From Streptomyces coelicoflavus (GTDB lineage: Bacteria > Actinomycetota > Actinomycetes > Streptomycetales > Streptomycetaceae): a DNA stretch of 64,000 nucleotides. The notes beneath the pieces were generated by a model, which had not been told where the DNA came from, did no database searches, and saw nothing but the letters and a program-made list of their open reading frames with translations. The position numbers and the translations under genes are program-made. The number at the start of each line of letters is the position of its first letter. Within the stretch, counting starts at the first letter, position 1. Shown piece after piece: positions 1 to 64,000 of the stretch. The DNA lies in assembly GCF_003112555.1 (NCBI RefSeq), contig NZ_BEWB01000006.1:186001-250000 (forward strand), in the 5' to 3' direction.

Positions 1-173
1 CGGCGCCGCTTGGCACGGGCCTCGGAGGCCTCGGCGAGGGCAGCCCAGTCCGGCGTGTTGTCACTGTTCCCGCTGTTCCAGGGCTGCTGCGACTGAGGCT
101 GCTGCGGCTGCTGCTGCGATTGCGGTGTCCAGGGATCCCACTGCGACTGAGGTCCCCCCTGCCCAAAGCTCAT
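1..173 (-). CDS. 5' end of a hypothetical gene (partial)
   Basis: The first 57 codons of a leftward gene that runs off the left edge. The ATG lies at 171-173. The N-terminus is low complexity: a Gly/Gln/Pro/Ser-rich stretch with runs of Gln-Gln-Pro, then a more ordered Trp-Ala-Ala-Leu-Ala-Glu-Ala-Ser-Glu-Ala segment. Disordered Gln/Pro-rich N-termini of this kind are common on actinobacterial membrane or secretion-associated proteins. The part visible here does not identify a family, so no function is assigned. It is divergent from the membrane glycosyltransferase that starts at 248. Confidence 0.6.
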   Translation of the reverse strand, partial: MSFGQGGPQSQWDPWTPQSQQQPQQPQSQQPWNSGNSDNTPDWAALAEASEARAKRR

Positions 174-247
174 GGGCGGCATCTTAGACGGGCCTGTGGG
201 CGTGCTGGTGCCGGGACTTGGGGCCCGCAGGGCCTAGCGTTCCGTGC

Positions 248-1453
248 ATGCGGACGGGCAAAAGCGACATCTCCGGGTGGTTGGTGCGGCCGGCGGGAGG
301 GCATCTGTGGGCGGTGCTCGGGACGGTGCTGGCGGCGTCCGCCGCGCACGCGGCGCGGACGACCTCGGACGGCGGGATGGACAACGCGATCGTCGTCCGG
401 GCCGCCCGCACCTGGCTGGCCGGTGGCTCCCCGTACGACGACCCGCACTTCCTCTATCTGCCGAGCGCGGTCCTCGCCGCCGTGCCGGAGGCGGTGCTGC
501 CCGGTGCGGTGCTGCGGGTGCTGGTGCCGGGTGCGGTGACCGTCCTGCTGGCGCTGGCCTGGGCCTGCGCGCTGCTCCTGCACCGGGTGCCGCTCGGCAG
601 CCGGCTCGCGGCCCTCGGGCTGACCGGTCTGGCGATGGGCTTCGCGCCGTTCGGGCACCTGGTGCGGCTCGGCAACTGGACCGTGACGGCGACGGTGGCG
701 CTGCCGCTGGCGCTGCTGCTGGCGAGCCGGGGGCGCTGGACCGGTGCGGGGGTCGTCATCGGGGCGGCCGTGGCGCTCAAGCCGCTGCTCGCGCCCGTCG
801 TCCTGATTTTCCTCTTCGCCGGGCGGTGGCGGGCGCTGGCCGCGGCCGTGCTGGTGCCCGCGCTGGCCTCCGCCGCGGCGGCGCTGGCGATGCCCGACCC
901 GGCGGGCTTCTTCACCCGCACTCTGCCCTTCCTGCTGCACGGCGACGACGGCTTCGTACGGCTCTACGAGGCCTCCCCGGCGGCCGTGCTGCCCCGGCTC
1001 GGGGTGCCGGCGGCGCTCGCGCAGGGGCTTGCGGTGGCGGCGGCGTGCGCCGGGGTGCTCTGCGCGTACCGGCGCTGGCGGCGCGCCGACCCCGGCCCGC
1101 TGCGGCTCGCGGAGACCGGGGCGGGGCTGATGCTGTCGGCGTTCCTGGTCTCCCGGCCGTCCTACGACCACTACCTCCTGGTCGCCCTGCCGCTGCTGCT
1201 CGCCGGGCTGCCGTACGCCGGGTCGGCGGCCCGCGGGGCGTGGTTCTGGATCGCCCTGGTGCCCCAGGTACCGGGGCTGACCTGGCCCTGGCTGGAGGGG
1301 GAGCGGCGGCGGGCCTTCCGGGACGCGTTCACGCTCTGCGTGCTGGCGGTGACGGTCGCCCGGCAGTCCTGGGCCGGGCCGGCGGCCGCCGGCGGGCGGG
1401 TGCCCCCGGGGCGGGAGCCGGAGCCGGAGCGCGCTCCCGCGGCCCCGTTTTGA
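248..1453 (+). CDS. polytopic membrane protein, GT87/DUF2029-type glycosyltransferase
   Basis: About 401 residues, mostly hydrophobic, with roughly ten predicted membrane spans. Near the N-terminus is an acidic-aromatic loop (D-N-A near residue 44, then YDDPHFLYLP). A short FLVSRPSYDHY-type motif lies before the last spans. This layout fits the DUF2029/GT87 family, which uses polyprenyl-phosphate sugars such as mannose or arabinose on the outer face of the membrane; the family call is from pattern memory. I chose ATG 248 over an earlier in-frame start at 218 because membrane segment 1 follows soon after and the earlier codons look non-coding. The acceptor is unknown. It is monocistronic and followed by the rplM leader. 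Confidence 0.7.
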   Translation: MRTGKSDISGWLVRPAGGHLWAVLGTVLAASAAHAARTTSDGGMDNAIVVRAARTWLAGGSPYDDPHFLYLPSAVLAAVPEAVLPGAVLRVLVPGAVTVLLALAWACALLLHRVPLGSRLAALGLTGLAMGFAPFGHLVRLGNWTVTATVALPLALLLASRGRWTGAGVVIGAAVALKPLLAPVVLIFLFAGRWRALAAAVLVPALASAAAALAMPDPAGFFTRTLPFLLHGDDGFVRLYEASPAAVLPRLGVPAALAQGLAVAAACAGVLCAYRRWRRADPGPLRLAETGAGLMLSAFLVSRPSYDHYLLVALPLLLAGLPYAGSAARGAWFWIALVPQVPGLTWPWLEGERRRAFRDAFTLCVLAVTVARQSWAGPAAAGGRVPPGREPEPERAPAAPF

Positions 1454-1660
1454 CCCGGCCACCGGGGCCCGGGTATTCTGCACAGTCGTATGTGTATTGG
1501 CTTGCTCATTCTCACGTGAGGGGCCCTTACACCGGTCCACCGGGACCGATGACCAGCGACCTGCACGCGGTATGCGTCACCGCGGTGCGGTCAGGGCTGT
1601 CGTGATCGTCTTCGGTGACCATGTCAGGACCACTCACTGAAGAAGCGAAGGCTACGAACC
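1454..1660 (+). promoter_or_regulatory. 5' leader and promoter region of the rplM-rpsI operon
   Basis: About 200 bases separate the glycosyltransferase stop from rplM. The stretch contains a hairpin with 6-bp arms (CGGTCC at 1533-1538, GGACCG at 1543-1548). Leaders of ribosomal protein operons often carry autoregulatory RNA structure, but I cannot show that here. No clear -35/-10 pair was settled on. Confidence 0.3.
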
Positions 1661-2104
1661 GTGCGTACGTACAGCCCCAAGCCCGGCGATGTGACGCGCC
1701 AGTGGCACGTCATCGACGCCCAGGACGTAGTCCTGGGTCGTCTGGCCACCACTGCGGCCTCCATCCTGCGCGGCAAGCACAAGCCGATCTACGCGCCCCA
1801 CGTCGACACCGGTGACTTCGTCATCATCATCAACGCCGACAAGGTGCACCTCTCCGGCAACAAGCGGACCCAGAAGATGGCGTACCGCCACTCCGGCTAC
1901 CCGGGCGGTCTGCGCTCGGTGCGCTACGACGAGCTGCTGGACAAGAACCCGGAGAAGGCCGTCGAGAAGGCCATCAAGGGCATGCTCCCCAAGAACTCCC
2001 TGGGCCGTCAGATGCTCTCGAAGCTGAAGGTCTACAAGGGTGACCAGCACCCGCACGGCGCGCAGCAGCCGCAGCCGTTCGAGATCACCCAGGTCGCGCA
2101 GTAG
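1661..2104 (+). CDS. rplM: 50S ribosomal protein L13
   Basis: A 147-residue L13, the usual length. It is recognised by the N-terminal [19 protein letters not shown], the DVVLGRLAT segment and the central [12 protein letters not shown] block followed by [17 protein letters not shown]13 is an early-assembly protein of the large subunit. The start is GTG at 1661. It is followed 42 bases downstream by rpsI, the conserved L13-S9 operon of almost all bacteria. The two genes are probably co-transcribed up to the terminator at 2692-2723. Confidence 0.97.
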
Positions 2105-2146
2105 TTCCGGCCACCCTTTAAGACTGAAGAGAATCTGAGGAGCATC

Positions 2147-2659
2147 GTGGCCGAGACCACTCCCGAGCAGCCGCTCGAAGAGATCGACATCGACAGCTAC
2201 ACCACCGAGTCCGAGGTGCCCGTCGAGGGCGAGTACACCTCGGAGTCGATGGCCTCCGCGTTCGGCGAGCCGCAGCCGGCCGCCGGCCTGGGCCGTCGCA
2301 AGAACGCCATCGCCCGCGTCCGGATCGTCCCGGGCACCGGCAAGTGGAAGGTCAACGGGCGCACGCTCGAGGACTACTTCCCGAACAAGGTCCACCAGCA
2401 GGAAGTCAACGAGCCCTTCAAGGTGCTCGAGCTGGACAACCGCTACGACGTCATCGCCCGCATCTCGGGCGGCGGCGTCTCCGGTCAGGCCGGTGCGCTC
2501 CGTCTCGGTGTCGCCCGCGCGCTGAACGAGGCCGACGTGGACAACAACCGCGGCGCGCTCAAGAAGGCCGGTTACCTCAAGCGTGACGACCGTGCGGTCG
2601 AGCGCAAGAAGGCCGGTCTGAAGAAGGCCCGCAAGGCCCCGCAGTACAGCAAGCGCTAA
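2147..2659 (+). CDS. rpsI: 30S ribosomal protein S9
   Basis: S9 of 170 residues. The conserved core starts near residue 48 with [14 protein letters not shown] and ends in the basic [12 protein letters not shown] tail that reaches the ribosomal P site. The first ~45 residues are an acidic, Thr/Ser/Glu-rich extension ([13 protein letters not shown] and so on) that makes the protein about 40 residues longer than the E. coli form. Actinobacterial S9 proteins often carry such an extension. GTG start at 2147, preceded by GAGG. Last gene of the L13-S9 operon. Confidence 0.97.
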
Positions 2660-2691
2660 GTCGTACCGGCTGGTCCGGCTGTACTCCGAAC

Positions 2692-2723
2692 GCCCCGGCG
2701 GCACGCCACTGTGCTGCCGGGGC
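2692..2723 (+). terminator. rho-independent type terminator after rpsI
   Basis: A 13-bp stem (2692-2704 with 2711-2723, one G.U pair) with a 6-base loop, followed by ATTCGTTTAT. It closes the rplM-rpsI operon. Confidence 0.8.
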
Positions 2724-2883
2724 ATTCGTTTATCCCTGCCGTTGGGCGTATAACGGCACAAGACGTTCTAAGGCTTATGTGATCGATGGTCGGGCGCTGT
2801 ACGCCCGGGCCTTCGGGAGCCGACTGCGTGGGCCGCACTCATCGGCAGCCGCTTCCGGAATTGACGTTTCCTCAGGAGGACAA

Positions 2884-4242
2884 GTGGGACGACTCTTCGG
2901 CACGGACGGCGTGCGCGGTGTCGCCAACGCGGATCTGACGGCCGAGCTGGCGCTGGGCCTCTCCGTCGCCGCGGCGCACGTACTGGCCGAGGCCGGCACC
3001 TTCGCCGGTCACCGGGCGACCGCGGTGGTCGGCCGGGACCCGCGCGCCTCCGGGGAGTTCCTGGAAGCCGCCGTGGTCGCGGGCCTCGCCAGCGCCGGAG
3101 TGGACGTGCTGCGGGTCGGCGTGCTGCCGACGCCCGCGGTGGCCCACCTCACCGGCGCGCTCGGCGCCGACCTCGGCGTGATGCTCTCCGCCAGCCATAA
3201 CGCCATGCCCGACAACGGCATCAAGTTCTTCGCCCGCGGCGGCCACAAGCTCGCCGACGAGCTGGAGGACCGCATCGAGGCCGTCTACGCCGACCACCGC
3301 ACGGGCGCCCCCTGGGACCGCCCGACCGGCGCCGGTGTCGGCCGGGTCCGCGACTACGACGAGGGGCTCGACCAGTACGTCGCCCACCTCGTCGGCGTCC
3401 TCCCGAACCGCCTCGACGGACTGAAGATCGTCCTCGACGAGGCGCACGGCGCGGCCTCCCGGGTCTCGCCGGAGGCGTTCGCGCGGGCCGGTGCCGAACT
3501 GGTCACCATCGGCGCGGTGCCCGACGGCCTCAACATCAACGACGGCTGCGGCTCCACCCACCTCGACCTGCTCAAGGCCGCCGTCGTCGAGCACGGCGCC
3601 GACCTCGGCATCGCCCACGACGGCGACGCCGACCGCTGCCTGGCCGTGGACCACACCGGTGCGGAGGTCGACGGCGACCAGATCCTCGCCGTGCTCGCGC
3701 TCGCGATGCGGGAGCGGGAGGCGCTGCGCTCGGACACCGTCGTCGCGACCGTCATGTCCAACCTGGGCTTCAAGCTCGCCATGGAACGCGAGGGCATCCG
3801 GTTCGTGGCGACCTCGGTCGGCGACCGGTACGTCCTGGAGGAGATGAAGGAGCACGGCTACGCCCTCGGCGGCGAGCAGTCCGGCCACGTCATCATCCTC
3901 GACCACGCCACCACCGGCGACGGGACGCTGACCGGCCTGATGCTGGCGGCGCGGGTCGCGCAGAGCGGTCGTACGCTGCGGGACCTCGCGTCCGTGATGG
4001 AGCGGCTGCCGCAGGTGCTGGTCAATGTGCCGGACGTGGACAAGTCGCGGGTGACGAGCTCTGCCGAGCTGGCGACCGCCGTGTCCGAGGCCGAGCGGGA
4101 GCTCGGCAGCACCGGGCGGGTGCTGTTGCGTCCCTCGGGGACGGAGCCCTTGGTGCGGGTGATGGTGGAGGCTGCCGATATCGAGCAGGCTCGGGCTGTT
4201 GCCGGGCGGCTGGCGGATTCGGTGAAGTCGGCGCTCGGTTAG
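2884..4242 (+). CDS. glmM: phosphoglucosamine mutase GlmM
   Basis: A 452-residue GlmM that converts glucosamine-6-phosphate to glucosamine-1-phosphate for UDP-GlcNAc and peptidoglycan. It starts with [14 protein letters not shown]. The catalytic phosphoserine is Ser104 in SASHN, the metal loop is DGDADR (Asp246, 248, 250) and the phosphate-binding RPSGTEP lies at 416-422. The start is GTG at 2884, preceded by a textbook AGGAGGA (2873-2880). The frame is open upstream to 2779, but that part lacks family homology. glmS, the preceding step in the pathway, lies 4 kb downstream. Confidence 0.96.
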
Positions 4243-4294
4243 TTCTTGGGGCCGGGTTCGGGGCGGGGTGCTGGGTGATGCGGGCCGCGGGTTC

Positions 4295-4329
4295 GTTGTG
4301 GCTTGTCGCGCAGCCCCCGCGCGCCCCTT
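4295..4329. repeat. copy of a widespread Streptomyces intergenic repeat
   Basis: The segment GTCGCGCAGCCCCCGCGCGC with its flanks resembles a GC-rich repeat that I recognise from many Streptomyces intergenic regions (core: TCGCGCAG followed by CCCCGCGCCCCT). It sits between the convergent glmM and DUF389 genes. Role unknown. Confidence 0.45.
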
Positions 4330-4369
4330 GGGTCATTGGCCCAGCCCGGCGTTCGGAGGTGGCCGTCCG

Positions 4370-5317
4370 TCAGGAGTTCTCCGGCTTCGTCAGTCTTGAG
4401 CGCTGAGTCGACCACAAAGCCTTCTGGGTCAGCAGGGTCAAGGTCCCGGCGACCACGATGCCTGCCAGGTTGAGGAGGAGTTGTTCGGCGGAGCCCACCG
4501 TCTGCTTCGTGTCGCCGAAGCTCAGGGCCACGGCCGCGTTGGCGGCGGCCGGGACCGTGGTGACGGAGATGGCGACGCCCACCAGGGCGCCGGACTTCGC
4601 CGAGGTCAGGGAGAGCGTGCCCGCGACGCCGGCGAGGATCGCCACCACGAAGGAGAAGGCGTCCGGGGCGTAGACGAAGCCGGTGTTGGGGCGGTCGCCC
4701 TCCAGCTTGCCCTCGCTGAACTGGCCGAACTCGGTCATGATCCAGCTGAAGCCCACCGTCACCGCCATCGCCACGAGGAAGCCCACCAGCAGGGCGATCG
4801 CCGAGCGCAGGGCGAGGCGCGGGGCCCGCTGGACGATCGCCGTGCAGATCCCGGCGAGGGGGCCGAACTCCGGGCCGACCGCCATCGCGCCCACGATCAG
4901 GATCGCGTTGTCGAGGACCACACCGCAGGCCGCGATCATCGTGGCCAGCGTGATGAAGGCGACGTAGGTGATGGAAAGGGTCGACTCCTCGTGGGTCGCC
5001 TCCTCCAACTGCTCCCACAGCACGGCGTCGGCGGGCTCGCCGGGCGCGTCCCGCTCCGCGCGGTCGGCGCGTTCCGACAGCGACAGGTCGATGTTCTCGG
5101 CGGTGATGGCGCCGCAGCTCTCGAGGTCCAACGACCGCAGGCGGTTGATGAGTTCGTCACCGGCCTCGCGGGCCACGTCGCACATGACGACGTCGCCCTC
5201 GGGCTCGCGGGCGGCGCCCGGCAGGACGACGAGGTGGGTGGTGCCGACCGTACGGTCGATCAGGCGGACCACCTCGTCGGTGCGATCGGCCGGGGTGATC
5301 AGGCGCAGATGCAGCAT
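4370..5317 (-). CDS. DUF389 membrane protein
   Basis: A 315-residue protein. The cytoplasmic N-terminal ~110 residues (MLHLRLITPADRTDEVVRLI ...) look like a ferredoxin-like/ACT-type fold. About six membrane spans follow, starting near SITYVAFITLATMIAACG, and the protein has the family motif NAILIVGAMAVGPEFGPLAGI. That combination is typical of the DUF389 family, whose function is not established. ATG 5317 is preferred over an earlier in-frame codon at 5380, because conserved sequence begins there. It converges on glmM. Confidence 0.8.
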   Translation of the reverse strand: MLHLRLITPADRTDEVVRLIDRTVGTTHLVVLPGAAREPEGDVVMCDVAREAGDELINRLRSLDLESCGAITAENIDLSLSERADRAERDAPGEPADAVLWEQLEEATHEESTLSITYVAFITLATMIAACGVVLDNAILIVGAMAVGPEFGPLAGICTAIVQRAPRLALRSAIALLVGFLVAMAVTVGFSWIMTEFGQFSEGKLEGDRPNTGFVYAPDAFSFVVAILAGVAGTLSLTSAKSGALVGVAISVTTVPAAANAAVALSFGDTKQTVGSAEQLLLNLAGIVVAGTLTLLTQKALWSTQRSRLTKPENS

Positions 5318-5454
5318 GGCGGCAGCGTAGCCATGCGGGGGAGCGCGGCTCCGGCCGGCAGGGAGCGTCCTCAACGCCATCGGTCCGTGATCTTCAGGAG
5401 ATCTGCGAACGCTACCGTTCAGGGCGCATTGGCCGAGGTGAGAGGGGTTCGGTG

Positions 5455-5988
5455 ATGAGCCGGAGACGTATGCGGGCGCGAACGGCGCTGTCGGTGGCGC
5501 TGGTCTGGGCGGCGACGGGCGGTACGGCCGTCGCCGCCACCGGTGCGGCTCTGCCGTGGGACGGGGGCCGGGCGGCGTCGGCCGTGGCCGTGGCGCGGCA
5601 GGCGGCCGCGCAGGAACTGGCGGTCTGGGACGCCCGGCGGGACGCCGCCTACCGGGAGGCCGTACGCGAAGCGGTGTCCCGGGCGGCGCAGTGGAAGGCG
5701 GCGGCGCTGCACGCGGGCGCGGCCACGGACTCCGTACCGGCGGCCGCCCGGGGCGGCGCCCCGGCCGGGGAAGCGGCCCCGGACGCGTCGGCGGCAGGGG
5801 GCTCCGGCGCGGGCGGCGGATCCGAACCGGCGGCGGGATCCGACATGGCGGCCAGGATCGAGGAGGCGCTCGACACGCCCCACCCGCGCCCCGAGAGCAC
5901 GCCCGAGGCGGATCCGGAATTCCAGCAGGCGGTGGAGGACTCCTTCACCGACCCGGTCAAGGAACTCACCCCCAGCCCGGCCCCCTGA
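5455..5988 (+). CDS. secreted hypothetical protein
   Basis: 177 residues. The N-terminus (MSRRRMRARTALSVALVWAA) followed by TGGTAVAATGAAL is a Sec-type signal peptide with predicted cleavage near residues 28-32. The mature part is Ala/Arg/Glu-rich and probably helical (residues ~40-80). A disordered Ala/Gly/Pro/Ser region follows, then an acidic C-terminus (PEFQQAVEDSFTDPVKEL). No family is recognised. ATG 5455 is preceded by GGTTCGGTG and could be replaced by the GTG just before it. Confidence 0.6.
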   Translation: MSRRRMRARTALSVALVWAATGGTAVAATGAALPWDGGRAASAVAVARQAAAQELAVWDARRDAAYREAVREAVSRAAQWKAAALHAGAATDSVPAAARGGAPAGEAAPDASAAGGSGAGGGSEPAAGSDMAARIEEALDTPHPRPESTPEADPEFQQAVEDSFTDPVKELTPSPAP

Positions 5989-6012
5989 CCGGCGCCGGCG
6001 GCCGGGCCGGGG

Positions 6013-7002
6013 TCACAGCTTGCGCAGGCTCAGGCGCTGGACCTTGTGGTCGGGGCCCTTGCGCAGCACCAGGGTGGCCCGGCCGCGGGTGGGGGCCACG
6101 TTCTCCACCAGATTGGGCTTGTTGATGGTGCGCCAGGTGGTGCGGGCGTAGTCGAGGGCCTCCTCCTCCGACACCTGCGTGTACTTGCGGAAGTACGAGG
6201 ACGGGTTCTGGAAGGCGGTCGCGCGCAGCTTGCGGAAGCGGTTGAGGTACCAGCGCTCGATGTCCTCGGTGCGCGCGTCGACGTACACGCTGAAGTCGAA
6301 GTAGTCGGCGAGTCCGACCCTGGTGCGGCCGTCCTTGCCGGGCAGCGCGGGCTGGAGCACGTTGAGGCCCTCGACGATGAGGATGTCGGGGCGGCGGACC
6401 ACGAGCCGCTGGTCCGGGACGATGTCGTAGATGAGGTGGGAGTAGACCGGCGCGGTCACCTCCGCCTTGCCCGCCTTGATGTCCGCGACGAACCGCGTCA
6501 GCGCCCGGCGGTCGTACGACTCGGGGAAACCTTTCCGCGACATCAGGCCCCGCGCCTCCAGCTCCCGCGTCGGCAGCAGGAAGCCGTCGGTGGTGACCAG
6601 CTCCACGCGCGGGTGCTCGGGCCAGCGCGAGAGCAGCGCCTGGAGCAGGCGGGCGACGGTGGACTTGCCCACCGCCACCGAACCAGCGACCCCTATGACG
6701 AAGGGGGTGCCGGACTGGGAGCCCTGCTCGCCGAGGAACGTGTTCAGCGCGCCGCGCAGGCCGTCGGTGGCGCCGACGTAGAGGTTGAGCAGCCGGGAGA
6801 GCGGCAGGTAGATGTCCCGCACCTCGTCGAGGTCGATGACGTCGCCGAGGCCGCGCAGCTTCTCGACCTCCTCGGCGGTCAGCGGCAGCGGCGTCTTGTC
6901 GCGCAGCGCGCTCCACTCGGGGCGGGTGAGGTCGACGTAGGGAGTCGCCTCCGGCCGCTGCCGGTGGGCGCTCCGGGGGATCGAGGGGACCGGAGAGATC
7001 AC
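6013..7002 (-). CDS. coaA: type I pantothenate kinase
   Basis: 329 residues, the usual length for bacterial type I PanK, which phosphorylates pantothenate in the first committed step of CoA synthesis. The Walker A motif [12 protein letters not shown] is at 104-115, followed by [13 protein letters not shown] and the GFPESYD substrate segment. The C-terminal NRFRKLR / [11 protein letters not shown] region is also typical. ATG 7002 lies in a clean context. It is convergent with the secreted protein gene, 24 bases from its stop. Confidence 0.95.
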
Positions 7003-7242
7003 AGTCCATTGTTAACGGAGTACGAACGGGGCGGCAGGTGGGGTGCGTCACGCCCCGGGGGAGATCACGGTCGGGTCTCGGGTGGCCTGTTTCGATCGTA
7101 CGTGCGATTCGCGTAGGTAAGGTGCGGGCAAAGTCGACCGGATTCGAACGCCGGTGTCGACGCGACTCCCCAGACTCCGACGCGACCGGACGTGGCCCGA
7201 CTCGGCCACGTCCCCACGCGCCTCCGACGAAAGAGTGCCGAC

Positions 7243-8046
7243 GTGAGTTCGACCGCTGTCCGCCGTACCGCCCTCGCGGCGTCCGCCGCCCTGGCCCTGC
7301 TCGCCACCGCCTGCGGCGGGTCCTCCGACGACGACGGCGCCACCGGTGACGACAAGGCGAAGGCGGAGCAGTCCGCCCCGGCGGGTGACGCCGGCCGGTC
7401 CGCCCCCGCGGGCAAGGCGCTGACCGCCGCCGAGCTGGAGAAGGTCGCCCTCGCCCAGGCCGACGTGAAGAACGGCGAGGTCGCCACCGAGCTGTCGGCG
7501 GACGACCAGGTGGCCAAGAGTGAGATCTCGACGGACGACAAGGCCTGCCTGCCGCTCGTCCACGTCCAGGGTGCGGTGGCCCAGGGCGAGCCGGCGGCGG
7601 ACGTGCAGCGCTCCTGGCAGGGGCAGACGGAGTCGCCCTCCGAGAGCAAGGGCCCGGACGGCCAGGACATGACCGACATCGACGTGAACAAGATCCTGCT
7701 GAACGTCGCCTCCTATGCGGACGGCGGCGCCGAGCAGGCGATGGCGGGGCTGAAGACGGCGGTCGAGAAGTGCGCGGGCGGCTTCGAGGCGACCGTGGGC
7801 AGCGACAAGATGCGGGTCACCAAGGTGAGCGGCGTGGACCGTCTCAAGGCCGGTGACGAGGGGCTCACCGTCAGCCTCGGTGTGGCCACCGGTGGGGACG
7901 GCGGCGGGCTCATGAAGCTCGTCGTGGTCCGCAAGGGCGCCACGCTCGCCACCTTCAGCGTAGTCAACCTCTCCGCGATGATGACCGGCGCGGACTTCGA
8001 GGTCCCCTCGGACGTCGTCGACGCCCAGGTCGCCAAGCTCGGCTGA
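7243..8046 (+). CDS. putative lipoprotein
   Basis: 267 residues. The N-terminus TAVRRTALAASAALALLATAC gives a lipobox with Cys near residue 21, followed by a Gly/Ser/Asp-rich tether. The mature domain (about residues 60-267) has a mixed alpha/beta character and a motif region AKSEISTDDKACLPL. It resembles LppX/sensor-domain-type actinobacterial lipoproteins only in general layout, so no function is proposed. GTG 7243 is chosen because it gives a signal peptide of normal length; the frame is open further upstream. Confidence 0.65.
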   Translation: MSSTAVRRTALAASAALALLATACGGSSDDDGATGDDKAKAEQSAPAGDAGRSAPAGKALTAAELEKVALAQADVKNGEVATELSADDQVAKSEISTDDKACLPLVHVQGAVAQGEPAADVQRSWQGQTESPSESKGPDGQDMTDIDVNKILLNVASYADGGAEQAMAGLKTAVEKCAGGFEATVGSDKMRVTKVSGVDRLKAGDEGLTVSLGVATGGDGGGLMKLVVVRKGATLATFSVVNLSAMMTGADFEVPSDVVDAQVAKLG

Positions 8047-8161
8047 CGCACCGGAGCCGAGCGGGGTGGCGTTCGTACCCCGGTGGGAATTTCCGATTTC
8101 GGGCACAGAACGGTCCCTTCTGGATCGCTGCATCGCCGATCTTGCTCGTAGGCTGCCGCGT

Positions 8162-10009
<1,848 letters not shown>

Positions 10010-10023
10010 CTCCGGAGGGTCCC

Positions 10024-10491
10024 TCAGCCGGCGCCACCGGGCAGCAGGGTGACGACCCGGAAGCGTTCCAGGACCGCCGGTGTCGCGTCGTCCACCGTGA
10101 ACTCCGGGTCGCCCAGCGCCGCGCGCATCTCCTCGCCGTGCCAGAACCGCTCGTGGTCCGCGCGCCACTCGGCCACGCTCGTGTGTCCCTCGCCCTCGTC
10201 GACCGCGTGGGCGAGGTCCACCTCGGCCAGCGGGACGACGCGCACCTGTGTCACCTCGATGACGGCGACCGGGCGGCCGGACGAGTCGACGACCACCTCA
10301 CGGTGACCGGGCCGCGGCAGCGGATCGCCGTCGTGCTCGTAGTCGGCGACCAGGCCCGTCGTCGAGGTCTTCGAACCGTCGAGGATCGCGGCGACGAGCC
10401 GGTCGCGCAGCGGACCGGGGAACGCGAACTCCGCCCGGGGGAGTGCGTCGAGGTCCGGGAGGTGCGGGTCCGGGTCCGGTGCGGCGGTCAT
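10024..10491 (-). CDS. ASCH domain protein
   Basis: 155 residues. The pattern ALPRAEFAFPGPLRDRLVAAILDGSKTSTTGL, then VEVTQVRVVPLAEVDLAHAVDEGEG and FTVDDATPAVLERFRVV, is that of ASCH-domain proteins of the YqfB/PUA-like fold. The G-x-K-T-x-T/S-T segment is the conserved GxKxxExR-equivalent loop. ASCH proteins are thought to bind RNA, and some are nucleoside deaminase-like amidohydrolases. The substrate here is unknown. Convergent with glmS, 15 bases from its stop. Confidence 0.75.
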   Translation of the reverse strand: MTAAPDPDPHLPDLDALPRAEFAFPGPLRDRLVAAILDGSKTSTTGLVADYEHDGDPLPRPGHREVVVDSSGRPVAVIEVTQVRVVPLAEVDLAHAVDEGEGHTSVAEWRADHERFWHGEEMRAALGDPEFTVDDATPAVLERFRVVTLLPGGAG

Positions 10492-10527
10492 GTGCTCACC
10501 GTACCGGCGAGGCCCCGCACCCCGGAC

Positions 10528-10603
10528 CGCGGTTTCACTCTCCCCCCCCCCGCACGTCCCGCCAGGCCCGCGGTTTCACTCCCCCCGCACGTCCCGCCAG
10601 GCC
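10528..10603. repeat. imperfect tandem duplication at the 3' end of nnrD
   Basis: Two adjacent copies: 10528-10568 (41 bases) and 10569-10603 (35 bases). They share CGCGGTTTCACT, a C tract, and GCACGTCCCGCCAGGCC. The copies differ mainly in C-run length (10 versus 6) and one CT. The inner copy holds the nnrD stop codon (10576-10578), so the outer copy is a post-stop echo of the last codons. Confidence 0.85.
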
Positions 10604-12033
10604 CGCGGGATCGCCTCCGCCACGTCGTGCGCCCCCGCCGGTGCCCCCTGCGCCGCGAAGCGGCCCGCGAGGCCGTGCAGATAGGCGCCCGCGCTCCCCG
10701 CGTCCACGGCCGACAGGCCCGCGGCGAGGAGTGAACCCGCCAGGCCGGACAGCACGTCCCCGCTGCCGGCCGTGGCGAGCCACGACGTCCCCGTCGCGTT
10801 GACCCGGACGGGACCGCCCCGCGCACCGGCCACCAGCGTCGTCGAGCCCTTCAGCAGCACCGTCGCCCCGTACCGCGCCGCCAGTTCCCGCACCGAGTCC
10901 AGCCGCGCTCCCTCGACCTCCTCCCGGCCCACCCCGAGCAGCGCCGCCGCCTCCCCGGCGTGCGGGGTCATCAACGTCGGTGCCGTGCGCGCCCGCACCG
11001 CCTCCGGGTCCGCCAGGCGCAGGCCGTCCGCGTCGATCAGCACCGGCACCTCGGCCGCCAGCACCTGGGCCACCGTCGCCGCGTCGTCACCGGCCCCCGG
11101 TCCGACCACCCACGCCTGGACCCGCCCCGCCCGCTCGGGCCCCCGGTCGGACACGAGCGTCTCCGGGAAGCGGGCGATCACCGCGTCCCCCGCCGGACCG
11201 ACGTACCGCACCGCCCCGGCCCCGCCCCGCAGCGCACCCGACACGGCCAGGACGGCCGCGCCCGGATAGCGGGCCGACCCGGCGGCGACGCCCACGACCC
11301 CGCGCCGGTACTTGTCGCTCTCCGCCGCCGGCACCGGCAGCAGCCGGGCCACGTCCGCGTGCTGCAACGCCTCCAGTTCCGCCCCCTCGCGGGGCAGGGG
11401 CAGGCCGATGTCCACCAGCCGCACCGACCCCGCGTACTCCCGCGCCGGGTCGATCAGCAGCCCCGGCTTGTGCGTCCCGAACGTCACCGTCAGGTCGGCG
11501 CGCACCACGTCCCCCCGCACCCGGCCGGAGTCCGCGTCGACCCCGCTCGGCAGGTCGACGGCGACCACGGCGGCCCGGGAGCGGGCGGCCGCGTCCGCCA
11601 GCGGCACCGCCTCCTTCCGCAGCCCGCCCGCGCCGCCGATCCCGACGATGCCGTCGAGGACGAGATCGGCCCGCGCGATCAGCTCCTCCGGGGAACCGGA
11701 AGCCCCGTCCCCGGCAACCCGCCCGCCCGCGCGCCGCAGCGCCGCCAGACCCGCGCCGTGGGCCCGCTCCGGCGACAGCAGCACCGCCGTCACGCCCGCG
11801 CCCCGCCGGGCCAGCCGCGCGCCCGCGTACAGGGCGTCGCCGCCGTTGTCGCCGCTGCCGACCAGCAGCACCACCCGGCTGCCGTAGACCCGCCCGGCCG
11901 CCCGGCCCAGCACCTCCGCGCAGGCGGCGGCCAGTCCGGCCGCGGCCCGATGCATCAGCGCCCCCTCCGGCAGCCGGGCCATCAGCTCCCGTTCGGCGTT
12001 CCTGACCGTCTCCACCCTGTACGCAGTCCGCAT
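10576..12033 (-). CDS. nnrD: bifunctional NAD(P)H-hydrate repair enzyme (epimerase + dehydratase)
   Basis: 485 residues. The N-terminal ~210 residues are the NnrE/YjeF_N epimerase fold (RNAERELMARLPEGALMHRAA, then VVLLVGSGDNGGDALYAG). The C-terminal part is the ADP-dependent NAD(P)HX dehydratase (DADGLRL, MTPHAGEAAALLG, ATAGSGDVLSGLAGSLLA). Together they repair hydrated NADH and NADPH. ATG 12033 is placed by the conserved MRTAYRVETVRNAE start. An XRE-cupin gene diverges from it, and a palindrome lies in the shared 116-base interval. The end of the gene is tandemly duplicated. Confidence 0.93.
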   Translation of the reverse strand: MRTAYRVETVRNAERELMARLPEGALMHRAAAGLAAACAEVLGRAAGRVYGSRVVLLVGSGDNGGDALYAGARLARRGAGVTAVLLSPERAHGAGLAALRRAGGRVAGDGASGSPEELIARADLVLDGIVGIGGAGGLRKEAVPLADAAARSRAAVVAVDLPSGVDADSGRVRGDVVRADLTVTFGTHKPGLLIDPAREYAGSVRLVDIGLPLPREGAELEALQHADVARLLPVPAAESDKYRRGVVGVAAGSARYPGAAVLAVSGALRGGAGAVRYVGPAGDAVIARFPETLVSDRGPERAGRVQAWVVGPGAGDDAATVAQVLAAEVPVLIDADGLRLADPEAVRARTAPTLMTPHAGEAAALLGVGREEVEGARLDSVRELAARYGATVLLKGSTTLVAGARGGPVRVNATGTSWLATAGSGDVLSGLAGSLLAAGLSAVDAGSAGAYLHGLAGRFAAQGAPAGAHDVAEAIPRAWRDVRGE

Positions 12034-12135
12034 GCCGTCGAGTCTTCCCCGTACGCCCGGAACACGCACCGCCGGCCGGCCCCCGGCGTCCCTGCCGTCC
12101 CTGCCGTCCCCGCCGTCCCGCGGGACCGGGGATGA

Positions 12136-12149
12136 GGGACAGTTGTCCC
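12136..12149. promoter_or_regulatory. palindromic operator candidate at the XRE-cupin start
   Basis: GGGACAGTTGTCCC is an inverted repeat with 6-bp arms and a 2-base centre. It ends one base before the likely ATG at 12150 of the XRE-cupin regulator and contains its ribosome site. The position suits autorepression. Confidence 0.45.
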
Positions 12150-12794
12150 ATGAGCGGCGGTGACGACGTGGGCGGCGGTGACGACGAGACGGCACAGGTG
12201 ATGGCCTCGCTCGGAACCCGCCTGCGTGCCGTCCGGCAGGCCCGCGGGCTCACCCTGGCCCAGCTCGCCGCCGTCACCGGCATCTCCGTGAGCACCCTGT
12301 CCCGGCTGGAGTCGGGGCGGCGCGAGCCGGGACTGCGGCACCTGCTGCCGCTGGCCCGGGCCCACCGGCTCGCCCTCGACGAACTCGTCGGCTCGAGCAC
12401 CGGCGACCCCCGCGTCCATCCCCGCCCCTTCACCCGGCACGGACAGACGTGGGTCCCGCTCACCCGGAACCCCAACGACGGACTGCACGCCTACAAACAG
12501 ATCCTCCCCGCGCCGGCCATCCCGCGCACCGGGTCGACGCCGCGCCCCGAGCAGGGCTCGCACGAGGGCCACGAGTGGCTCTACGTCCTCTCCGGCCGCC
12601 TGCTCCTCGCCCTCGGCGACCACGACCTCGTCCTGACGGCCGGGCAGACCGCGGAGTTCGACACCCGCGTCCCGCACGGCATCGCCAACGCCGGTGACCG
12701 TCCCGTCGAGTGGATCGCCCTCTACGGCGCACAGGGCGAGCGCATGCACATCCGGGTCCGGCCGGCCGCCGGCCGGACGCACGACGCCCCCTGA
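12150..12794 (+). CDS. XRE-family regulator with C-terminal cupin sensor
   Basis: 214 residues. The XRE helix-turn-helix spans ~15-70 (LGTRLRAVRQARGLTLAQLA, then SVSTLSRLESGRREPGLRHLLPLA). A cupin_2 barrel at ~130-205 has GHEWLYVLSGRLLLALGDHDLVL and a FDTRVPHGIAN His motif. This architecture (HTH plus cupin) is typical of single-component regulators that bind a small ligand. ATG 12150 has GAGGGA upstream; ATG 12132 is a possible alternative. The palindrome at the start suggests autoregulation and possibly control of the divergent nnrD. Its stop is 3 bases from the convergent acpS stop. Confidence 0.85.
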   Translation: MSGGDDVGGGDDETAQVMASLGTRLRAVRQARGLTLAQLAAVTGISVSTLSRLESGRREPGLRHLLPLARAHRLALDELVGSSTGDPRVHPRPFTRHGQTWVPLTRNPNDGLHAYKQILPAPAIPRTGSTPRPEQGSHEGHEWLYVLSGRLLLALGDHDLVLTAGQTAEFDTRVPHGIANAGDRPVEWIALYGAQGERMHIRVRPAAGRTHDAP

Positions 12795-12797
12795 GCG

Positions 12798-13169
12798 TCA
12801 CCCCTCCGCGATCACCACCGCCGACGCGATCCCCGCGTCGTGGCTCAGCGAGACGTGCCAGGAGGCCACGCCCAGCTCCGCCGCCCGCGCCGCCACCGTC
12901 CCCGTCACCCGCAGCCGCGGCTGTCCGCTGTCCTCGACGTACACCTCGGCGTCCGTCCACAGCAGCCCCGCCGGTGCGCCCAGCGCCTTGGCCAGCGCCT
13001 CCTTCGCCGCGAAGCGGGCGGCGAGCGAGGCGACGCCCCGGCGCCCACCGCTCGGCAGCAGCAGCTCGCTCTCCACGAAGAGCCGCCCCGCCAGGGCCGG
13101 TGTGCGCTCCAGCGACGCCCCGAACCGCTCGACCTCGGCCACGTCGATACCGACCCCGATGATGCTCAT
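12798..13169 (-). CDS. acpS: holo-[acyl-carrier-protein] synthase AcpS
   Basis: 123 residues, normal for AcpS. It transfers 4'-phosphopantetheine to acyl carrier proteins. It starts [16 protein letters not shown], with the metal-binding Asp in GIDV, and has the [12 protein letters not shown] motif and a [20 protein letters not shown]-terminus. ATG 13169 is fixed by that conserved start. The gene is divergent from alr with an ~89-base gap. In Streptomyces this enzyme serves both fatty-acid and polyketide carrier proteins; that is family knowledge, not visible here. Confidence 0.95.
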
Positions 13170-13258
13170 GCCGGGCACCCTAACCACTGCCGGGCACCCG
13201 CCCCTCCCCGGCGGCGTGCGACGGGGGCGGCCGGGTGCTCTGAGAGACTGGGGGCACG

Positions 13259-14434
13259 ATGAGCGAGACAACTGCCCGGCCGGAGGCGGACGCGGTACTG
13301 CGTGCCCGGGCCGAGATCGACCTGGCCGCCCTGCGGGCCAACGTCCGCGCGCTGCGCGAACGGGCCCCCGGCGCGGCCCTCATGGCCGTCGTCAAGGCGG
13401 ACGCCTACGGCCACGGCGCCTTCCGCTGCGCCCGCGCCGCCGTCGACGCGGGCGCGACGTGGCTCGGCACGGCCACACCGCAGGAGGCGCTCGCCCTGCG
13501 GTCGGCGGCGGCCGGGCTGCCGGACGACGTACGGATCATGTGCTGGCTGTGGACGCCCGGCGGACCGTGGCGGGAGGCGGTCGAGGCCCGTCTCGACGTG
13601 TCCGTCGGCGGAATGTGGGCCATGGAGGAGGTCGTCGCGGCCGCCCGGGCGGCCGGGATGCCCGCACGCGTACAGCTCAAGGCCGACACCGGGCTCGGAC
13701 GGGGCGGCTGCCAGCCCGGCGCGGACTGGGAGGACCTGGTCGGGGCCGCGCTGCGGGCCGAGGGGGAGGGGCTGCTGCGGGTCACCGGGCTCTGGTCCCA
13801 CTTCGCCTGCGCCGACGAGCCCGGCCACCCCTCCATCGCCGCCCAGCTCACCCGCTTCCGGGAGATGACGGCCCACGCCGAGCGGCAGGGCCTGCGCCCC
13901 GAGGTGCGGCACATCGCCAACTCGCCGGCCACCCTCACCCTCCCCGACGCCCACTTCGACCTCGTGCGGCCCGGCATCGCGATGTACGGCATCTCGCCCA
14001 GCCCCGAGATCGGCGTCCCCGCCGACTTCGGGCTGCGCCCGGTGATGACGCTGGCCGCCTCCCTGGCCCTGGTCAAGCAGGTCCCCGGCGGTCACGGCGT
14101 CAGCTACGGGCACCACTACACCACCCCCGGCGAGACCACCCTCGGCCTCGTCCCGCTCGGCTACGCGGACGGCGTCCCGCGCCACGCCTCCTCCACCGGC
14201 CCGGTCCTGGTCGACGGCAAGTGGCGCACGGTCGCGGGGCGGATCGCGATGGACCAGTTCGTCGTCGACCTGGGCGGGGACCGGCCCGAGCCCGGCGCGG
14301 AGGCCGTACTGTTCGGCCCCGGCGACCGCGGCGAGCCCACCGCCGAGGACTGGGCCCAGGCGGCGGGCACCATCGCGTACGAGATCGTCACCCGGATCGG
14401 AAGCCGCGTCCCGCGCGTCTACGTCAACGAGTGA
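13259..14434 (+). CDS. alr: alanine racemase
   Basis: 391 residues. Interconverts L- and D-alanine for peptidoglycan. The PLP lysine is Lys46 in [12 protein letters not shown]. The second catalytic base is Tyr283 in [10 protein letters not shown], and the dimer segment [14 protein letters not shown] is intact. ATG 13259 follows GGGGGCACG. It heads the row alr - alpha/beta hydrolase - tsaE, an order shared with other actinobacteria. Confidence 0.96.
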
Positions 14435-14547
14435 CGGCCGTACCGGCGGCGCGCGGTCAGGTGAAACGGCGATCGGCAGCGGGCAGGCGCACAGCGGCCC
14501 GGTGAACCCGGCGAACCCGGCGAGTCCGGTGAAGAGGAGCGGTGCAC

Positions 14548-15813
14548 GTGAGCGAGAGCAACGGGGAGGCCGTCGCGGCGGCCGTCGCCTCCGCCACGGA
14601 GGCCGCGAGCGAGGTCGCCGCGGGCGGCTGGCGCCGGGCGACCGGCATCGCCGGCGTCGCGATAGGCGTGGTCGCGGCGGGCGCCGCGGCCGGCGTGGCG
14701 ATAGAACGGCTCACCGTCGGGCGCGGGATGCGCCAGAAGGCCCGCCTCGCCCTGGACTCGGCGGGCCCCTACGGCGGACTGCGCGGCACCCCCGGCACGG
14801 CGTACGCCGAGGACGGCACCGAGCTGTACTACGAGGTGGACGACCTCGATCCGGAGGCCGACGCCGAGGTCCACCGCGCCCCGCGCCGCAGACGGCTGTT
14901 CGGCCGCCGGCCGCCCGCGCCCGTCACCGTCGTCTTCAGCCACGGCTACTGCCTCAACCAGGACTCCTGGCACTTCCAGCGGGCGGCCCTCAGGGGCGTG
15001 GTCCGCACCGTCCACTGGGACCAGCGCAGCCACGGCCGGTCCGGCCGGGGGGTGGCCCAGACCCGGGACGGCCGGCCGGTCAGCATCGAGGAACTGGGCC
15101 GCGACCTGAAGGCCGTCATCGACGCGGCGGCGCCCGAGGGCCCGATCGTGCTGGTCGGGCACTCCATGGGCGGCATGACCGTCATGGCCCTGGCCGACGC
15201 CTTCCCCGACCTGATCAGCGAGCGAGTCGTCGGCGTCGCCCTCGTCGGCACGTCGTCCGGGCGGCTCGGCGAGGTCAACTTCGGGCTGCCGGTGGCCGGG
15301 GTCAACGCGGTGCGGCGGGTCCTGCCGGGCGTGCTCAAGGCACTGGGGCAGCGGGCCGAGCTGGTGGAGAAGGGGCGCCGGGCGACGGCCGACCTGTTCG
15401 CGGGGATCATCAAGCGGTACTCGTTCGCGTCCCGGGACGTCGACCCGGCCGTGGCCCGGTTCGCGGAGCGGATGATCGAGTCAACGCCGATCGACGTCGT
15501 CGCCGAGTACTACCCGGCCTTCAACGACCACGACAAGACCGAGGCCCTCGCCCGCTTCGCGGACCTGCCCGTGCTCGTCCTGGCCGGAGTGCGGGACCTG
15601 GTGACGCCGAGCGAGCACAGCGAGGCGATCGCCGGCCTGCTGCCGGACGCGGAGCTGGTGCTCGTCCCCGACGCGGGTCACCTCGTGATGCTGGAGCACC
15701 CGGAGCTGGTCACGGACCGCCTCGCCGACCTGCTCGCCCGCGCGGGCGCCGTGCCCGCAGCGGCTACCGTGGACGGCTATGGAAGCACCAGCAGCAGCGC
15801 AGGGCCCGGCTGA
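14548..15813 (+). CDS. alpha/beta hydrolase with N-terminal membrane anchor
   Basis: About 421 residues. A hydrophobic helix (IAGVAIGVVAAGAAAGVAIE, near residues 35-55) anchors the protein. The hydrolase core then has the oxyanion strand VTVVFSHGYCLNQDSWHFQR, the nucleophile elbow GHSMGGM and a C-terminal DAGHLVMLEHPE His. GTG 14548 has GAGGAG at good spacing; GTG 14542 is too close. The substrate is unknown. The 3' end overlaps tsaE by 35 bases, so the two are probably translated together. Confidence 0.85.
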   Translation: MSESNGEAVAAAVASATEAASEVAAGGWRRATGIAGVAIGVVAAGAAAGVAIERLTVGRGMRQKARLALDSAGPYGGLRGTPGTAYAEDGTELYYEVDDLDPEADAEVHRAPRRRRLFGRRPPAPVTVVFSHGYCLNQDSWHFQRAALRGVVRTVHWDQRSHGRSGRGVAQTRDGRPVSIEELGRDLKAVIDAAAPEGPIVLVGHSMGGMTVMALADAFPDLISERVVGVALVGTSSGRLGEVNFGLPVAGVNAVRRVLPGVLKALGQRAELVEKGRRATADLFAGIIKRYSFASRDVDPAVARFAERMIESTPIDVVAEYYPAFNDHDKTEALARFADLPVLVLAGVRDLVTPSEHSEAIAGLLPDAELVLVPDAGHLVMLEHPELVTDRLADLLARAGAVPAAATVDGYGSTSSSAGPG

Positions 15814-16354
15814 GCCCTCCGGTCCCTCCTCCGGCCCGTCCTCCGACGCCGCGGCCCCCGGCATCGCGGCCCCCGACGTCGAGATCACCGTCACCTCGCC
15901 CGAGCAGATGCGGGAACTGGGCCGCAGGCTCGCCAAGCTGCTGCGCGCCGGTGACCTGGTGATGCTCAGCGGCGAGCTGGGCGCGGGCAAGACGACCCTG
16001 ACCCGCGGTCTCGGCGAGGGCCTCGGCGTGCGCGGCGCCGTCACCTCCCCGACCTTCGTGATCGCCCGTGTGCACCCCTCGCTCGGTGACGGTCCGCCGC
16101 TCGTCCACGTGGACGCCTACCGGCTGTCCGGCGGGCTCGACGAGATGGAGGACCTCGATCTCGACGTCTCCCTGTCCGACTCGGTGATCGTGGTCGAGTG
16201 GGGCGAGGGCAAGGTCGAGGAGCTGACCGAGGACCGGCTGCGGCTGCGGATCGACCGGGCCGTCGGCGACACCACCGACGAGGTGCGGCACGTGACGGTG
16301 ACCGGTCTCGGCGAGCGGTGGGCCGGGGCCGACGTGAGCGTCCTCGCCGGCTGA
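15779..16354 (+). CDS. tsaE: tRNA t6A synthesis ATPase TsaE
   Basis: 191 residues, of which ~35 form an Ala/Pro/Ser-rich N-terminal extension. The P-loop SGELGAGKTTLTRG is at 64-77. TSPTFVIARVH, the HVDAYRL strand and VEWGEGKVEEL follow. TsaE works with TsaB and TsaD, both encoded just downstream, in threonylcarbamoyl transfer to A37 of ANN-decoding tRNAs. ATG 15779 lies inside the end of the hydrolase gene. Confidence 0.94.
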   Translation: MEAPAAAQGPAEPSGPSSGPSSDAAAPGIAAPDVEITVTSPEQMRELGRRLAKLLRAGDLVMLSGELGAGKTTLTRGLGEGLGVRGAVTSPTFVIARVHPSLGDGPPLVHVDAYRLSGGLDEMEDLDLDVSLSDSVIVVEWGEGKVEELTEDRLRLRIDRAVGDTTDEVRHVTVTGLGERWAGADVSVLAG

Positions 16355-16363
16355 GCCGCCCCC

Positions 16364-16414
16364 GGCGCGGCCCCGGTACGTCCTCGGCGCGGCCCCGGTA
16401 CGTCCTCGGCGCGC
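16364..16414. repeat. 22-base tandem repeat after tsaE
   Basis: Two exact copies of a 22-base GC-rich unit (16364-16385 and 16386-16407, each containing CCCCGGTACGTCC), with the start of a third. They lie directly after the tsaE stop. Confidence 0.8.
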
Positions 16415-16509
16415 CCCCGCGCGCCTCCCGTGCGGGATTTTCCGACAAGGCGTCGGCAAAAGATTGCGTTCCGGGCGTTGCCCGTGGTGACATGGTACTC
16501 AGCTCGTAG

Positions 16510-16523
16510 TTAGGCATGCCTTA
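16510..16523. promoter_or_regulatory. palindrome (iron-box-like) upstream of a small gene
   Basis: TTAGGCATGCCTTA has a perfect 10-base palindromic core (AGGCATGCCT), 33 bases before the ATG of the small protein gene at 16556. A GTGACA (-35-like) lies ~17 bases upstream. The flanks match the DmdR/IdeR iron box only in part (GTTAGGC ... CCT), so iron control is only a guess. Confidence 0.35.
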
Positions 16524-16555
16524 CTGCGCCCGCCCCCGAGCTTCAGGAGGCGTCC

Positions 16556-16774
16556 ATGTCGTCCATGTCCCAGGCCCAGCCGCAGGGCCGTCCGGAGTCC
16601 CAGTCGCCCGCGTCCGCCGGGGTGTCGATGCGCGACCTGCTCGCCTCCTGCGCCGCCGCGACGGCGGTCTCGACGCCGCCCCGCGCCCCGGAGCCGGAGA
16701 CGCGCCGGCCGGTCCGCGAGCGGCCCGGCCACCGTGCCGCGGGTGACGGCCGCGACCACCGCGAGGCCGCCTGA
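16556..16774 (+). CDS. small conserved-looking protein of unknown function
   Basis: 72 residues, ATG 16556 with a strong AGGAGG seven bases upstream. The first ~25 residues are polar and disordered (Met-Ser-Ser-Met-Ser-Gln). A compact central motif, SMRDLLASCAAATAVSTPPRAP, is cut here as SMRDLLASCAAATAVS plus a Pro-rich turn. The rest is an Arg/Glu/His-rich tail. It has one Cys, no signal peptide and no membrane span. The good ribosome site and the palindrome upstream argue that it is real. Function unknown; it could be an adaptor or regulator of a partner through the DLLASC helix. Confidence 0.6.
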   Translation: MSSMSQAQPQGRPESQSPASAGVSMRDLLASCAAATAVSTPPRAPEPETRRPVRERPGHRAAGDGRDHREAA

Positions 16775-16844
16775 CACCCCCTGACGCCCGCGTGCCGTCA
16801 GGGGGCGACGAGGGGCGAGGCGGCGGCCCGCCGCCCGCGCCCCG

Positions 16845-17399
16845 TCAGGGGACGACGACGACCTGCCGCCCGATCGTCGCGAACGTCCACATCGCGTCGC
16901 CGTCCGCGCGCGACTCGCGGATGCCGCCGGTGCGCCGGTCCGGGTCGGGCTTCGCGGTCGAGCCGTCGACCGCGGCGCTGAACCCGACGGCCACGCCCTC
17001 GGCGCTGGTGAAGCGCACCACGTGTTCGACCGGGACGCCGTCGGACCCGGTGACCCGGTTGGACCGGGAGGTGACCCGGTAGGTCCCCGGCGCCGGGTCG
17101 ACCGTACTGGGCGTGACCTCGTAGGTGCGCAGGACCTTGTTCGCCGGGCCGACCAGCCACACGCGGTCGTCGTCCACCGAGTACACCACCCGTTCACCCG
17201 TTCCGGACCTCGCGGGCAGGGCGTCGGGGTGCCGCCGGTCGCGCGGTGCCTTGACGGCGCCGGGGGCGGGGCTGACGGTCGCGCGGGAGCGGTCGAGGTC
17301 GGCCGGGGCGCCGACGGACGCCTGGTGGGCGAGGACGCCGACCGTCACGAGGGCCGCCGTGACGAGGCCGGTGACGATACCGGCGCTGCTGCTTGCCAC
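16845..17399 (-). CDS. exported L,D-transpeptidase-like protein lacking the catalytic cysteine
   Basis: 184 residues. An N-terminal hydrophobic segment (IVTGLVTAALVTVGVLAHQA) acts as signal or anchor. Then VVYSVDDDRVWLVGPANKVL and TPGTYRV-like strands resemble the start of a YkuD fold. Near the C-terminus GGIRESRADGDAMWTFATIG aligns with the YkuD SHGCxR...DA.xL.. motif, but His-Gly-Cys is replaced by Thr-Gly-Gly. It would therefore be inactive as a transpeptidase and might bind cell wall instead. GTG 17397-17399. The YkuD link is my inference from motif spacing. Confidence 0.6.
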   Translation of the reverse strand: MASSSAGIVTGLVTAALVTVGVLAHQASVGAPADLDRSRATVSPAPGAVKAPRDRRHPDALPARSGTGERVVYSVDDDRVWLVGPANKVLRTYEVTPSTVDPAPGTYRVTSRSNRVTGSDGVPVEHVVRFTSAEGVAVGFSAAVDGSTAKPDPDRRTGGIRESRADGDAMWTFATIGRQVVVVP

Positions 17400-17538
17400 T
17401 GGCGACCACCTCGTCGTCGTACCCGTGCGACCTGAGTGCTCCGTGCTCCGTACTACCGGGCGACGGTAGCAGTACGTGAGCGGGTGGACGCGGAGTGCGA
17501 CACGGGGTGGCGGGGGTGGGCCGGCCGCGCGTCCCCGG

Positions 17539-17547
17539 AGTTGTCCA
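17539..17547 (+). promoter_or_regulatory. DnaA box
   Basis: TTGTCCACA, the consensus Streptomyces DnaA box, lies 43 bases upstream of the tsaB start. It is a single copy here; two more lie at 44995-45037. Confidence 0.55.
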
Positions 17548-17590
17548 CAGGGCGTCCGGCGCGGGCCGCGCGGCGCCGTAGGCTGTTTGC

Positions 17591-18244
17591 GTGCTCTTGC
17601 TCGCTCTGGATACCGCCACGCCCGCCGTGACCGTCGCGCTGCACGACGGTACGGACGTCATCGCCTCGTCGAGCCAGGTGGACGCCCGCCGCCACGGTGA
17701 GCTGCTGCTGCCCGCCGTCGACCGGGTGCTCGCCGAGGCAGGCCTGCGGCTCGACGCCGTCACCGCCGTCGTCGCCGGCACCGGTCCCGGCCCGTACACG
17801 GGGCTGCGCGTCGGCCTGATGACCGCGGACGCCTTCGGGCTCGCGCTCGGCGTGCCCGTGCACGGCGTGTGCACGCTGGACGGCCTCGCGTTCGCCGCCG
17901 ACCTGGAGGGCCCCTTCGTGGTGGCGACCGACGCCCGCCGCAAGGAGGTCTACTGGGCGCGGTACGCCGACTCCCGCACCCGCCTCACCGACCCGGCCGT
18001 CGACCGCCCCGCCGACATCGCCGGGCAGGTGGCCGGCCTCCCCGCCGTCGGCGCCGGCGCGCTGCTCTACCCGGACACCTTCCCCCGGGCGCACGAGCCG
18101 GAGCACGTGTCCGCCGCCGCCCTGGCCCGGCTGGCCGCCGAGAAGCTCGCGGCGGGGGAGGAGCTGCCCGCGCCCCGGCCGCTGTACCTGCGCAGGCCCG
18201 ACGCCCAGGTCCCCAAGAACTACAAGGTGGTCACCCCCAAGTGA
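17591..18244 (+). CDS. tsaB: tRNA t6A synthesis protein TsaB
   Basis: 217 residues. ASKHA-fold partner of TsaD. It begins LLLALDTATPAVTVAL, has AVVAGTGPGPYTGLRVGLMTA and the VATDARRKEVYWARY strand, and lacks the metal-binding histidines of TsaD, as expected. GTG 17591. The stop overlaps the rimI start (GTGA at 18241-18244) and rimI overlaps tsaD, so the three genes form a translationally coupled operon. Confidence 0.94.
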   Translation: MLLLALDTATPAVTVALHDGTDVIASSSQVDARRHGELLLPAVDRVLAEAGLRLDAVTAVVAGTGPGPYTGLRVGLMTADAFGLALGVPVHGVCTLDGLAFAADLEGPFVVATDARRKEVYWARYADSRTRLTDPAVDRPADIAGQVAGLPAVGAGALLYPDTFPRAHEPEHVSAAALARLAAEKLAAGEELPAPRPLYLRRPDAQVPKNYKVVTPK

Positions 18245-18774
18245 CCGAGTCAGCCACCGCCGAGTCCGCCCCCGCCGCGCTGCGCGAGATGCGCTGGTGG
18301 GACATCGACCCCGTGCTCCTCATGGAGCGCGAGCTGTTCCCGGAGGACGCCTGGTCCCGGGGGATGTTCTGGTCCGAGCTGGCCCACGCGCGCGGTCCTG
18401 GGGCGTCCCGGCGGTACCTGGTCGCCGAGGACGACGGCCGGGTCGTCGGCTACGCGGGCCTGGTCGCCTCCGGCGAGCAGGCCGACGTGCAGACCATCGC
18501 CGTCGCCCGCGACCACTGGGGCACCGGCCTCGGTGCCCGGCTGCTGACCGAGCTGCTGCGCGCGGCGACCGACTTCGAGTGCGCCGAGGTGCTGCTCGAG
18601 TGCCGGGTGGACAACACCCGCGCCCAGCGGCTGTACGAGCGCTTCGGCTTCGAGCCCATCGGCTTCAGACGCGGCTACTACCAGCCGGGCAACGTGGACG
18701 CCCTGGTGATGCGCCTGACCGACCCCTCCACCTCCGTACCGGGAACCGAACGAGGAACCGACAACCATGGCTGA
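18241..18774 (+). CDS. rimI: ribosomal-protein-alanine N-acetyltransferase RimI
   Basis: 177 residues, GNAT fold. The acetyl-CoA pocket [22 protein letters not shown] is at ~80-100. [30 protein letters not shown] is the usual RimI C-terminal block (quoted in parts: [20 protein letters not shown]). RimI acetylates the N-terminus of S18 in E. coli; actinobacterial homologues also act on other N-termini. It starts at GTG 18241, inside the tsaB stop, and ends 8 bases inside tsaD. Confidence 0.93.
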
Positions 18775-19906
18775 CTCACGCGACGAGCCTCTCGTCCTGG
18801 GGATCGAGACCTCCTGCGACGAGACCGGCGTCGGTGTCGTGCGCGGCACCACCCTGCTGGCCGACGCCGTCGCGTCCAGCGTCGACGAGCACGCCCGCTT
18901 CGGCGGCGTCGTCCCGGAGGTGGCCAGCCGCGCCCACCTGGAGGCGATGGTGCCGACGATCGACCGCGCCCTGAAGGAGGCGGGGGTGAGCGCGCGCGAC
19001 CTCGACGGCATCGCCGTCACCGCCGGACCCGGCCTCGCGGGTGCCCTGCTGGTCGGCGTCTCGGCGGCGAAGGCGTACGCCTACGCGCTGGGCAAGCCGC
19101 TGTACGGCGTCAACCACCTCGCCTCGCACATCTGCGTCGACCAGCTGGAACACGGCGCGCTGCCCGAGCCGACGATGGCCCTGCTGGTCTCCGGCGGGCA
19201 CTCCTCCCTGCTGCTGTCCACGGACATCACCTCGGACGTCCGCCCCCTCGGCGCCACCATCGACGACGCGGCCGGCGAGGCCTTCGACAAGATCGCCCGG
19301 GTGCTCAACCTGGGCTTCCCCGGCGGCCCGGTCATCGACCGGTACGCGCGCGAGGGCGACCCGAACGCGATCGCCTTCCCGCGCGGTCTGACCGGACCGC
19401 GCGACGCGGCGTACGACTTCTCCTTCTCCGGTCTGAAGACGGCCGTGGCCCGCTGGATCGAGGCGAAGCGGGCGGCGGGGGAGGAGGTGCCGGTGCGCGA
19501 CGTGTCGGCCTCCTTCCAGGAGGCGGTCGTGGACGTGCTGACCCGCAAGGCGGTGCGGGCCTGCAAGGACGAGGGCGTCGACCACCTGATGATCGGCGGC
19601 GGCGTGGCCGCCAACTCGCGGCTGCGGGCCCTGGCCCAGGAGCGCTGCGAGGCGGCCGGGATCCGGCTGCGGGTGCCTCGCCCCAAGCTGTGCACGGACA
19701 ACGGCGCGATGGTCGCCGCGCTCGGCGCCGAGATGGTCGCCCGGAACCGGGCCGCCTCCGACTGGGACCTGTCGGCCGACTCCTCCCTCCCGGTCACGGA
19801 ACCGCACGTGCCGGGACAGGGTCACACGCACGGCCACGGCACCGGTCACGGTCACCACGGCCACGATCACGTCCACGAGGTCAGCAAGGAGAACTTGTAC
19901 TCGTGA
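18767..19906 (+). CDS. tsaD: tRNA N6-threonylcarbamoyltransferase TsaD with His-rich tail
   Basis: 379 residues. Catalytic subunit that transfers the threonylcarbamoyl group to A37 of t[19 protein letters not shown] starts the ASKHA fold. The metal-binding HLEAM and [11 protein letters not shown] histidines are intact, as are GGHSSLLL and the [13 protein letters not shown] loop. The last ~33 residues (from 347) are an extension with about ten His alternating with Gly, ending EVSKENLYS. Normal TsaD proteins stop near residue 345. The tail looks like a metal-binding appendix. It overlaps rimI upstream and the next gene by 4 bases. Confidence 0.94.
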
Positions 19907-20298
19907 CCGTCGCGCTGATGTGGGAGGCGCGGGCGCTTCCCGGCCGGGGCGCGGAGCTGCTGGCCTGGGCCCGGGCGCAGCCGCTCGCCGGCACCCCGGC
20001 CCGCCGGGAGACCCTGCGCGCCCCGCAGGACCGGGTCCTCGTCATCACCTGGTGGGACGCCGCGTACGACGCCGAACTCCCGGAGCTGCCCGAACCGGAC
20101 GAGGGTCTGGTGGCGCGCGCGGTGCACCGGTGGCGGTTCGAGTCGGCCGACGGCGACGACGGCCGGCCGGCCGGGGACGGCGAGGGCCGGCCGGCCGGGG
20201 ACGGCGAGGGCCGGCCGGCCGGGGGCCACGAGAGCCGGTCGGCCGAGGGTGACGGAGACCAGTCGGCCCGCGGTGAGGCAGACCGGCCGGTCGAATGA
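19903..20298 (+). CDS. small hypothetical protein with 8-residue repeats
   Basis: 131 residues. GTG 19903 overlaps the tsaD stop (GTGA), so it is coupled to that operon. Residues 1-85 look like a compact ferredoxin-like domain ([20 protein letters not shown], then [12 protein letters not shown]). This could be an antibiotic-biosynthesis-monooxygenase-like fold, but that is weak. The C-terminal third is disordered and contains three copies of GRPAGDGE-type repeats encoded by a 24-base tandem repeat. No function is assigned. Confidence 0.65.
20161..20232 (+). repeat. 24-base tandem repeat, three copies, in frame
   Basis: Units at 20161-20184 and 20185-20208 are identical, and 20209-20232 differs in its second half. 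Each starts GGCCGGCCGGCCGGGG and adds eight residues (Gly-Arg-Pro-Ala-Gly ...) to the gene at 19903, so copy number can change without a frameshift. Confidence 0.85.
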
Positions 20299-20381
20299 TT
20301 CGGGTATCCCGGCGAATGTTCCGGAGAGCTTGCTGAGGCGACCCCTTCGTCAGGCGGCCCCATGGGGTTACGATCGCCGCC

Positions 20382-21431
20382 ATGACATCCCCGCAGCCCG
20401 CTGAAACCCCGACGCGAAAGCGGTCCGCGCAGACCGCGACCCTCGCCGAGATCGCGCGCGAGGCCGGTGTGTCCGCACCGACTGTTTCGAAGGTGCTCAA
20501 CGGCCGTGCCGACGTCGCCCCCTCGACGCGGGCCCGCGTCGAGGAGCTGCTGCGCGTACACGGCTACCGGCGCAGGCGGGCCGAGTCGACCCGGTCTCCC
20601 CTGATCGACCTGGTCTTCCACGAGCTGGAGAGCGCCTGGGCGATGGAGGTCATCCGGGGCGTGGAGAACGTGGCCCGGGACACGGGGCTCAGCGTCGTGC
20701 TCTCCGAGAGCGCGGGCCGCCTCACGCCCGGCCGGACCTGGGCCGACCAGGTCGCCGCCCGCCGCCCGCACGGCGTGATCCTCGTCCTGTCCGGCCTCGA
20801 CGAGTCCCAGCGGGCCCTGCTCACCAGCCGGTCCATCCCGTTCGTGGTGATGGACCCGGCCGGCGACCCCGGCGCCGACGTGCCGTCCATCGGCGCCACC
20901 AACTGGCAGGGCGGCCTCGCCGCCACCCGGCACCTGGTCGACCTCGGCCACACCCGCATCGGCGCGATCAGCGGCCCCACGCGCATGATGTGCAGCCGCG
21001 CCCGCGTCGACGGCTACCGGGCCGCCCTGGAGACGGCCGGGCTGCCGGTCGACCCCGGCCTGATCGTGACCGGTGACTTCCACCACGAGGCCGGCTACCG
21101 GCAGGGCCTGGAACTGCTGCGCCGCCCGGACCGGCCGACGGCCGTCTTCGCCGGCAACGACCTCCAGGCGCTCGGGCTGTACGAGGCCGCGCGCGAGCTG
21201 GGGCTGCGCATCCCGCAGGACCTGAGCGTGGTCGGGTTCGACGACCTGCCGGTGGCCCGCTGGGTGGGGCCGCCGCTGACGACCGTGCGGCAGCCGCTGA
21301 TGGAGATGGCCGAGGCGGCGGCCCGGCTGGTGCTGGACCTCGGGCGGGACGACGGCTCCCCGACCGCGACCCGCGTGGAGCTGGCCACCAGCCTGGAGGT
21401 GCGCAGCAGTACGGCGCCGCCCCGGGAGTGA
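20382..21431 (+). CDS. LacI-family transcriptional regulator
   Basis: 349 residues. The LacI HTH spans ~20-70: ATLAEIAREAGVSAPTVSKV, then LNGRADVAPSTRARVEELL. The hinge and periplasmic-binding-like sensor follow (VVFAGNDLQALGLYEAAREL-type, then VVGFDDLPVARW). Such proteins repress sugar-use genes and are released by a sugar. No sugar transport or hydrolase gene is nearby, so the target is elsewhere or the gene regulates itself. ATG 20382 is 83 bases after the previous stop. Confidence 0.93.
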   Translation: MTSPQPAETPTRKRSAQTATLAEIAREAGVSAPTVSKVLNGRADVAPSTRARVEELLRVHGYRRRRAESTRSPLIDLVFHELESAWAMEVIRGVENVARDTGLSVVLSESAGRLTPGRTWADQVAARRPHGVILVLSGLDESQRALLTSRSIPFVVMDPAGDPGADVPSIGATNWQGGLAATRHLVDLGHTRIGAISGPTRMMCSRARVDGYRAALETAGLPVDPGLIVTGDFHHEAGYRQGLELLRRPDRPTAVFAGNDLQALGLYEAARELGLRIPQDLSVVGFDDLPVARWVGPPLTTVRQPLMEMAEAAARLVLDLGRDDGSPTATRVELATSLEVRSSTAPPRE

Positions 21432-21563
21432 CAAGCCGCCAGTCTGAGAATTTCCGCAGAAGTCCGGCCCACCTGTTCCAGTTTCAATAATTCGGACTTA
21501 TGTTCCTTCCGGCGGGGCATCCGGTGGGGACGCGAACGGGACGGGCAGGGCGGGAGCTGACGC

Positions 21564-22610
21564 ATGGCGGCGCGGGGCGGGCAGGAGGGCCGGGACGGCC
21601 GGGACGGCCGCCGGAAGGGGCTCAGGGCGGCCGGCCTGGCCCTGACCGGCGCCCTGCTGCTCGGCGCCGGGGCGGCGGGCTGGGCCTACCTGCACCTGAA
21701 CGGCAACATCAAAAGCGTCGACATCAACGGCGCGCTCGGCGACGACCGTCCCGCGCGCCCCGTCACCGTCCCCTCCGCCTCGCCCTCCGCGTCCCCGGTG
21801 CCCACCGGCGCCCTGAACCTCCTTGTCCTCGGCTCCGACTCGCGCAGCGGCGAGGAGAACCAGGAGCTGGGCGGCGGCGACAGCGGGGGAGCCCGTTCGG
21901 ACACGGCGATGGTCGTCCACCTCGACGCGGGCCGCACCACCGCCACCGTCGTCAGCATCCCGCGCGACACCCTCGTCGAGCGGCCCTCCTGCCCGCTGCC
22001 GTCCGGCGGTACGACCAGGGCGGCGAGCGGCGCGATGTTCAACACGGCCTACGAATTGGGCGGGCCGGTCTGCGCCGTGAAGACCGTCGAGTCGCTCACC
22101 GGCGTGCGCATGGACCACTACGTCGAGGTCGACTTCTCCGGCTTCGCCGACCTGGTCGACGCGCTCGGCGGAGTCACCGTCACCACGGACGCGGACATCG
22201 ACGACGACAAGAGCCACCTGCACCTGGACGCCGGCACCCACCACCTCGACGGCACCGAGGCCCTCGGCCTGGCCCGCACCCGGTACGGGCTGGAGGGCGG
22301 CAGCGACCTCGCCCGGATAGGGCTCCAGCACAAGCTCGTCAAGGCGCTCCTCGAGCAGATCTCCGCCACCGACCTGCTCACCGACCCCGCGCGTCTCTAC
22401 CAGGTCGCCGACGCCCTCACCGGCAGCCTCACCACCGACACCGGCCTCGACTCGCTGGGCGAACTGATGAACCTGGGCCGCAGCCTCGGCGGCCTGGAGG
22501 CGGACGACGTACGCACGCTGACGATGCCGGTGCTGCCCGCCCCCGCCGACCCCAACCGGGTCGTGGCGGACCAGCCGGACGCCGCCGAGCTGTGGGAATC
22601 GCTGCGCTGA
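21564..22610 (+). CDS. LytR-CpsA-Psr (LCP) family cell-wall protein
   Basis: 348 residues. The N-terminal cytoplasmic segment is Arg/Gly-rich, with one membrane helix at ~16-40 (ALTGALLLGAGAAGWAYLHL). The LCP domain has the conserved LLVLGSDSR, VVSIPRDTLV, YVEVDFSGFADLVDALGGV and ALGLARTRYG blocks. LCP enzymes attach teichoic acids or other glycopolymers from polyprenyl carriers to peptidoglycan outside the membrane. ATG 21564. It stands alone between the LacI gene and the sigma-factor operon. Confidence 0.9.
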   Translation: MAARGGQEGRDGRDGRRKGLRAAGLALTGALLLGAGAAGWAYLHLNGNIKSVDINGALGDDRPARPVTVPSASPSASPVPTGALNLLVLGSDSRSGEENQELGGGDSGGARSDTAMVVHLDAGRTTATVVSIPRDTLVERPSCPLPSGGTTRAASGAMFNTAYELGGPVCAVKTVESLTGVRMDHYVEVDFSGFADLVDALGGVTVTTDADIDDDKSHLHLDAGTHHLDGTEALGLARTRYGLEGGSDLARIGLQHKLVKALLEQISATDLLTDPARLYQVADALTGSLTTDTGLDSLGELMNLGRSLGGLEADDVRTLTMPVLPAPADPNRVVADQPDAAELWESLR

Positions 22611-22639
22611 GGGACGTCCCGGAGAATCTTCCCGGCGTG

Positions 22640-22666
22640 TGTCGATCCGCGGCGGGCCCGTTCGAC
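22640..22666 (+). promoter_or_regulatory. ECF42-type promoter upstream of the DGPF gene
   Basis: TGTCGA (22640-22645), a 17-base spacer, then CGAC (22663-22666). This matches the motif I recall for ECF42 sigma factors (TGTCGA at -35 and CGA at -10). It lies 55 bases before the DGPF protein start, and the ECF42-type gene is next in the operon, so autoregulation is likely. Confidence 0.65.
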
Positions 22667-22720
22667 GCAAGGGTGAAAGGCCGGGAGAAGCCCGGCGGCA
22701 GAACCACCCGAGGAGCCACC

Positions 22721-23077
22721 ATGCCCCGCTACCTGTCCCTCATCCGCATCGAGGAGTCCGACGCCCTCGCCGGCGGCCCCAGTCCCGAGCTGATCCAGCG
22801 GATGGAGAAGCTGATGGAGGAGATGACCAAGGCCGGCGTCCTGCTGGACACGGCCGGCCTGACCCCGACCGCCCAGGGCACCCGCGTCCACTACGAGGGC
22901 GGGCGGATCTCCGTCACCGACGGGCCCTTCACCGAGACCAAGGAGGTCGTCGGCGGCTACTCCCTCCTCCAGGCCAAGGACCTGGCCGAGGCGGTCGAGT
23001 GGACCAAACGGTTCCTGAAGGTGCACGAGGACCACTGGACGGTCACCTGCGAGGTCCGCGAGCTGATGGAGGGCTGA
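22721..23077 (+). CDS. DGPF (YCII-related) domain protein
   Basis: 118 residues. The family motif is visible as ISVTDGPFTETKEVVGGYSL, inside a dimeric alpha/beta ferredoxin-like fold. The N-terminus PRYLSLIRIEES is also typical. DGPF proteins are regularly encoded beside ECF42 sigma factors; their biochemical role is not known. ATG 22721 with GAGGAGCC upstream. It is followed 61 bases later by the sigma gene and probably forms an operon with it under the TGTCGA promoter. Confidence 0.88.
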   Translation: MPRYLSLIRIEESDALAGGPSPELIQRMEKLMEEMTKAGVLLDTAGLTPTAQGTRVHYEGGRISVTDGPFTETKEVVGGYSLLQAKDLAEAVEWTKRFLKVHEDHWTVTCEVRELMEG

Positions 23078-23138
23078 GCGACGCGGGGCGCCGGTTCCCG
23101 CTTTGTCCCGGCGTCCCGAGGGTGTTGCATGGTGGGCT

Positions 23139-24398
23139 GTGGAAGCACAGCCCGCCGCAGCCTTCGAAACCGTCTTCCGGCTCGAGTCGCCCCGTGTGAT
23201 CGCCGGCGTCGCCCGGCTCGTCCGGGACGTCGGCATCGCCGAGGAACTCACCCAGGACGCCCTGGTCGCCGCCCTGGAGCAGTGGCCGAGGGACGGCGTG
23301 CCCGACAACCCGGGCGCCTGGCTCATGACCACCGCCCGCCGCCGCGCCGTCGACCTGATCCGGCGCCGGGAGACCTACGCCCGCAAGCTCGCGGAGATCG
23401 GCCGGGACCTGCCCGTCTCGGCGCCCCCGCCCGAGGAGCCCGCCGACCCCGAGGACATCGACGACGACCTGCTGCGGCTGGTCTTCACCGCCTGCCACCC
23501 GGTGCTGTCCGCCGAGGCCCGCATCGCCCTGACCCTGCGCCTGCTCGGCGGCCTGACCACACCCGAGATCGCCCGCGCCTGCCTCGTACCCGAACCCACG
23601 GTCGCGCAGCGCATCGTCCGCGCCAAACGCACCCTGGCCAGGAAGAACGTCGCCTTCGAGGTGCCGTACGGCCCGGACCGCGCGGCCCGCCTCGGCTCGG
23701 TGCTCGAGGTCATCTACCTGATCTTCAACGAGGGCTACGCGGCCACCGCCGGCGACGACTGGCTCCGCCCCGCCCTGTGCGAGGACGCCCTGCGCCTGGC
23801 CCGCGTCCTGTCCGCCCTGATGCCGAAGGAACCCGAGGTCCACGGCCTGGCCGCGCTGCTGGAGTTCCAGTCCTCCCGCACCGCCGCCCGCACCGCCCCC
23901 GACGGCGAGCCGGTGCTGCTGCGCGACCAGAACCGCCACCGCTGGAACCGCCTGCTCATCGCCCGCGGCATCACCGCCCTCGGCCACGCCCACGCCGCCA
24001 CCGGCTCCGCCGCCCCGGGCCCGTACGTCCTCCAGGCCGCGATCGCCGCCTGCCACGCGACGGCCCTCACCTACGAGGAGACCGACTGGCCGCGCATCGC
24101 CACGCTCTACGGCCTGCTCGCGGCCCGCGCCCCGTCTCCGGTCGTCGAACTCAACCGCGCCGTCGCCGTCTCGATGGCCGAGGGCCCGGCCCCCGCACTC
24201 GCCCTCGTCGACGCCCTCGCCGCGGAGCCGGCCCTGCGCGACTACCACCTGCTCCCCAGCGTCCGGGGCGACCTCCTGCTCCGCCTGGACCGCACGGCCG
24301 AGGCCCGCGAGGAGTTCGAACGGGCCGCCTCCCTGACCCGCAACGCCCGCGAACGCGCACTCCTGCGGCGCCGGGCGCGGGAGACGGAGGCCCGCTAG
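23139..24398 (+). CDS. ECF42-type RNA polymerase sigma factor with long C-terminal extension
   Basis: About 419 residues. Region 2 (AFETVFRLESPRVIAGVARL, then TQDALVAALEQWPRDGVPDN and AWLMTTARRRAVDLIRR) and region 4 (ALTLRLLGGLTTPEIARACL) are clear. A ~200-residue C-terminal extension (NEGYAATAGDDWLRPALCED and so on) continues to TPR-like helices. This arrangement with a DGPF neighbour defines ECF42, which has no anti-sigma factor and may be controlled by its own extension. GTG 23139 is chosen; an earlier in-frame start at 23103 exists. Confidence 0.87.
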   Translation: MEAQPAAAFETVFRLESPRVIAGVARLVRDVGIAEELTQDALVAALEQWPRDGVPDNPGAWLMTTARRRAVDLIRRRETYARKLAEIGRDLPVSAPPPEEPADPEDIDDDLLRLVFTACHPVLSAEARIALTLRLLGGLTTPEIARACLVPEPTVAQRIVRAKRTLARKNVAFEVPYGPDRAARLGSVLEVIYLIFNEGYAATAGDDWLRPALCEDALRLARVLSALMPKEPEVHGLAALLEFQSSRTAARTAPDGEPVLLRDQNRHRWNRLLIARGITALGHAHAATGSAAPGPYVLQAAIAACHATALTYEETDWPRIATLYGLLAARAPSPVVELNRAVAVSMAEGPAPALALVDALAAEPALRDYHLLPSVRGDLLLRLDRTAEAREEFERAASLTRNARERALLRRRARETEAR

Positions 24399-24403
24399 CC
24401 GTC

Positions 24404-25594
24404 CTACCGGACGGGGTGCCCGATCAGCATCGTCGGCGCCCCCGCGACCCGCGTCAGGAACACGGTCGCGGCGTTCGGCCCCTGCGGTTTGACCTTCCTC
24501 CGCAGTTCCTCCGGCTCGACCGCCGAGCCCCGCTTTTTCACGGTCAGCGTCCCGACCCCGCGCTCCCGCAGCAGCGCCTTCAGCTTCTTGACGTTGAACG
24601 GGAGCTGGTCGGTGATCTCGTAGGCGGTGGCGTACGGCGTGCGGTGCGCTTCGTCGGCGGTGACGTAGGCGATGGTCGGGTCGATCAGCCCGCCGTCCAG
24701 GTCCTCGGCCACCTCGGCGACGAGGTGGGCCCGGATGACGGCGCCGTCCGGCTCGTACAGGTACCGCCCGACCGGGCGGGCTCCGGGGTCCGGCAGCATG
24801 GTCGCGGGCGTGGCGTAGATCCCCGCTCCGGCGGGCAGCAGCGTCGCCCGCCGCGCCCCCGGCGTCACGTCCGGGCCGAACCACAGCACGGCCTCCTTGA
24901 CGTCCCCGCCGTCCGAGACCCACTCGGCCGTCGCCTCCGGGGGGATCGCCTCGTGGGGAATGCCGGGCGCGATCTTCAGCAGGCCGAGCGGCGCCCCGAG
25001 CGCGGCGGACACGGCCCAGGACAGCGGCGGGGAGTACGCCTCCGGGTCGAAGATCCGGCCGCGCTTGGAGGAACGCCGGGCGGGGTCGACGAACACGGCG
25101 TCGTACCCGGCCGTGTCCACCTCCGTCACGTCGGCCTCGCGCACCTCGATCAGGCCGGCGAGCCCGAGCGCGTCGGCGTTGGCGCGGGCCGCCGCGGCGG
25201 TGACCGGGTCGTGGTCGACGGCGAGGACCCGGATCCCGGCGCGGGCGAACGCGATCGCGTCGCCGCCGATCCCGCAGCACAGGTCGGCGACGGACCGCAC
25301 CCCGAGCGCCCGGAGGCTCTCCGCCCGGTACGCCGCCACACTCGCCCGCGTCGACTGCTCCACCCCGTTCGGAGTGAAGAACATCCGCCCGGCGTCCTCG
25401 GCCCCGAACTTCGCCACCGCCCGCTGCCGCAGCCGGGCCTGCCCCAGTGCCGCCGACACCAGCCCGGCGGGATGCGCGCGCCGCAGCCGGGTGGCGACCG
25501 CCAACTCCCGGGCGGGGTCGGTGTCGCGCACCTCGTCGAGGAGCGCGCGGCCTTCGGGGGCGAGCAGGGCGAGGAGGGAGTCCAGGTCGTTCAC
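24404..25594 (-). CDS. class I SAM-dependent methyltransferase, THUMP-like C-terminus
   Basis: 396 residues. The AdoMet site is SVADLCCGIGGDAIAFARAG near residues 105-125, followed by VLAVDHDP. The catalytic-type motif DAVFVDPARR lies ~70 residues later. The C-terminal ~90 residues (PFNVKKLKALLRERGVGTLT, VKKRG) match the THUMP-like domain found in a family of putative RNA methyltransferases. The target RNA is not known. GTG 25594 is chosen, with no better start near. It converges on the sigma factor gene, 5 bases from its stop. Confidence 0.85.
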   Translation of the reverse strand: MNDLDSLLALLAPEGRALLDEVRDTDPARELAVATRLRRAHPAGLVSAALGQARLRQRAVAKFGAEDAGRMFFTPNGVEQSTRASVAAYRAESLRALGVRSVADLCCGIGGDAIAFARAGIRVLAVDHDPVTAAAARANADALGLAGLIEVREADVTEVDTAGYDAVFVDPARRSSKRGRIFDPEAYSPPLSWAVSAALGAPLGLLKIAPGIPHEAIPPEATAEWVSDGGDVKEAVLWFGPDVTPGARRATLLPAGAGIYATPATMLPDPGARPVGRYLYEPDGAVIRAHLVAEVAEDLDGGLIDPTIAYVTADEAHRTPYATAYEITDQLPFNVKKLKALLRERGVGTLTVKKRGSAVEPEELRRKVKPQGPNAATVFLTRVAGAPTMLIGHPVR

Positions 25595-25684
25595 CGACTC
25601 ATTGTGGGCCAGTCGGTGGACGGTGTGCCTCCGGCGCGGTGTCGGGCCGGGTTCGGCGGCCGGGGACTGCGAGGATCCGGCACC

Positions 25685-26641
25685 ATGCGAGAAGTCGTAC
25701 AAAATGACAAAAGTCGGGTGTCGCGGCACGTCTCCCGGGCGCCTCGTCCCGCACTCCGCCGGCGCGCGGTGACCGCGACCGCCGTCCTGGCCGTCGCCGC
25801 CCTCGCCGGCGGCTGTGCGCGGGGCGACGGCCACGGGGAGGGGGGCGCCGCCGGCCGGCAGGGCCCGGAGGCCGCCGCGGCCCGCGCGGCCGACGCCGCG
25901 GCCGAGGCGCGCGAGGCGCGGGCCGCCCTGGCCGCCGCCGCCAAGCGCTGGGACCTGAAGAAGGTCCCGCTGACGGCCCCCGCGCCCCCCGAGAAGAAGC
26001 CGGAGATCAAGGCCCGCGAGGGCTTCGAGGTCGACGGCCAGGAGGAGGACGGCCTCCCGCCGGTCTTCACCACGGTCCCCACCAAGGAGAAGGTCGTCTT
26101 CCTCACCATCGACGACGGCGCCGAGAAGGACCCGGCGTTCCTGAAGATGATGAGCGAGCTGAAGATCCCGTACACCGTCTTCCTCACCGACGAGGAGATC
26201 AAGGACGACTACGGCTACTTCAAGAAGATGCAGGCCCGCGGCGTCACCCTCAACAACCACACCCTGAGCCACCCCTACCTCCCCGGCCTCTCCTACGAGG
26301 ACCAGAAGCGGGAGATCTGCGGCATGCAGGACGTGATGGAGAAGCGCTACGGCAAGCGCCCCGTCCTCTTCCGCCCGCCCTTCGGCAACTACAACCGCGA
26401 CACCCTGCGGGCCGCCAAGTCCTGCGGGATCAAGTACGCCCCGATCTGGAGCGAGGAGGTGTACGTCGACCACTGGGAGTACCGCGAGTGGGACCAGGAC
26501 CTGCACCCCGGTGACATCGTCCTCACCCACTTCCGGGGCGAGAACGACTGGGACGGCACCATGACCGACATGGTCCGCCGCTTCCTGGACCGGATCACCG
26601 CCGACGGATACGCGGTGGCCCGCCTGGAGGACTACCTGTGA
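25685..26641 (+). CDS. lipoprotein polysaccharide deacetylase (NodB-type)
   Basis: 318 residues. The signal peptide ends at the lipobox Cys44 (ALAGGC). A charged, probably coiled segment lies at ~60-90. NodB motifs: TIDDG with Asp143/144, NHTLSH with metal His192 and His196, RPPFG at 230-234, and the late HPGDIVLTH motif. Metal triad and general base are therefore intact. It should remove N-acetyl groups from GlcNAc or MurNAc polymers outside the membrane. ATG 25685. The downstream paralogue overlaps by 4 bases (GTGA). Confidence 0.9.
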   Translation: MREVVQNDKSRVSRHVSRAPRPALRRRAVTATAVLAVAALAGGCARGDGHGEGGAAGRQGPEAAAARAADAAAEAREARAALAAAAKRWDLKKVPLTAPAPPEKKPEIKAREGFEVDGQEEDGLPPVFTTVPTKEKVVFLTIDDGAEKDPAFLKMMSELKIPYTVFLTDEEIKDDYGYFKKMQARGVTLNNHTLSHPYLPGLSYEDQKREICGMQDVMEKRYGKRPVLFRPPFGNYNRDTLRAAKSCGIKYAPIWSEEVYVDHWEYREWDQDLHPGDIVLTHFRGENDWDGTMTDMVRRFLDRITADGYAVARLEDYL

Positions 26642-27387
26642 GGCGAGGGCGGTCCCGCCCGGCCGGCGCCGCCCCGGCCGCCCTCCTGCTCCCGCTGCTC
26701 CTGCTGCTCCCGCTCACCGCCTGCGACCGGCTCGCCGCCGCCCCCACCGAGCACGCGGCGGCGGCCGGGGACCCGGCCCAGGACGCCGACCGCGGCCGTC
26801 GGCTGCCGCCCGTCGTGGACCACGTCCGCACCGACGACCCGGTCGTCTTCCTCACCTACGACGACAGCGCCGAGCGCGACCCCGCCTTCACCGGCCTGAT
26901 CCGCGAACGCCGCCTCCCGGTCACCCTGTTCCTCACCGACACCGTCGCCGGACCGGCGTACGGCGACCTTGCCGGGCTGCGCCCGTTCGGCGCGAGCCTG
27001 CAGAACCACACCCTCGACCACCGCTCCCTGCGCGGCCTGCCCTACGCCGGCCAGCGTGCCGAGATCTGCGGCCAGCAGACCAAGCTCAGGTCCCGCTTCG
27101 GCGTCCGCGCCCGCCTCTTCCGCCCGCCGCACGGCACGTACGACACCACGACCCTGCGCGCCGCCGCCGACTGCGGCATCACCGCCCTGGTCCTGTGGCG
27201 CGCCACCCTCGACGCCGCGGGCGACCTCACCTACACCCGCGGCGACCACCGCCTCCACCCCGGCGACATCATCGCCGTGGACCCGGACCACCCGACGGCC
27301 ACGAACCTGACGGCCCGCACGGAACGTTTGCTGGAGACGATCGAGGAGCAGGGGCTGAGGGTGGGCGACTTGGAGGAGTACCTGTGA
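26638..27387 (+). CDS. divergent lipoprotein polysaccharide deacetylase homologue
   Basis: 249 residues, coupled to the previous gene by a GTGA overlap. Lipobox near Cys29 (LPLTAC). Motif 1 is TYDDS (Asp75/76; the Gly of DDG is Ser) and motif 2 is NHTLDH (His124, His128; Ser is Asp). Motif 3 RPPHG is kept, but the late HPGD motif reads HPGDIIAVDPD and lacks the final His base. The metal site is present, so it may bind or hydrolyse with altered efficiency. It looks like a tandem duplicate that has drifted. Confidence 0.85.
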   Translation: MRRGRSRPAGAAPAALLLPLLLLLPLTACDRLAAAPTEHAAAAGDPAQDADRGRRLPPVVDHVRTDDPVVFLTYDDSAERDPAFTGLIRERRLPVTLFLTDTVAGPAYGDLAGLRPFGASLQNHTLDHRSLRGLPYAGQRAEICGQQTKLRSRFGVRARLFRPPHGTYDTTTLRAAADCGITALVLWRATLDAAGDLTYTRGDHRLHPGDIIAVDPDHPTATNLTARTERLLETIEEQGLRVGDLEEYL

Positions 27388-27408
27388 CTCCTCGATGCCG
27401 ACCGGCAC

Positions 27409-27481
27409 GATCCAGCCCGTCCGGCGCCTGAGGACGAGGCCGTCCAGGCCGAAGCGGGGGCCTGGGGGCGGCAGCCCCCAG
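27409..27481. repeat. Streptomyces intergenic repeat ending in a terminator-like hairpin
   Basis: From CCAGCCCGTCCGGCGCCTGA through GGACGAGG to a hairpin of 8-bp arms (CTGGGGGC 27462-27469, GCCCCCAG 27474-27481). I recognise this layout as a repeat found between many Streptomyces genes. Here it follows the deacetylase pair and could terminate it. Confidence 0.6.
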
Positions 27482-27555
27482 CGACTCCGACACCCACGCA
27501 GGGTGCCTCCACGAACCGGCGTTCACCCGAAAACCCCGCCGACGCGCCGCTGGCA

Positions 27556-27582
27556 TTGGCACTCCGCTTGACCGAGTGCTAA
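27556..27582. promoter_or_regulatory. CIRCE operator 1 (HrcA site)
   Basis: TTGGCACTC - 9 bases - GAGTGCTAA. This differs by one base from the CIRCE consensus. It overlaps the -35 of the groES promoter. Confidence 0.92.
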
Positions 27583-27597
27583 TCGCAGTCATAGTCT
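27568..27597 (+). promoter_or_regulatory. groES-groEL1 vegetative promoter
   Basis: -35 TTGACC (27568-27573), 18-base spacer, -10 TAGTCT (27592-27597). The -35 sits inside CIRCE 1, and CIRCE 2 begins about 6 bases after the -10, so HrcA bound at either site would block initiation. Confidence 0.75.
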
Positions 27598-27602
27598 CGG
27601 CT

Positions 27603-27629
27603 CTGGCACTCCCCACTGGAGAGTGCCAA
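27603..27629. promoter_or_regulatory. CIRCE operator 2 (HrcA site)
   Basis: CTGGCACTC - 9 bases - GAGTGCCAA. It lies just after the -10, probably over the transcription start. The centre-to-centre distance from CIRCE 1 is 47 bases. Confidence 0.9.
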
Positions 27630-27728
27630 CTACGCGACGGGCAGGTCCGGCACCCGCGACGACGGATCGACCTGGTCGCCACCTCAGACAGTTAACCCCG
27701 TGAGATCTCCGAAGGGGGAGGTCGGATC

Positions 27729-28037
27729 GTGACGACCACCAGCTCCAAGGTTGCCATCAAGCCGCTCGAGGACCGCATTGTGGTCCAGCCGCTCGACGCC
27801 GAGCAGACCACGGCTTCGGGCCTGGTCATTCCGGACACCGCCAAGGAGAAGCCCCAGGAGGGCGTCGTCCTGGCCGTCGGCCCGGGCCGCTTCGAGGACG
27901 GCAACCGCCTTCCGCTCGACGTCAGCGTCGGCGACGTCGTGCTCTACAGCAAGTACGGCGGCACCGAGGTGAAGTACAACGGCGAGGAGTACCTCGTCCT
28001 CTCGGCCCGCGACGTGCTCGCGATCGTCGAGAAGTAG
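27729..28037 (+). CDS. groES: co-chaperonin GroES
   Basis: 102 residues. Seven-fold lid of the chaperonin. [20 protein letters not shown] starts the beta-barrel, the mobile loop is around [20 protein letters not shown], and [20 protein letters not shown] ends it. GTG 27729 after GGGGGAGG. First gene of the groES-groEL1 operon. HrcA controls it through the two CIRCE sites 100-170 bases upstream. Confidence 0.97.
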
Positions 28038-28148
28038 AAGCAGCTCTCAAGTAGCTCTTCACTTCACCGAAGCACCTTGCTTTCCAGCTGCGCCCCTGGC
28101 TCCCGCGACCATAAAAAGCCGGGCGTCGGGGGCGCAGTTGCCGTATAA

Positions 28149-29807
<1,659 letters not shown>

Positions 29808-29822
29808 GCGACTCGCTCGTAG

Positions 29823-29856
29823 AAGGGCCCGGCATCCTGGTGGATGCCGGGCCCTT
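29823..29856 (+). terminator. terminator after groEL1
   Basis: Perfect 15-bp stem (29823-29837 with 29842-29856) around a TGGT loop, starting AAGGGCCC and ending GGGCCCTT. It closes the chaperonin operon. Confidence 0.88.
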
Positions 29857-29988
29857 CCCGTTCCGCCGGTGCATGTGCCAGTAGGCGGGACACGGGGACG
29901 CATCTGTTAGCGTCATGATCGATTCGGTGGAACGCTACTGACCACAGCGTGTGCCGAACGGCGATGCGTTACGAGCAAGGGGGAAGCA

Positions 29989-30300
29989 ATGCCAGAGCTC
30001 CCGCCCGGCGACGTGTTCACCGGCCGTGTGCTGGAGTGGCACAGCGAAGAGGGCTGGGGCGTGCTCGCGTCCGACGCCCTTCCGGAGCGGGTCTGGGCGC
30101 ACTTCTCGGTGATCGATGCCGAGGGCTTTCGCGAACTGAGCGCAGGCCAGCGTGTCGTGTTCTCGGCCGAGTGGACCGAGCAGGACGAGTATCACTGGCG
30201 CGCCGTGTGGGTCCGGCCGAAGACGGCCACGCACCACCGTCCGGACGAAGCGGACGGGCCGGGCTACGCGTCCGGTCTGGACATCGACTTCGACTCCTGA
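29989..30300 (+). CDS. cold-shock-domain-like protein
   Basis: 103 residues. FTGRVLEWHSEEGWGVLASD followed by VWAHFSVIDAEGFRELSAGQ and RVVFSAEW follows the CspA pattern (G-x-V-x-W-F-N-x-x-K-G-[FY]-G-x-I, then [FV]-[VA]-H), with changed RNA-binding aromatics (GWGVL for GFGFI). So it is a diverged cold-shock fold. The C-terminal ~30 residues are an acidic tail ending in YASGLDIDFDS. ATG 29989 after AAGGGGGAAG. A second copy of this tail is encoded after the stop, in another frame. Confidence 0.8.
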   Translation: MPELPPGDVFTGRVLEWHSEEGWGVLASDALPERVWAHFSVIDAEGFRELSAGQRVVFSAEWTEQDEYHWRAVWVRPKTATHHRPDEADGPGYASGLDIDFDS

Positions 30301-30442
30301 CCGGGCGTCGGCTGCAGCCGAATCGGTCCGATACTCGCTGTTCGACGGAATCAGCAAGTCCGTCGGGGCACGGGGCGAGGCATCCGCCGCCGCGGAAGCC
30401 ACTGCCTACGCAAGCGATCTCGACATCGCCTACGACTCCTGA
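30301..30442 (+). pseudogene. relic of a duplicated tail of the cold-shock-like gene
   Basis: After the stop of the cold-shock-like gene another frame stays open to 30442 and ends in YASDLDIAYDS, matching the YASGLDIDFDS end of the real gene in sequence and in DNA (GGACATCG / CGACATCG then ACGACTCCTGAC). It includes ~30 more residues (ESVRYSLFDGISKSVGARGE) that look coded. It lacks a start of its own in good context. Either it is the end of a decayed tandem copy, or an alternative C-terminus reached by frameshifting. Confidence 0.5.
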
Positions 30443-30448
30443 CGCGTG

Positions 30449-30488
30449 AGCCGGTTCTCCGCACACGAACAGGTACGGAGAACCGGCT
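30449..30488 (+). terminator. terminator hairpin after the cold-shock-like region
   Basis: Perfect 13-bp stem AGCCGGTTCTCCG (30449-30461) with CGGAGAACCGGCT (30476-30488), 14-base loop, no clear T run. Confidence 0.75.
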
Positions 30489-30530
30489 GACGGCTGTCAC
30501 GGCCGCGCACCTTGAGCGTGCGGACGACCT

Positions 30531-30584
30531 GAACAGGCGTCTGTTCGCGTTACGGGGCGATGCCCTGGCGAACCTCCCCGTAAC
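30531..30584. repeat. two adjacent inverted repeats
   Basis: GAACAG-GCGT-CTGTTC (30531-30546), directly followed by GTTACGGGG (30549-30557) with its complement CCCCGTAAC (30576-30584). Both are perfect. They sit at the left edge of the accessory patch. They could be protein sites or a structured RNA. Confidence 0.4.
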
Positions 30585-30691
30585 GGGGGGAGCCAAGCTT
30601 CGGCTTCAGGCCGCGGACCGCCCGAGGGCCACCTCGGGCAGGGTGAGTCCCGCCTCGGCGTCCGCCACCGCCGCTCGCCACGAAGGCCCGG

Positions 30692-30937
30692 TCAGGAAGG
30701 CCCGCAGCTCCGAGTCGTGCCCGGTACCCGGCCGTGGGTGACGGCGTTGCCCGCCAGCTCACTCACGATCAGTTCCACCGCGTCATGCACCGGTGTGCGG
30801 TACGGCCACCCCCAGCGGTCCAATTGGTACGAGGCGAGCCGCCGGGCCAGACGGGCGCCGCGCGACGTGGCGCTGTTACGGAGCGTGAAGGCTGCGGCGG
30901 CAGGGAAGGAGGCGACGCCGGTGGAAAGGGTGGTCAT
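30692..30937 (-). pseudogene. truncated HATPase (anti-sigma regulatory kinase-like) gene
   Basis: 81 codons from ATG 30937. FTLRNSATSRGARLARRLAS, then DAVELIVSELAGNAVTHGRV, is the N-box half of the RsbW/SpoIIAB-like ATPase family that is abundant in Streptomyces. It ends at VPGTTRSCGPS and the ATP-lid and G-box half (normally ~60 more residues) is missing. A different frame just beyond reads on for ~35 codons but does not resemble the missing half. I read it as a 3'-truncated gene joined to foreign sequence. Confidence 0.65.
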
Positions 30938-31092
30938 GCGTCGGAGATCCCGCTCCGGCGGCCTGCCCGGCCAGGCCTTCCGGCCATACGGCGAGCACCT
31001 GTAGCGGTCGGTCCGGCTGCTGTCGGGGCGGTCGGACCGTTGGCGGCCGGGCTGCTCCGGCGACACGAGGACGCCGTCTCACCGGAGGACCG

Positions 31093-32388
31093 TCACAGCA
31101 GTCCGCTCAGCGGCAGCACCCGCTCGGCGAGCCGTCCCCGCAGCCGCTCCCCGGCGGTGTCGACCTCCTCCGCGAGCCAGCCCGCGGCGATCAGCAGTCC
31201 GGCGTGCTCGGCGACGTCCTCGGGCCGCAGGCCGCAGAAGGAGGCCACTGTGTCCAGCGCGAGCCCGCCACCGTCCTCGCCGGCGTCTCCCAGACACCCG
31301 TCGGGACGGCAGTGGGCGGCGGTGTACACGGCGAGGAGCCGCGTGGCAGCGCCCGCCTTCTTCTTCCGCAGTTTCCGGTCGCCCACCACCTTCTGGGCCC
31401 ATCCCGAGAGCCGCGCCCGGGTGACTTTGCCGAAGAAGAACGGGCGGGGCTGCGTGGGAATCAGCGTGGGCACCGTGACCTGGGTGGGCTCCTCGGGCCG
31501 GGACGTCAGCGCGTCGTCGGCGGTGACGTCCTCCGGCAGCAGCAGCCAGCCCACGTCGACGAGCTCCTGGAGCACCCGCTCGGCGTCGCCCTGCAACCAG
31601 CCGCCGAGGTCCTGCCCGGTGACGTTCCCGGTACCGGCGCGAGCGGCCCGCATGGTGATCATCAGCACCGCGAGCCGAGCCTCGGCCCGGGGAAGGGGCG
31701 AGCCGACCCGGACGTGCTCGAGCACGTTGCGGAGGTGGACGCCCTGGCCCCGGGTCAGCAGCCGTTCGACCACCGGCCCCTCGCCGTCCAGCAGGATGCC
31801 GCGTCGGTTGGCGTCCATCTCGCGTGTCGTCCGCGCCGCCGTCGCGGCCCGGTCCGCCTCCTCCCGCAGGGACGCGTCGCCGGTGACGTCGGCCCACAGG
31901 GCGAAGGCGCGGGCCTTGCGGTCGTGGAGTTCAGCGAGGTCGGCGAGGTCCGGCTCGGGCCGCCGCTGGTAGGCGCGGAACGCGTCCCCGAGCTCGGTCA
32001 GCTCCACACGCAGCGCCTCGGGCTGGAGGTCGTCCGGCACGATCCGCTGCGCTACCTTCGCCCCTCGTGCCGCCTTCCGCACCTTCCGGGACGTGGCAGG
32101 GGCGCCACCGGGCCCGGGACGCGGGGCGGGCCGGGCGTGCGGGACGGAGACGGCCCCGGATTCGGCGACCCCGACGGCCCCGGATTCGGCGACTTCGACG
32201 GCACCGGGACCGCCGGAGATCGATACCGCCGACGGAGCCCCACTCCCACCGCCTGGAGCATCGGAGAACATCACCGTCCCCCCGCCGGTCACCGCTCCCA
32301 GGCCCCGGCCCGCCCTCACCCTGTCCGTACGCTCCCCGTCGGCGCCGTCGACGAACAGTCCGCCTCCGTCACCAGTGCCCGCGTTCAC
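31093..32388 (-). CDS. hypothetical protein of the accessory patch
   Basis: About 431 residues from GTG 32388; ATG 32271 is an equally possible start and would remove 39 residues. The N-terminal ~110 residues are Gly/Pro-rich. From ~140 on it is helical, with segments like ALRVELTELGDAFRAYQRRP, then GTGNVTGQDLGGWLQGDAERVLQELVDVGWL (quoted to QGD), a winged-helix-like element, and LALDTVASFCGLRPEDVAEH near the end. Two HTH-like modules suggest DNA binding. No family is recognised. It sits between gene relics. Confidence 0.6.
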   Translation of the reverse strand: MNAGTGDGGGLFVDGADGERTDRVRAGRGLGAVTGGGTVMFSDAPGGGSGAPSAVSISGGPGAVEVAESGAVGVAESGAVSVPHARPAPRPGPGGAPATSRKVRKAARGAKVAQRIVPDDLQPEALRVELTELGDAFRAYQRRPEPDLADLAELHDRKARAFALWADVTGDASLREEADRAATAARTTREMDANRRGILLDGEGPVVERLLTRGQGVHLRNVLEHVRVGSPLPRAEARLAVLMITMRAARAGTGNVTGQDLGGWLQGDAERVLQELVDVGWLLLPEDVTADDALTSRPEEPTQVTVPTLIPTQPRPFFFGKVTRARLSGWAQKVVGDRKLRKKKAGAATRLLAVYTAAHCRPDGCLGDAGEDGGGLALDTVASFCGLRPEDVAEHAGLLIAAGWLAEEVDTAGERLRGRLAERVLPLSGLL

Positions 32389-32614
32389 GTGATGCCGCCC
32401 TCTCCCTCGCCGAAACCTGCGACCTCCCGCCCGCTGCGGGCGCAGCCACCCGACGCTAAGTCGCACCGGCACCTCGCCAGGGGCAGACGGGGCTAGACCA
32501 CACGTTCGGGTGACGCCCCCGCCCAGGATCCGGAACTGGGGCACCCGGGTGACGTGCGCCCTGAGATCCGTGCCGTGCCGGTGAATTCAGAAGAACACCA
32601 CTTCGCCCGCGCCG

Positions 32615-32858
32615 CCCCTGCATGTCTACGGCCTGCTCTTCCACACCCTGGGCAACCACGACAGCGAGTACGGACGAGGACGACATCAAGGTCCGCACCG
32701 GTCTCCGCTACCCGGCGGGCCCGCAGCAGCTGATCGAGGAGCTGATCGGGATGGGCGTGATGCGCCGCCGCCGCGACGGCCGCATCGACCTGCCGGACGT
32801 CTACCGCATCGCCTTCGGCGTGGGTCGCAAGGGCGGCGTCCCCCGGGCCGCGGGCTGA
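32615..32858 (+). pseudogene. frameshifted gene fragment
   Basis: Frame one reads PLHVYGLLFHTLGNHDSEY from 32615. About base 32672 the sense continues in another frame as DEDDIKVRTGLRYPAGPQQL and RIDLPDVYRIAFGVGRKGGV to the stop at 32858. The two halves read as one protein broken by a 1-base indel, and the N-terminal part is gone. I half-recognise the C-terminus from other Streptomyces genomes but cannot name it. Confidence 0.5.
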
Positions 32859-32888
32859 CCTCTGCCGTCTGCCGTCTGCCGTCTGCCG

Positions 32889-33860
32889 TCAGCGGCAGCG
32901 TGGGCAGCGGGTCTCGTCGTCCACGGGCTTGAAGAGCAGCGGCTGTACGTGGTCGCCGGCGCACTCGCGGGCGCCTGCGAGGCGGGGGGAGAGGCGCGAG
33001 CCTGGGGGTTGCTGCTGCTGGTCGGGGTGCGCTGGTGTTGTGGTGACGAGCCGGTGGGCTGGTACGGGTGACGCCGGCGGGGGAGGCGGCGGTACGTCGC
33101 TGAGCAGGTGGCGCAGGAGGCCGCCGGGGCGGTGGACGGGGGTGCCGTCGTCGGGCAGGCCGCGCAGGATGTGCGTGCGGACGGCGGTGGGCGGGTGCCC
33201 GGCGGCCAGCCAGCGGGCGGTGAGCTTCGTCAGCTCGGGACGCATGGCTCGGGGGATGTGCCGCAGGTCGGGGGAGAGGGCGGGGAAGGTGTCGACGAGG
33301 GCGCGGGCTGCGGGGAGGTGGGGCTCGGAGTCGCCGTCCGGCTGCGGGCTTTGTGCGTCGGCTTCGGGGGGCTTGGGGGGTTGGTTGGAGGTGTTTCCCT
33401 CATGGTTTTGGAGTGGATGACCGTCGGTGGGCGGAGGGGTCGGCTCACCGACGGCCGGTGAACGACGACCCGGCGCGAGCTGCGGCGGTGCGACGCGCTC
33501 GGTGGTGATCGTCCCCGCAGGCCCCGCGTGCATCTGGGCGAGCAGCTTGAGCGCTTCGGCCTCGCTCAAGGGCACGTTGGAGACGAGCTGTTGGGTGACC
33601 CAGAGCCCACCGGCCCCCTGGAGCCGCCGTTCGTGCACGAATCCCTCGTCCTTGAGCTGCCGCTTGGCCCGGGTGAAGGCGCAGCCACCGATGCGGGCGC
33701 GTTCAGCCGTACGGGAGAGGGATTCCCGGGTGCCGGGCGGGAGGGAGAGCTGCCAGGTCAGGAGGCGAACGGCGTCGGAGGAGAGCCGGGGATGCCGGAT
33801 GAGGTCGTGCGAGAACTGGGTGAAGGCGCGCGGGGGCGCGATAAAGTGCCGGTAGATCAC
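32889..33860 (-). CDS. helix-turn-helix protein of unknown role
   Basis: 323 residues, GTG 33858-33860. The N-terminal ~110 residues are a winged helix: FTQFSHDLIRHPRLSSDAVR, LLTWQLSLPPGTRESLSRTA and GGCAFTRAKRQLKDEGFVHE. The pattern is close to DnaD/replication-initiator-like HTH domains seen on actinobacterial mobile elements. The middle is Pro-rich and disordered. A second small domain (MRPELTKLTARWLAAGHPPT) follows. A Cys-Pro-Arg-Cys-Arg zinc-knuckle-like end with DDETRCPRC is at the C-terminus. Confidence 0.7.
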   Translation of the reverse strand: MIYRHFIAPPRAFTQFSHDLIRHPRLSSDAVRLLTWQLSLPPGTRESLSRTAERARIGGCAFTRAKRQLKDEGFVHERRLQGAGGLWVTQQLVSNVPLSEAEALKLLAQMHAGPAGTITTERVAPPQLAPGRRSPAVGEPTPPPTDGHPLQNHEGNTSNQPPKPPEADAQSPQPDGDSEPHLPAARALVDTFPALSPDLRHIPRAMRPELTKLTARWLAAGHPPTAVRTHILRGLPDDGTPVHRPGGLLRHLLSDVPPPPPPASPVPAHRLVTTTPAHPDQQQQPPGSRLSPRLAGARECAGDHVQPLLFKPVDDETRCPRCR

Positions 33861-34107
33861 GGTGGAGTCACTTCCACTGGTGGTTGAGGCCCTTGCCGAC
33901 GGGTCCTAAGCCGTCGGTGAGGGCTGCTTTGCATGGTGACGCTGAGATGGACGGTAGCGCACGGATTGTGTCCGTACGGCTGCGTTGAGTGAAGAAAGCT
34001 TTCGCTGACCGGCGTTCACTCACACGAGGCAACTTGCCCGCTCAAGGCCCATGTTGACGCACGCGCATCCTAGTGATTGCACCCCAACTCTGAAGACAGG
34101 TGCGGTA

Positions 34108-34557
34108 ATGACCAAATCTGAGCTGGAACTGGACGAACAGTCCCGGTGTATTCAAGAGGCCCTTCAAGGGCTCGTCAGCAGGGCACCGGAGGGATGGTCC
34201 GAGCTCAGGTACGCCTACAGGTCCACGGTCGGGTTCAGCAACTCGGACCTCGAATTCACCATGCGCGACGGCAGCAAGGAGGTCGGGACGGCGCCGGTCG
34301 CGGTTTTCGACGCCCTGGATGACCTTCGCCATGCCATGCATGAGCTCGAGAAGGGAACCTGGTTCACTGCGCTGATCACCGCAGACAGCTCTCTGCGGTA
34401 TCAGGCGAACTTCGACTACGACTCCGAGCCCGACTTCGTGCCACAGATCAACGCCGCCAGCTACCTCGACGACATGCGGCACTTCCCACGCACTGAGGAA
34501 AACACCCCGGACTGGCTGAAGCGCAGATTGGAAGAAGCACAGAACGAGGCTCCGTGA
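34108..34557 (+). CDS. YezG-like (DUF600) immunity protein, orphan
   Basis: 149 residues, ATG 34108. Strands W-S-E-L-R-Y-A-Y-R-STVGFSN, then GTWFTALITADSSLRYQANF and DYDSEPDF, end in ASYLDDMRHFPRTEENTPDW. The N-F-D-Y-D-x-x-P ... Y-x-x-D-x-x-x-F-P-R-x-x-x-x-x-P-x-W-L signature is that of the YezG/DUF600 immunity family, which neutralises YeeF-type nuclease toxins. No toxin gene is adjacent. Base composition is visibly lower in G+C than that of its neighbours, fitting acquisition. Immediately upstream are ~250 bases without genes. Confidence 0.72.
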   Translation: MTKSELELDEQSRCIQEALQGLVSRAPEGWSELRYAYRSTVGFSNSDLEFTMRDGSKEVGTAPVAVFDALDDLRHAMHELEKGTWFTALITADSSLRYQANFDYDSEPDFVPQINAASYLDDMRHFPRTEENTPDWLKRRLEEAQNEAP

Positions 34558-34932
34558 GACGTATTAGGGCGTCGCTGCCGCCGTCGGCTGTACCTCCACC
34601 TGGGGCCAGCGCCGCTCGGTGGTCGGCACACAGACCGTGATATCCAACCTCAAGTCGTCATGACGGGCTGAGACTGCGAGCCTCGTTGAAAACGCTCAGT
34701 GAGGGAAGGTCAGAGCTTGAGCACTCCCCGCCAAGTCCAACCAGCGTCCAGCACTGTGTCTCGCAAGGGATCCGTCACCTCACGCGTATCGAAGCGAAAC
34801 ACCTCGATCCTGTGGCGGCGTCCCTCGGAGTCGAGCTGAGACTCCCATTGTCGGAAGACTGCTGGCGCGTTGCCGCGCCCGTACTGTCTATGGGCACTGT
34901 TTGCCGAACGATAACCGGCGCGAGGGCCCGGC
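34558..34932. other. gene-poor stretch with a possible coding relic
   Basis: No intact gene is supported. On the minus strand, frame ending at TGA 34710-34712, about 60 codons read smoothly (AVFRQWESQLDSEGRRHRIE, then VFRFDTREVTDPLRDTVLDA), but I find no start codon in that frame. It may be the end of a decayed gene. The rest shows nothing recognisable. Confidence 0.35.
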
Positions 34933-35577
34933 TCAGGCCGAGACAGGCGTACGGGACAGGGCGGTGCGCAGCGCGAAGATGCCGAGCAGGCCGCCTGAGG
35001 CGAACCGCTGAGCGGTCATCACGCGTGGCCGAGCGGCCAGGTACCCCGACACCCGTGCCGCGCCCAGCATGACCAAGGCGTTCACGGAGACCCCCACGAC
35101 GATCTGCACCCCACCGAGCTGGAGCAGCTGCGCCCAGCCCGGGCCCGCCTGCGGATCCATGAACTGGGGGAGGAGAGCCGCGTACAAGAGAGCGATCTTG
35201 GGGTTGAGCAGGTTGGTCAGGAGCCCCATCGAGAACAGGCGGGCGTCGGAGACGGGAGGCAGGTCCCGGGCCGGGGCGAAGGGCGAGCGGCCACCGGGCC
35301 TGAGCATGTCCCAGGCCAGGTAGGCCAGGTAGGCGGCCCCGGCGAGCTTGACCACCGTGTACGCCAGCGGCACGGCCGCGAACAAGGCGGACAGGCCGGC
35401 GGCCGCGGCCAGCAGGTAGCACAGGAATCCCACAGCGGTCCCGCTCAGACTGACCAGGCCCGCCCTGCGGCCTTGGGTGATCGCCCGAGAGGCGAGGTGG
35501 ATCATGTTCGGTCCCGGAGTCAGGGCCATGCCCAGTTCGACCAGGGCCACTCCCCCCGCTGCGGCCGGGCTGATCAC
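34933..35577 (-). CDS. LysE/RhtB-family exporter
   Basis: 214 residues, six predicted spans. The family start ALVELGMALTPGPNMIHLAS, then GRRAGLVSLSGTAVGFLCYL and LTNLLNPKIALLYAALLPQF, is diagnostic. Family members export amino acids or related small solutes by proton antiport. GTG 35575-35577 overlaps the stop of a 43-residue gene (GTGA), so its translation is coupled to that gene. This coupling suggests that the small peptide and exporter are made in fixed ratio. Confidence 0.9.
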   Translation of the reverse strand: MISPAAAGGVALVELGMALTPGPNMIHLASRAITQGRRAGLVSLSGTAVGFLCYLLAAAAGLSALFAAVPLAYTVVKLAGAAYLAYLAWDMLRPGGRSPFAPARDLPPVSDARLFSMGLLTNLLNPKIALLYAALLPQFMDPQAGPGWAQLLQLGGVQIVVGVSVNALVMLGAARVSGYLAARPRVMTAQRFASGGLLGIFALRTALSRTPVSA

Positions 35578-35705
35578 AGGTCCCCCACGGCATGGCTCCC
35601 GTACGTGACGCCGGCTCGACCGAGCGCGGTGGACTCGGTGAACGTCTCCGAGCCCGCGATCGCCACCGGCGCGGCACCGTGCATGAAGTCCTTGTGCTCC
35701 ATCAT
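35574..35705 (-). CDS. 43-residue peptide gene coupled to the LysE exporter
   Basis: ATG 35703-35705 (a second ATG follows at once) with GTGGAGC upstream; stop TGA overlaps the exporter start. The peptide begins MMEHKDFMHGAAPVAIAGSE and ends AGVTYGSHAVGDL. It has no signal peptide, Cys or membrane span, and has a Gly/Ala/Thr/Ser-rich C-terminal half. It could be a leader peptide that only sets exporter translation, a small regulator, or a precursor peptide. No modification enzymes are nearby, so a RiPP is not supported. Unknown. Confidence 0.6.
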   Translation of the reverse strand: MMEHKDFMHGAAPVAIAGSETFTESTALGRAGVTYGSHAVGDL

Positions 35706-35793
35706 TGCTCCACCCCCGCGGTCGATACTAGGCGGGAGCAAGGACACCGAGCCGTCGGTTCAGTCGGGAGAGGCCCCCGACAGGCCCGCGTCC

Positions 35794-36567
35794 TCACTGC
35801 GGCCCGTACTTCCGCCCCGTCCGTGACGTGATCCCGCCCAGCAGCCCCCGCGGCACCAGCTTCGCCGCGCCCATCAGGGTCTTGTAGCGGGGGTCGGGGA
35901 TCGACAGGGACCTGCCGCGGGAGAGGTCCGTGAGGGCCGCGGCGACGACGTTGTCCGCGTCGAGCCACATCCAGTTCGGGATGTTGTCCGTGCCCATGCC
36001 GGCGCGCTGGTGGAACTCGGTGCGCACGAAGCCGGGGGCGAGGGCCATCAGCCGTACGCCGCTGCCGGCCAGGTCCTTCGCCACGCCCTGGGTGAACTGC
36101 ACGACCCACGCCTTGGAGGCGCCGTAGGTGCCGCGCGGGACGAAGGCGGCGACCGAGGCCACGTTGACGACGCCGCCGCGGCCGCGCTCCCGCATGCCCG
36201 CCACCGCCGCCGAGGTCAGCCGGAGGACCGCCTCGCAGTGCACCTTGAGCATGGTCAGCTCGTCGGCCATGGAGACGTCGAGGAAACGGCCCTTGTTGCC
36301 GAAACCGGCATTGTTGATCAGCAGGTCGACGGGGTTCCTGGGGTCCGACAGACGGGCGGCCACCGCCTCGATGCCGGCGTCAGTCGACAGGTCCGCCGTC
36401 AGCACCTCCGCCTCGATGCCGTGCCGGTCGTGCAGTTCGGTGGCCTGCTCGCGCAGCCGCTTGGTGTCGCGGGCCACCAGCACCAGGTCGTGTCCGTCGG
36501 CCGCCAGCCGACGCGCGAACGCCGCCCCGAGGCCCGCCGTCGATCCCGTAATCAATGCCGTTGTCAT
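35794..36567 (-). CDS. short-chain dehydrogenase/reductase
   Basis: 257 residues. Classical SDR: TALITGSTAGLGAAFARRLA holds the TGxxxGxG NAD(P) motif (near 7-14), NNAG is in DLLINNAGFGNKG, the catalytic Ser is in VNVASVAAF, and YGASK supplies Tyr and Lys. The C-terminus (YKTLMGAAKLVPRGLLGGIT) resembles the DltE/YqjQ-type subgroup of unknown substrate. ATG 36567. Downstream of it lies the exporter pair, upstream the MOSC gene, all leftward. Confidence 0.9.
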   Translation of the reverse strand: MTTALITGSTAGLGAAFARRLAADGHDLVLVARDTKRLREQATELHDRHGIEAEVLTADLSTDAGIEAVAARLSDPRNPVDLLINNAGFGNKGRFLDVSMADELTMLKVHCEAVLRLTSAAVAGMRERGRGGVVNVASVAAFVPRGTYGASKAWVVQFTQGVAKDLAGSGVRLMALAPGFVRTEFHQRAGMGTDNIPNWMWLDADNVVAAALTDLSRGRSLSIPDPRYKTLMGAAKLVPRGLLGGITSRTGRKYGPQ

Positions 36568-36651
36568 GGCGCAAGGTTAGGGTGCGCGATCACCGGTGCG
36601 GACCGGGCACGTCCGCTTCGCCCGGCCGTCGTACCCGGCAACGTACGTCCG

Positions 36652-37320
36652 TCAGCCGCCGTACTCCGCCACGTACTTCCGCGCCGTCGCGAGCGCCTCC
36701 GGGTGCAGCGCGTCGCCCGCCGCGAGCAGCCGGGGGAGCAGCTCGCGCTGGGTCGTCACGGCGCGGAACTGCAGGGCCACCGTCACCTCGTGGGAGGGGC
36801 GGTGCACGATTCGCACCGGGTCGCCCGCGCGGATTCCACCGGGCTCGAGGACGCGGAAGTAGGCGCCCGGCGCACCCTTCTCCATGAAGCGCTTCACCCA
36901 GCGCGGCTCACCCATGTGGCCCTGGAAGGTGCGGCACGGGATGCGTCCGGACGTCACCTCCAGGAGCAGTTCCGGGCCGACCCGCCAGCGCTCGCCGATC
37001 AGGGCGCCGGTGAGGTCCAGGCCCGTGGTGGTGAGGTTCTCCCCGAACGCGCCGTTCGGCAGCTCGCGGCCCAGTTCGCGTCCCCAGGCGTCCATGTCCT
37101 CGCGCGCCATCGCGTACACCGCCTGGTCGGTGCCGCCGTGGTGCCGTGTGTCGCAGACGGCGTCGCCGGCCAGGCCGCTCGCCCCGGTGCCCTTGGAGCC
37201 GGGCGCCGCCACCCGGACGGGGCCGTCGGCCGGACGCTTGTCGATGCCGGTGACGCCCTCGGGCTGGTCCGTGTACGGCACCGCCGTCGCACGCCCCAGG
37301 TTGACGGACAGGAGCCTCAT
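36652..37320 (-). CDS. MOSC domain protein (YiiM-like)
   Basis: 222 residues. It starts MRLLSVNLGRATAVPY. The beta-strand-rich MOSC core has GLAGDAVCDTRHHGGTDQAV, then YAMAREDMDAWGRELG and GAFGENLTTTGLDL. The conserved Cys of the domain is in TSGRIPCRTFQGHMG. YiiM-like MOSC proteins use molybdenum cofactor to reduce N-hydroxylated compounds. In-frame Met codons at 37335 and 37362 are alternative starts. The gene diverges from a LysR regulator across a region with two direct repeats. Confidence 0.87.
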   Translation of the reverse strand: MRLLSVNLGRATAVPYTDQPEGVTGIDKRPADGPVRVAAPGSKGTGASGLAGDAVCDTRHHGGTDQAVYAMAREDMDAWGRELGRELPNGAFGENLTTTGLDLTGALIGERWRVGPELLLEVTSGRIPCRTFQGHMGEPRWVKRFMEKGAPGAYFRVLEPGGIRAGDPVRIVHRPSHEVTVALQFRAVTTQRELLPRLLAAGDALHPEALATARKYVAEYGG

Positions 37321-37355
37321 GGCGGGAAGGTGCATGCGAGAACGGTAGGTCATCG

Positions 37356-37400
37356 CGGTCAAAGCGTCGACGCGTTATTGGGCGTTCGGTCAAAGGGTCG
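37356..37400. promoter_or_regulatory. direct repeats between MOSC and LysR genes
   Basis: CGGTCAAAGCGTCG (37356-37369) and CGGTCAAAGGGTCG (37387-37400): 13 of 14 bases identical and 31 bases apart, about three helical turns. The position in the divergent promoter region suits a regulator binding both sites. Confidence 0.5.
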
Positions 37401-37415
37401 CTTATCCTCGGGGGT

Positions 37416-38330
37416 GTGATCGAGGCTCGTCATCTCCGTGTACTGCGCGCCGTGGCATCGACCGGTTCCTTCTCCGCCGCGGGGCGCGAGCTGGGCTGCA
37501 CCCAGCCCGCCGTCAGCCAGCAGATGAAGGCCCTGGAGTCCTCGGTCGGCACCCCCCTGCTCGTGCGCACCGGACGCGAGATGCGGCTGACCCAGGCCGG
37601 AGAGGCGCTGGTGCGGCACGCCGCCGGGATCATCGCCGGGCTCACGGCGGCCGAGGAAGAGGTCGCCGCGATCGCCGGGCTGCGCGCCGGACGGGTCCGG
37701 CTGGTCTCCTTCCCCAGCGGCAGCTCCACCCTCGTACCGACCGCCCTGGCCGCGCTGCGCGCCGCGCACCCCGGCACCCGGGTCTCCCTGGAGGAGGCCG
37801 AGCCGCCGAACTCCGTCGAGCTGCTGCGCGAGGGCGACTGCGACGTGGCGCTCGCCTTCCGCTACGAGGGCGCGGCCGGCGCGGAGGAGTGGGACGACCT
37901 CGTCGTACGGCCGCTGCTGACCGACCGGCTGGTGGCGCTGGTCCCCGAGGAGCACCGGCTCGCCCGTACGGAAGGGGCCGTGGGCATCGGGGAGCTGGCC
38001 CGGGAGTCCTGGATCGCGGGCTGCCCGCGCTGCCGCGGACAGCTGGTCGAGGTGTGCGAGGGGGCCGGTTTCTCCCCCCGCATCGACTTCGCCACCGACG
38101 ACTACCCGGCGGTGGTCGGCCTGGTCGGCGCGGGTCTCGGCGTGGCCGTGCTGCCCCAGCTCGCCGTCGAGTCCGTACGGCCCCGGGGCGCGCGTACGGT
38201 CACGCTGGAGCCGGCCGTGCGGCGGGAGATCGTCGCGCTCACACTGCCCGACCTGGCGCAGGTGCCTGCGGTGACGGCCACCCTGGACGAGCTGGCCCGT
38301 GCGGGGGCGCGTCAGTCGGCGACGCGCTGA
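37416..38330 (+). CDS. LysR-family transcriptional regulator
   Basis: 304 residues. The winged HTH is at the N-terminus (HLRVLRAVASTGSFSAAGRE, LGCTQPAVSQQMKALESSVG). The effector domain follows from ~90 (GRVRLVSFPSGSSTLVPTAL). GTG 37416. Divergent from the MOSC gene, so by the usual LysR logic it may regulate that gene and itself through the direct repeats between them. The effector is unknown. Confidence 0.92.
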   Translation: MIEARHLRVLRAVASTGSFSAAGRELGCTQPAVSQQMKALESSVGTPLLVRTGREMRLTQAGEALVRHAAGIIAGLTAAEEEVAAIAGLRAGRVRLVSFPSGSSTLVPTALAALRAAHPGTRVSLEEAEPPNSVELLREGDCDVALAFRYEGAAGAEEWDDLVVRPLLTDRLVALVPEEHRLARTEGAVGIGELARESWIAGCPRCRGQLVEVCEGAGFSPRIDFATDDYPAVVGLVGAGLGVAVLPQLAVESVRPRGARTVTLEPAVRREIVALTLPDLAQVPAVTATLDELARAGARQSATR

Positions 38331-38377
38331 CCGCTTCGGGGGACCCTGCTTCGGGGTTCTTCCAGAGAAACGTTCCT

Positions 38378-38716
38378 TCAGTGAGGCGCGGCCGTCTCCC
38401 CGCCGGCCGACGCCGAGGCCGTCGCCGCCACCAGGCGGTTGCGGGCCCGTCCCATGAGTTCTTCGCGTTCGTCCTCGGTCAGCCCGCCCCACACGCCGTA
38501 CGGCTCACGCACCGCCAGCGCGTGCGCCGCGCACTCGGCGCGGACCGGGCACCTCATGCAGACCTCCTTGGCCGAGTTCTCGCGAGCGCTCCGTGCCGCA
38601 CCGCGTTCGCCTTCCGGATGGAAGAAGAGCGAGCTGTCCACCCCGCGGCACGCGGCCAGGAGCTGCCAGTCCCACAGGTCCGCGTTCGGTCCGGGAAGGC
38701 GGGAGAAATCTGCCAT
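38378..38716 (-). CDS. whiD: WhiB-like iron-sulfur protein WhiD
   Basis: 112 residues, the WhiD length. Four Cys ligands of the [4Fe-4S] cluster are at 23, 53, 56 and 62 (LAACRG ... CMRCPVRAEC), followed by the turn motif GVWGG (74-78) and the basic GRARNRLV region. WhiD is needed for late sporulation septation and spore maturation in S. coelicolor and works with the principal sigma factor. Its neighbour bldM confirms the locus. It corresponds to mycobacterial whiB3. Confidence 0.93.
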   Translation of the reverse strand: MADFSRLPGPNADLWDWQLLAACRGVDSSLFFHPEGERGAARSARENSAKEVCMRCPVRAECAAHALAVREPYGVWGGLTEDEREELMGRARNRLVAATASASAGGETAAPH

Positions 38717-39097
38717 TGCGTGACCCCTTGTAGCCGTTCTGGGTGGATACGGTGTCCACGACCGTACAACTACGATCTAAGGAGATGAAAATATGACTCA
38801 TTGCGAATCTAGCCGCAGACACCAGCGAAGTGGAAGAAAAGCGGCTAAATGGGGCACCGGTTGTGATGAAACGGCGCGGGTCCCACGCGCATGTCTGCTG
38901 CGTGGCCGCCCCCTCACGTAGAGTGCCGAAGACGACACACAGCCCCGTAACTCTTTCGAGTGACCATCGTTGAGAGTGCGGAGGCGGTTGAAGGAACAAG
39001 TGCTCGGGCGGGCGTCCGGGACGGTCGACCGCACAGGTGACGATTTCGTACCAGCCTGGAGGCTCAACGTGACGCGCAAGAGCTGCGGAGGACGGCC
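38717..39097. promoter_or_regulatory. whiD-bldM divergent control region
   Basis: 381 bases without a gene. It is AT-richer than the surroundings near 38770-38830 and must hold the promoters of both developmental genes. On the bldM side a clear sigma-BldN site is present (separate entry). On the whiD side I could not fix a -35/-10 pair. Confidence 0.7.
38946..38973 (+). promoter_or_regulatory. sigma-BldN-dependent promoter bldMp1
   Basis: CGTAAC (38946-38951), 16-base spacer, CGTTGA (38968-38973): an exact match to the sigma-BldN consensus as I know it. The S. coelicolor bldM p1 promoter is a known target of this sigma factor. It implies an untranslated leader of about 115 bases. Confidence 0.88.
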
Positions 39098-39709
39098 ATG
39101 ACTTCCGTCCTCGTCTGCGACGACTCCCCGCTTGCCCGAGAGGCGCTCCGCCGCGCGGTCGCGACCGTGCCCGGCGTCGAGCGCGTGACGACGGCCGCCA
39201 ACGGCGAGGAAGTCCTCCGCCGCTGGGGAGCCGACCGCTCGGACCTGATTCTGATGGACGTGCGCATGCCCGGCCTGGGCGGCGTCGAGACCGTCCGGCG
39301 GCTGCTGTCCGCCGACCCCGGCGCGCGCATCATCATGCTCACCGTCGCCGAGGACCTGGACGGCGTGGCCCTCGCGGTCGCCGCCGGCGCCCGTGGCTAC
39401 CTGCACAAGGACGCCTCGCGCGCCGAACTGCGCGCCACCGTGACCCAGGCCCTCGCCGACCCGACCTGGCGGCTCGCCCCGCGCCGGCTGCGCTCGGCCG
39501 AGATGGGCGCCGCGCCCACGCTCACCGCGCGGGAGATCCAGGTCCTGGAGGGCATGAGCCACGGCCGCTCCAACGCGGAGATCGGCCGCGAGCTGTTCCT
39601 CTCCGAGGACACCGTCAAGACCCACGCCCGTCGGCTCTTCAAGAAGCTCGGCGCCTCGGACCGGGCACACGCCGTGGCGCTCGGCTTCCGGTGGGGCCTG
39701 GTCCGCTAG
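39098..39709 (+). CDS. bldM: response regulator BldM
   Basis: 203 residues. The receiver domain has Asp8/Asp9, the phosphorylation-site equivalent Asp54 in LILMDVRMPG, Thr82 and Lys104. The LuxR-type HTH is at ~140-200 (TLTAREIQVLEGMSHGRSNA, then EDTVKTHARRLFKKLG). BldM acts without a partner kinase. It forms homodimers that turn on early aerial-growth genes and heterodimers with WhiI for late genes. No histidine kinase is encoded near. ATG 39098, transcribed from the sigma-BldN promoter. Confidence 0.95.
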   Translation: MTSVLVCDDSPLAREALRRAVATVPGVERVTTAANGEEVLRRWGADRSDLILMDVRMPGLGGVETVRRLLSADPGARIIMLTVAEDLDGVALAVAAGARGYLHKDASRAELRATVTQALADPTWRLAPRRLRSAEMGAAPTLTAREIQVLEGMSHGRSNAEIGRELFLSEDTVKTHARRLFKKLGASDRAHAVALGFRWGLVR

Positions 39710-39906
39710 GCCCTGGGGAGCCCCCGTGCGAGGGAGTTCCAGAGGGCCCGTCGGAGACGTGGCGATCCCCGCTTATCGCGAGGTGGGCGGGGGTGACAAG
39801 GCGACCCGCCGGAGGCCCGCTGCTCGTTTCGCCGCGGATGACGCATCCTTGAGGTGTGGAGTTCCTCGGGGACGAGTCGGTCGAGCGGAAGGGGAGGGCG
39901 CAGGGG

Positions 39907-40584
39907 ATGAGTTCCGGCGCACCTGCTCATAACGCTTCGGTGCACAACAACGGGCACGGAGCCACGGATCGGACGGCCGCAAGGCACCATGGACCGATGC
40001 GTGACGACGAGGCGCCCCCGGACCAGGGGTCGGTCGGTGGGCTCGTCCACCGCGCCGTGGACGGGGACGAGCAGGCCACGCACGACCTGCTCGCCCATGT
40101 CCACCCCCTGGCGCTGCGCTACTGCCGCACGCGGCTGTCCCGGCTGCCCGGCGACGCCCGGCACTTCGTCGAGGACCTCGCCCAGGAGGTCTGCGTCGCG
40201 GTGCTGCTCGCGCTGCCCCGCTACAAGGACACCGGGCGCCCCTTCGAGGCGTTCGTCTTCGCCATCGCCGCCCACAAGGTCGCCGACCTCCAGCGCGCCG
40301 CGATGCGCCACCCCGGTTCGACGGCCGTCCCGTCCGACGAGATGCCCGAGCGGCCGGACGACTCCCTGGGCCCCGAGGAGCGGGCGCTGCTCAACAGCGA
40401 CGCCGCCTGGGCCAAGAAACTGCTGGCCAACCTGCCGCAGAACCAGCGCGAGCTGCTCCTGCTGCGCATCGCGGTCGGGCTCACGGCGGAGGAGACCGGG
40501 CAGATGTTGGGAATGTCACCGGGGGCCGTGCGGGTCGCCCAGCACCGGGCGCTGAGCCGCCTGCGGGCGCTGGCGGAGCAGTAG
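39907..40584 (+). CDS. shbA: ECF sigma factor, ShbA-like
   Basis: About 225 residues from ATG 39907; GTG 39856 and ATG 39997 are other possible starts, so the N-terminus is uncertain. Region 2 is [20 protein letters not shown], then [20 protein letters not shown] and [20 protein letters not shown]. Region 4 is [20 protein letters not shown], then [20 protein letters not shown]. Position directly upstream of guaB matches ShbA, the sigma factor known in S. griseus to drive hrdB, the principal sigma gene. No anti-sigma gene is adjacent. Confidence 0.75.
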
Positions 40585-40600
40585 TCCGGGCAGGAGCCCT

Positions 40601-40620
40601 CTTCGTGCGAAAGCACGAAG
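40601..40620 (+). terminator. hairpin with GAAA tetraloop after the sigma gene
   Basis: CTTCGTGC-GAAA-GCACGAAG, perfect 8-bp stem with a GNRA loop, 17 bases after the stop and ~92 bases before guaB. A terminator or mRNA 3' stabiliser. Confidence 0.6.
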
Positions 40621-40669
40621 GTCGCACGCTTGCTTGATCGTGGAATGAGCCACGTCCACTTCCCGTTAG

Positions 40670-42217
<1,548 letters not shown>

Positions 42218-42239
42218 GCACAGCAGGCAGCAGCCTCCC

Positions 42240-42272
42240 GAGGGCGGCTCCGGAGCATCCGGGGCCGCCCTC
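42240..42272 (+). terminator. terminator after guaB
   Basis: 14-bp stem with one mismatch (42240-42253 with 42259-42272), GAGGGCGGC / GCCGCCCTC ends, 5-base loop. Confidence 0.75.
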
Positions 42273-42341
42273 TGCGGTGCCCCGGCGAGCCCGTCGGGGA
42301 TACTGGAAGGCGCTGCAACGCATCAGGGAAAGGCCACAGAC

Positions 42342-43466
42342 GTGACTGAGATCGAGATCGGGCGCGGCAAGCGCGGCCGCCGGGCGTACGCCTTCGACGA
42401 CATCGCCGTCGTCCCCAGCCGCCGTACGCGGGACCCGAAGGAGGTCTCGATCGCCTGGCAGATCGACGCCTACCGCTTCGAGCTGCCGTTCCTGGCCGCT
42501 CCCATGGACTCGGTCGTCTCCCCGGCCACCGCCATCCGCATCGGCGAGCTGGGCGGCCTCGGCGTCCTCAACCTGGAAGGGCTCTGGACCCGGCACGAGG
42601 ACCCGCAGCCGCTGCTCGACGAGGTCGTCGGCCTCGACGCGGAGACCGCGACCCGCCGCCTCCAGGAGATCTACTCCGCCCCCATCAAGGAGGAGCTGAT
42701 CGGGCAGCGCATCAAGGAGGTGCGCGACTCGGGCGTCGTCACCGCCGCCGCGCTCTCCCCGCAGCGCACCGCCCAGTTCTCCAAGGCCGTCGTGGACGCG
42801 GGCGTCGACATCTTCGTCATCCGCGGCACCACCGTCTCCGCGGAGCACGTCTCCGGCTCGCACGAGCCGCTCAACCTGAAGCAGTTCATCTACGAACTCG
42901 ACGTCCCGGTGATCGTCGGCGGCTGCGCCACCTACACCGCCGCCCTGCACCTGATGCGCACCGGCGCCGCGGGCGTCCTCGTCGGCTTCGGCGGCGGCGC
43001 CGCCCACACCACGCGCAACGTGCTGGGCATCCAGGTGCCCATGGCCACCGCGGTCGCCGACGTGGCCGCCGCCCGCCGGGACTACATGGACGAGTCCGGC
43101 GGCCGCTACGTCCACGTCATCGCCGACGGCGGCGTCGGCTGGTCCGGCGACCTGCCCAAGGCCATCGCCTGCGGCGCCGACTCCGTGATGATGGGCTCCC
43201 CGCTGGCCCGCGCGACCGACGCGCCGGGCAAGGGCCACCACTGGGGCATGGAGGCCGTCAACGAGGAGCTGCCGCGCGGCCAGAAGGTCGACCTCGGCAC
43301 GGTCGGCACCATCGAGGAGGTCCTCACCGGCCCGTCCCGCACCCCCGACGGCTCGATGAACTTCTTCGGCGCCCTGCGCCGCGCCATGGCCACCACCGGC
43401 TACAGCGAGCTGAAGGAGTTCCAGCGCGTCGAGGTGACGGTCGCGGACTCGCAGCACCGGCGGTAG
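42342..43466 (+). CDS. guaB3: GuaB3-family IMP dehydrogenase-like protein without catalytic Cys
   Basis: 374 residues, GTG 42342. IMPDH/GMP-reductase barrel with no CBS insert (RRAYAFDDIAVVPSRRTRDP, then LPFLAAPMDSVVSPATAIRI). The loop that carries the active Cys in GuaB (GPGSICTTR) reads GGGAAHTTR here, with His222 in its place. So ordinary IMPDH chemistry is not expected. Mycobacterium carries the same guaB2-guaB3 pair. A regulatory or altered redox role is an open question. A bidirectional terminator follows. Confidence 0.9.
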   Translation: MTEIEIGRGKRGRRAYAFDDIAVVPSRRTRDPKEVSIAWQIDAYRFELPFLAAPMDSVVSPATAIRIGELGGLGVLNLEGLWTRHEDPQPLLDEVVGLDAETATRRLQEIYSAPIKEELIGQRIKEVRDSGVVTAAALSPQRTAQFSKAVVDAGVDIFVIRGTTVSAEHVSGSHEPLNLKQFIYELDVPVIVGGCATYTAALHLMRTGAAGVLVGFGGGAAHTTRNVLGIQVPMATAVADVAAARRDYMDESGGRYVHVIADGGVGWSGDLPKAIACGADSVMMGSPLARATDAPGKGHHWGMEAVNEELPRGQKVDLGTVGTIEEVLTGPSRTPDGSMNFFGALRRAMATTGYSELKEFQRVEVTVADSQHRR

Positions 43467-43481
43467 TCGCTACGGCAGGTG

Positions 43482-43516
43482 AAGGGGCCGGTCACCCGAT
43501 GGGTGGCCGGCCCCTT
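43482..43516. terminator. bidirectional terminator between guaB3 and the dehydrogenase gene
   Basis: 16-bp stem with one mismatch (43482-43497 with 43501-43516) around GAT, starting AAGGGGCCGG and ending CCGGCCCCTTT. It serves convergent genes. Confidence 0.82.
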
Positions 43517-43591
43517 TCGCGTGCTCGGAGGCCCTTGAGGGGGCCTCCCACCACCAGCTCCGTGGCACGGTCACCCCCGTGCGCCCCCGCC

Positions 43592-44809
43592 TCACAACCG
43601 GTGCGCCGCCCCCGTCGGTGTGGCCCCCCGCGTGTCCAGGAGGAGCTGGGCCTTGACCGACAGGCCCTGGAGGTCGTACGTGCGGTGCTGCTGGAGCAGG
43701 ATCGTGAGGTCGGCGTCGGCGGCGGCCTCGTAGAGGGAGTCGGCGCGGGGGACGGGGCGGTCGGCGACGTTCCAGGACGGGATGTGCGGGTCGTGGTAGC
43801 TCACGGCGGCGCCCATGGACATCAGGCGGGTCGCGATCTCCTCGGCCGGGGTGGCCTGCTGGTCGGCGAGGTCGGCCTTGTAGGTGACGCCGAGGAGGAG
43901 GACGCGGGCGCCGCGCGCGGACTTGCCGTGCTCGTTGAGGAGGGCGGCGGCGCGCTGGACGACGTAGCGGGGCATCTGCGAGTTGACCTGCTGGGCCAGC
44001 TCCACCATGCGCAGGCTGTGCGGGGCCCGGCCGGTGAGGTCCTGGGCGACGGAGTGTCCGCCGACGCCGGGGCCGGGGCGGAAGGCCTGGAAGCCGAAGG
44101 GTTTGGTCTCCGCGCAGCGCAGGACGTCCCACAGGTCGACGCCGAGGTCGTCGCAGAGCACGGCCATCTCGTTGACCAGGGCGATGTTCACGTGCCGGAA
44201 GTTGGTCTCCAGGAGCTGCACCGTCTCCGCCTCCCGCGGGCCCCGCGCGCGGACCACCTTGTCGGTGAGGCGGCTGTAGAAGGCGGCGGCCGACTCGGTG
44301 CAGGCGGGGGTGAGGCCGCCGATGACCTTCGGCGTGTTGGCCGGGGTGAAGTCGCGGTTGCCGGGGTCCACGCGGCTGGGGGAGTAGGCGAGGTGGAAGT
44401 CCCGGCCGGCGCGCAGCCCCGAGCCCTGCTCCAGGAGCGGGCGCAGGAAGTCCTCCGTCGTGCCGGGCCGCACCGGCGACTCCAGGATGACGGTGGTGTG
44501 CGGGCGCATGTGGGCGGCGAGGGTGCGGGCCGCGGCCTCCACCTGGGTGAGGTCCAGGCCGCCGTCCGCGCCCGGCGGGGTGGGCGCGCAGATGACGGCG
44601 GTGCGGACCCGGCCCAGCTCGGCCGGTCCGGTCGGTCCGGTCGGGGTGCGGAAGCCCGTGGCGAGCATCCGGCGCACCTCGGCGGGCGTGAGCGGGTCGG
44701 CCTCGGGGCCGGTGCGGTAGCCGAGGGTGGGGATGCCGGCGGCGACGGCGGCCTGGGCCAGCGGCAGGCCGTACGGGCCGAGTCCGATGACGGCGAGATC
44801 TGCGGGCAT
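43592..44809 (-). CDS. nucleotide-sugar dehydrogenase homologue with Ser in place of catalytic Cys
   Basis: 405 residues. The Rossmann start DLAVIGLGPYGLPLAQA, CAPTPP, the YSPSRVDPGN segment and ETNFRHVNIALVNEMAVLCD all fit the WecC/UDP-ManNAc dehydrogenase branch. The catalytic block G-V-G-G-H-C-I-P-x-D-P reads GVGGHSVAQDL here: Ser253 replaces the Cys that forms the thioester and hemithioacetal. The C-terminal domain (VLLLGVTYKADLADQQATPA) is present. It should bind nucleotide-sugar and NAD but not make a uronate by the normal route. ATG 44809. Confidence 0.85.
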   Translation of the reverse strand: MPADLAVIGLGPYGLPLAQAAVAAGIPTLGYRTGPEADPLTPAEVRRMLATGFRTPTGPTGPAELGRVRTAVICAPTPPGADGGLDLTQVEAAARTLAAHMRPHTTVILESPVRPGTTEDFLRPLLEQGSGLRAGRDFHLAYSPSRVDPGNRDFTPANTPKVIGGLTPACTESAAAFYSRLTDKVVRARGPREAETVQLLETNFRHVNIALVNEMAVLCDDLGVDLWDVLRCAETKPFGFQAFRPGPGVGGHSVAQDLTGRAPHSLRMVELAQQVNSQMPRYVVQRAAALLNEHGKSARGARVLLLGVTYKADLADQQATPAEEIATRLMSMGAAVSYHDPHIPSWNVADRPVPRADSLYEAAADADLTILLQQHRTYDLQGLSVKAQLLLDTRGATPTGAAHRL

Positions 44810-45145
44810 GGCGTGGGCCGTCCTTCCCAGTAGCCGAAGCGGGACAGGTGCGCAAGCCCGGTGGACAGGATGGGCGAGCACAACGTCAGACTAGGAGTAA
44901 ATATGACCGATTTGTGGGATTGATCTGCGGAGTTTCGGCGAGTGTCGACGGCGCGGTGCCTGCCGGTACGGGTCCGTGGGGAGGTTGTCCACAGGCTGGG
45001 GTCCATCGGGTCCCGGGCTTGTCCACAGGTTCGGGCCCGCGGCTGCCGAAGTCGGGCAGGAAGGTCAGAATCTGGGCATGGTGGGTACCAGGAACCGGGC
45101 TCGCCCGACGGGTGCGGCCGACGCGACCGACAGCGGGAGGCAGCA
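44810..45145. other. intergenic region with two DnaA boxes
   Basis: 336 bases between the divergent dehydrogenase and glpD genes. An AT-rich patch lies at 44890-44920 (TAAATATGACCGATTTG), probably promoter sequence. Two identical DnaA boxes follow (separate entry). Nothing else is recognised. Confidence 0.6.
44995..45037 (+). promoter_or_regulatory. pair of DnaA boxes upstream of glpD
   Basis: TTGTCCACA at 44995-45003 and again at 45029-45037, same orientation, 34 bases apart, both followed by GG. Consensus Streptomyces boxes. They may regulate glpD or titrate DnaA. Confidence 0.6.
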
Positions 45146-46852
45146 GTGAGGACAGCGACCCTTGGGCCGGAGCAGCGCGCCGAGTCGCTCGCCGCCATGG
45201 CCGAGCGCGAGCTCGACGTCCTGGTGGTGGGCGCGGGCGTGGTCGGTGCCGGCACCGCGCTCGACGCGGTGACGCGCGGCCTGTCCGTCGGCCTCGTCGA
45301 GGCCCGGGACTGGGCCTCCGGCACCTCCAGCAGGTCCAGCAAGCTGATCCACGGCGGCCTGCGCTATCTGGAGATGCTCGACTTCGTACTCGTGCGGGAG
45401 GCGCTGAAGGAGCGCGGGCTGCTGCTCGAACGGCTGGCGCCGCACTTGGTGAAGCCGGTGCCGTTCCTGTACCCGCTCCAGCACAAGGGCTGGGAGCGGC
45501 TGTACGCGGGCTCCGGCGTCGCGCTCTACGACGCCATGTCCATGGCCCGCGGCCACGGCCGGGGCCTGCCCCTGCACCGGCACCTGAGCCGCCGTCACGC
45601 CCTGCGCGTGGCACCCGCGCTGAAGAAGGACGCGCTGGTCGGCGCGCTCCAGTACTACGACGCCCAGATGGACGACGCCCGCTTCGTGGCCACGCTGGTG
45701 CGCACCGCTGCGGCGTACGGCGCCAAGGTCGCCAACCGCGCCCGGGTCACCTCCTTCCTGCGCGAGGGCGAACGGGTGGTCGGCGCGCGGGTCCAGGACG
45801 TCGAGGCGGGCGGCGAGTACGAGGTCCGCGCCAAGCAGGTGGTGAACGCGACCGGGGTGTGGACCGACGACACCCAGGCGATGGTGGGCGAGCGCGGCCA
45901 GTTCCACGTGCGGGCCTCCAAGGGCATCCACCTGGTCGTGCCCAAGGACCGCATCCACTCCAGCACCGGTCTGATCCTGCGCACCGAGAAGTCCGTGCTG
46001 TTCGTCATCCCCTGGGGCCGGCACTGGATCATCGGCACCACGGACACCGACTGGGACCTGGACAAGGCCCATCCGGCCGCCTCCAGCGCCGACATCGACT
46101 ACCTGCTGGAACACGTCAACTCCGTGCTGTCCGTGCCCCTCACCCGCGACGACGTCGAGGGCGTGTACGCCGGGCTGCGCCCGCTGCTGGCCGGCGAGTC
46201 GGACGCCACCAGCAAGCTGTCGCGCGAGCACACCGTCGCCCACCCGGTGCCCGGCCTGGTCGTGGTCGCGGGCGGCAAGTACACGACGTACCGGGTGATG
46301 GCCAAGGACGCCGTGGACGAGGCGGTGCACGGGCTCGACCTCCGGGTCGCCGACTGTGTCACGGAGGAGACCCCGCTGCTCGGCGCCGAGGGCTACCACG
46401 CACTGTGGAACGCGCGGGCCCGGATCGCCGCGCGCACCGGACTGCACGTCGTACGCGTCGAGCATCTGCTGAACCGTTACGGCGCGTTGACGGAGGAACT
46501 GCTCGAACTCGTCACCGCCGACCCTTCCCTGGGCGAGCCCCTCACCGGCGCCGACGACTACCTGCGCGCCGAAGTCGTCTACGCCGCCTCGCACGAGGGC
46601 GCGCGGCACCTGGACGACGTACTCACCCGGCGCACCCGCATCTCCATCGAGACCTTCGACCGGGGCACGCGCTGTGCCCGCGAGGCCGCCGAGCTGATGG
46701 CGCCGGTGCTCGGCTGGGACAAGGGCCAGGTCGAACGGGAGGTCCAGCACTACGAGAAGCGGGTCGAGGCCGAGCGAGAGTCGCAGCGCCAGCCGGACGA
46801 CCTGACGGCCGACGCGGCCAGGCTGGGGGCGCCGGACATCGCGGCGCGGTAG
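45146..46852 (+). CDS. glpD: glycerol-3-phosphate dehydrogenase (FAD)
   Basis: 568 residues. LDVLVVGAGVVGAGTALDAV is the FAD site near residues 22-41. SGTSSRSSKLIHGGLRYLEM and VNATGVWTDDTQ are family blocks, and LRPLLAGESDATSKLSREH binds the phosphate end. The C-terminal DAO_C domain is complete. It oxidises sn-glycerol-3-phosphate to DHAP at the membrane, feeding electrons to quinone. GTG 45146 with GGGAGG six bases upstream is preferred to earlier in-frame codons. No glpK or glpF is in this window. Confidence 0.94.
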   Translation: MRTATLGPEQRAESLAAMAERELDVLVVGAGVVGAGTALDAVTRGLSVGLVEARDWASGTSSRSSKLIHGGLRYLEMLDFVLVREALKERGLLLERLAPHLVKPVPFLYPLQHKGWERLYAGSGVALYDAMSMARGHGRGLPLHRHLSRRHALRVAPALKKDALVGALQYYDAQMDDARFVATLVRTAAAYGAKVANRARVTSFLREGERVVGARVQDVEAGGEYEVRAKQVVNATGVWTDDTQAMVGERGQFHVRASKGIHLVVPKDRIHSSTGLILRTEKSVLFVIPWGRHWIIGTTDTDWDLDKAHPAASSADIDYLLEHVNSVLSVPLTRDDVEGVYAGLRPLLAGESDATSKLSREHTVAHPVPGLVVVAGGKYTTYRVMAKDAVDEAVHGLDLRVADCVTEETPLLGAEGYHALWNARARIAARTGLHVVRVEHLLNRYGALTEELLELVTADPSLGEPLTGADDYLRAEVVYAASHEGARHLDDVLTRRTRISIETFDRGTRCAREAAELMAPVLGWDKGQVEREVQHYEKRVEAERESQRQPDDLTADAARLGAPDIAAR

Positions 46853-46966
46853 AACACCCACCCCGAGGAGGGCGGGGAGGGAACCCTGCGGGCCCCCTGG
46901 GCGTAGAGCACTTGTCGGGTGAGGGACAATGAAGGCTCTGTCAGGGCGGGTTGCATGAGGGGACGC

Positions 46967-49045
46967 ATGTCGGAGGCGGAGCGGGCGGGGACATCCCGTA
47001 CGGACAAGAGCGCACGTCTCCTCGCCGGGCGGTACCGGCTGGGAGACGTGCTCGGCCGCGGCGGCATGGGGACGGTGTGGCGGGCGGAGGACGAGACCCT
47101 CGGACGCACGGTCGCCGTCAAGGAGCTGCGGTTCCCGGGGAACATCGACGAGGAGGAGAAGCGGCGCCTGATCACGCGCACGCTGCGCGAGGCGAAGGCG
47201 ATCGCGCGGATCCGCAACAACAGCGCCGTCACGGTCTACGACGTGGTCGAGGAGGACGACCGGCCGTGGATCGTGATGGAACTCGTCGAGGGCAAGTCGC
47301 TCGCCGAGGCCATCCGTGAGGACGGACTGCTGGAGCCGAAGCGCGCCGCCGAGGTCGGCCTGGCCGTCCTGGACGTGCTGCGCTCGGCGCACCGCGAGGG
47401 CATCCTGCACCGCGACGTGAAGCCGTCGAACGTCCTGATCGCCGAGGACGGCCGGGTCGTGCTCACCGACTTCGGCATCGCCCAGGTCGAGGGCGACCCC
47501 TCCATCACCTCCACCGGCATGCTCGTCGGCGCCCCCTCCTACATCTCCCCCGAGCGTGCCCGCGGCCACAAGCCCGGCCCGGCCGCCGACCTCTGGTCGC
47601 TGGGAGGGCTCCTGTACGCCGCCGTCGAGGGCACCCCGCCCTACGACCGGGGCTCGGCCATCGCGACGCTCACCGCGGTGATGACGGAGAACCTGGAGGA
47701 ACCGAAGAACGCCGGCCCGCTGCGGGATGTCATCTACGGGCTGCTCACCAAGGACCCCGACCAGCGGCTCGACGACGCGGGCGCCCGCGCGATGCTCAAC
47801 AGGGTCGTTCACGCCCCGGAGCAGGCCGCCGGGGCCGAGCCGGTGGACGCCACCAAGGTCGTGCCGCTGCCCCCGCAGCCGGACGGGCGCGGGCGGCGCG
47901 GCGGTGCCGCCGGCACGGGTGCCAAGCGGGCCGAGGAGGCCGGGGAGAAGCTTCGCGGAGCGCTGCGTTCCGTGCGCAAGGCCGCCGTCGGGGCCGGTGC
48001 GGCCGGTGCCGCGGCCTCCTCGCGGACCAGGCCGGGCGACGGCGTCGGGACTCAGGCGGGTGCCGCGGGCCGAACGGCTTCCGCGGGTGCGGCGGGCGCG
48101 ACCGCTGCCCCGCCGGCGCCGCGGACGGGTCCCGGTACCGGTACGCGCGCCGGTGCCGTCGGCGGTGCGGCCGGCCCGGGGGCCGGCGCGCCGGATGCCG
48201 CCGGGGGCGCGAAGAGTTCCGGCTGGCCGGTCGTACCGCCGCCGGACCTGCCGGCCCGGTCGGTGCCGCGGGCGCCGCTCACCGATGTGGTGCCGCGCCG
48301 GACGCTGATCGTCATCGCGGTGGTCGTGGCGCTGGCCGTGCTCGGCACCGTACTGGCCCTCACGCTCGGCGGGGGCGACGACGACAAGGGCGCCGCGGGC
48401 GGCGACGGCGGCAAGACCGTCGCATCCGCCGGCGCGAGCGGCGACACCAAGCAGGACGAGGGGAGCGGCACCGGCACCGACGGCTCCGCCTCCGACCCGG
48501 CGGCGAACGGGGACGCGAACGGCGCCCCGGACACCGGAACGAACGCGTCCGGCGAGGCCGGCGACAAGGGCGGCAGCGAGTCGGACGACGCCGGGAAGTC
48601 CGACGACGACGAGGGCGTGGCCGTCACCCACCAGGGCGGCCAGGGGTACCGCATCGGACTGCCCGAGGGCTGGAAGTTCGCCTCCAAGGGCTCCGCCGGC
48701 GACCGGTTCACCGGGCCCCGCGGACAGAAGCTGCTGGTCGCCTGGACCTCCACGCCCAAGGGCGACCCGGTCGCGGACTGGAAGAACCAGGAGCAGTACA
48801 TGGTCCGCTCGAACTACAAGAAGATCCGCATAGAGAAGGTGGGCTACCGGGGCTGGAACGCGGCCGACTGGGAGTTCACCTACACCGACGGCGGCACCAA
48901 GTACCGCACCGTGGACCGGGGGTTCGTCGTCAACGACCACCAGGGCTACGCGCTCATGTACACCGCGAAGGCCGCCGACTGGGGCGACGATCTGCGCCGG
49001 GACACCTGGCGGACCCTGTCGAAGACCTTCGAACCGAAGTCCTGA
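46967..49045 (+). CDS. membrane Ser/Thr protein kinase 1
   Basis: About 692 residues. Kinase domain at ~23-285: glycine loop LGRGGMGTVWRA (29-40), Lys52, catalytic Asp150 in LHRDVKPSN, and DFG at 168-170, so it is active-type. A Gly/Ala/Pro-rich linker (~300-440) is followed by one membrane helix (TLIVIAVVVALAVLGTVLAL) and an acidic Ser/Gly/Asp tether. An extracellular ~130-residue domain with YRIGLPEGWKFASKG comes last. There are no PASTA repeats. ATG 46967; ATG 46955 is the alternative. First of six kinase-fold genes in a row. Confidence 0.93.
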   Translation: MSEAERAGTSRTDKSARLLAGRYRLGDVLGRGGMGTVWRAEDETLGRTVAVKELRFPGNIDEEEKRRLITRTLREAKAIARIRNNSAVTVYDVVEEDDRPWIVMELVEGKSLAEAIREDGLLEPKRAAEVGLAVLDVLRSAHREGILHRDVKPSNVLIAEDGRVVLTDFGIAQVEGDPSITSTGMLVGAPSYISPERARGHKPGPAADLWSLGGLLYAAVEGTPPYDRGSAIATLTAVMTENLEEPKNAGPLRDVIYGLLTKDPDQRLDDAGARAMLNRVVHAPEQAAGAEPVDATKVVPLPPQPDGRGRRGGAAGTGAKRAEEAGEKLRGALRSVRKAAVGAGAAGAAASSRTRPGDGVGTQAGAAGRTASAGAAGATAAPPAPRTGPGTGTRAGAVGGAAGPGAGAPDAAGGAKSSGWPVVPPPDLPARSVPRAPLTDVVPRRTLIVIAVVVALAVLGTVLALTLGGGDDDKGAAGGDGGKTVASAGASGDTKQDEGSGTGTDGSASDPAANGDANGAPDTGTNASGEAGDKGGSESDDAGKSDDDEGVAVTHQGGQGYRIGLPEGWKFASKGSAGDRFTGPRGQKLLVAWTSTPKGDPVADWKNQEQYMVRSNYKKIRIEKVGYRGWNAADWEFTYTDGGTKYRTVDRGFVVNDHQGYALMYTAKAADWGDDLRRDTWRTLSKTFEPKS

Positions 49046-49230
49046 GCGGCCGGGGCCGACGTCCCGGGCCCCGGCCCGCCGGTCCCGGCCCGGGTTTGAG
49101 CCGCCCGAGATCTGGCATCAGCTCATTGCGGGTTGCCTCCGGCACGTATCGTGAGTGCTTGCGGACCGTACGCAGCCGGAACGGCCCGCCGGACGAACGG
49201 AATTGACCGACGGCTGCCGGGGGTGGCGAC

Positions 49231-52035
49231 GTGGACGACTACGCGGGACGGGTGCTCGCCGACCGCTACCGCCTGCCGCTGCCGCCGTCCGACGAGTACG
49301 AACTCACCGAGAGCCGCGCCTTCGACACCTACAGCGGTCAGGAGGTCCTGGTCCGCCAGGTGCCATTGCCCGAAGTCGTCGAGGCCGAGGTGCTCGACGC
49401 GGACGGCCTGCCCGACGGCTTCACGGCCCGGGACGGCGGCGCCCGGCGCCCCGGCAGGCGGACACCGGCCGCCGGCGGCGGAACCAGGCGGCCGGCCGAC
49501 CCCGTGGTCCGGCGCGCCGTGGAGGCCGCCCAAGCCGCGGCGGCGGTGCCCGACCATCCGCGTCTGGACCAGGTCTTCGACGTCTTCGCCGAGGGCGGTT
49601 CGCTGTGGATCGTCAGCGAACTGGTGGCCGCGAGGCCGCTGGCCGCGCTGCTCGCCGAACAGAGCCTGACGCCGTACCGGGCGGCCGAGGTGGCCTCCGA
49701 CGTCCTGCTGGCGCTGCGGGTGCTGCACACGTACGGCTGGGTGCACCGCAACATCACCGCGCGCACCGTGCTCGTCTGCGACGACGGGCGGGTCGTGCTG
49801 ACCGGCCTGGCGGTCGGGGCGGCGGAGGAGGCGCTGTGCGGTTACGACCCGGTGCCCCCGCCCCCGGACGAGGAGCCGGGCCCCGCCGTGGACCCGAACG
49901 GCACCTTCGGCCCCGGCGGCGGTGTCACGCGGGCCGCGGTCTTCGGACCGGGCGACGCCGACCCCGAGGCCGCCCGGCGGGCCGCCATCGAGGCACGGGG
50001 CGTCGGCGGGCTTCCGGCGCCCGGGGCCCCCGGGCCGGGCGGATCCCCCGCCGGGCTCGCGCCCGCGGCGCTCGAGGCCGGCGGGGACGCCCGTGCCGCT
50101 CGCGCGGGTGCGATCGCCGCCTACCGTGCGGGGGCCAGGGCCGCGGCGCGCGTCCAGGAGGCCCAGAACGGCCGCGCCGCCCTGCCGGGCGCCCGCCCCG
50201 CCCCGGACACCACCGCGTGGACCACCGGTCCCGGGCCCGGCGGTGCGTACGACGGTGACGACGGCCGTTCTCCGCAGGGCATCGAAGCCGGTGGGGCGGG
50301 GACCGCCCACGGCGCCGGTGCGGGAGTGGGGGAGCAGGCCGCCGGGACCGATGCCGTGTCCAGGGGTCCAGGGGGCGACGGCGGCCCCGACGACACCGCG
50401 TCGTCCGGCGCGCAGGTCCCTCCCGGGCAGATCGCCGACCCCTACGGCGTACGCACCACCTCCTGGCACGCCGCCACCCCCCGCACCCTCGACGACCAGG
50501 CGTCCTCCGCCGCCCGTCGCACGGGGGACCCGTCCTTCCCCGCCCCCCGTCCCGCCGGTGAACCGGCGGCCGGGACGGCGCTGCCCGCCGCGCGCCAGGA
50601 GGGTACGCCAGGGGCAGGCGCCGCGTGCGGCGAGACCGCCGCCGGGACCGCCGCGCGGCCGCAGGAGGCCGCGCCCGGGCCCGACGCCCCGCCGCACGAG
50701 GCCGTCTCCGGGCCGACCGCCCCGCCGCCGGGCGGCGGATCCGCGCCCGCCGCCCGCTGGGACGACCTGGTCGCCCGCACCCCCGCGCCGCGCGGTCCGG
50801 CCACCGCGCTCGCCGCCGAGCGGGCCCGGCAGACGCGGATGGCCGTGGTCGGCCCCGTGACCGAGCGCTGGGCGCCGGAACAGGCCGGGCCCGTGCACGA
50901 GAACTGGCAGCTGGCCGCGCCCATCGGCCCCGCGACCGACCTGTGGGCCCTGGGCGCCCTGCTCTTCCGCGCCGTACAGGGCCACGCGCCCTACCCGGAG
51001 GAGTCGACGGCCGAACTGGTGCAGATCGTGTGCGCGGAGCCGCCCGCGTTCGCCGAGGAGTGCGGGCCGCTGCGGCCGGTCGTGGAGTCGCTGCTGCGTC
51101 AGGACCCCACCGAGCGCATCGAGTTCGAGGAACTGAGCGGCTGGCTGCGTTCCCTCGTACGGTCCGCGCCCGAGCCCGAGGCCGGTCTGCACGTCATCTC
51201 CGCGCCGCCGCCCGTCGAGACCGGCCGGCTGCCCATAGTCCGCCGCCGCGGCGAGCTGGTGCGCAGGCGGCGCGCCGCACTGCCCGCGCACCACGGACGG
51301 CACAAGCGCGGCAGGCAGGAGACCGGCCGCTCCCCCCGCAGCCTCGGTCGGACCCTGCTCCTGCTGATACTGCTGGCGCTGGCCGGCGCGGTCGCCTACG
51401 CCATGTTCTTCATGCCCAAGGGCGACACGGGCGCCGACCGGACCGGCGCCGCCGGCGACGCGAGCCAGGCGCCGCCCGCGCGGTCTCCGGAGGCCGGTGA
51501 CGAGCCCCGGCCGGACCGGACGTCCCCGAAGCCCGAACCCGAAGCCTCGCGGACGGCGGGCGGCACCGAGACGCAGTCCAACATCGCCGAGGGGTTCACC
51601 CTGCGCAAGGACCCGGAGGGCTTCCGCGTAGCGGTGGCCGAGGGCTGGAACCGCACCCCGCGCAACGGCAGCGGCCAGGTCGTCTACGGCAAGGGCGACT
51701 TCGAGCTCCTCGTCGTACCCGGCCGCGACCGCGCCTCCGAGTTCGGCGACGACCCGATGACCTACCAGCGCGACAGCGAACCCGAGTTGGCGTCGTACCG
51801 TGCCTCCAGCTGGGCCACCTCCAGCGGTCTGAAGACCATCGAGGTCGGCGGACGGACCATGGCGGAGGGGCAGTTCACCTGGAGCGGCGCGGGCGGCGAG
51901 CTGTACGTGCGCAATGTCGCCATGCTGATCGACGGGCGTTACCACGTGGTGCAGGTCCGCGGTCCGGAGGCGGAGCGTGACGAGGTGAGCCGGCTGTTCG
52001 AACAGGCTTCGGCCACCTACCAGTACACGCGCTGA
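49231..52035 (+). CDS. membrane pseudokinase split by a ~330-residue insert
   Basis: 934 residues, GTG 49231. N-lobe and first half of the C-lobe at ~10-200, but the Lys of the N-lobe is Arg42 (VLVRQV), HRD is His-Arg-Asn174 with Thr176 for Lys, and DFG is Gly-Leu-Ala (192-194). It cannot be a normal kinase. Residues ~205-535 are Gly/Ala/Pro-rich and disordered. The fold then resumes with ERWAPEQA, TDLWALGALLFRAVQGHAPY and ERIEFEEL (~540-650). A membrane helix follows (LLLLILLALAGAVAYAMFFM, ~706-725), then an extracellular domain that shares the EGWN / PEGW pattern with kinase 1. Confidence 0.9.
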   Translation: MDDYAGRVLADRYRLPLPPSDEYELTESRAFDTYSGQEVLVRQVPLPEVVEAEVLDADGLPDGFTARDGGARRPGRRTPAAGGGTRRPADPVVRRAVEAAQAAAAVPDHPRLDQVFDVFAEGGSLWIVSELVAARPLAALLAEQSLTPYRAAEVASDVLLALRVLHTYGWVHRNITARTVLVCDDGRVVLTGLAVGAAEEALCGYDPVPPPPDEEPGPAVDPNGTFGPGGGVTRAAVFGPGDADPEAARRAAIEARGVGGLPAPGAPGPGGSPAGLAPAALEAGGDARAARAGAIAAYRAGARAAARVQEAQNGRAALPGARPAPDTTAWTTGPGPGGAYDGDDGRSPQGIEAGGAGTAHGAGAGVGEQAAGTDAVSRGPGGDGGPDDTASSGAQVPPGQIADPYGVRTTSWHAATPRTLDDQASSAARRTGDPSFPAPRPAGEPAAGTALPAARQEGTPGAGAACGETAAGTAARPQEAAPGPDAPPHEAVSGPTAPPPGGGSAPAARWDDLVARTPAPRGPATALAAERARQTRMAVVGPVTERWAPEQAGPVHENWQLAAPIGPATDLWALGALLFRAVQGHAPYPEESTAELVQIVCAEPPAFAEECGPLRPVVESLLRQDPTERIEFEELSGWLRSLVRSAPEPEAGLHVISAPPPVETGRLPIVRRRGELVRRRRAALPAHHGRHKRGRQETGRSPRSLGRTLLLLILLALAGAVAYAMFFMPKGDTGADRTGAAGDASQAPPARSPEAGDEPRPDRTSPKPEPEASRTAGGTETQSNIAEGFTLRKDPEGFRVAVAEGWNRTPRNGSGQVVYGKGDFELLVVPGRDRASEFGDDPMTYQRDSEPELASYRASSWATSSGLKTIEVGGRTMAEGQFTWSGAGGELYVRNVAMLIDGRYHVVQVRGPEAERDEVSRLFEQASATYQYTR

Positions 52036-52171
52036 CGGCAGTTCGGCCCGATGGTTGCCTCCCGTCACGGAAAGCGACAACCGTCACAGAGCTGTTTCCA
52101 TGCCACCCCACCCGTTCCCCGGGCGGGAGCCGGTCCCTAGTCTGACCCTGACAAGACCATTGCGGGGCAAC

Positions 52172-54001
52172 GTGAATCAGATGCAGGGCCGGCTCGTCGC
52201 GGGACGCTACCGGCTCGGGGAAGCCATCGGCAGCGGCGGCATGGGCCGGGTGTGGCGCGCACACGACGAGGTGCTGCACCGGACCGTCGCCATCAAGGAG
52301 TTGACCGCCGCGCTCTACGTCTCGGAGAGCGACCAGGCCATCCTCCTGGCGCGCACCCGGGGCGAGGCGCGCGCGGCGGCGCGGATCAACCACTCCGCCG
52401 TCGTCACCGTGCACGACGTGCTCGAGCACGACGGCCGGCCGTGGATCGTGATGGAACTGGTCGAGGGCCGCTCGCTGGCCGACGCCGTCAAGGAGGAGGA
52501 GCGGGTTGACCCGCGCGAGGCCGCCCGGATCGGCCTGTGGGTGCTGCGGGCCCTGTGCGCCGCGCACACCGCCGGGGTCCTGCACCGCGACGTCAAGCCG
52601 GGCAACGTGCTGCTCGCCGACGACGGCCGGGTGCTGCTCACCGACTTCGGCATCGCACAGATCGAGGGCGACTCCACCATCACCCGGACCGGAGAGGTCG
52701 TCGGCTCCGTCGACTACCTCGCGCCCGAACGCGTCCGCGGCCACGATCCCGGGCCCTCCTCCGACCTGTGGGCGCTCGGCGCGACGCTGTACACGGCGGT
52801 GGAGGGCAGGTCGCCGTTCCGCCGCACCTCGCCGCTGACCACCATGCAGGCGGTCGTGGAGGAGGAGGCCACCGAGCCCCGGTACGCCGGAGCGCTCGCG
52901 CCCGTCATCAGCGCCCTGCTGCGCAAGGATCCGGCCGAACGGCCCGACCCGACCGAGGCCGAGCACCTGCTCGCCCAGGCGGCCGAGGGCCGGCGCCCTG
53001 ACGCGGCCCAGGCGTACGTGCCGACCACCCGGTACCCGGGGCCCCGGCCGGGGTCGGGCGACACGCTCCACCAGGGGACGCCCGGGGCGGCGGCGATGCC
53101 GGGGGCGCCCGGGACACCGGGGGCGCCAGGGGCTCCAGGGACACCGGGAGCGCAAGCGGCCCCGGGACCGATGGGCGGGACCACCGCCACGCCGTACCCG
53201 CCGACGACCGGCCCCACCACGGTCGGCCCCGCTCCGGCGGGGTACACGGCGCCGGGTTACGCGACGGGCGGGACCGCGGGCGGGACGACGATCGGGACCG
53301 CGGGCGGCATCGCTCCGGCGGCCGCCCCCCGAAGCTCCCGGCGGGTCCGCATGCGCACCCTCGCCATGGTCGTCGCCGTCGCCGCGCTCATCGGCGCCGG
53401 CACCGCCGTGGTGCTGCAACAGCGGGACGGGGGAGGCTCGTCGGCCGACTCCGGCCCCACCCGCGCGCCGTCCGGCTCCGCGTCCCCCTCCGCCACGACC
53501 GGCCAGGGGCCCGGCGGCGCCGTTCCGGCCGGCTGGGTGAACCGCGACGACCCGCTGGGTTTCAGCCTCTACCTGCCCGAGAACTGGCGGCGGAAGGACT
53601 TCGGCGGCGACAGCGGCGAACTCCGGCAGATCGACTACACCCCCGACGGCGGCGAACACGTCCTGCGCATATCCGTCGACACCGCTCCCGACTACAACGA
53701 CCCGTACGCACACCAGCAGGACCTGGACGCACAGCTCGACGGGCGGCTGGTCGGCTACCGGCGCATCGCCCTGGAACGCGTCGGCTACCGCGACCGCGAC
53801 AGCGCCCGGTGGGAGTACACCTGGACCGCGCTGGCCAAGGACACCGAGTTCCCCGGCCCGCGCCGCGCCGTGTCGCAGACGTACATGTCCCGCGACGGCG
53901 TCGAGTACGCCCTCAACATGTCGGGACCGGCGAGCGACTGGGCGGTCACGCAACGGCGGTTCGCGGCGGTGCTCCAGGGCTGGCAGGAGAAGACCGGCTG
54001 A
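52172..54001 (+). CDS. membrane Ser/Thr protein kinase 3
   Basis: About 609 residues from GTG 52172. Intact kinase: GSGGMGRVWRA (20-30), Lys42, Asp140 in LHRDVKPGN, DFG 158-160. The linker has collagen-like Gly-x-Pro triplets (GAPGTPGAPGAPGTPGA, ~310-330), then Thr/Gly-rich sequence. One membrane helix (TLAMVVAVAALIGAGTAVVL) follows, and an extracellular ~160-residue domain starting WVNRDDPLGFSLYLPENWRR. The DP.GF.....EnW motif repeats in the neighbours and suggests a common ligand fold. Confidence 0.92.
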   Translation: MNQMQGRLVAGRYRLGEAIGSGGMGRVWRAHDEVLHRTVAIKELTAALYVSESDQAILLARTRGEARAAARINHSAVVTVHDVLEHDGRPWIVMELVEGRSLADAVKEEERVDPREAARIGLWVLRALCAAHTAGVLHRDVKPGNVLLADDGRVLLTDFGIAQIEGDSTITRTGEVVGSVDYLAPERVRGHDPGPSSDLWALGATLYTAVEGRSPFRRTSPLTTMQAVVEEEATEPRYAGALAPVISALLRKDPAERPDPTEAEHLLAQAAEGRRPDAAQAYVPTTRYPGPRPGSGDTLHQGTPGAAAMPGAPGTPGAPGAPGTPGAQAAPGPMGGTTATPYPPTTGPTTVGPAPAGYTAPGYATGGTAGGTTIGTAGGIAPAAAPRSSRRVRMRTLAMVVAVAALIGAGTAVVLQQRDGGGSSADSGPTRAPSGSASPSATTGQGPGGAVPAGWVNRDDPLGFSLYLPENWRRKDFGGDSGELRQIDYTPDGGEHVLRISVDTAPDYNDPYAHQQDLDAQLDGRLVGYRRIALERVGYRDRDSARWEYTWTALAKDTEFPGPRRAVSQTYMSRDGVEYALNMSGPASDWAVTQRRFAAVLQGWQEKTG

Positions 54002-54104
54002 ACCGCGCCGTGACCGTGCCGGCGCCGCCGCGACCCGTCGGTTGTCGGCCACCCGTGTGACAGCGGCCCGGAGCCGGTGCGTCCGGTGGGGCATGATGGG
54101 ACGC

Positions 54105-55178
54105 ATGGTGACCGAGGGGGCGGGCGGGCGTGTCATCGCGGGCCGTTACCGGCTCCACGAGCGGCTCGGCAGCGGCGGCATGGGCATCGTGTGGCGGGCC
54201 ACCGACCAACTCCTCGCCCGTGAAGTGGCCGTGAAGGCGCTCCCCCTCGACGAGACCCTCTCCGCGGCCGAGGCCCGACGGCGCCGCGAACGCACCCTGC
54301 GCGAGGCCCGCGCGGTCGCGCGGTTGCGGCATCCGCACGTCATCGTCGTGCACGACGTGGTCGAGGACGACGAACGCGCGTACATGGTCATGGAACTGGT
54401 CGAGGGCGGCTCGCTCGCCGACCGTGTCCTCGGCGACGGTCCCGTCGACGCCGCCGAGGCCGCCCGCATCGGCATCGCCCTGCTCGACGCCCTGGGCACC
54501 GCCCACGCCTCCGGGATCCTGCACCGGGACGTGAAACCGTCGAACGTGCTGCTCGCCGAGGACGGCCGGGTCGTCCTCACCGACTTCGGCGTGGCCCAGG
54601 TCGCGGGCTCCACCACGCTCACCGAGAACGGCTCCTTCGTCGGCTCCCCCGAGTACACCGCTCCGGAGCGGATGTCCGGGGCCGGGACCGGTCCGGAGTC
54701 CGACCTGTGGTCGCTGGGCGTGCTGCTGTGCGCGGTCCTCAGCGGCGCGTCCCCCTTCCACCGCGACTCCCTGGGCGGTGTGCTGCACGCCGTGGTCACC
54801 GACGAGATCCGCCCGCCCGCGCAGGCCGCACCCCTCCTGCCGGTCGTACGGGGCCTGCTGGAGCGCGATCCGCGACAGCGGCTGGACGCGTTGTCGGCGC
54901 AGCGGATGCTGCGGGCCTTCCTCAGCACGGGCCGTACGCCCGCGACACCGGAGGCGGCCGCGACCGGCGGGCCGCCGCGCCCGCGGCGGAGCGTGAAGCG
55001 CGGCGTGCTCATGGCGGTGCTGCTGGTCGTCGCCGCGGCGGGCGCGGGCGCCACGGCGGCCGCGCTGTTCGCGGACGGCGGCGACGACGGGGGCGGTACG
55101 CCGGCGAGTTCGGTGCCCGCGACGCCCACGACGGAGCCGGAACCGACTCCGACGCCGACTCTGTCTTCCGGTAGCTAA
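54105..55178 (+). CDS. membrane Ser/Thr protein kinase 4 (short exterior)
   Basis: About 357 residues from ATG 54105 (ATG 54093 or 54096 are alternatives). Intact kinase: GSGGMGIVWRA, Lys44, Asp142 in LHRDVKPSN, DFG 160-162. One membrane helix (VLMAVLLVVAAAGAGATAAA) is followed by only ~30 residues of Thr/Pro/Glu-rich exterior. It thus lacks the ligand-like domain of its neighbours and may depend on partners in the cluster for sensing. Confidence 0.92.
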   Translation: MVTEGAGGRVIAGRYRLHERLGSGGMGIVWRATDQLLAREVAVKALPLDETLSAAEARRRRERTLREARAVARLRHPHVIVVHDVVEDDERAYMVMELVEGGSLADRVLGDGPVDAAEAARIGIALLDALGTAHASGILHRDVKPSNVLLAEDGRVVLTDFGVAQVAGSTTLTENGSFVGSPEYTAPERMSGAGTGPESDLWSLGVLLCAVLSGASPFHRDSLGGVLHAVVTDEIRPPAQAAPLLPVVRGLLERDPRQRLDALSAQRMLRAFLSTGRTPATPEAAATGGPPRPRRSVKRGVLMAVLLVVAAAGAGATAAALFADGGDDGGGTPASSVPATPTTEPEPTPTPTLSSGS

Positions 55179-55270
55179 ACGGGATATAAGCGGCAACCCG
55201 CGTCACGGGTCTGTGACCGCTGGGCACCCGCGGTGGAAAGGCCCGCGTCCGGCGCGGTATGGATGGACCC

Positions 55271-56989
55271 ATGAGCAGTGACGGGGGGCCCCGCAGCGGG
55301 GCGGACGAGCCGACGACTTTTGAGCTGCAACCACCGAACCGGGCCGCCGCGGTGCCGCATCCGGGCAATCCGTACGCGGCACCGACCCAGGTCGTACCGT
55401 CGCCGTCGCAGGTGCCCTCGCCGACCCCGCAGGCGCCCTCGCCGACCCCGCCGGCTCCCTCGGCCGCTGCGCCGGACCCGGGGGCCGGGCGGCTCGTCGC
55501 CGGGCGTTACCGGCTGACCGCCAGGCTCGGGCACGGCGGCATGGGCACCGTGTGGCGCGCGCAGGACGAGACCGTGGGCCGCGAGGTCGCCGTCAAGGAG
55601 CCCCGCGTCCCCGACCACCTTCCCGAACGCGAACGGGACAACGCCTTCGAGCGGATGCGCCGCGAGGCGCGCGCCGCGGCCCGGCTCGACCACCCCGCGG
55701 TGGTCGGCGTGCACGACGTGGCGGTCGTGGACGGGCAGCCGTGGATCGTGATGGAGCTGGTGCGCGGGCGCTCCCTGGGCGACGTCCTCCAGGAGGGCAC
55801 CCTGGGCGCGCGCGAGGCGGCCCGGATCGGTCTGGAGGTGCTCGGCGCACTGGAGGCGGCGCACGCCGCCGGCGTCCTGCACCGGGACGTGAAGCCGGAC
55901 AACGTCCTGCTCGGCCGGCACGAGCGGGTCGTGCTCACCGACTTCGGCATCGCCCAGATCGAGGGCGAGACCAGCCTGACCGACACCGGCGGCTTCGTCG
56001 GCTCGCCCGAGTACATCGCCCCGGAACGGGTGCTGGGCCGGCGCCCCGGACCGGCGAGCGACCTGTGGTCCCTGGGCGTGGTGCTGTACGCGGCGACGGA
56101 GGGCGTCTCGCCGTTCCGGCGCAGCAACACCCCCGCCACGCTCCAGTCGGTGCTCAACGCCATGCCCGCGCCGCCCGCCTCCGCGCAGGGCCCGCTGGCC
56201 GAGGTGATCACCGGCCTGCTGGACAAGGACCCGGAGCGCCGTCCGGACGCCGCCCGGGTCCGTGCCCTGCTGGACGCCGCCGCCAACCCGCCCGCGCCGC
56301 CGCCCACCCAGGCGGTCCGGCTCGAAGCGCCGCAGGGACCGGGCGCGGCGCCCCCGTCCCGCTGGAGCGTCCGGCTCGGCCGCAACGCGTGGATCACCCT
56401 CGGCGCGGTGGCCGTCGCGGCGGCGGTGGCGTCGTACCTCGTGGTCGCCGACCCCTTCGCGGGCACCCTGCCCGAGGGCTGGAAGCAGCACGACCTGGGC
56501 GACAAGGTGGGCATGAGCGTCGGTGTGCCCGCCGAGTTCGTGAAGGGGAAGCACCCGGAGGACTGGGACGGCACCAACGAGACGTTCGCCGACCCGAGCG
56601 GGGCCGTCACCGTCGTCGTGGACCGGGACATCAAGGCCGACGACAAGGACGACAAGATCCCGGACACCGCCGGCGCCAACGCCTGGGCGGACTGGGAGAT
56701 GCTCAAGGACGGCGAGTACTCCTGGGACTTCGCCGCCGACCCCGCGCCCGAGGGCGAGCCGAGCGAGGCCGAGTACAAGGGCGAGAAGGCCGCCGAGAAC
56801 ACCATCCGCTACACGACCGCGGACACGCAGAACCCCCGCGCCCGCGAGTTCCGCATCCTGTACTACCGGGCCGGCAACGGTGACATGTACAAGGTGTCGG
56901 TCGACTACCCCCGCGAGGGCTACTTCGCCGACGAGGGACGGGAGATCGCCCGGACGGTGATCGCCAACTGGGAGGTCGACAAGCTCTGA
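55271..56989 (+). CDS. membrane Ser/Thr protein kinase 5 (N-terminal Pro-rich arm)
   Basis: About 572 residues from ATG 55271. A 75-residue Pro/Ser/Thr-rich N-terminal arm includes repeated PSPTP units, before the kinase: GHGGMGTVWRA (87-97), Lys109, Asp206 in LHRDVKPDN, then DFG. A membrane helix (AWITLGAVAVAAAVASYLVV) and an extracellular ~175-residue domain (TLPEGWKQHDLGDKVGMSVG) follow. The stop overlaps the start of the next gene (TGATG), coupling it to the pseudokinase downstream. Confidence 0.93.
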   Translation: MSSDGGPRSGADEPTTFELQPPNRAAAVPHPGNPYAAPTQVVPSPSQVPSPTPQAPSPTPPAPSAAAPDPGAGRLVAGRYRLTARLGHGGMGTVWRAQDETVGREVAVKEPRVPDHLPERERDNAFERMRREARAAARLDHPAVVGVHDVAVVDGQPWIVMELVRGRSLGDVLQEGTLGAREAARIGLEVLGALEAAHAAGVLHRDVKPDNVLLGRHERVVLTDFGIAQIEGETSLTDTGGFVGSPEYIAPERVLGRRPGPASDLWSLGVVLYAATEGVSPFRRSNTPATLQSVLNAMPAPPASAQGPLAEVITGLLDKDPERRPDAARVRALLDAAANPPAPPPTQAVRLEAPQGPGAAPPSRWSVRLGRNAWITLGAVAVAAAVASYLVVADPFAGTLPEGWKQHDLGDKVGMSVGVPAEFVKGKHPEDWDGTNETFADPSGAVTVVVDRDIKADDKDDKIPDTAGANAWADWEMLKDGEYSWDFAADPAPEGEPSEAEYKGEKAAENTIRYTTADTQNPRAREFRILYYRAGNGDMYKVSVDYPREGYFADEGREIARTVIANWEVDKL

Positions 56990-57750
56990 TGACGGACCGG
57001 GGACGGCTGGTCGGCGAGCGCTACCGGCTGCTGCGGCGCGTCGGCTCCGGCGCGCAGGGCACCGTCTGGCGCGGTCTCGACGAGGCCGCCGGGCGCGACG
57101 TCGCCGTCAGGCGGCCGCGGCTGCCCGGTGACCCGGGCGACGAGGCGTACCGCCGGGCCGCCCACCGTCTCCACCACGAGGTCCGGGCCGCCGCCCGCGT
57201 CGACCACCCCGCCGCCGTCCGCATCCACGACGTGGTCGTCGAGGAGGCCGGGCCCGACGGACTGCCCTGGATCGTCATGGAGTGGGTCCCCGGCGAGTCC
57301 CTGCACGAGGCGCTCCTGCGCGGTCCGCTCCCGCCCCCCGAGGCGGCCCGCGTCGGCCTCGCCGTCCTGGGCGCACTGCGCGCCGCGCACGCCGTCGGCA
57401 TCGTGCACCGCGCGGTCGGACCCGCCAACGTGCTGCTCGGCCCGCACGGCCGCGTCGCCCTCACCGGCTTCGGCACCGCCCGCCCGCCCGGCGAGGAAGC
57501 CCTCCGGGGCGGCGGCCCCGCGGCCGACCTGCGGTCCCTGGGCGCCCTGCTGCACACCGCCGTGACGGGCGACGGGCCGGCGGGCGGGCCGCTGGGCCCG
57601 CTGGGGGCGCTGGCCGGCCGGCTGCGGTCGCCGGACGCCGGGGAGCGGCCGGGGGCGGAGGAGACCGCCCGGCTGCTTGAGGCGGTGATCTCCGTCGCGG
57701 CGCCCGCCCCGGAGCGAAGAGAAGCGATCCGGTCCAGCCCTTCGACGTAA
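56989..57750 (+). CDS. soluble pseudokinase coupled to kinase 5
   Basis: 253 residues. Kinase fold to ~225 with a glycine loop GSGAQGTVWRG, but Arg41 for the N-lobe Lys. The catalytic loop is HRAVGPAN (Ala142 for Asp, Gly144 for Lys) and DFG is Gly-Phe-Gly (160-162). It lacks a membrane helix and an exterior domain. The ATG at 56989 overlaps the stop of kinase 5, so a stoichiometric complex with that kinase is plausible, for example as allosteric activator or scaffold. The C-terminus is a short polar tail. Confidence 0.9.
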   Translation: MTDRGRLVGERYRLLRRVGSGAQGTVWRGLDEAAGRDVAVRRPRLPGDPGDEAYRRAAHRLHHEVRAAARVDHPAAVRIHDVVVEEAGPDGLPWIVMEWVPGESLHEALLRGPLPPPEAARVGLAVLGALRAAHAVGIVHRAVGPANVLLGPHGRVALTGFGTARPPGEEALRGGGPAADLRSLGALLHTAVTGDGPAGGPLGPLGALAGRLRSPDAGERPGAEETARLLEAVISVAAPAPERREAIRSSPST

Positions 57751-57811
57751 CCCCCTGATCAGCGGGTTTGTTGCCAGCGATCACTGGCGGTGTGTGAGCA
57801 CTCGGTGAATC

Positions 57812-57826
57812 ACGGTGAATCACCGT
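57812..57826. promoter_or_regulatory. palindromic operator candidate before the aldehyde dehydrogenase gene
   Basis: ACGGTGAATCACCGT: 7-bp arms around a single central base, 46 bases before the start codon. The left arm is also part of a direct repeat (CGGTGAATCA at 57803 and 57813). It looks like a TetR- or MarR-type site. Confidence 0.5.
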
Positions 57827-57872
57827 TACCGACGGGTACACAAAGTGCGTCCGGCGTCATACCCTGCGGCTC

Positions 57873-59486
57873 ATGACGGACGCGCAGGCCCCGGAACTCA
57901 CCGGCACGAACCCCCTCGCCCCCACCCCGGAGGGCGCCCGCACGGCTGCCGACGTGGTCACGCCCGAGCTGGTCGCCCAGCTCACCAAGGGCGTGGCCGG
58001 GTCCGGCCGCACCGCCAACCACACCCCGTTCACCGGCGAGAAGCTGGCCGACCTGCCCGAGTCCACGCCCGAGGACGTCGCCGGCGCCTTCGAACGGGCC
58101 CGCGCCGCCCAGGCCGTGTGGGCGCAGGTGCCGGTGCGGCAGCGGGCCGCGGTCCTGCTGCGCTTCCACGACCTGGTCCTCGCGCGCCAGGCCGAGGTCC
58201 TCGACCTCATCCAGCTGGAGACCGGCAAGGCCCGCCTGCACGCCCACGAGGAGGTCCAGGCCGTCGCCGTCGCCGCCCGGCACTACGGCCGCAAGGCCCC
58301 GGCGTACCTGCGCCCCAAGCGGCACACCGGCGCCGTACCGACCCTCACCAAGGTGACCGAGCTGCGCCACCCGCGCGGCGTCGTCGGCCAGATCGCCCCC
58401 TGGAACTACCCCCTGGAGCTGTCCGTCGGCGACGCGCTCCCCGCCTTCGTCGCGGGCAACGCCGTCGTGATGAAGCCCGACACCGAGACCTGCCTGACCG
58501 CCCTGTGGGCCCGCGACCTGCTCGTCGAGGCCGGGCTGCCCGCCGAGGTCTTCCAGGTCGTCCTCGGCGAAGGACCCGTCGTCGGCCCCGAGGTCGTCAA
58601 GCACGCCGACTACGTCTCCTTCACCGGCTCCACCCGCACCGGCCGCGAGGTCGCCCAGGGCGCGGCGGCCCGCCTGGTCGGCGTCTCCCTCGAACTCGGC
58701 GGCAAGAACGCCATGCTGGTCCTGGAGGACGCCGACATCGAGAAGGCCGCGGCGGGCGCCGTCCGCGCCTGCTTCTCCTCGGCCGGCCAGCTCTGCATCT
58801 CCATCGAGCGGCTCTACGTCCACGAGTCCGTCGCCGACGCCTTCCTGGACCGCTTCGCCGCCCGCACCAGGGCCATGCGGCTCGGCACCTCCCTCTCCTA
58901 CGGCGCCGACATGGGCTCGCTGGTGGGGGAGCGGCAGCTGGAAACCGTGACGCGGCACGTCGCGGACGCCGTGGAACGGGGCGCCAAGCTCGTCGCCGGC
59001 GGCGTCGCCCGCCCGGACATCGGCCCGTACTTCTACGAGCCGACCATCCTCGACGGTGTCGCCGCCCCCATGACCGTGTGCACCGAGGAGACCTTCGGCC
59101 CGGTCGTCTCCGTCTACCGCTTCACGACCGAGGACGAGGCCGTCGAGCACGCCAACTCCACGCCGTACGGCCTGAACTCCTCGGTGTGGACGAAGAACGC
59201 CCGGCGCGGCCACGAGGTCGCCGCGCGGATGCGCACCGGCACCGTCAACATCAACGAGGGGTACGCCCCCGCCTACGGCAGCGCCCAGTCCCCGATGGGC
59301 GGCATGAAGGACTCCGGCCTCGGCCGCCGGCACGGCTCCGAGGGCATCCTCAAGTACACCGAGGCCCAGACGGTCGCCCACCAGCGCCTGCTGCCGATGG
59401 CGCCGTCCCTCGGCATGGACGACGAGAAGTACGCGGCGTTCATGAGCCGCAGCCTGCGCCTGATGAAGGCGTTCCGCTTCCGCTGA
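57873..59486 (+). CDS. succinate-semialdehyde dehydrogenase-type aldehyde dehydrogenase
   Basis: 537 residues. ALDH fold with Glu274 in LELGGKN, catalytic Cys308 in SSAGQLCISIERLYV, the cofactor segment GVVGQIAPWNYPL and FTGSTRTGREVA. It resembles the GabD2/SSADH group found in actinobacteria, but the substrate is not certain from sequence alone. ATG 57873. It is followed 38 bases later by a GMC oxidoreductase, so the pair may act in sequence on an alcohol/aldehyde substrate. A palindrome upstream suggests dedicated regulation. Confidence 0.9.
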   Translation: MTDAQAPELTGTNPLAPTPEGARTAADVVTPELVAQLTKGVAGSGRTANHTPFTGEKLADLPESTPEDVAGAFERARAAQAVWAQVPVRQRAAVLLRFHDLVLARQAEVLDLIQLETGKARLHAHEEVQAVAVAARHYGRKAPAYLRPKRHTGAVPTLTKVTELRHPRGVVGQIAPWNYPLELSVGDALPAFVAGNAVVMKPDTETCLTALWARDLLVEAGLPAEVFQVVLGEGPVVGPEVVKHADYVSFTGSTRTGREVAQGAAARLVGVSLELGGKNAMLVLEDADIEKAAAGAVRACFSSAGQLCISIERLYVHESVADAFLDRFAARTRAMRLGTSLSYGADMGSLVGERQLETVTRHVADAVERGAKLVAGGVARPDIGPYFYEPTILDGVAAPMTVCTEETFGPVVSVYRFTTEDEAVEHANSTPYGLNSSVWTKNARRGHEVAARMRTGTVNINEGYAPAYGSAQSPMGGMKDSGLGRRHGSEGILKYTEAQTVAHQRLLPMAPSLGMDDEKYAAFMSRSLRLMKAFRFR

Positions 59487-59524
59487 CCCACCCAACCACC
59501 GCCCGTTCTCAACGAGGAGAGCAC

Positions 59525-61351
59525 GTGTCGCAGGAGAACTCTGTCCAGACCCGGGACGAGAACGGGTACGACTACGACGTCCTCGTCGTGGGATCCGGCT
59601 TCGGCGGCTCCGTGTCCGCCCTCCGCCTCACCGAGAAGGGCTACCGCGTCGGCGTCCTGGAGGCCGGCCGCCGCTTCACCCGCGAGTCCCTGCCCAAGAA
59701 CTCCTGGGACCTGAAGAACTACCTCTGGGCGCCCAGGCTCGGCATGTTCGGCATCCAGCGCATCCACCTGCTCGGGAATGTCATGGTCCTGGCGGGCGCC
59801 GGCGTCGGCGGTGGCTCCCTCAACTACGCCAACACCCTCTACGTGCCGCCGAAGCCCTTCTTCGACGACCCCCAGTGGCGCGACATCACCGACTGGCACG
59901 AGGAGCTGACGCCGTACTACGACCAGGCCCGGCGCATGCTCGGCGTCCGCCTGAACCCGACGATGACCCCCTCCGACGTGCACCTGAAGGCCGCCGCCGA
60001 GAAGATGGGCTGCGGCGACACCTTCCACATGGCCCCGGTCGGCGTCTTCTTCGGCGACGGCGAGGACGCCGACGGCAAGACGAGGGCCAGGCCCGGCGAG
60101 CAGGTGCCCGACCCGTACTTCGGCGGTGCGGGCCCCGACCGCAAGGCCTGCAACGAGTGCGGCGAGTGCATGACCGGCTGCCGGCACGGCGCGAAGAACA
60201 CCCTCAACGAGAACTACCTGTACCTCGCCGAGAAGGCGGGCGCCGTCGTGCACCCGATGACGACGGTCGTCTCCGTCACGGACGACTCGCGGGGCGGATT
60301 CGCCGTCGCCACGCTCCCCACCGACCGCAAGGGCCGTGGGAAGAAGGCCGCGGGCCGCACCTTCACCGCCCGCCGGGTCGTCATAGCCGCCGGCACCTAC
60401 GGCACCCAGACCCTGCTGCACCGCATGAAGGCGGGCGGCCAGCTCCCTTACCTGTCCGACAAGCTCGGTGACCTGACCCGCACCAACTCCGAGGCGCTGG
60501 TGGGCGCCCAGACCGACGACCGGCGCTACCGCCGGGCCACCGGCGAGGCACGGGCCGACTTCACGCGCGGCGTCGCCATCACGTCCTCGGTCCATCCGGA
60601 CGCCAACACCCACATCGAACCGGTGCGTTACGGCAAGGGCTCCAACTCGATGGGCGGCCTGTCCATCCTCCAGGTCCCCTACGCCGGGCAGACCGCGTCC
60701 GGGGCCTCGCGCGTCCTGGGCTTCCTCGGCCACGCGGCCAAGCACCCGCTGCTGGTCCTGCGTTCGCTGTCCAACCGCAAGTGGTCCGAGCGGACCATCA
60801 TCGGCCTGGTCATGCAGTCCCTGGACAACTCCCTGACCACGCACCTGAAGCCCACGGGCGTCGGCAAGGGCCTGCTCACCGCCCGCCAGGGCCACGGCTC
60901 GCCCAACCCCAAGCAGATCGAGGCCGCCACCGAGGGCGCCTCCGCACTCGCCGCCGAGATCAACGGCTTCGCCGGCTCCAACGTCGGCGAACTGATGGGC
61001 ACCCCGCTCACCGCCCACTTCCTCGGCGGCTGCCCCATCGGCGCCTCCCGCGAGACCGGCGTCATCGACCCGTACCACCGGCTCTACGGCCACCCCGGCA
61101 TCTCGGTCGTCGACGGCGCCGCCGTCTCGGCCAACCTCGGTGTCAATCCGTCCCTGACCATCACGGCGCAGGCCGAGCGCGCCATGTCGTACTGGCCCAA
61201 CAAGGGCGAGAGCGACCCGCGCCCCGCGCAGGGTGCCGCGTACGCACGTCTCGCCGCCGTCGAGCCCCACGCCCCGGCCGTCCCGGAGAAGGCGTTCGGC
61301 GCGCTGCGGCTGCCGCTCCTCGACGTGCCCGCCGTGCCGCCGAAGAAGTAG
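59525..61351 (+). CDS. GMC oxidoreductase with four-Cys cluster (ChoD-like)
   Basis: 608 residues, GTG 59525 after GAGGAG. FAD site VVGSGFGGSVSALRLTEKG at 22-40. Between residues 209 and 219 lies C-x2-C-x2-C-x3-C (CNECGECMTGCRHGAKNTL), a ferredoxin-like signature also present in mycobacterial ChoD. The C-terminal GMC block has HFLGGCPIG, then VSANLGVNPSLTITAQAER. It is often named cholesterol oxidase, but the Cys motif argues for a dehydrogenase passing electrons to an Fe-S centre. Operon partner of the aldehyde dehydrogenase. Confidence 0.88.
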   Translation: MSQENSVQTRDENGYDYDVLVVGSGFGGSVSALRLTEKGYRVGVLEAGRRFTRESLPKNSWDLKNYLWAPRLGMFGIQRIHLLGNVMVLAGAGVGGGSLNYANTLYVPPKPFFDDPQWRDITDWHEELTPYYDQARRMLGVRLNPTMTPSDVHLKAAAEKMGCGDTFHMAPVGVFFGDGEDADGKTRARPGEQVPDPYFGGAGPDRKACNECGECMTGCRHGAKNTLNENYLYLAEKAGAVVHPMTTVVSVTDDSRGGFAVATLPTDRKGRGKKAAGRTFTARRVVIAAGTYGTQTLLHRMKAGGQLPYLSDKLGDLTRTNSEALVGAQTDDRRYRRATGEARADFTRGVAITSSVHPDANTHIEPVRYGKGSNSMGGLSILQVPYAGQTASGASRVLGFLGHAAKHPLLVLRSLSNRKWSERTIIGLVMQSLDNSLTTHLKPTGVGKGLLTARQGHGSPNPKQIEAATEGASALAAEINGFAGSNVGELMGTPLTAHFLGGCPIGASRETGVIDPYHRLYGHPGISVVDGAAVSANLGVNPSLTITAQAERAMSYWPNKGESDPRPAQGAAYARLAAVEPHAPAVPEKAFGALRLPLLDVPAVPPKK

Positions 61352-61385
61352 CGGCGCCCCGGCGGCCTCCGGAGAAACGAAAAAG

Positions 61386-61431
61386 GTGAGTGGGACCCGC
61401 ACCCCCCTCCGAGCGCGGGTTCCACTCACCC
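61386..61431. terminator. bidirectional terminator after the GMC gene
   Basis: 16-bp stem with one G.U pair (GGTGAGTGGGACCCGC 61386-61401 with 61416-61431), preceded by AAAAA. It lies between convergent genes. Confidence 0.82.
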
Positions 61432-61459
61432 AGCCTGTGTCACACCGCCGCAGCGGGCG

Positions 61460-62530
61460 TCACGCGTCCGAGCCGGCCTTGCGCCGGCGCACCACGAACA
61501 CCGCACCGCCGCCGACGACCACGGCGAGCCCGCCGACGAGGCCGATCACCGGCAGCGCCGAGCCGGCGCCGGTCGAGGCGAGGCTGCCGGTGACCTCCGG
61601 GGCGTCGGCGGCCTGCTTCTCGACGGTGACGGGCGCGACGGGTGCCTTGCCGCCTTCCTGCGGCCGGGTGCCCTCCGTGTCCGTGCCGGGGGCCACGATC
61701 CGGAACTTGTAGGCGACGTCGCCGAAGCCGGTGCACTCGCCGTCGGCGTCGCCGTAGATCGTCGCGCCGAGCGTGAAGCCCGCGCCGACCGGAGCGCCGG
61801 CCCGCACGTTGATCCGCATCGGGATGGCGACCTCGTAGTCGGGCGCCAGCTCGTCGGTGTAACCGATGTATCCGACCGCGTAGCCGAGTTCGTCGAGGTC
61901 CTCCCAGGACTCGTCCTGGGGGTTCCAGGCCTGGAGGCCGACCTTCTCGCTCTCGAACAGGTCCTCGCCGTCGAGGTCGGCGGAGGCGCCGGCCAGGTAC
62001 TCGAGGTTCTGAAGCGTCGAACCGGAGTTGTTGGCCACGTTCAGCGAGAACTCGTGCCAGCCGCTGCCCGCCGCGATCTCGCCGGGCAGGCCCTCGATGT
62101 CGACGTCGACCTTGGTGTCCGCGCACACGGACGGCTCGGGGTCCGGGGCCTGCGATTCCTCCGGTTCCCCCGATTCCCCCGATTCCTCCGGAGCGGAGGC
62201 GCTCGGGGACGGGACCGCGGGGGCGGACGTGGTCGACTCCGAGGAGTCGGGGGCGGGGGACTCCTCCTCGCCGGTGCCCTCCTCGCCGGTTTCCTCCGTC
62301 GCGCTCGGGGAGCCCGTCGGGCTGCCTGTGGCGTCGCCGGGAGCGGGGTCGGTCGCGGTCTCGCTCGCCGTCTCGTCGGTCACATCCGTCTCGTCCGGTG
62401 AGGCGGACGTGGAGGCGGACGGGGACGCCGACGTGTCACCCGTCGCATGGGCGGACGGGGCCGCGAGGAGCGCGGCGGGGGCGACCACCGCCGTGACGGC
62501 GGCTGCGGCCAGGGCGCGACGAAGCTTCAT
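61460..62530 (-). CDS. sortase-anchored LAxTG surface protein
   Basis: 356 residues. Signal peptide MKLRRALAAAAVTAVVAPAA with cleavage after AHA. A ~120-residue Ser/Thr/Glu/Pro-rich stalk follows, then a ~170-residue beta-type domain (VDIEGLPGEIAAGSGWHEFS and so on, with one Cys pair CADT ... GECTGFG). The sorting signal is LASTG at 317-321, then a hydrophobic helix and RRRKAGSDA. LAxTG motifs are used by class E sortases in Streptomyces. ATG 62530. An 8-bp-arm palindrome lies just upstream. Confidence 0.88.
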   Translation of the reverse strand: MKLRRALAAAAVTAVVAPAALLAAPSAHATGDTSASPSASTSASPDETDVTDETASETATDPAPGDATGSPTGSPSATEETGEEGTGEEESPAPDSSESTTSAPAVPSPSASAPEESGESGEPEESQAPDPEPSVCADTKVDVDIEGLPGEIAAGSGWHEFSLNVANNSGSTLQNLEYLAGASADLDGEDLFESEKVGLQAWNPQDESWEDLDELGYAVGYIGYTDELAPDYEVAIPMRINVRAGAPVGAGFTLGATIYGDADGECTGFGDVAYKFRIVAPGTDTEGTRPQEGGKAPVAPVTVEKQAADAPEVTGSLASTGAGSALPVIGLVGGLAVVVGGGAVFVVRRRKAGSDA

Positions 62531-62552
62531 GCCCGGTGTGATCAACGAAACC

Positions 62553-62578
62553 TGTGAATGGTTGTCCCCACATTCACA
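62553..62578. promoter_or_regulatory. inverted repeat upstream of the surface-protein gene
   Basis: TGTGAATG (62553-62560), 10 bases, CATTCACA (62571-62578): perfect 8-bp arms, 23 bases before the ATG at 62530. Operator or 5'-UTR hairpin. Confidence 0.55.
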
Positions 62579-63049
62579 GAATCCTTATGTGGCCTGCGTC
62601 ACTGCATCGTCGTCGGTGGGCGGCACGGCGAAGGGCCCCGCGGGCTGCGGCCGCAGGGCCCTCCCTCTCAGCCGGCACCGGCGTCAGGGCGGCGCCGGTG
62701 CCTCGGAGCGGCGCCGGGGGGTTGCGCCGCTTGCCTGGGATGCCTGTGTGAACGGGGGACCCGTCCCGTCGGCCGGCCCCGGGCGTCCCCGGAGCCGGCC
62801 GTTCTCTTGGGTGACCGGGCTGCTGTCCCCTGCCGTCCGGTCACTTTCCTGGAGCGAGGTCCCACGACGTCCGGCACGATCCGTACGTCTCATCGCTCCA
62901 GCGAGCCACGCGTGGTTCTTTCGGGCCCGCCCCTGGCTGACACGGACACCGGGACCAACGAAGCCGCTCGCCCGCCGGTCACGCGCCGTACGGGTGAGAA
63001 GGCGCCCGAACTCAGATACGACCCCGCTCGCGCCGCTCTCGCGGACGTG
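62579..63049. other. gene-free stretch
   Basis: About 470 bases with frames that stay open on both strands but show no plausible protein, start context or conserved motif. Some GC-rich dyads are present (for example GGCACCGGCG / CGCCGGTGCC near 62677-62702). Otherwise nothing was recognised. Confidence 0.5.
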
Positions 63050-63337
63050 TCAGACGCGCCCGCGGCACAGCTCCAGCATCGTCATCGCCAGCGCCGTGCC
63101 CGGCTTGCCCAGCGCCTGCCGGTAGTGGTCGAGCACCTCCATCTCGCGCGAGAGGTTCACGCGCCGGCCGCCCGAGGTGATCCGCGCCTCCTGGATGACC
63201 GCGGAGACGGCCATCCGTTCCTGGATCAGCCCGATGATCCGGTCGTCCAGGGAGTCGATGCGCTCGCGCGCGCCGGTGATCACGTCGGCGGCCTCGGGGG
63301 TGTGGGCGCCGGTCTTGTCCGAAGCGGTGGCGGTCAT
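63050..63337 (-). CDS. chorismate mutase (AroQ type)
   Basis: 95 residues from ATG 63337, with GAGGAGCC upstream. Helical AroQ fold: ITGARERIDSLDDRIIGLIQ, ERMAVSAVIQEARITSGGRR, then VNLSREMEVLDHYRQALGKP. The active-site Arg, Lys-equivalent and Glu positions fit the stand-alone mutases of Streptomyces. It converts chorismate to prephenate for Phe and Tyr. Its ~180-base leader holds a terminator and a Phe/Tyr-containing peptide (separate entries), suggesting attenuation. Confidence 0.9.
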   Translation of the reverse strand: MTATASDKTGAHTPEAADVITGARERIDSLDDRIIGLIQERMAVSAVIQEARITSGGRRVNLSREMEVLDHYRQALGKPGTALAMTMLELCRGRV

Positions 63338-63394
63338 GTCGGTGGCTCCTCGCCGAAGGGTGGCGGCACCCCGGACCGGCACGGTCCGCAAACG

Positions 63395-63431
63395 CCAGGC
63401 GCCCCGGACCTTGTCGGCCCGGGGCGCCTGG
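63395..63431 (-). terminator. attenuator-like terminator in the chorismate mutase leader
   Basis: Perfect 13-bp stem (63395-63407 with 63419-63431; CCAGGCGCCCCGG and its complement), 11-base loop, followed on the minus strand by CGTTTG. It lies 20 bases after the leader-peptide stop and 58 bases before the mutase start. Confidence 0.75.
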
Positions 63432-63450
63432 GAAGTCGCTTGTCAGTTGC

Positions 63451-63522
63451 TCAAGCAGCACGACCATGGCAGCCGGTGGGCCGGTTGCCATAGGTAAACA
63501 GGAAGGTCTGGTGCTTGCGCAT
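63451..63522 (-). CDS. 23-residue leader peptide with Phe/Tyr codons
   Basis: ATG 63520-63522 to TGA 63451-63453. The peptide begins [18 protein letters not shown], with Phe7, Phe9 and Tyr11 close together. These are the end products of the branch opened by the mutase downstream. A hairpin (63467-63490, 10-bp arms with one G.U, loop of 4) overlaps codons after Tyr11. The -10 box sits 6 bases before the ATG, so the mRNA may start at the A of the ATG and be leaderless. Confidence 0.6.
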
Positions 63523-63528
63523 GGGCCC

Positions 63529-63557
63529 AGTATGCCCCCGCGACGGTCGGTGTCCAA
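63529..63557 (-). promoter_or_regulatory. promoter of the leader peptide-chorismate mutase unit
   Basis: Minus strand: -35 TTGGAC (63552-63557), 17-base spacer, -10 CATACT (63529-63534), then GGGCCC and the peptide ATG. Good match to a vegetative promoter. Confidence 0.65.
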
Positions 63558-63634
63558 GCCGGTTCGCATGGTGAGACCCGGCGGCGGGACCCGGACCGGG
63601 GAGACGGTGGGGCCGGGGCGCCCGCCCACCTCGG

Positions 63635-63640
63635 TAGAAT
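63635..63640 (+). promoter_or_regulatory. possible -10 box of guaA
   Basis: TAGAAT, 40 bases before the guaA start; no convincing -35 was found at the right distance. Confidence 0.35.
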
Positions 63641-63680
63641 CGGGAGGACAAGCCCCCGCCCGACCGCCGGAAGGCACCCC

Positions 63681-64000
63681 GTGTCATCAGCGACTCCCGC
63701 TGCCGCCGCCCCCGACACCGTCCTGGTCGTCGACTTCGGCGCGCAGTACGCCCAGCTCATCGCCCGCCGTGTCCGCGAGGCGCGGGTCTACAGCGAGATC
63801 GTGCCGAGTTCCATGCCGGTCGAGGAGATCCTCGCCAAGAACCCGGCGGCCATCATCCTCTCGGGCGGCCCCTCCTCGGTGTACGAGCCGGGTGCCCCGA
63901 CCCTCGACCGCTCCCTGTTCGAGGCCGGCGTCCCCGTCTTCGGCATGTGCTACGGCTTCCAGCTGATGGCGCGGACCCTCGGCGGCACCGTCGACAACTC
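63681..64000 (+). CDS. guaA: GMP synthase (partial, N-terminal amidotransferase)
   Basis: The first 106 codons, cut by the right edge. GTG 63681. After a short Ala/Pro leader, [20 protein letters not shown] is the glutaminase start, [16 protein letters not shown] the oxyanion strand and [15 protein letters not shown] carries the nucleophile Cys. The enzyme amidates XMP, the product of GuaB. Convergence of guaB and guaA in one 23-kb stretch is the actinobacterial arrangement. Confidence 0.95.

Follow-up and report, generated by a model that had tools for sequence, protein, structure and literature searches.

A candidate Phe/Tyr-responsive attenuator in the leader of the chorismate mutase gene of Streptomyces coelicoflavus

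Is the short reading frame in front of the chorismate mutase gene of S. coelicoflavus a sensor of Phe and Tyr, and how would it act on the gene behind it? The locus lies on the minus strand, near the end of a stretch of 64,000 nucleotides that was analysed as a whole (the window). A preliminary description of this DNA had suggested translation-coupled attenuation for an aromatic pathway gene. The suggestion is supported here by comparison across the family, in which the core of the peptide, the first stem and the terminator are conserved. By its anatomy the element matches a ribosome-mediated attenuator, and the leader is very probably a transcription attenuator of this kind, controlling chorismate mutase in response to Phe and Tyr.

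The locus and its leader

The features of the locus are as follows.

63562–63577, minus strand: conserved upstream DNA motif GTCTCACCATGCGAAC, a possible operator, from motif counts
63552–63557, minus strand: -35 hexamer TTGGAC, from the sequence, with a 17-nt spacer to the -10 hexamer
63529–63534, minus strand: -10 hexamer CATACT, from the sequence and a promoter scan, ending 6 nt 5′ of the leader ATG
63451–63522, minus strand: putatively leaderless ORF for the leader peptide, 23 codons and TGA, with its ATG at 63522–63520
63490–63504, minus strand: control codons Phe7 (TTC), Leu8, Phe9 (TTT), Thr10 and Tyr11 (TAT), three aromatic codons within five
63466–63491, minus strand: hairpin 1:2 (P1), 10 bp, AUGGCA(A)CCGG/CCGG(C)UGCCAU, overlapping the codons past Tyr11
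63419–63476, minus strand: candidate antiterminator 2:3, from folding, swap and shuffle tests
63395–63431, minus strand: terminator hairpin 3:4, a 16-bp stem with one G-U pair and the loop GACAA, arms 63431–63416 and 63410–63395
63394–63389, minus strand: terminator tail CGTTTG, from the sequence
63346–63351, minus strand: ribosome site GAGGAG of the mutase gene, from the sequence
63050–63337, minus strand: chorismate mutase (AroQ-type), 95 residues, by Pfam CM_2 and NCBIfam equivalog NF005894

The promoter, with its 17-base spacing and its end 6 bases before the ATG, was found where the preliminary description had put it. The same is true of the 23-codon frame with two Phe codons and one Tyr codon in five positions, and of the 10-bp hairpin that overlaps the frame. 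A terminator does precede the ribosome site of the mutase as described, but its stem, at 16 bp with one G-U pair, is longer than the 13 bp given there. A promoter scan of 63300–63700 returned one site, against a mean of 0 in shuffled sequence, and read it as the overlapping hexamer TGGACA at 16-nt spacing. The predicted first base of the transcript is 63522, the A of the ATG. The 5′ end of P1 falls inside the Tyr11 codon. The RNA from 63521 to 63385 folds at -81.4 kcal/mol, compared with -53.5 ± 4.1 in 200 shuffles (z = -6.8). An Rfam scan of the whole window gave 0 matches at the gathering score, and a scan of 10 related loci gave five sub-threshold hits, none of them at the family threshold.

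The solved structures closest to the mutase include M. tuberculosis Rv0948c. The genome holds one further CM_2 match, which is on a different contig. The divergent gene that starts at 63681 encodes a glutamine amidotransferase domain and is guaA by eye. Farther along, positions 61460–62545 of the minus strand hold a 361-residue frame with a Thr/Ser/Glu-rich N-terminal half, a C-terminal hydrophobic segment and an RRRK tail; by eye it resembles a secreted surface protein, and it has no Pfam match.

Distribution of the leader and the pattern of its peptide

With a cut of E ≤ 1e-3, 382 of 392 Streptomyces genomes gave a match to the leader DNA (221 bp). When 35 of the genomes were rechecked, 25 weak ones each had a placed match (E ≤ 4.1e-4); the other ten, unmatched at first, had a best E of 0.0014, and inspection found the leader before the mutase gene in four of these. 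The mutase gene lies downstream in all of the 30 best leader loci. Mean pairwise identity across 30 main-clade loci is 0.962 for the leader, with 0.968 at the third codon positions of the peptide, against 0.875 for the mutase coding sequence and 0.664 for the upstream DNA, a contrast between leader and gene that is inflated by the choice of these loci for leader similarity.

A covariance model, R1, was made from 27 Streptomyces sequences; its structure comprised P1 and the terminator. It matched 170 of 200 genomes of the family at E ≤ 1e-3. By a count from the table, 127 of the 200 pass E ≤ 1e-8, and they represent 16 of the 17 genera. Genus g14 gave weak matches only (best 1.4e-7), and the three that were inspected (L151, L180 and L181) are non-leaders. 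Among 20 genomes with a negative or weak result for the leader, a search for the mutase ortholog at E ≤ 1e-8 found none in 14. Four of the remaining six have the leader, and in one more the locus is interrupted by a contig end. The sixth, a g14 genome, carries a distant mutase homolog (42% identity), and no leader was seen in the upstream DNA inspected. Leader and mutase gene mostly co-occur or are both absent. Genus g14 and several Streptomyces were seen to lack both the leader and a mutase ortholog (E ≤ 1e-8).

A class-wide search with R1 matched 148 of 394 genomes, and many of the matches listed cover the terminator only. Inspection of 59 further loci left 31 mutase leaders and 17 leaders of DAHP synthase genes; L151, L167–L171, L176, L180 and L181 were set aside as false, and L162 (an antisense match on the reverse strand beside a DAHP-type leader) and L178 (a DAHP-type leader) were left uncounted. 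Outside the family, a leader-like sequence precedes the mutase gene at two loci in f37 and one in f48.

The leader set comprises 127 loci, with some genomes represented twice, and 34 diverged leaders remain after a cut at 85% identity. The gap from the -10 hexamer to the start codon is 6 or 7 nt at 118 of the 127 loci and 4 or 5 nt at the other nine (4–9 allowed). In all 34 diverged leaders the start codon comes 5–7 nt past the -10 hexamer (script window 4–9). For L070 the -10 given by the script is an artefact of the window edge, the sequence having CATACT at a gap of 7, and for L123 and L143 it is CATACT read two bases out of place.

Codon usage in 43 ORFs of the window predicts 28 Phe and Tyr codons among the 790 of the 34 diverged leaders; the count is 121, about four times as many (p 9e-41 in a binomial test that ignores relatedness). 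The codons used are also unusual. Among Phe codons, TTT accounts for 33 of 81 in the leaders and 5 of 292 in the window ORFs; among Tyr codons, TAT accounts for 30 of 40 and 6 of 282. This bias is partly built in, as TTTACCTATGGC served as the anchor for the Streptomyces loci and was learned by the model. TAT also pairs in P1. Because TTT, unlike TAT, is outside the P1 pairing, slow decoding at TTT may be proposed. Three Phe/Tyr codons among the 22 of the S. coelicoflavus leader are unremarkable taken singly (p about 0.04), and the case rests on conservation, not on the aromatic codon count of this one leader.

The pattern is retained in diverged peptides such as MRKQLSFLFTYGTGRSGRHGSS, MQNAQWFTYGTGPAGCHGRSV and MMRHAAFFTYGTGPAGCQVKRCLPH. 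Their N-terminus is variable, while Tyr-Gly hardly changes and F-[TS]-Y-G is very frequent; the core also occurs as FFFY, FYYG and FAYG, and L145 has a single aromatic codon left. Trp stands at or before the Tyr position in one of the 34 mutase leaders (L053, by eye).

The upstream motif, in the form GTCTCANNATNCG[AG]AC, usually begins 55–58 nt 5′ of the leader start codon, and is also found at L197 1501–1516. It is present within 3 mismatches at 80 of the 127 leader loci, 59 of them within 1, while the reversed control gave 0; among the diverged leaders it is present in 11 of 34. The one exact copy elsewhere in the genome lies just 5′ of a homoserine dehydrogenase gene (by eye) and is paired with an inverted GTGAGAC. 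The motif is possibly the operator of an amino-acid regulator, and it may resemble the LtbR operator of C. glutamicum. NdgR was considered as its owner and rejected: the ChIP-seq consensus of this regulator differs, and two target tables in the same paper contain neither chorismate mutase nor guaA (PMC4340878).

The hairpins and the candidate antiterminator

Pairs were counted on an alignment of 33 sequences, A3, which was fitted to the structure of P1 and the terminator and from which L173 is out by the E-value cut. For P1 and the terminator together, 95.9% of the cells are paired, compared with 34.5–51.9% in slid controls, and the covariation score is 0.210, compared with 0.032–0.068. Nine pairs changed on both sides, eight of them in the terminator, that is, in 8 of its 15 pairs. 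P1 is nearly invariant over the 33 leaders, with both-side changes in one pair only, and its outer pairs are 94.5% paired. In a partner-swap test with 32 leaders, P1 gave z = -4.0 and the terminator z = -10.2. The terminator is well supported by these comparisons, and P1 is supported by its constancy and by the swap test. Conservation in related species had been named in the preliminary description as a point on which its reading could fail; the check did not refute it, and the terminator has compensatory changes.

The short U-run had been pointed out beforehand as a weakness, rightly. The tail is just CGTTTG, and a scan of the locus for terminators with a T run found none. Of the 118 tails found among the 127 loci, 60 have CGTTT after the stem, compared with 10 of the 7,110 18-mers taken from the window; a CGTT-like tail is present in just 15 of the 34 diverged leaders. 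Among 2,115 transcript ends mapped by Term-seq in S. griseus, 293 were reported to have a GC-rich stem, 'CGT' and T-rich sequence next to it (PMC8914203).

The antiterminator was left unproven in the preliminary description. A candidate, 2:3, was identified here. It pairs CCGG 63476–63473 with 63422–63419, UGCC 63471–63468 with 63428–63425, and UGG 63466–63464 with 63431–63429, and encloses an inner helix (63457–63452/63442–63437) that includes the UG of the stop codon. The 2:3 helix is mutually exclusive with both 1:2 and 3:4. When the RNA under a ribosome at Tyr11 was removed and the terminator 3′ arm was left out as not yet made, the remainder folded into one long hairpin of region 2 and the terminator 5′ arm, often with the inner helix at the stop codon.

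At least six 2:3 pairs form in 34 of 34 native leaders, but also in 30 of 34 on average after region 2 is shuffled, so the mere presence of the fold was dropped as a test. The extent of pairing is more informative. Native leaders form a mean of 14.5 pairs between region 2 and the terminator 5′ arm, compared with 10.6 after shuffling (maximum 12.2 in 100 sets; 34 leaders), and the mean energy of the stall fold is -27.6 kcal/mol, compared with -24.0 with region 2 shuffled (lowest -25.1 in 100 sets). Fifteen of the 34 leaders exceed 90% of their own region-2 shuffles. In the swap test the native interaction is -15.2 against -12.5 with permuted partners (z -5.2; z -3.6 for the outer helix), but the native partner ranks first in just 4 of 32 leaders, with a median rank of 8. 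L142 and L173 are out of this set by their arm pattern, and the 3′ part of L152 ran into the terminator; the permutation and binomial tests take no account of relatedness.

The inner helix was not significant by duplex energy in the swap test (p 0.19). Because the cut at the stop codon had split this helix, it was recounted with the first two bases of the stop. A helix of at least 5 bp including the UG of the stop codon is then present in 15 of 34 leaders, one of them (L152) spurious and inside the terminator itself, compared with 5.4 in shuffled controls (maximum 15 in 2,000) and 7.2 in swapped ones (maximum 14). Its pairs differ among leaders, as in GUCUG/CAGAC, GCCUG/CAGGC, GCAUG/CAUGC and UGUGUG/CACACG.

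Counts for 2:3 on A3 are mixed. The paired cells amount to 86.8%, compared with 30.5–50.1% when slid, but shuffles reach 85.5%. The covariation score of 0.107 tops every slide (0.022–0.067) and compares with 0.087 ± 0.008 in shuffles. There are 6 double-change cells against 1.3 in shuffles, with 40 of 500 shuffles reaching the native number, but the slides +2 and +3 exceed it with 11 and 10. Pair types are not above shuffles (345 of 500 reach the native number), and the outermost three pairs are broken in a third of the cells. The candidate antiterminator is moderately supported by these comparisons, and it is the weakest link in reading the leader as an attenuator.

Proposed attenuation by Phe and Tyr and its alternatives

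In the proposed mechanism, transcription would begin with the A of the leader AUG, and ribosomes would initiate on this leaderless codon. With ample charged Phe- and Tyr-tRNA, the ribosome would reach the stop codon and mask both the inner helix and region 2, leaving 3:4 to form as the terminator and, presumably, to end transcription. When Phe- or Tyr-tRNA is scarce, the ribosome would stall at Phe9 (UUU) or Tyr11 (UAU) and mask region 1. In the cell, region 2 would then pair with the 5′ arm of the terminator while region 4 is still to be transcribed, and the polymerase would go on into the mutase gene. Without translation, 1:2 and 3:4 would both fold and transcription would stop. The terminator is thermodynamically favoured; therefore the switch would have to be kinetic.

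R1 also finds leaders before DAHP synthase genes in family f17, for example MQRNFWRFYGYRP... and MRTAFWFWYGDGP.... The 17 loci, in 10 genera, are L154–L161, L163–L166, L172, L174, L175, L177 and L179, and are mutually related rather than independent cases. Their leaders have a -10-like box 6–8 nt 5′ of the ATG (gaps of 5–8 allowed) and a terminator. The downstream protein is a DAHP synthase in the four tested, and the other genes were assigned from the MVIVM-type start alone. Phe and Tyr codons are present in 17 of 17 of these leaders and Trp codons in 16 of 17. They are apparently a sister family of attenuators, and the codon content would fit the pathway step, with Phe, Tyr and Trp at the common entry and Phe and Tyr at the branch. 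In S. coelicoflavus itself, visual inspection of some 400 nt upstream of the class II DAHP synthase gene and of the prephenate dehydratase gene showed no leader.

These observations bear on other readings of the leader. The functional product could be a structured cis RNA that senses a ligand, or an sRNA ending at the terminator, with the peptide incidental. The leader's higher identity than the mutase gene (0.962 against 0.875) and the 0.968 at third positions of the peptide would suit such an RNA, though locus choice inflates the contrast. Yet frame, start distance and aromatic codons persist where the RNA sequence diverges, Rfam gives no family at threshold, and the DAHP synthase leaders alter the codon set and not just the fold; we regard this explanation as very unlikely. 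A slimmer chance still is given to a nascent-chain arrest peptide, in which the F-T-Y-G core would stall the ribosome via the exit tunnel and sense free Phe/Tyr or some other signal rather than charged tRNA. The nearly invariant Tyr-Gly, the very common F-[TS]-Y-G and the variable N-terminus are what such a peptide might have, but about 10 residues at the stall are judged short for tunnel contacts, the pairing of P1 also constrains UAU and GGC, and the core is altered in the variants FFFY, FYYG and FAYG.

The short U tract, the empty T-run scan and the moderate support for 2:3 would all agree with a plain 5′ UTR that has a Rho-dependent or a constitutive partial terminator and does not respond to amino acids. 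Such a UTR would leave unexplained the conserved leaderless ORF, the aromatic and rare codons, and the codon content that tracks the pathway step, and we consider it scarcely probable. Attenuation by Phe and Tyr might also be part of something wider. The leader RNA or peptide could act beyond its own gene, either as a terminated RNA of about 125 nt in trans or as one ancestral aromatic module that passed between the chorismate mutase gene, with Phe and Tyr codons, and the DAHP synthase gene, with Trp codons in addition, and whose codons were adjusted to each step of the pathway. Action of the terminated RNA in trans is conceivable because the main-clade leader, including the spacer and the terminator loop, is more conserved than the mutase gene; overall we consider a role of this sort unlikely.

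Comparable systems have been described. The E. coli pheL-pheA system is attenuated through a Phe leader (PMC11802643), and resembles the present one in that a Phe-controlled leader peptide precedes a gene whose product has chorismate mutase activity, a likeness drawn from the description of pheL. It differs in that the Streptomyces leader is putatively leaderless, has Phe and Tyr codons, and precedes a monofunctional mutase. In C. glutamicum, aroR-aroF combines a Phe-Tyr-Phe leader peptide with a DAHP synthase gene, and the attenuator was reported to respond to the availability of Phe and not of Tyr (work of Neshat et al. 2014, through PMC11802643 and PMC4046766). It is likewise actinobacterial, with a Phe/Tyr leader before an aromatic pathway gene, as judged from the descriptions in these two papers; its DAHP synthase target is nearest to that of the f17 leaders, whereas the target here is chorismate mutase.

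Leader peptides of S. lividans TK24 include leuL, trpL, ilvL, thrL, metL and alaL (PMC8079986, Table 4). Like the present one they are Streptomyces peptides that are short, mostly described as leaderless, and placed before amino-acid or tRNA-synthetase genes; none of the 8 peptides of that list is for Phe or Tyr, and the main text of the paper does not contain the word chorismate (PMC8079986). Seliverstov et al. (2005) stated that there were no conserved RNA elements before Phe/Tyr operons in Actinobacteria (PMC1262725). No report of this mutase leader was found in the literature covered, which includes four Streptomyces transcriptome papers, with supplements and most subscription papers outside the coverage.

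The leader is near-universal in the sampled Streptomyces and is present in 16 of the 17 sampled genera of the family. Therefore, the Phe/Tyr branch in these bacteria likely has its own charged-tRNA switch. The leader would offer a ready-made sensor of Phe and Tyr and a point of intervention in strains whose antibiotics derive from aromatic precursors. Together, the mutase leaders (Phe/Tyr) and the DAHP synthase leaders (Phe/Tyr/Trp) would form a natural series on codon content and what an attenuator senses.
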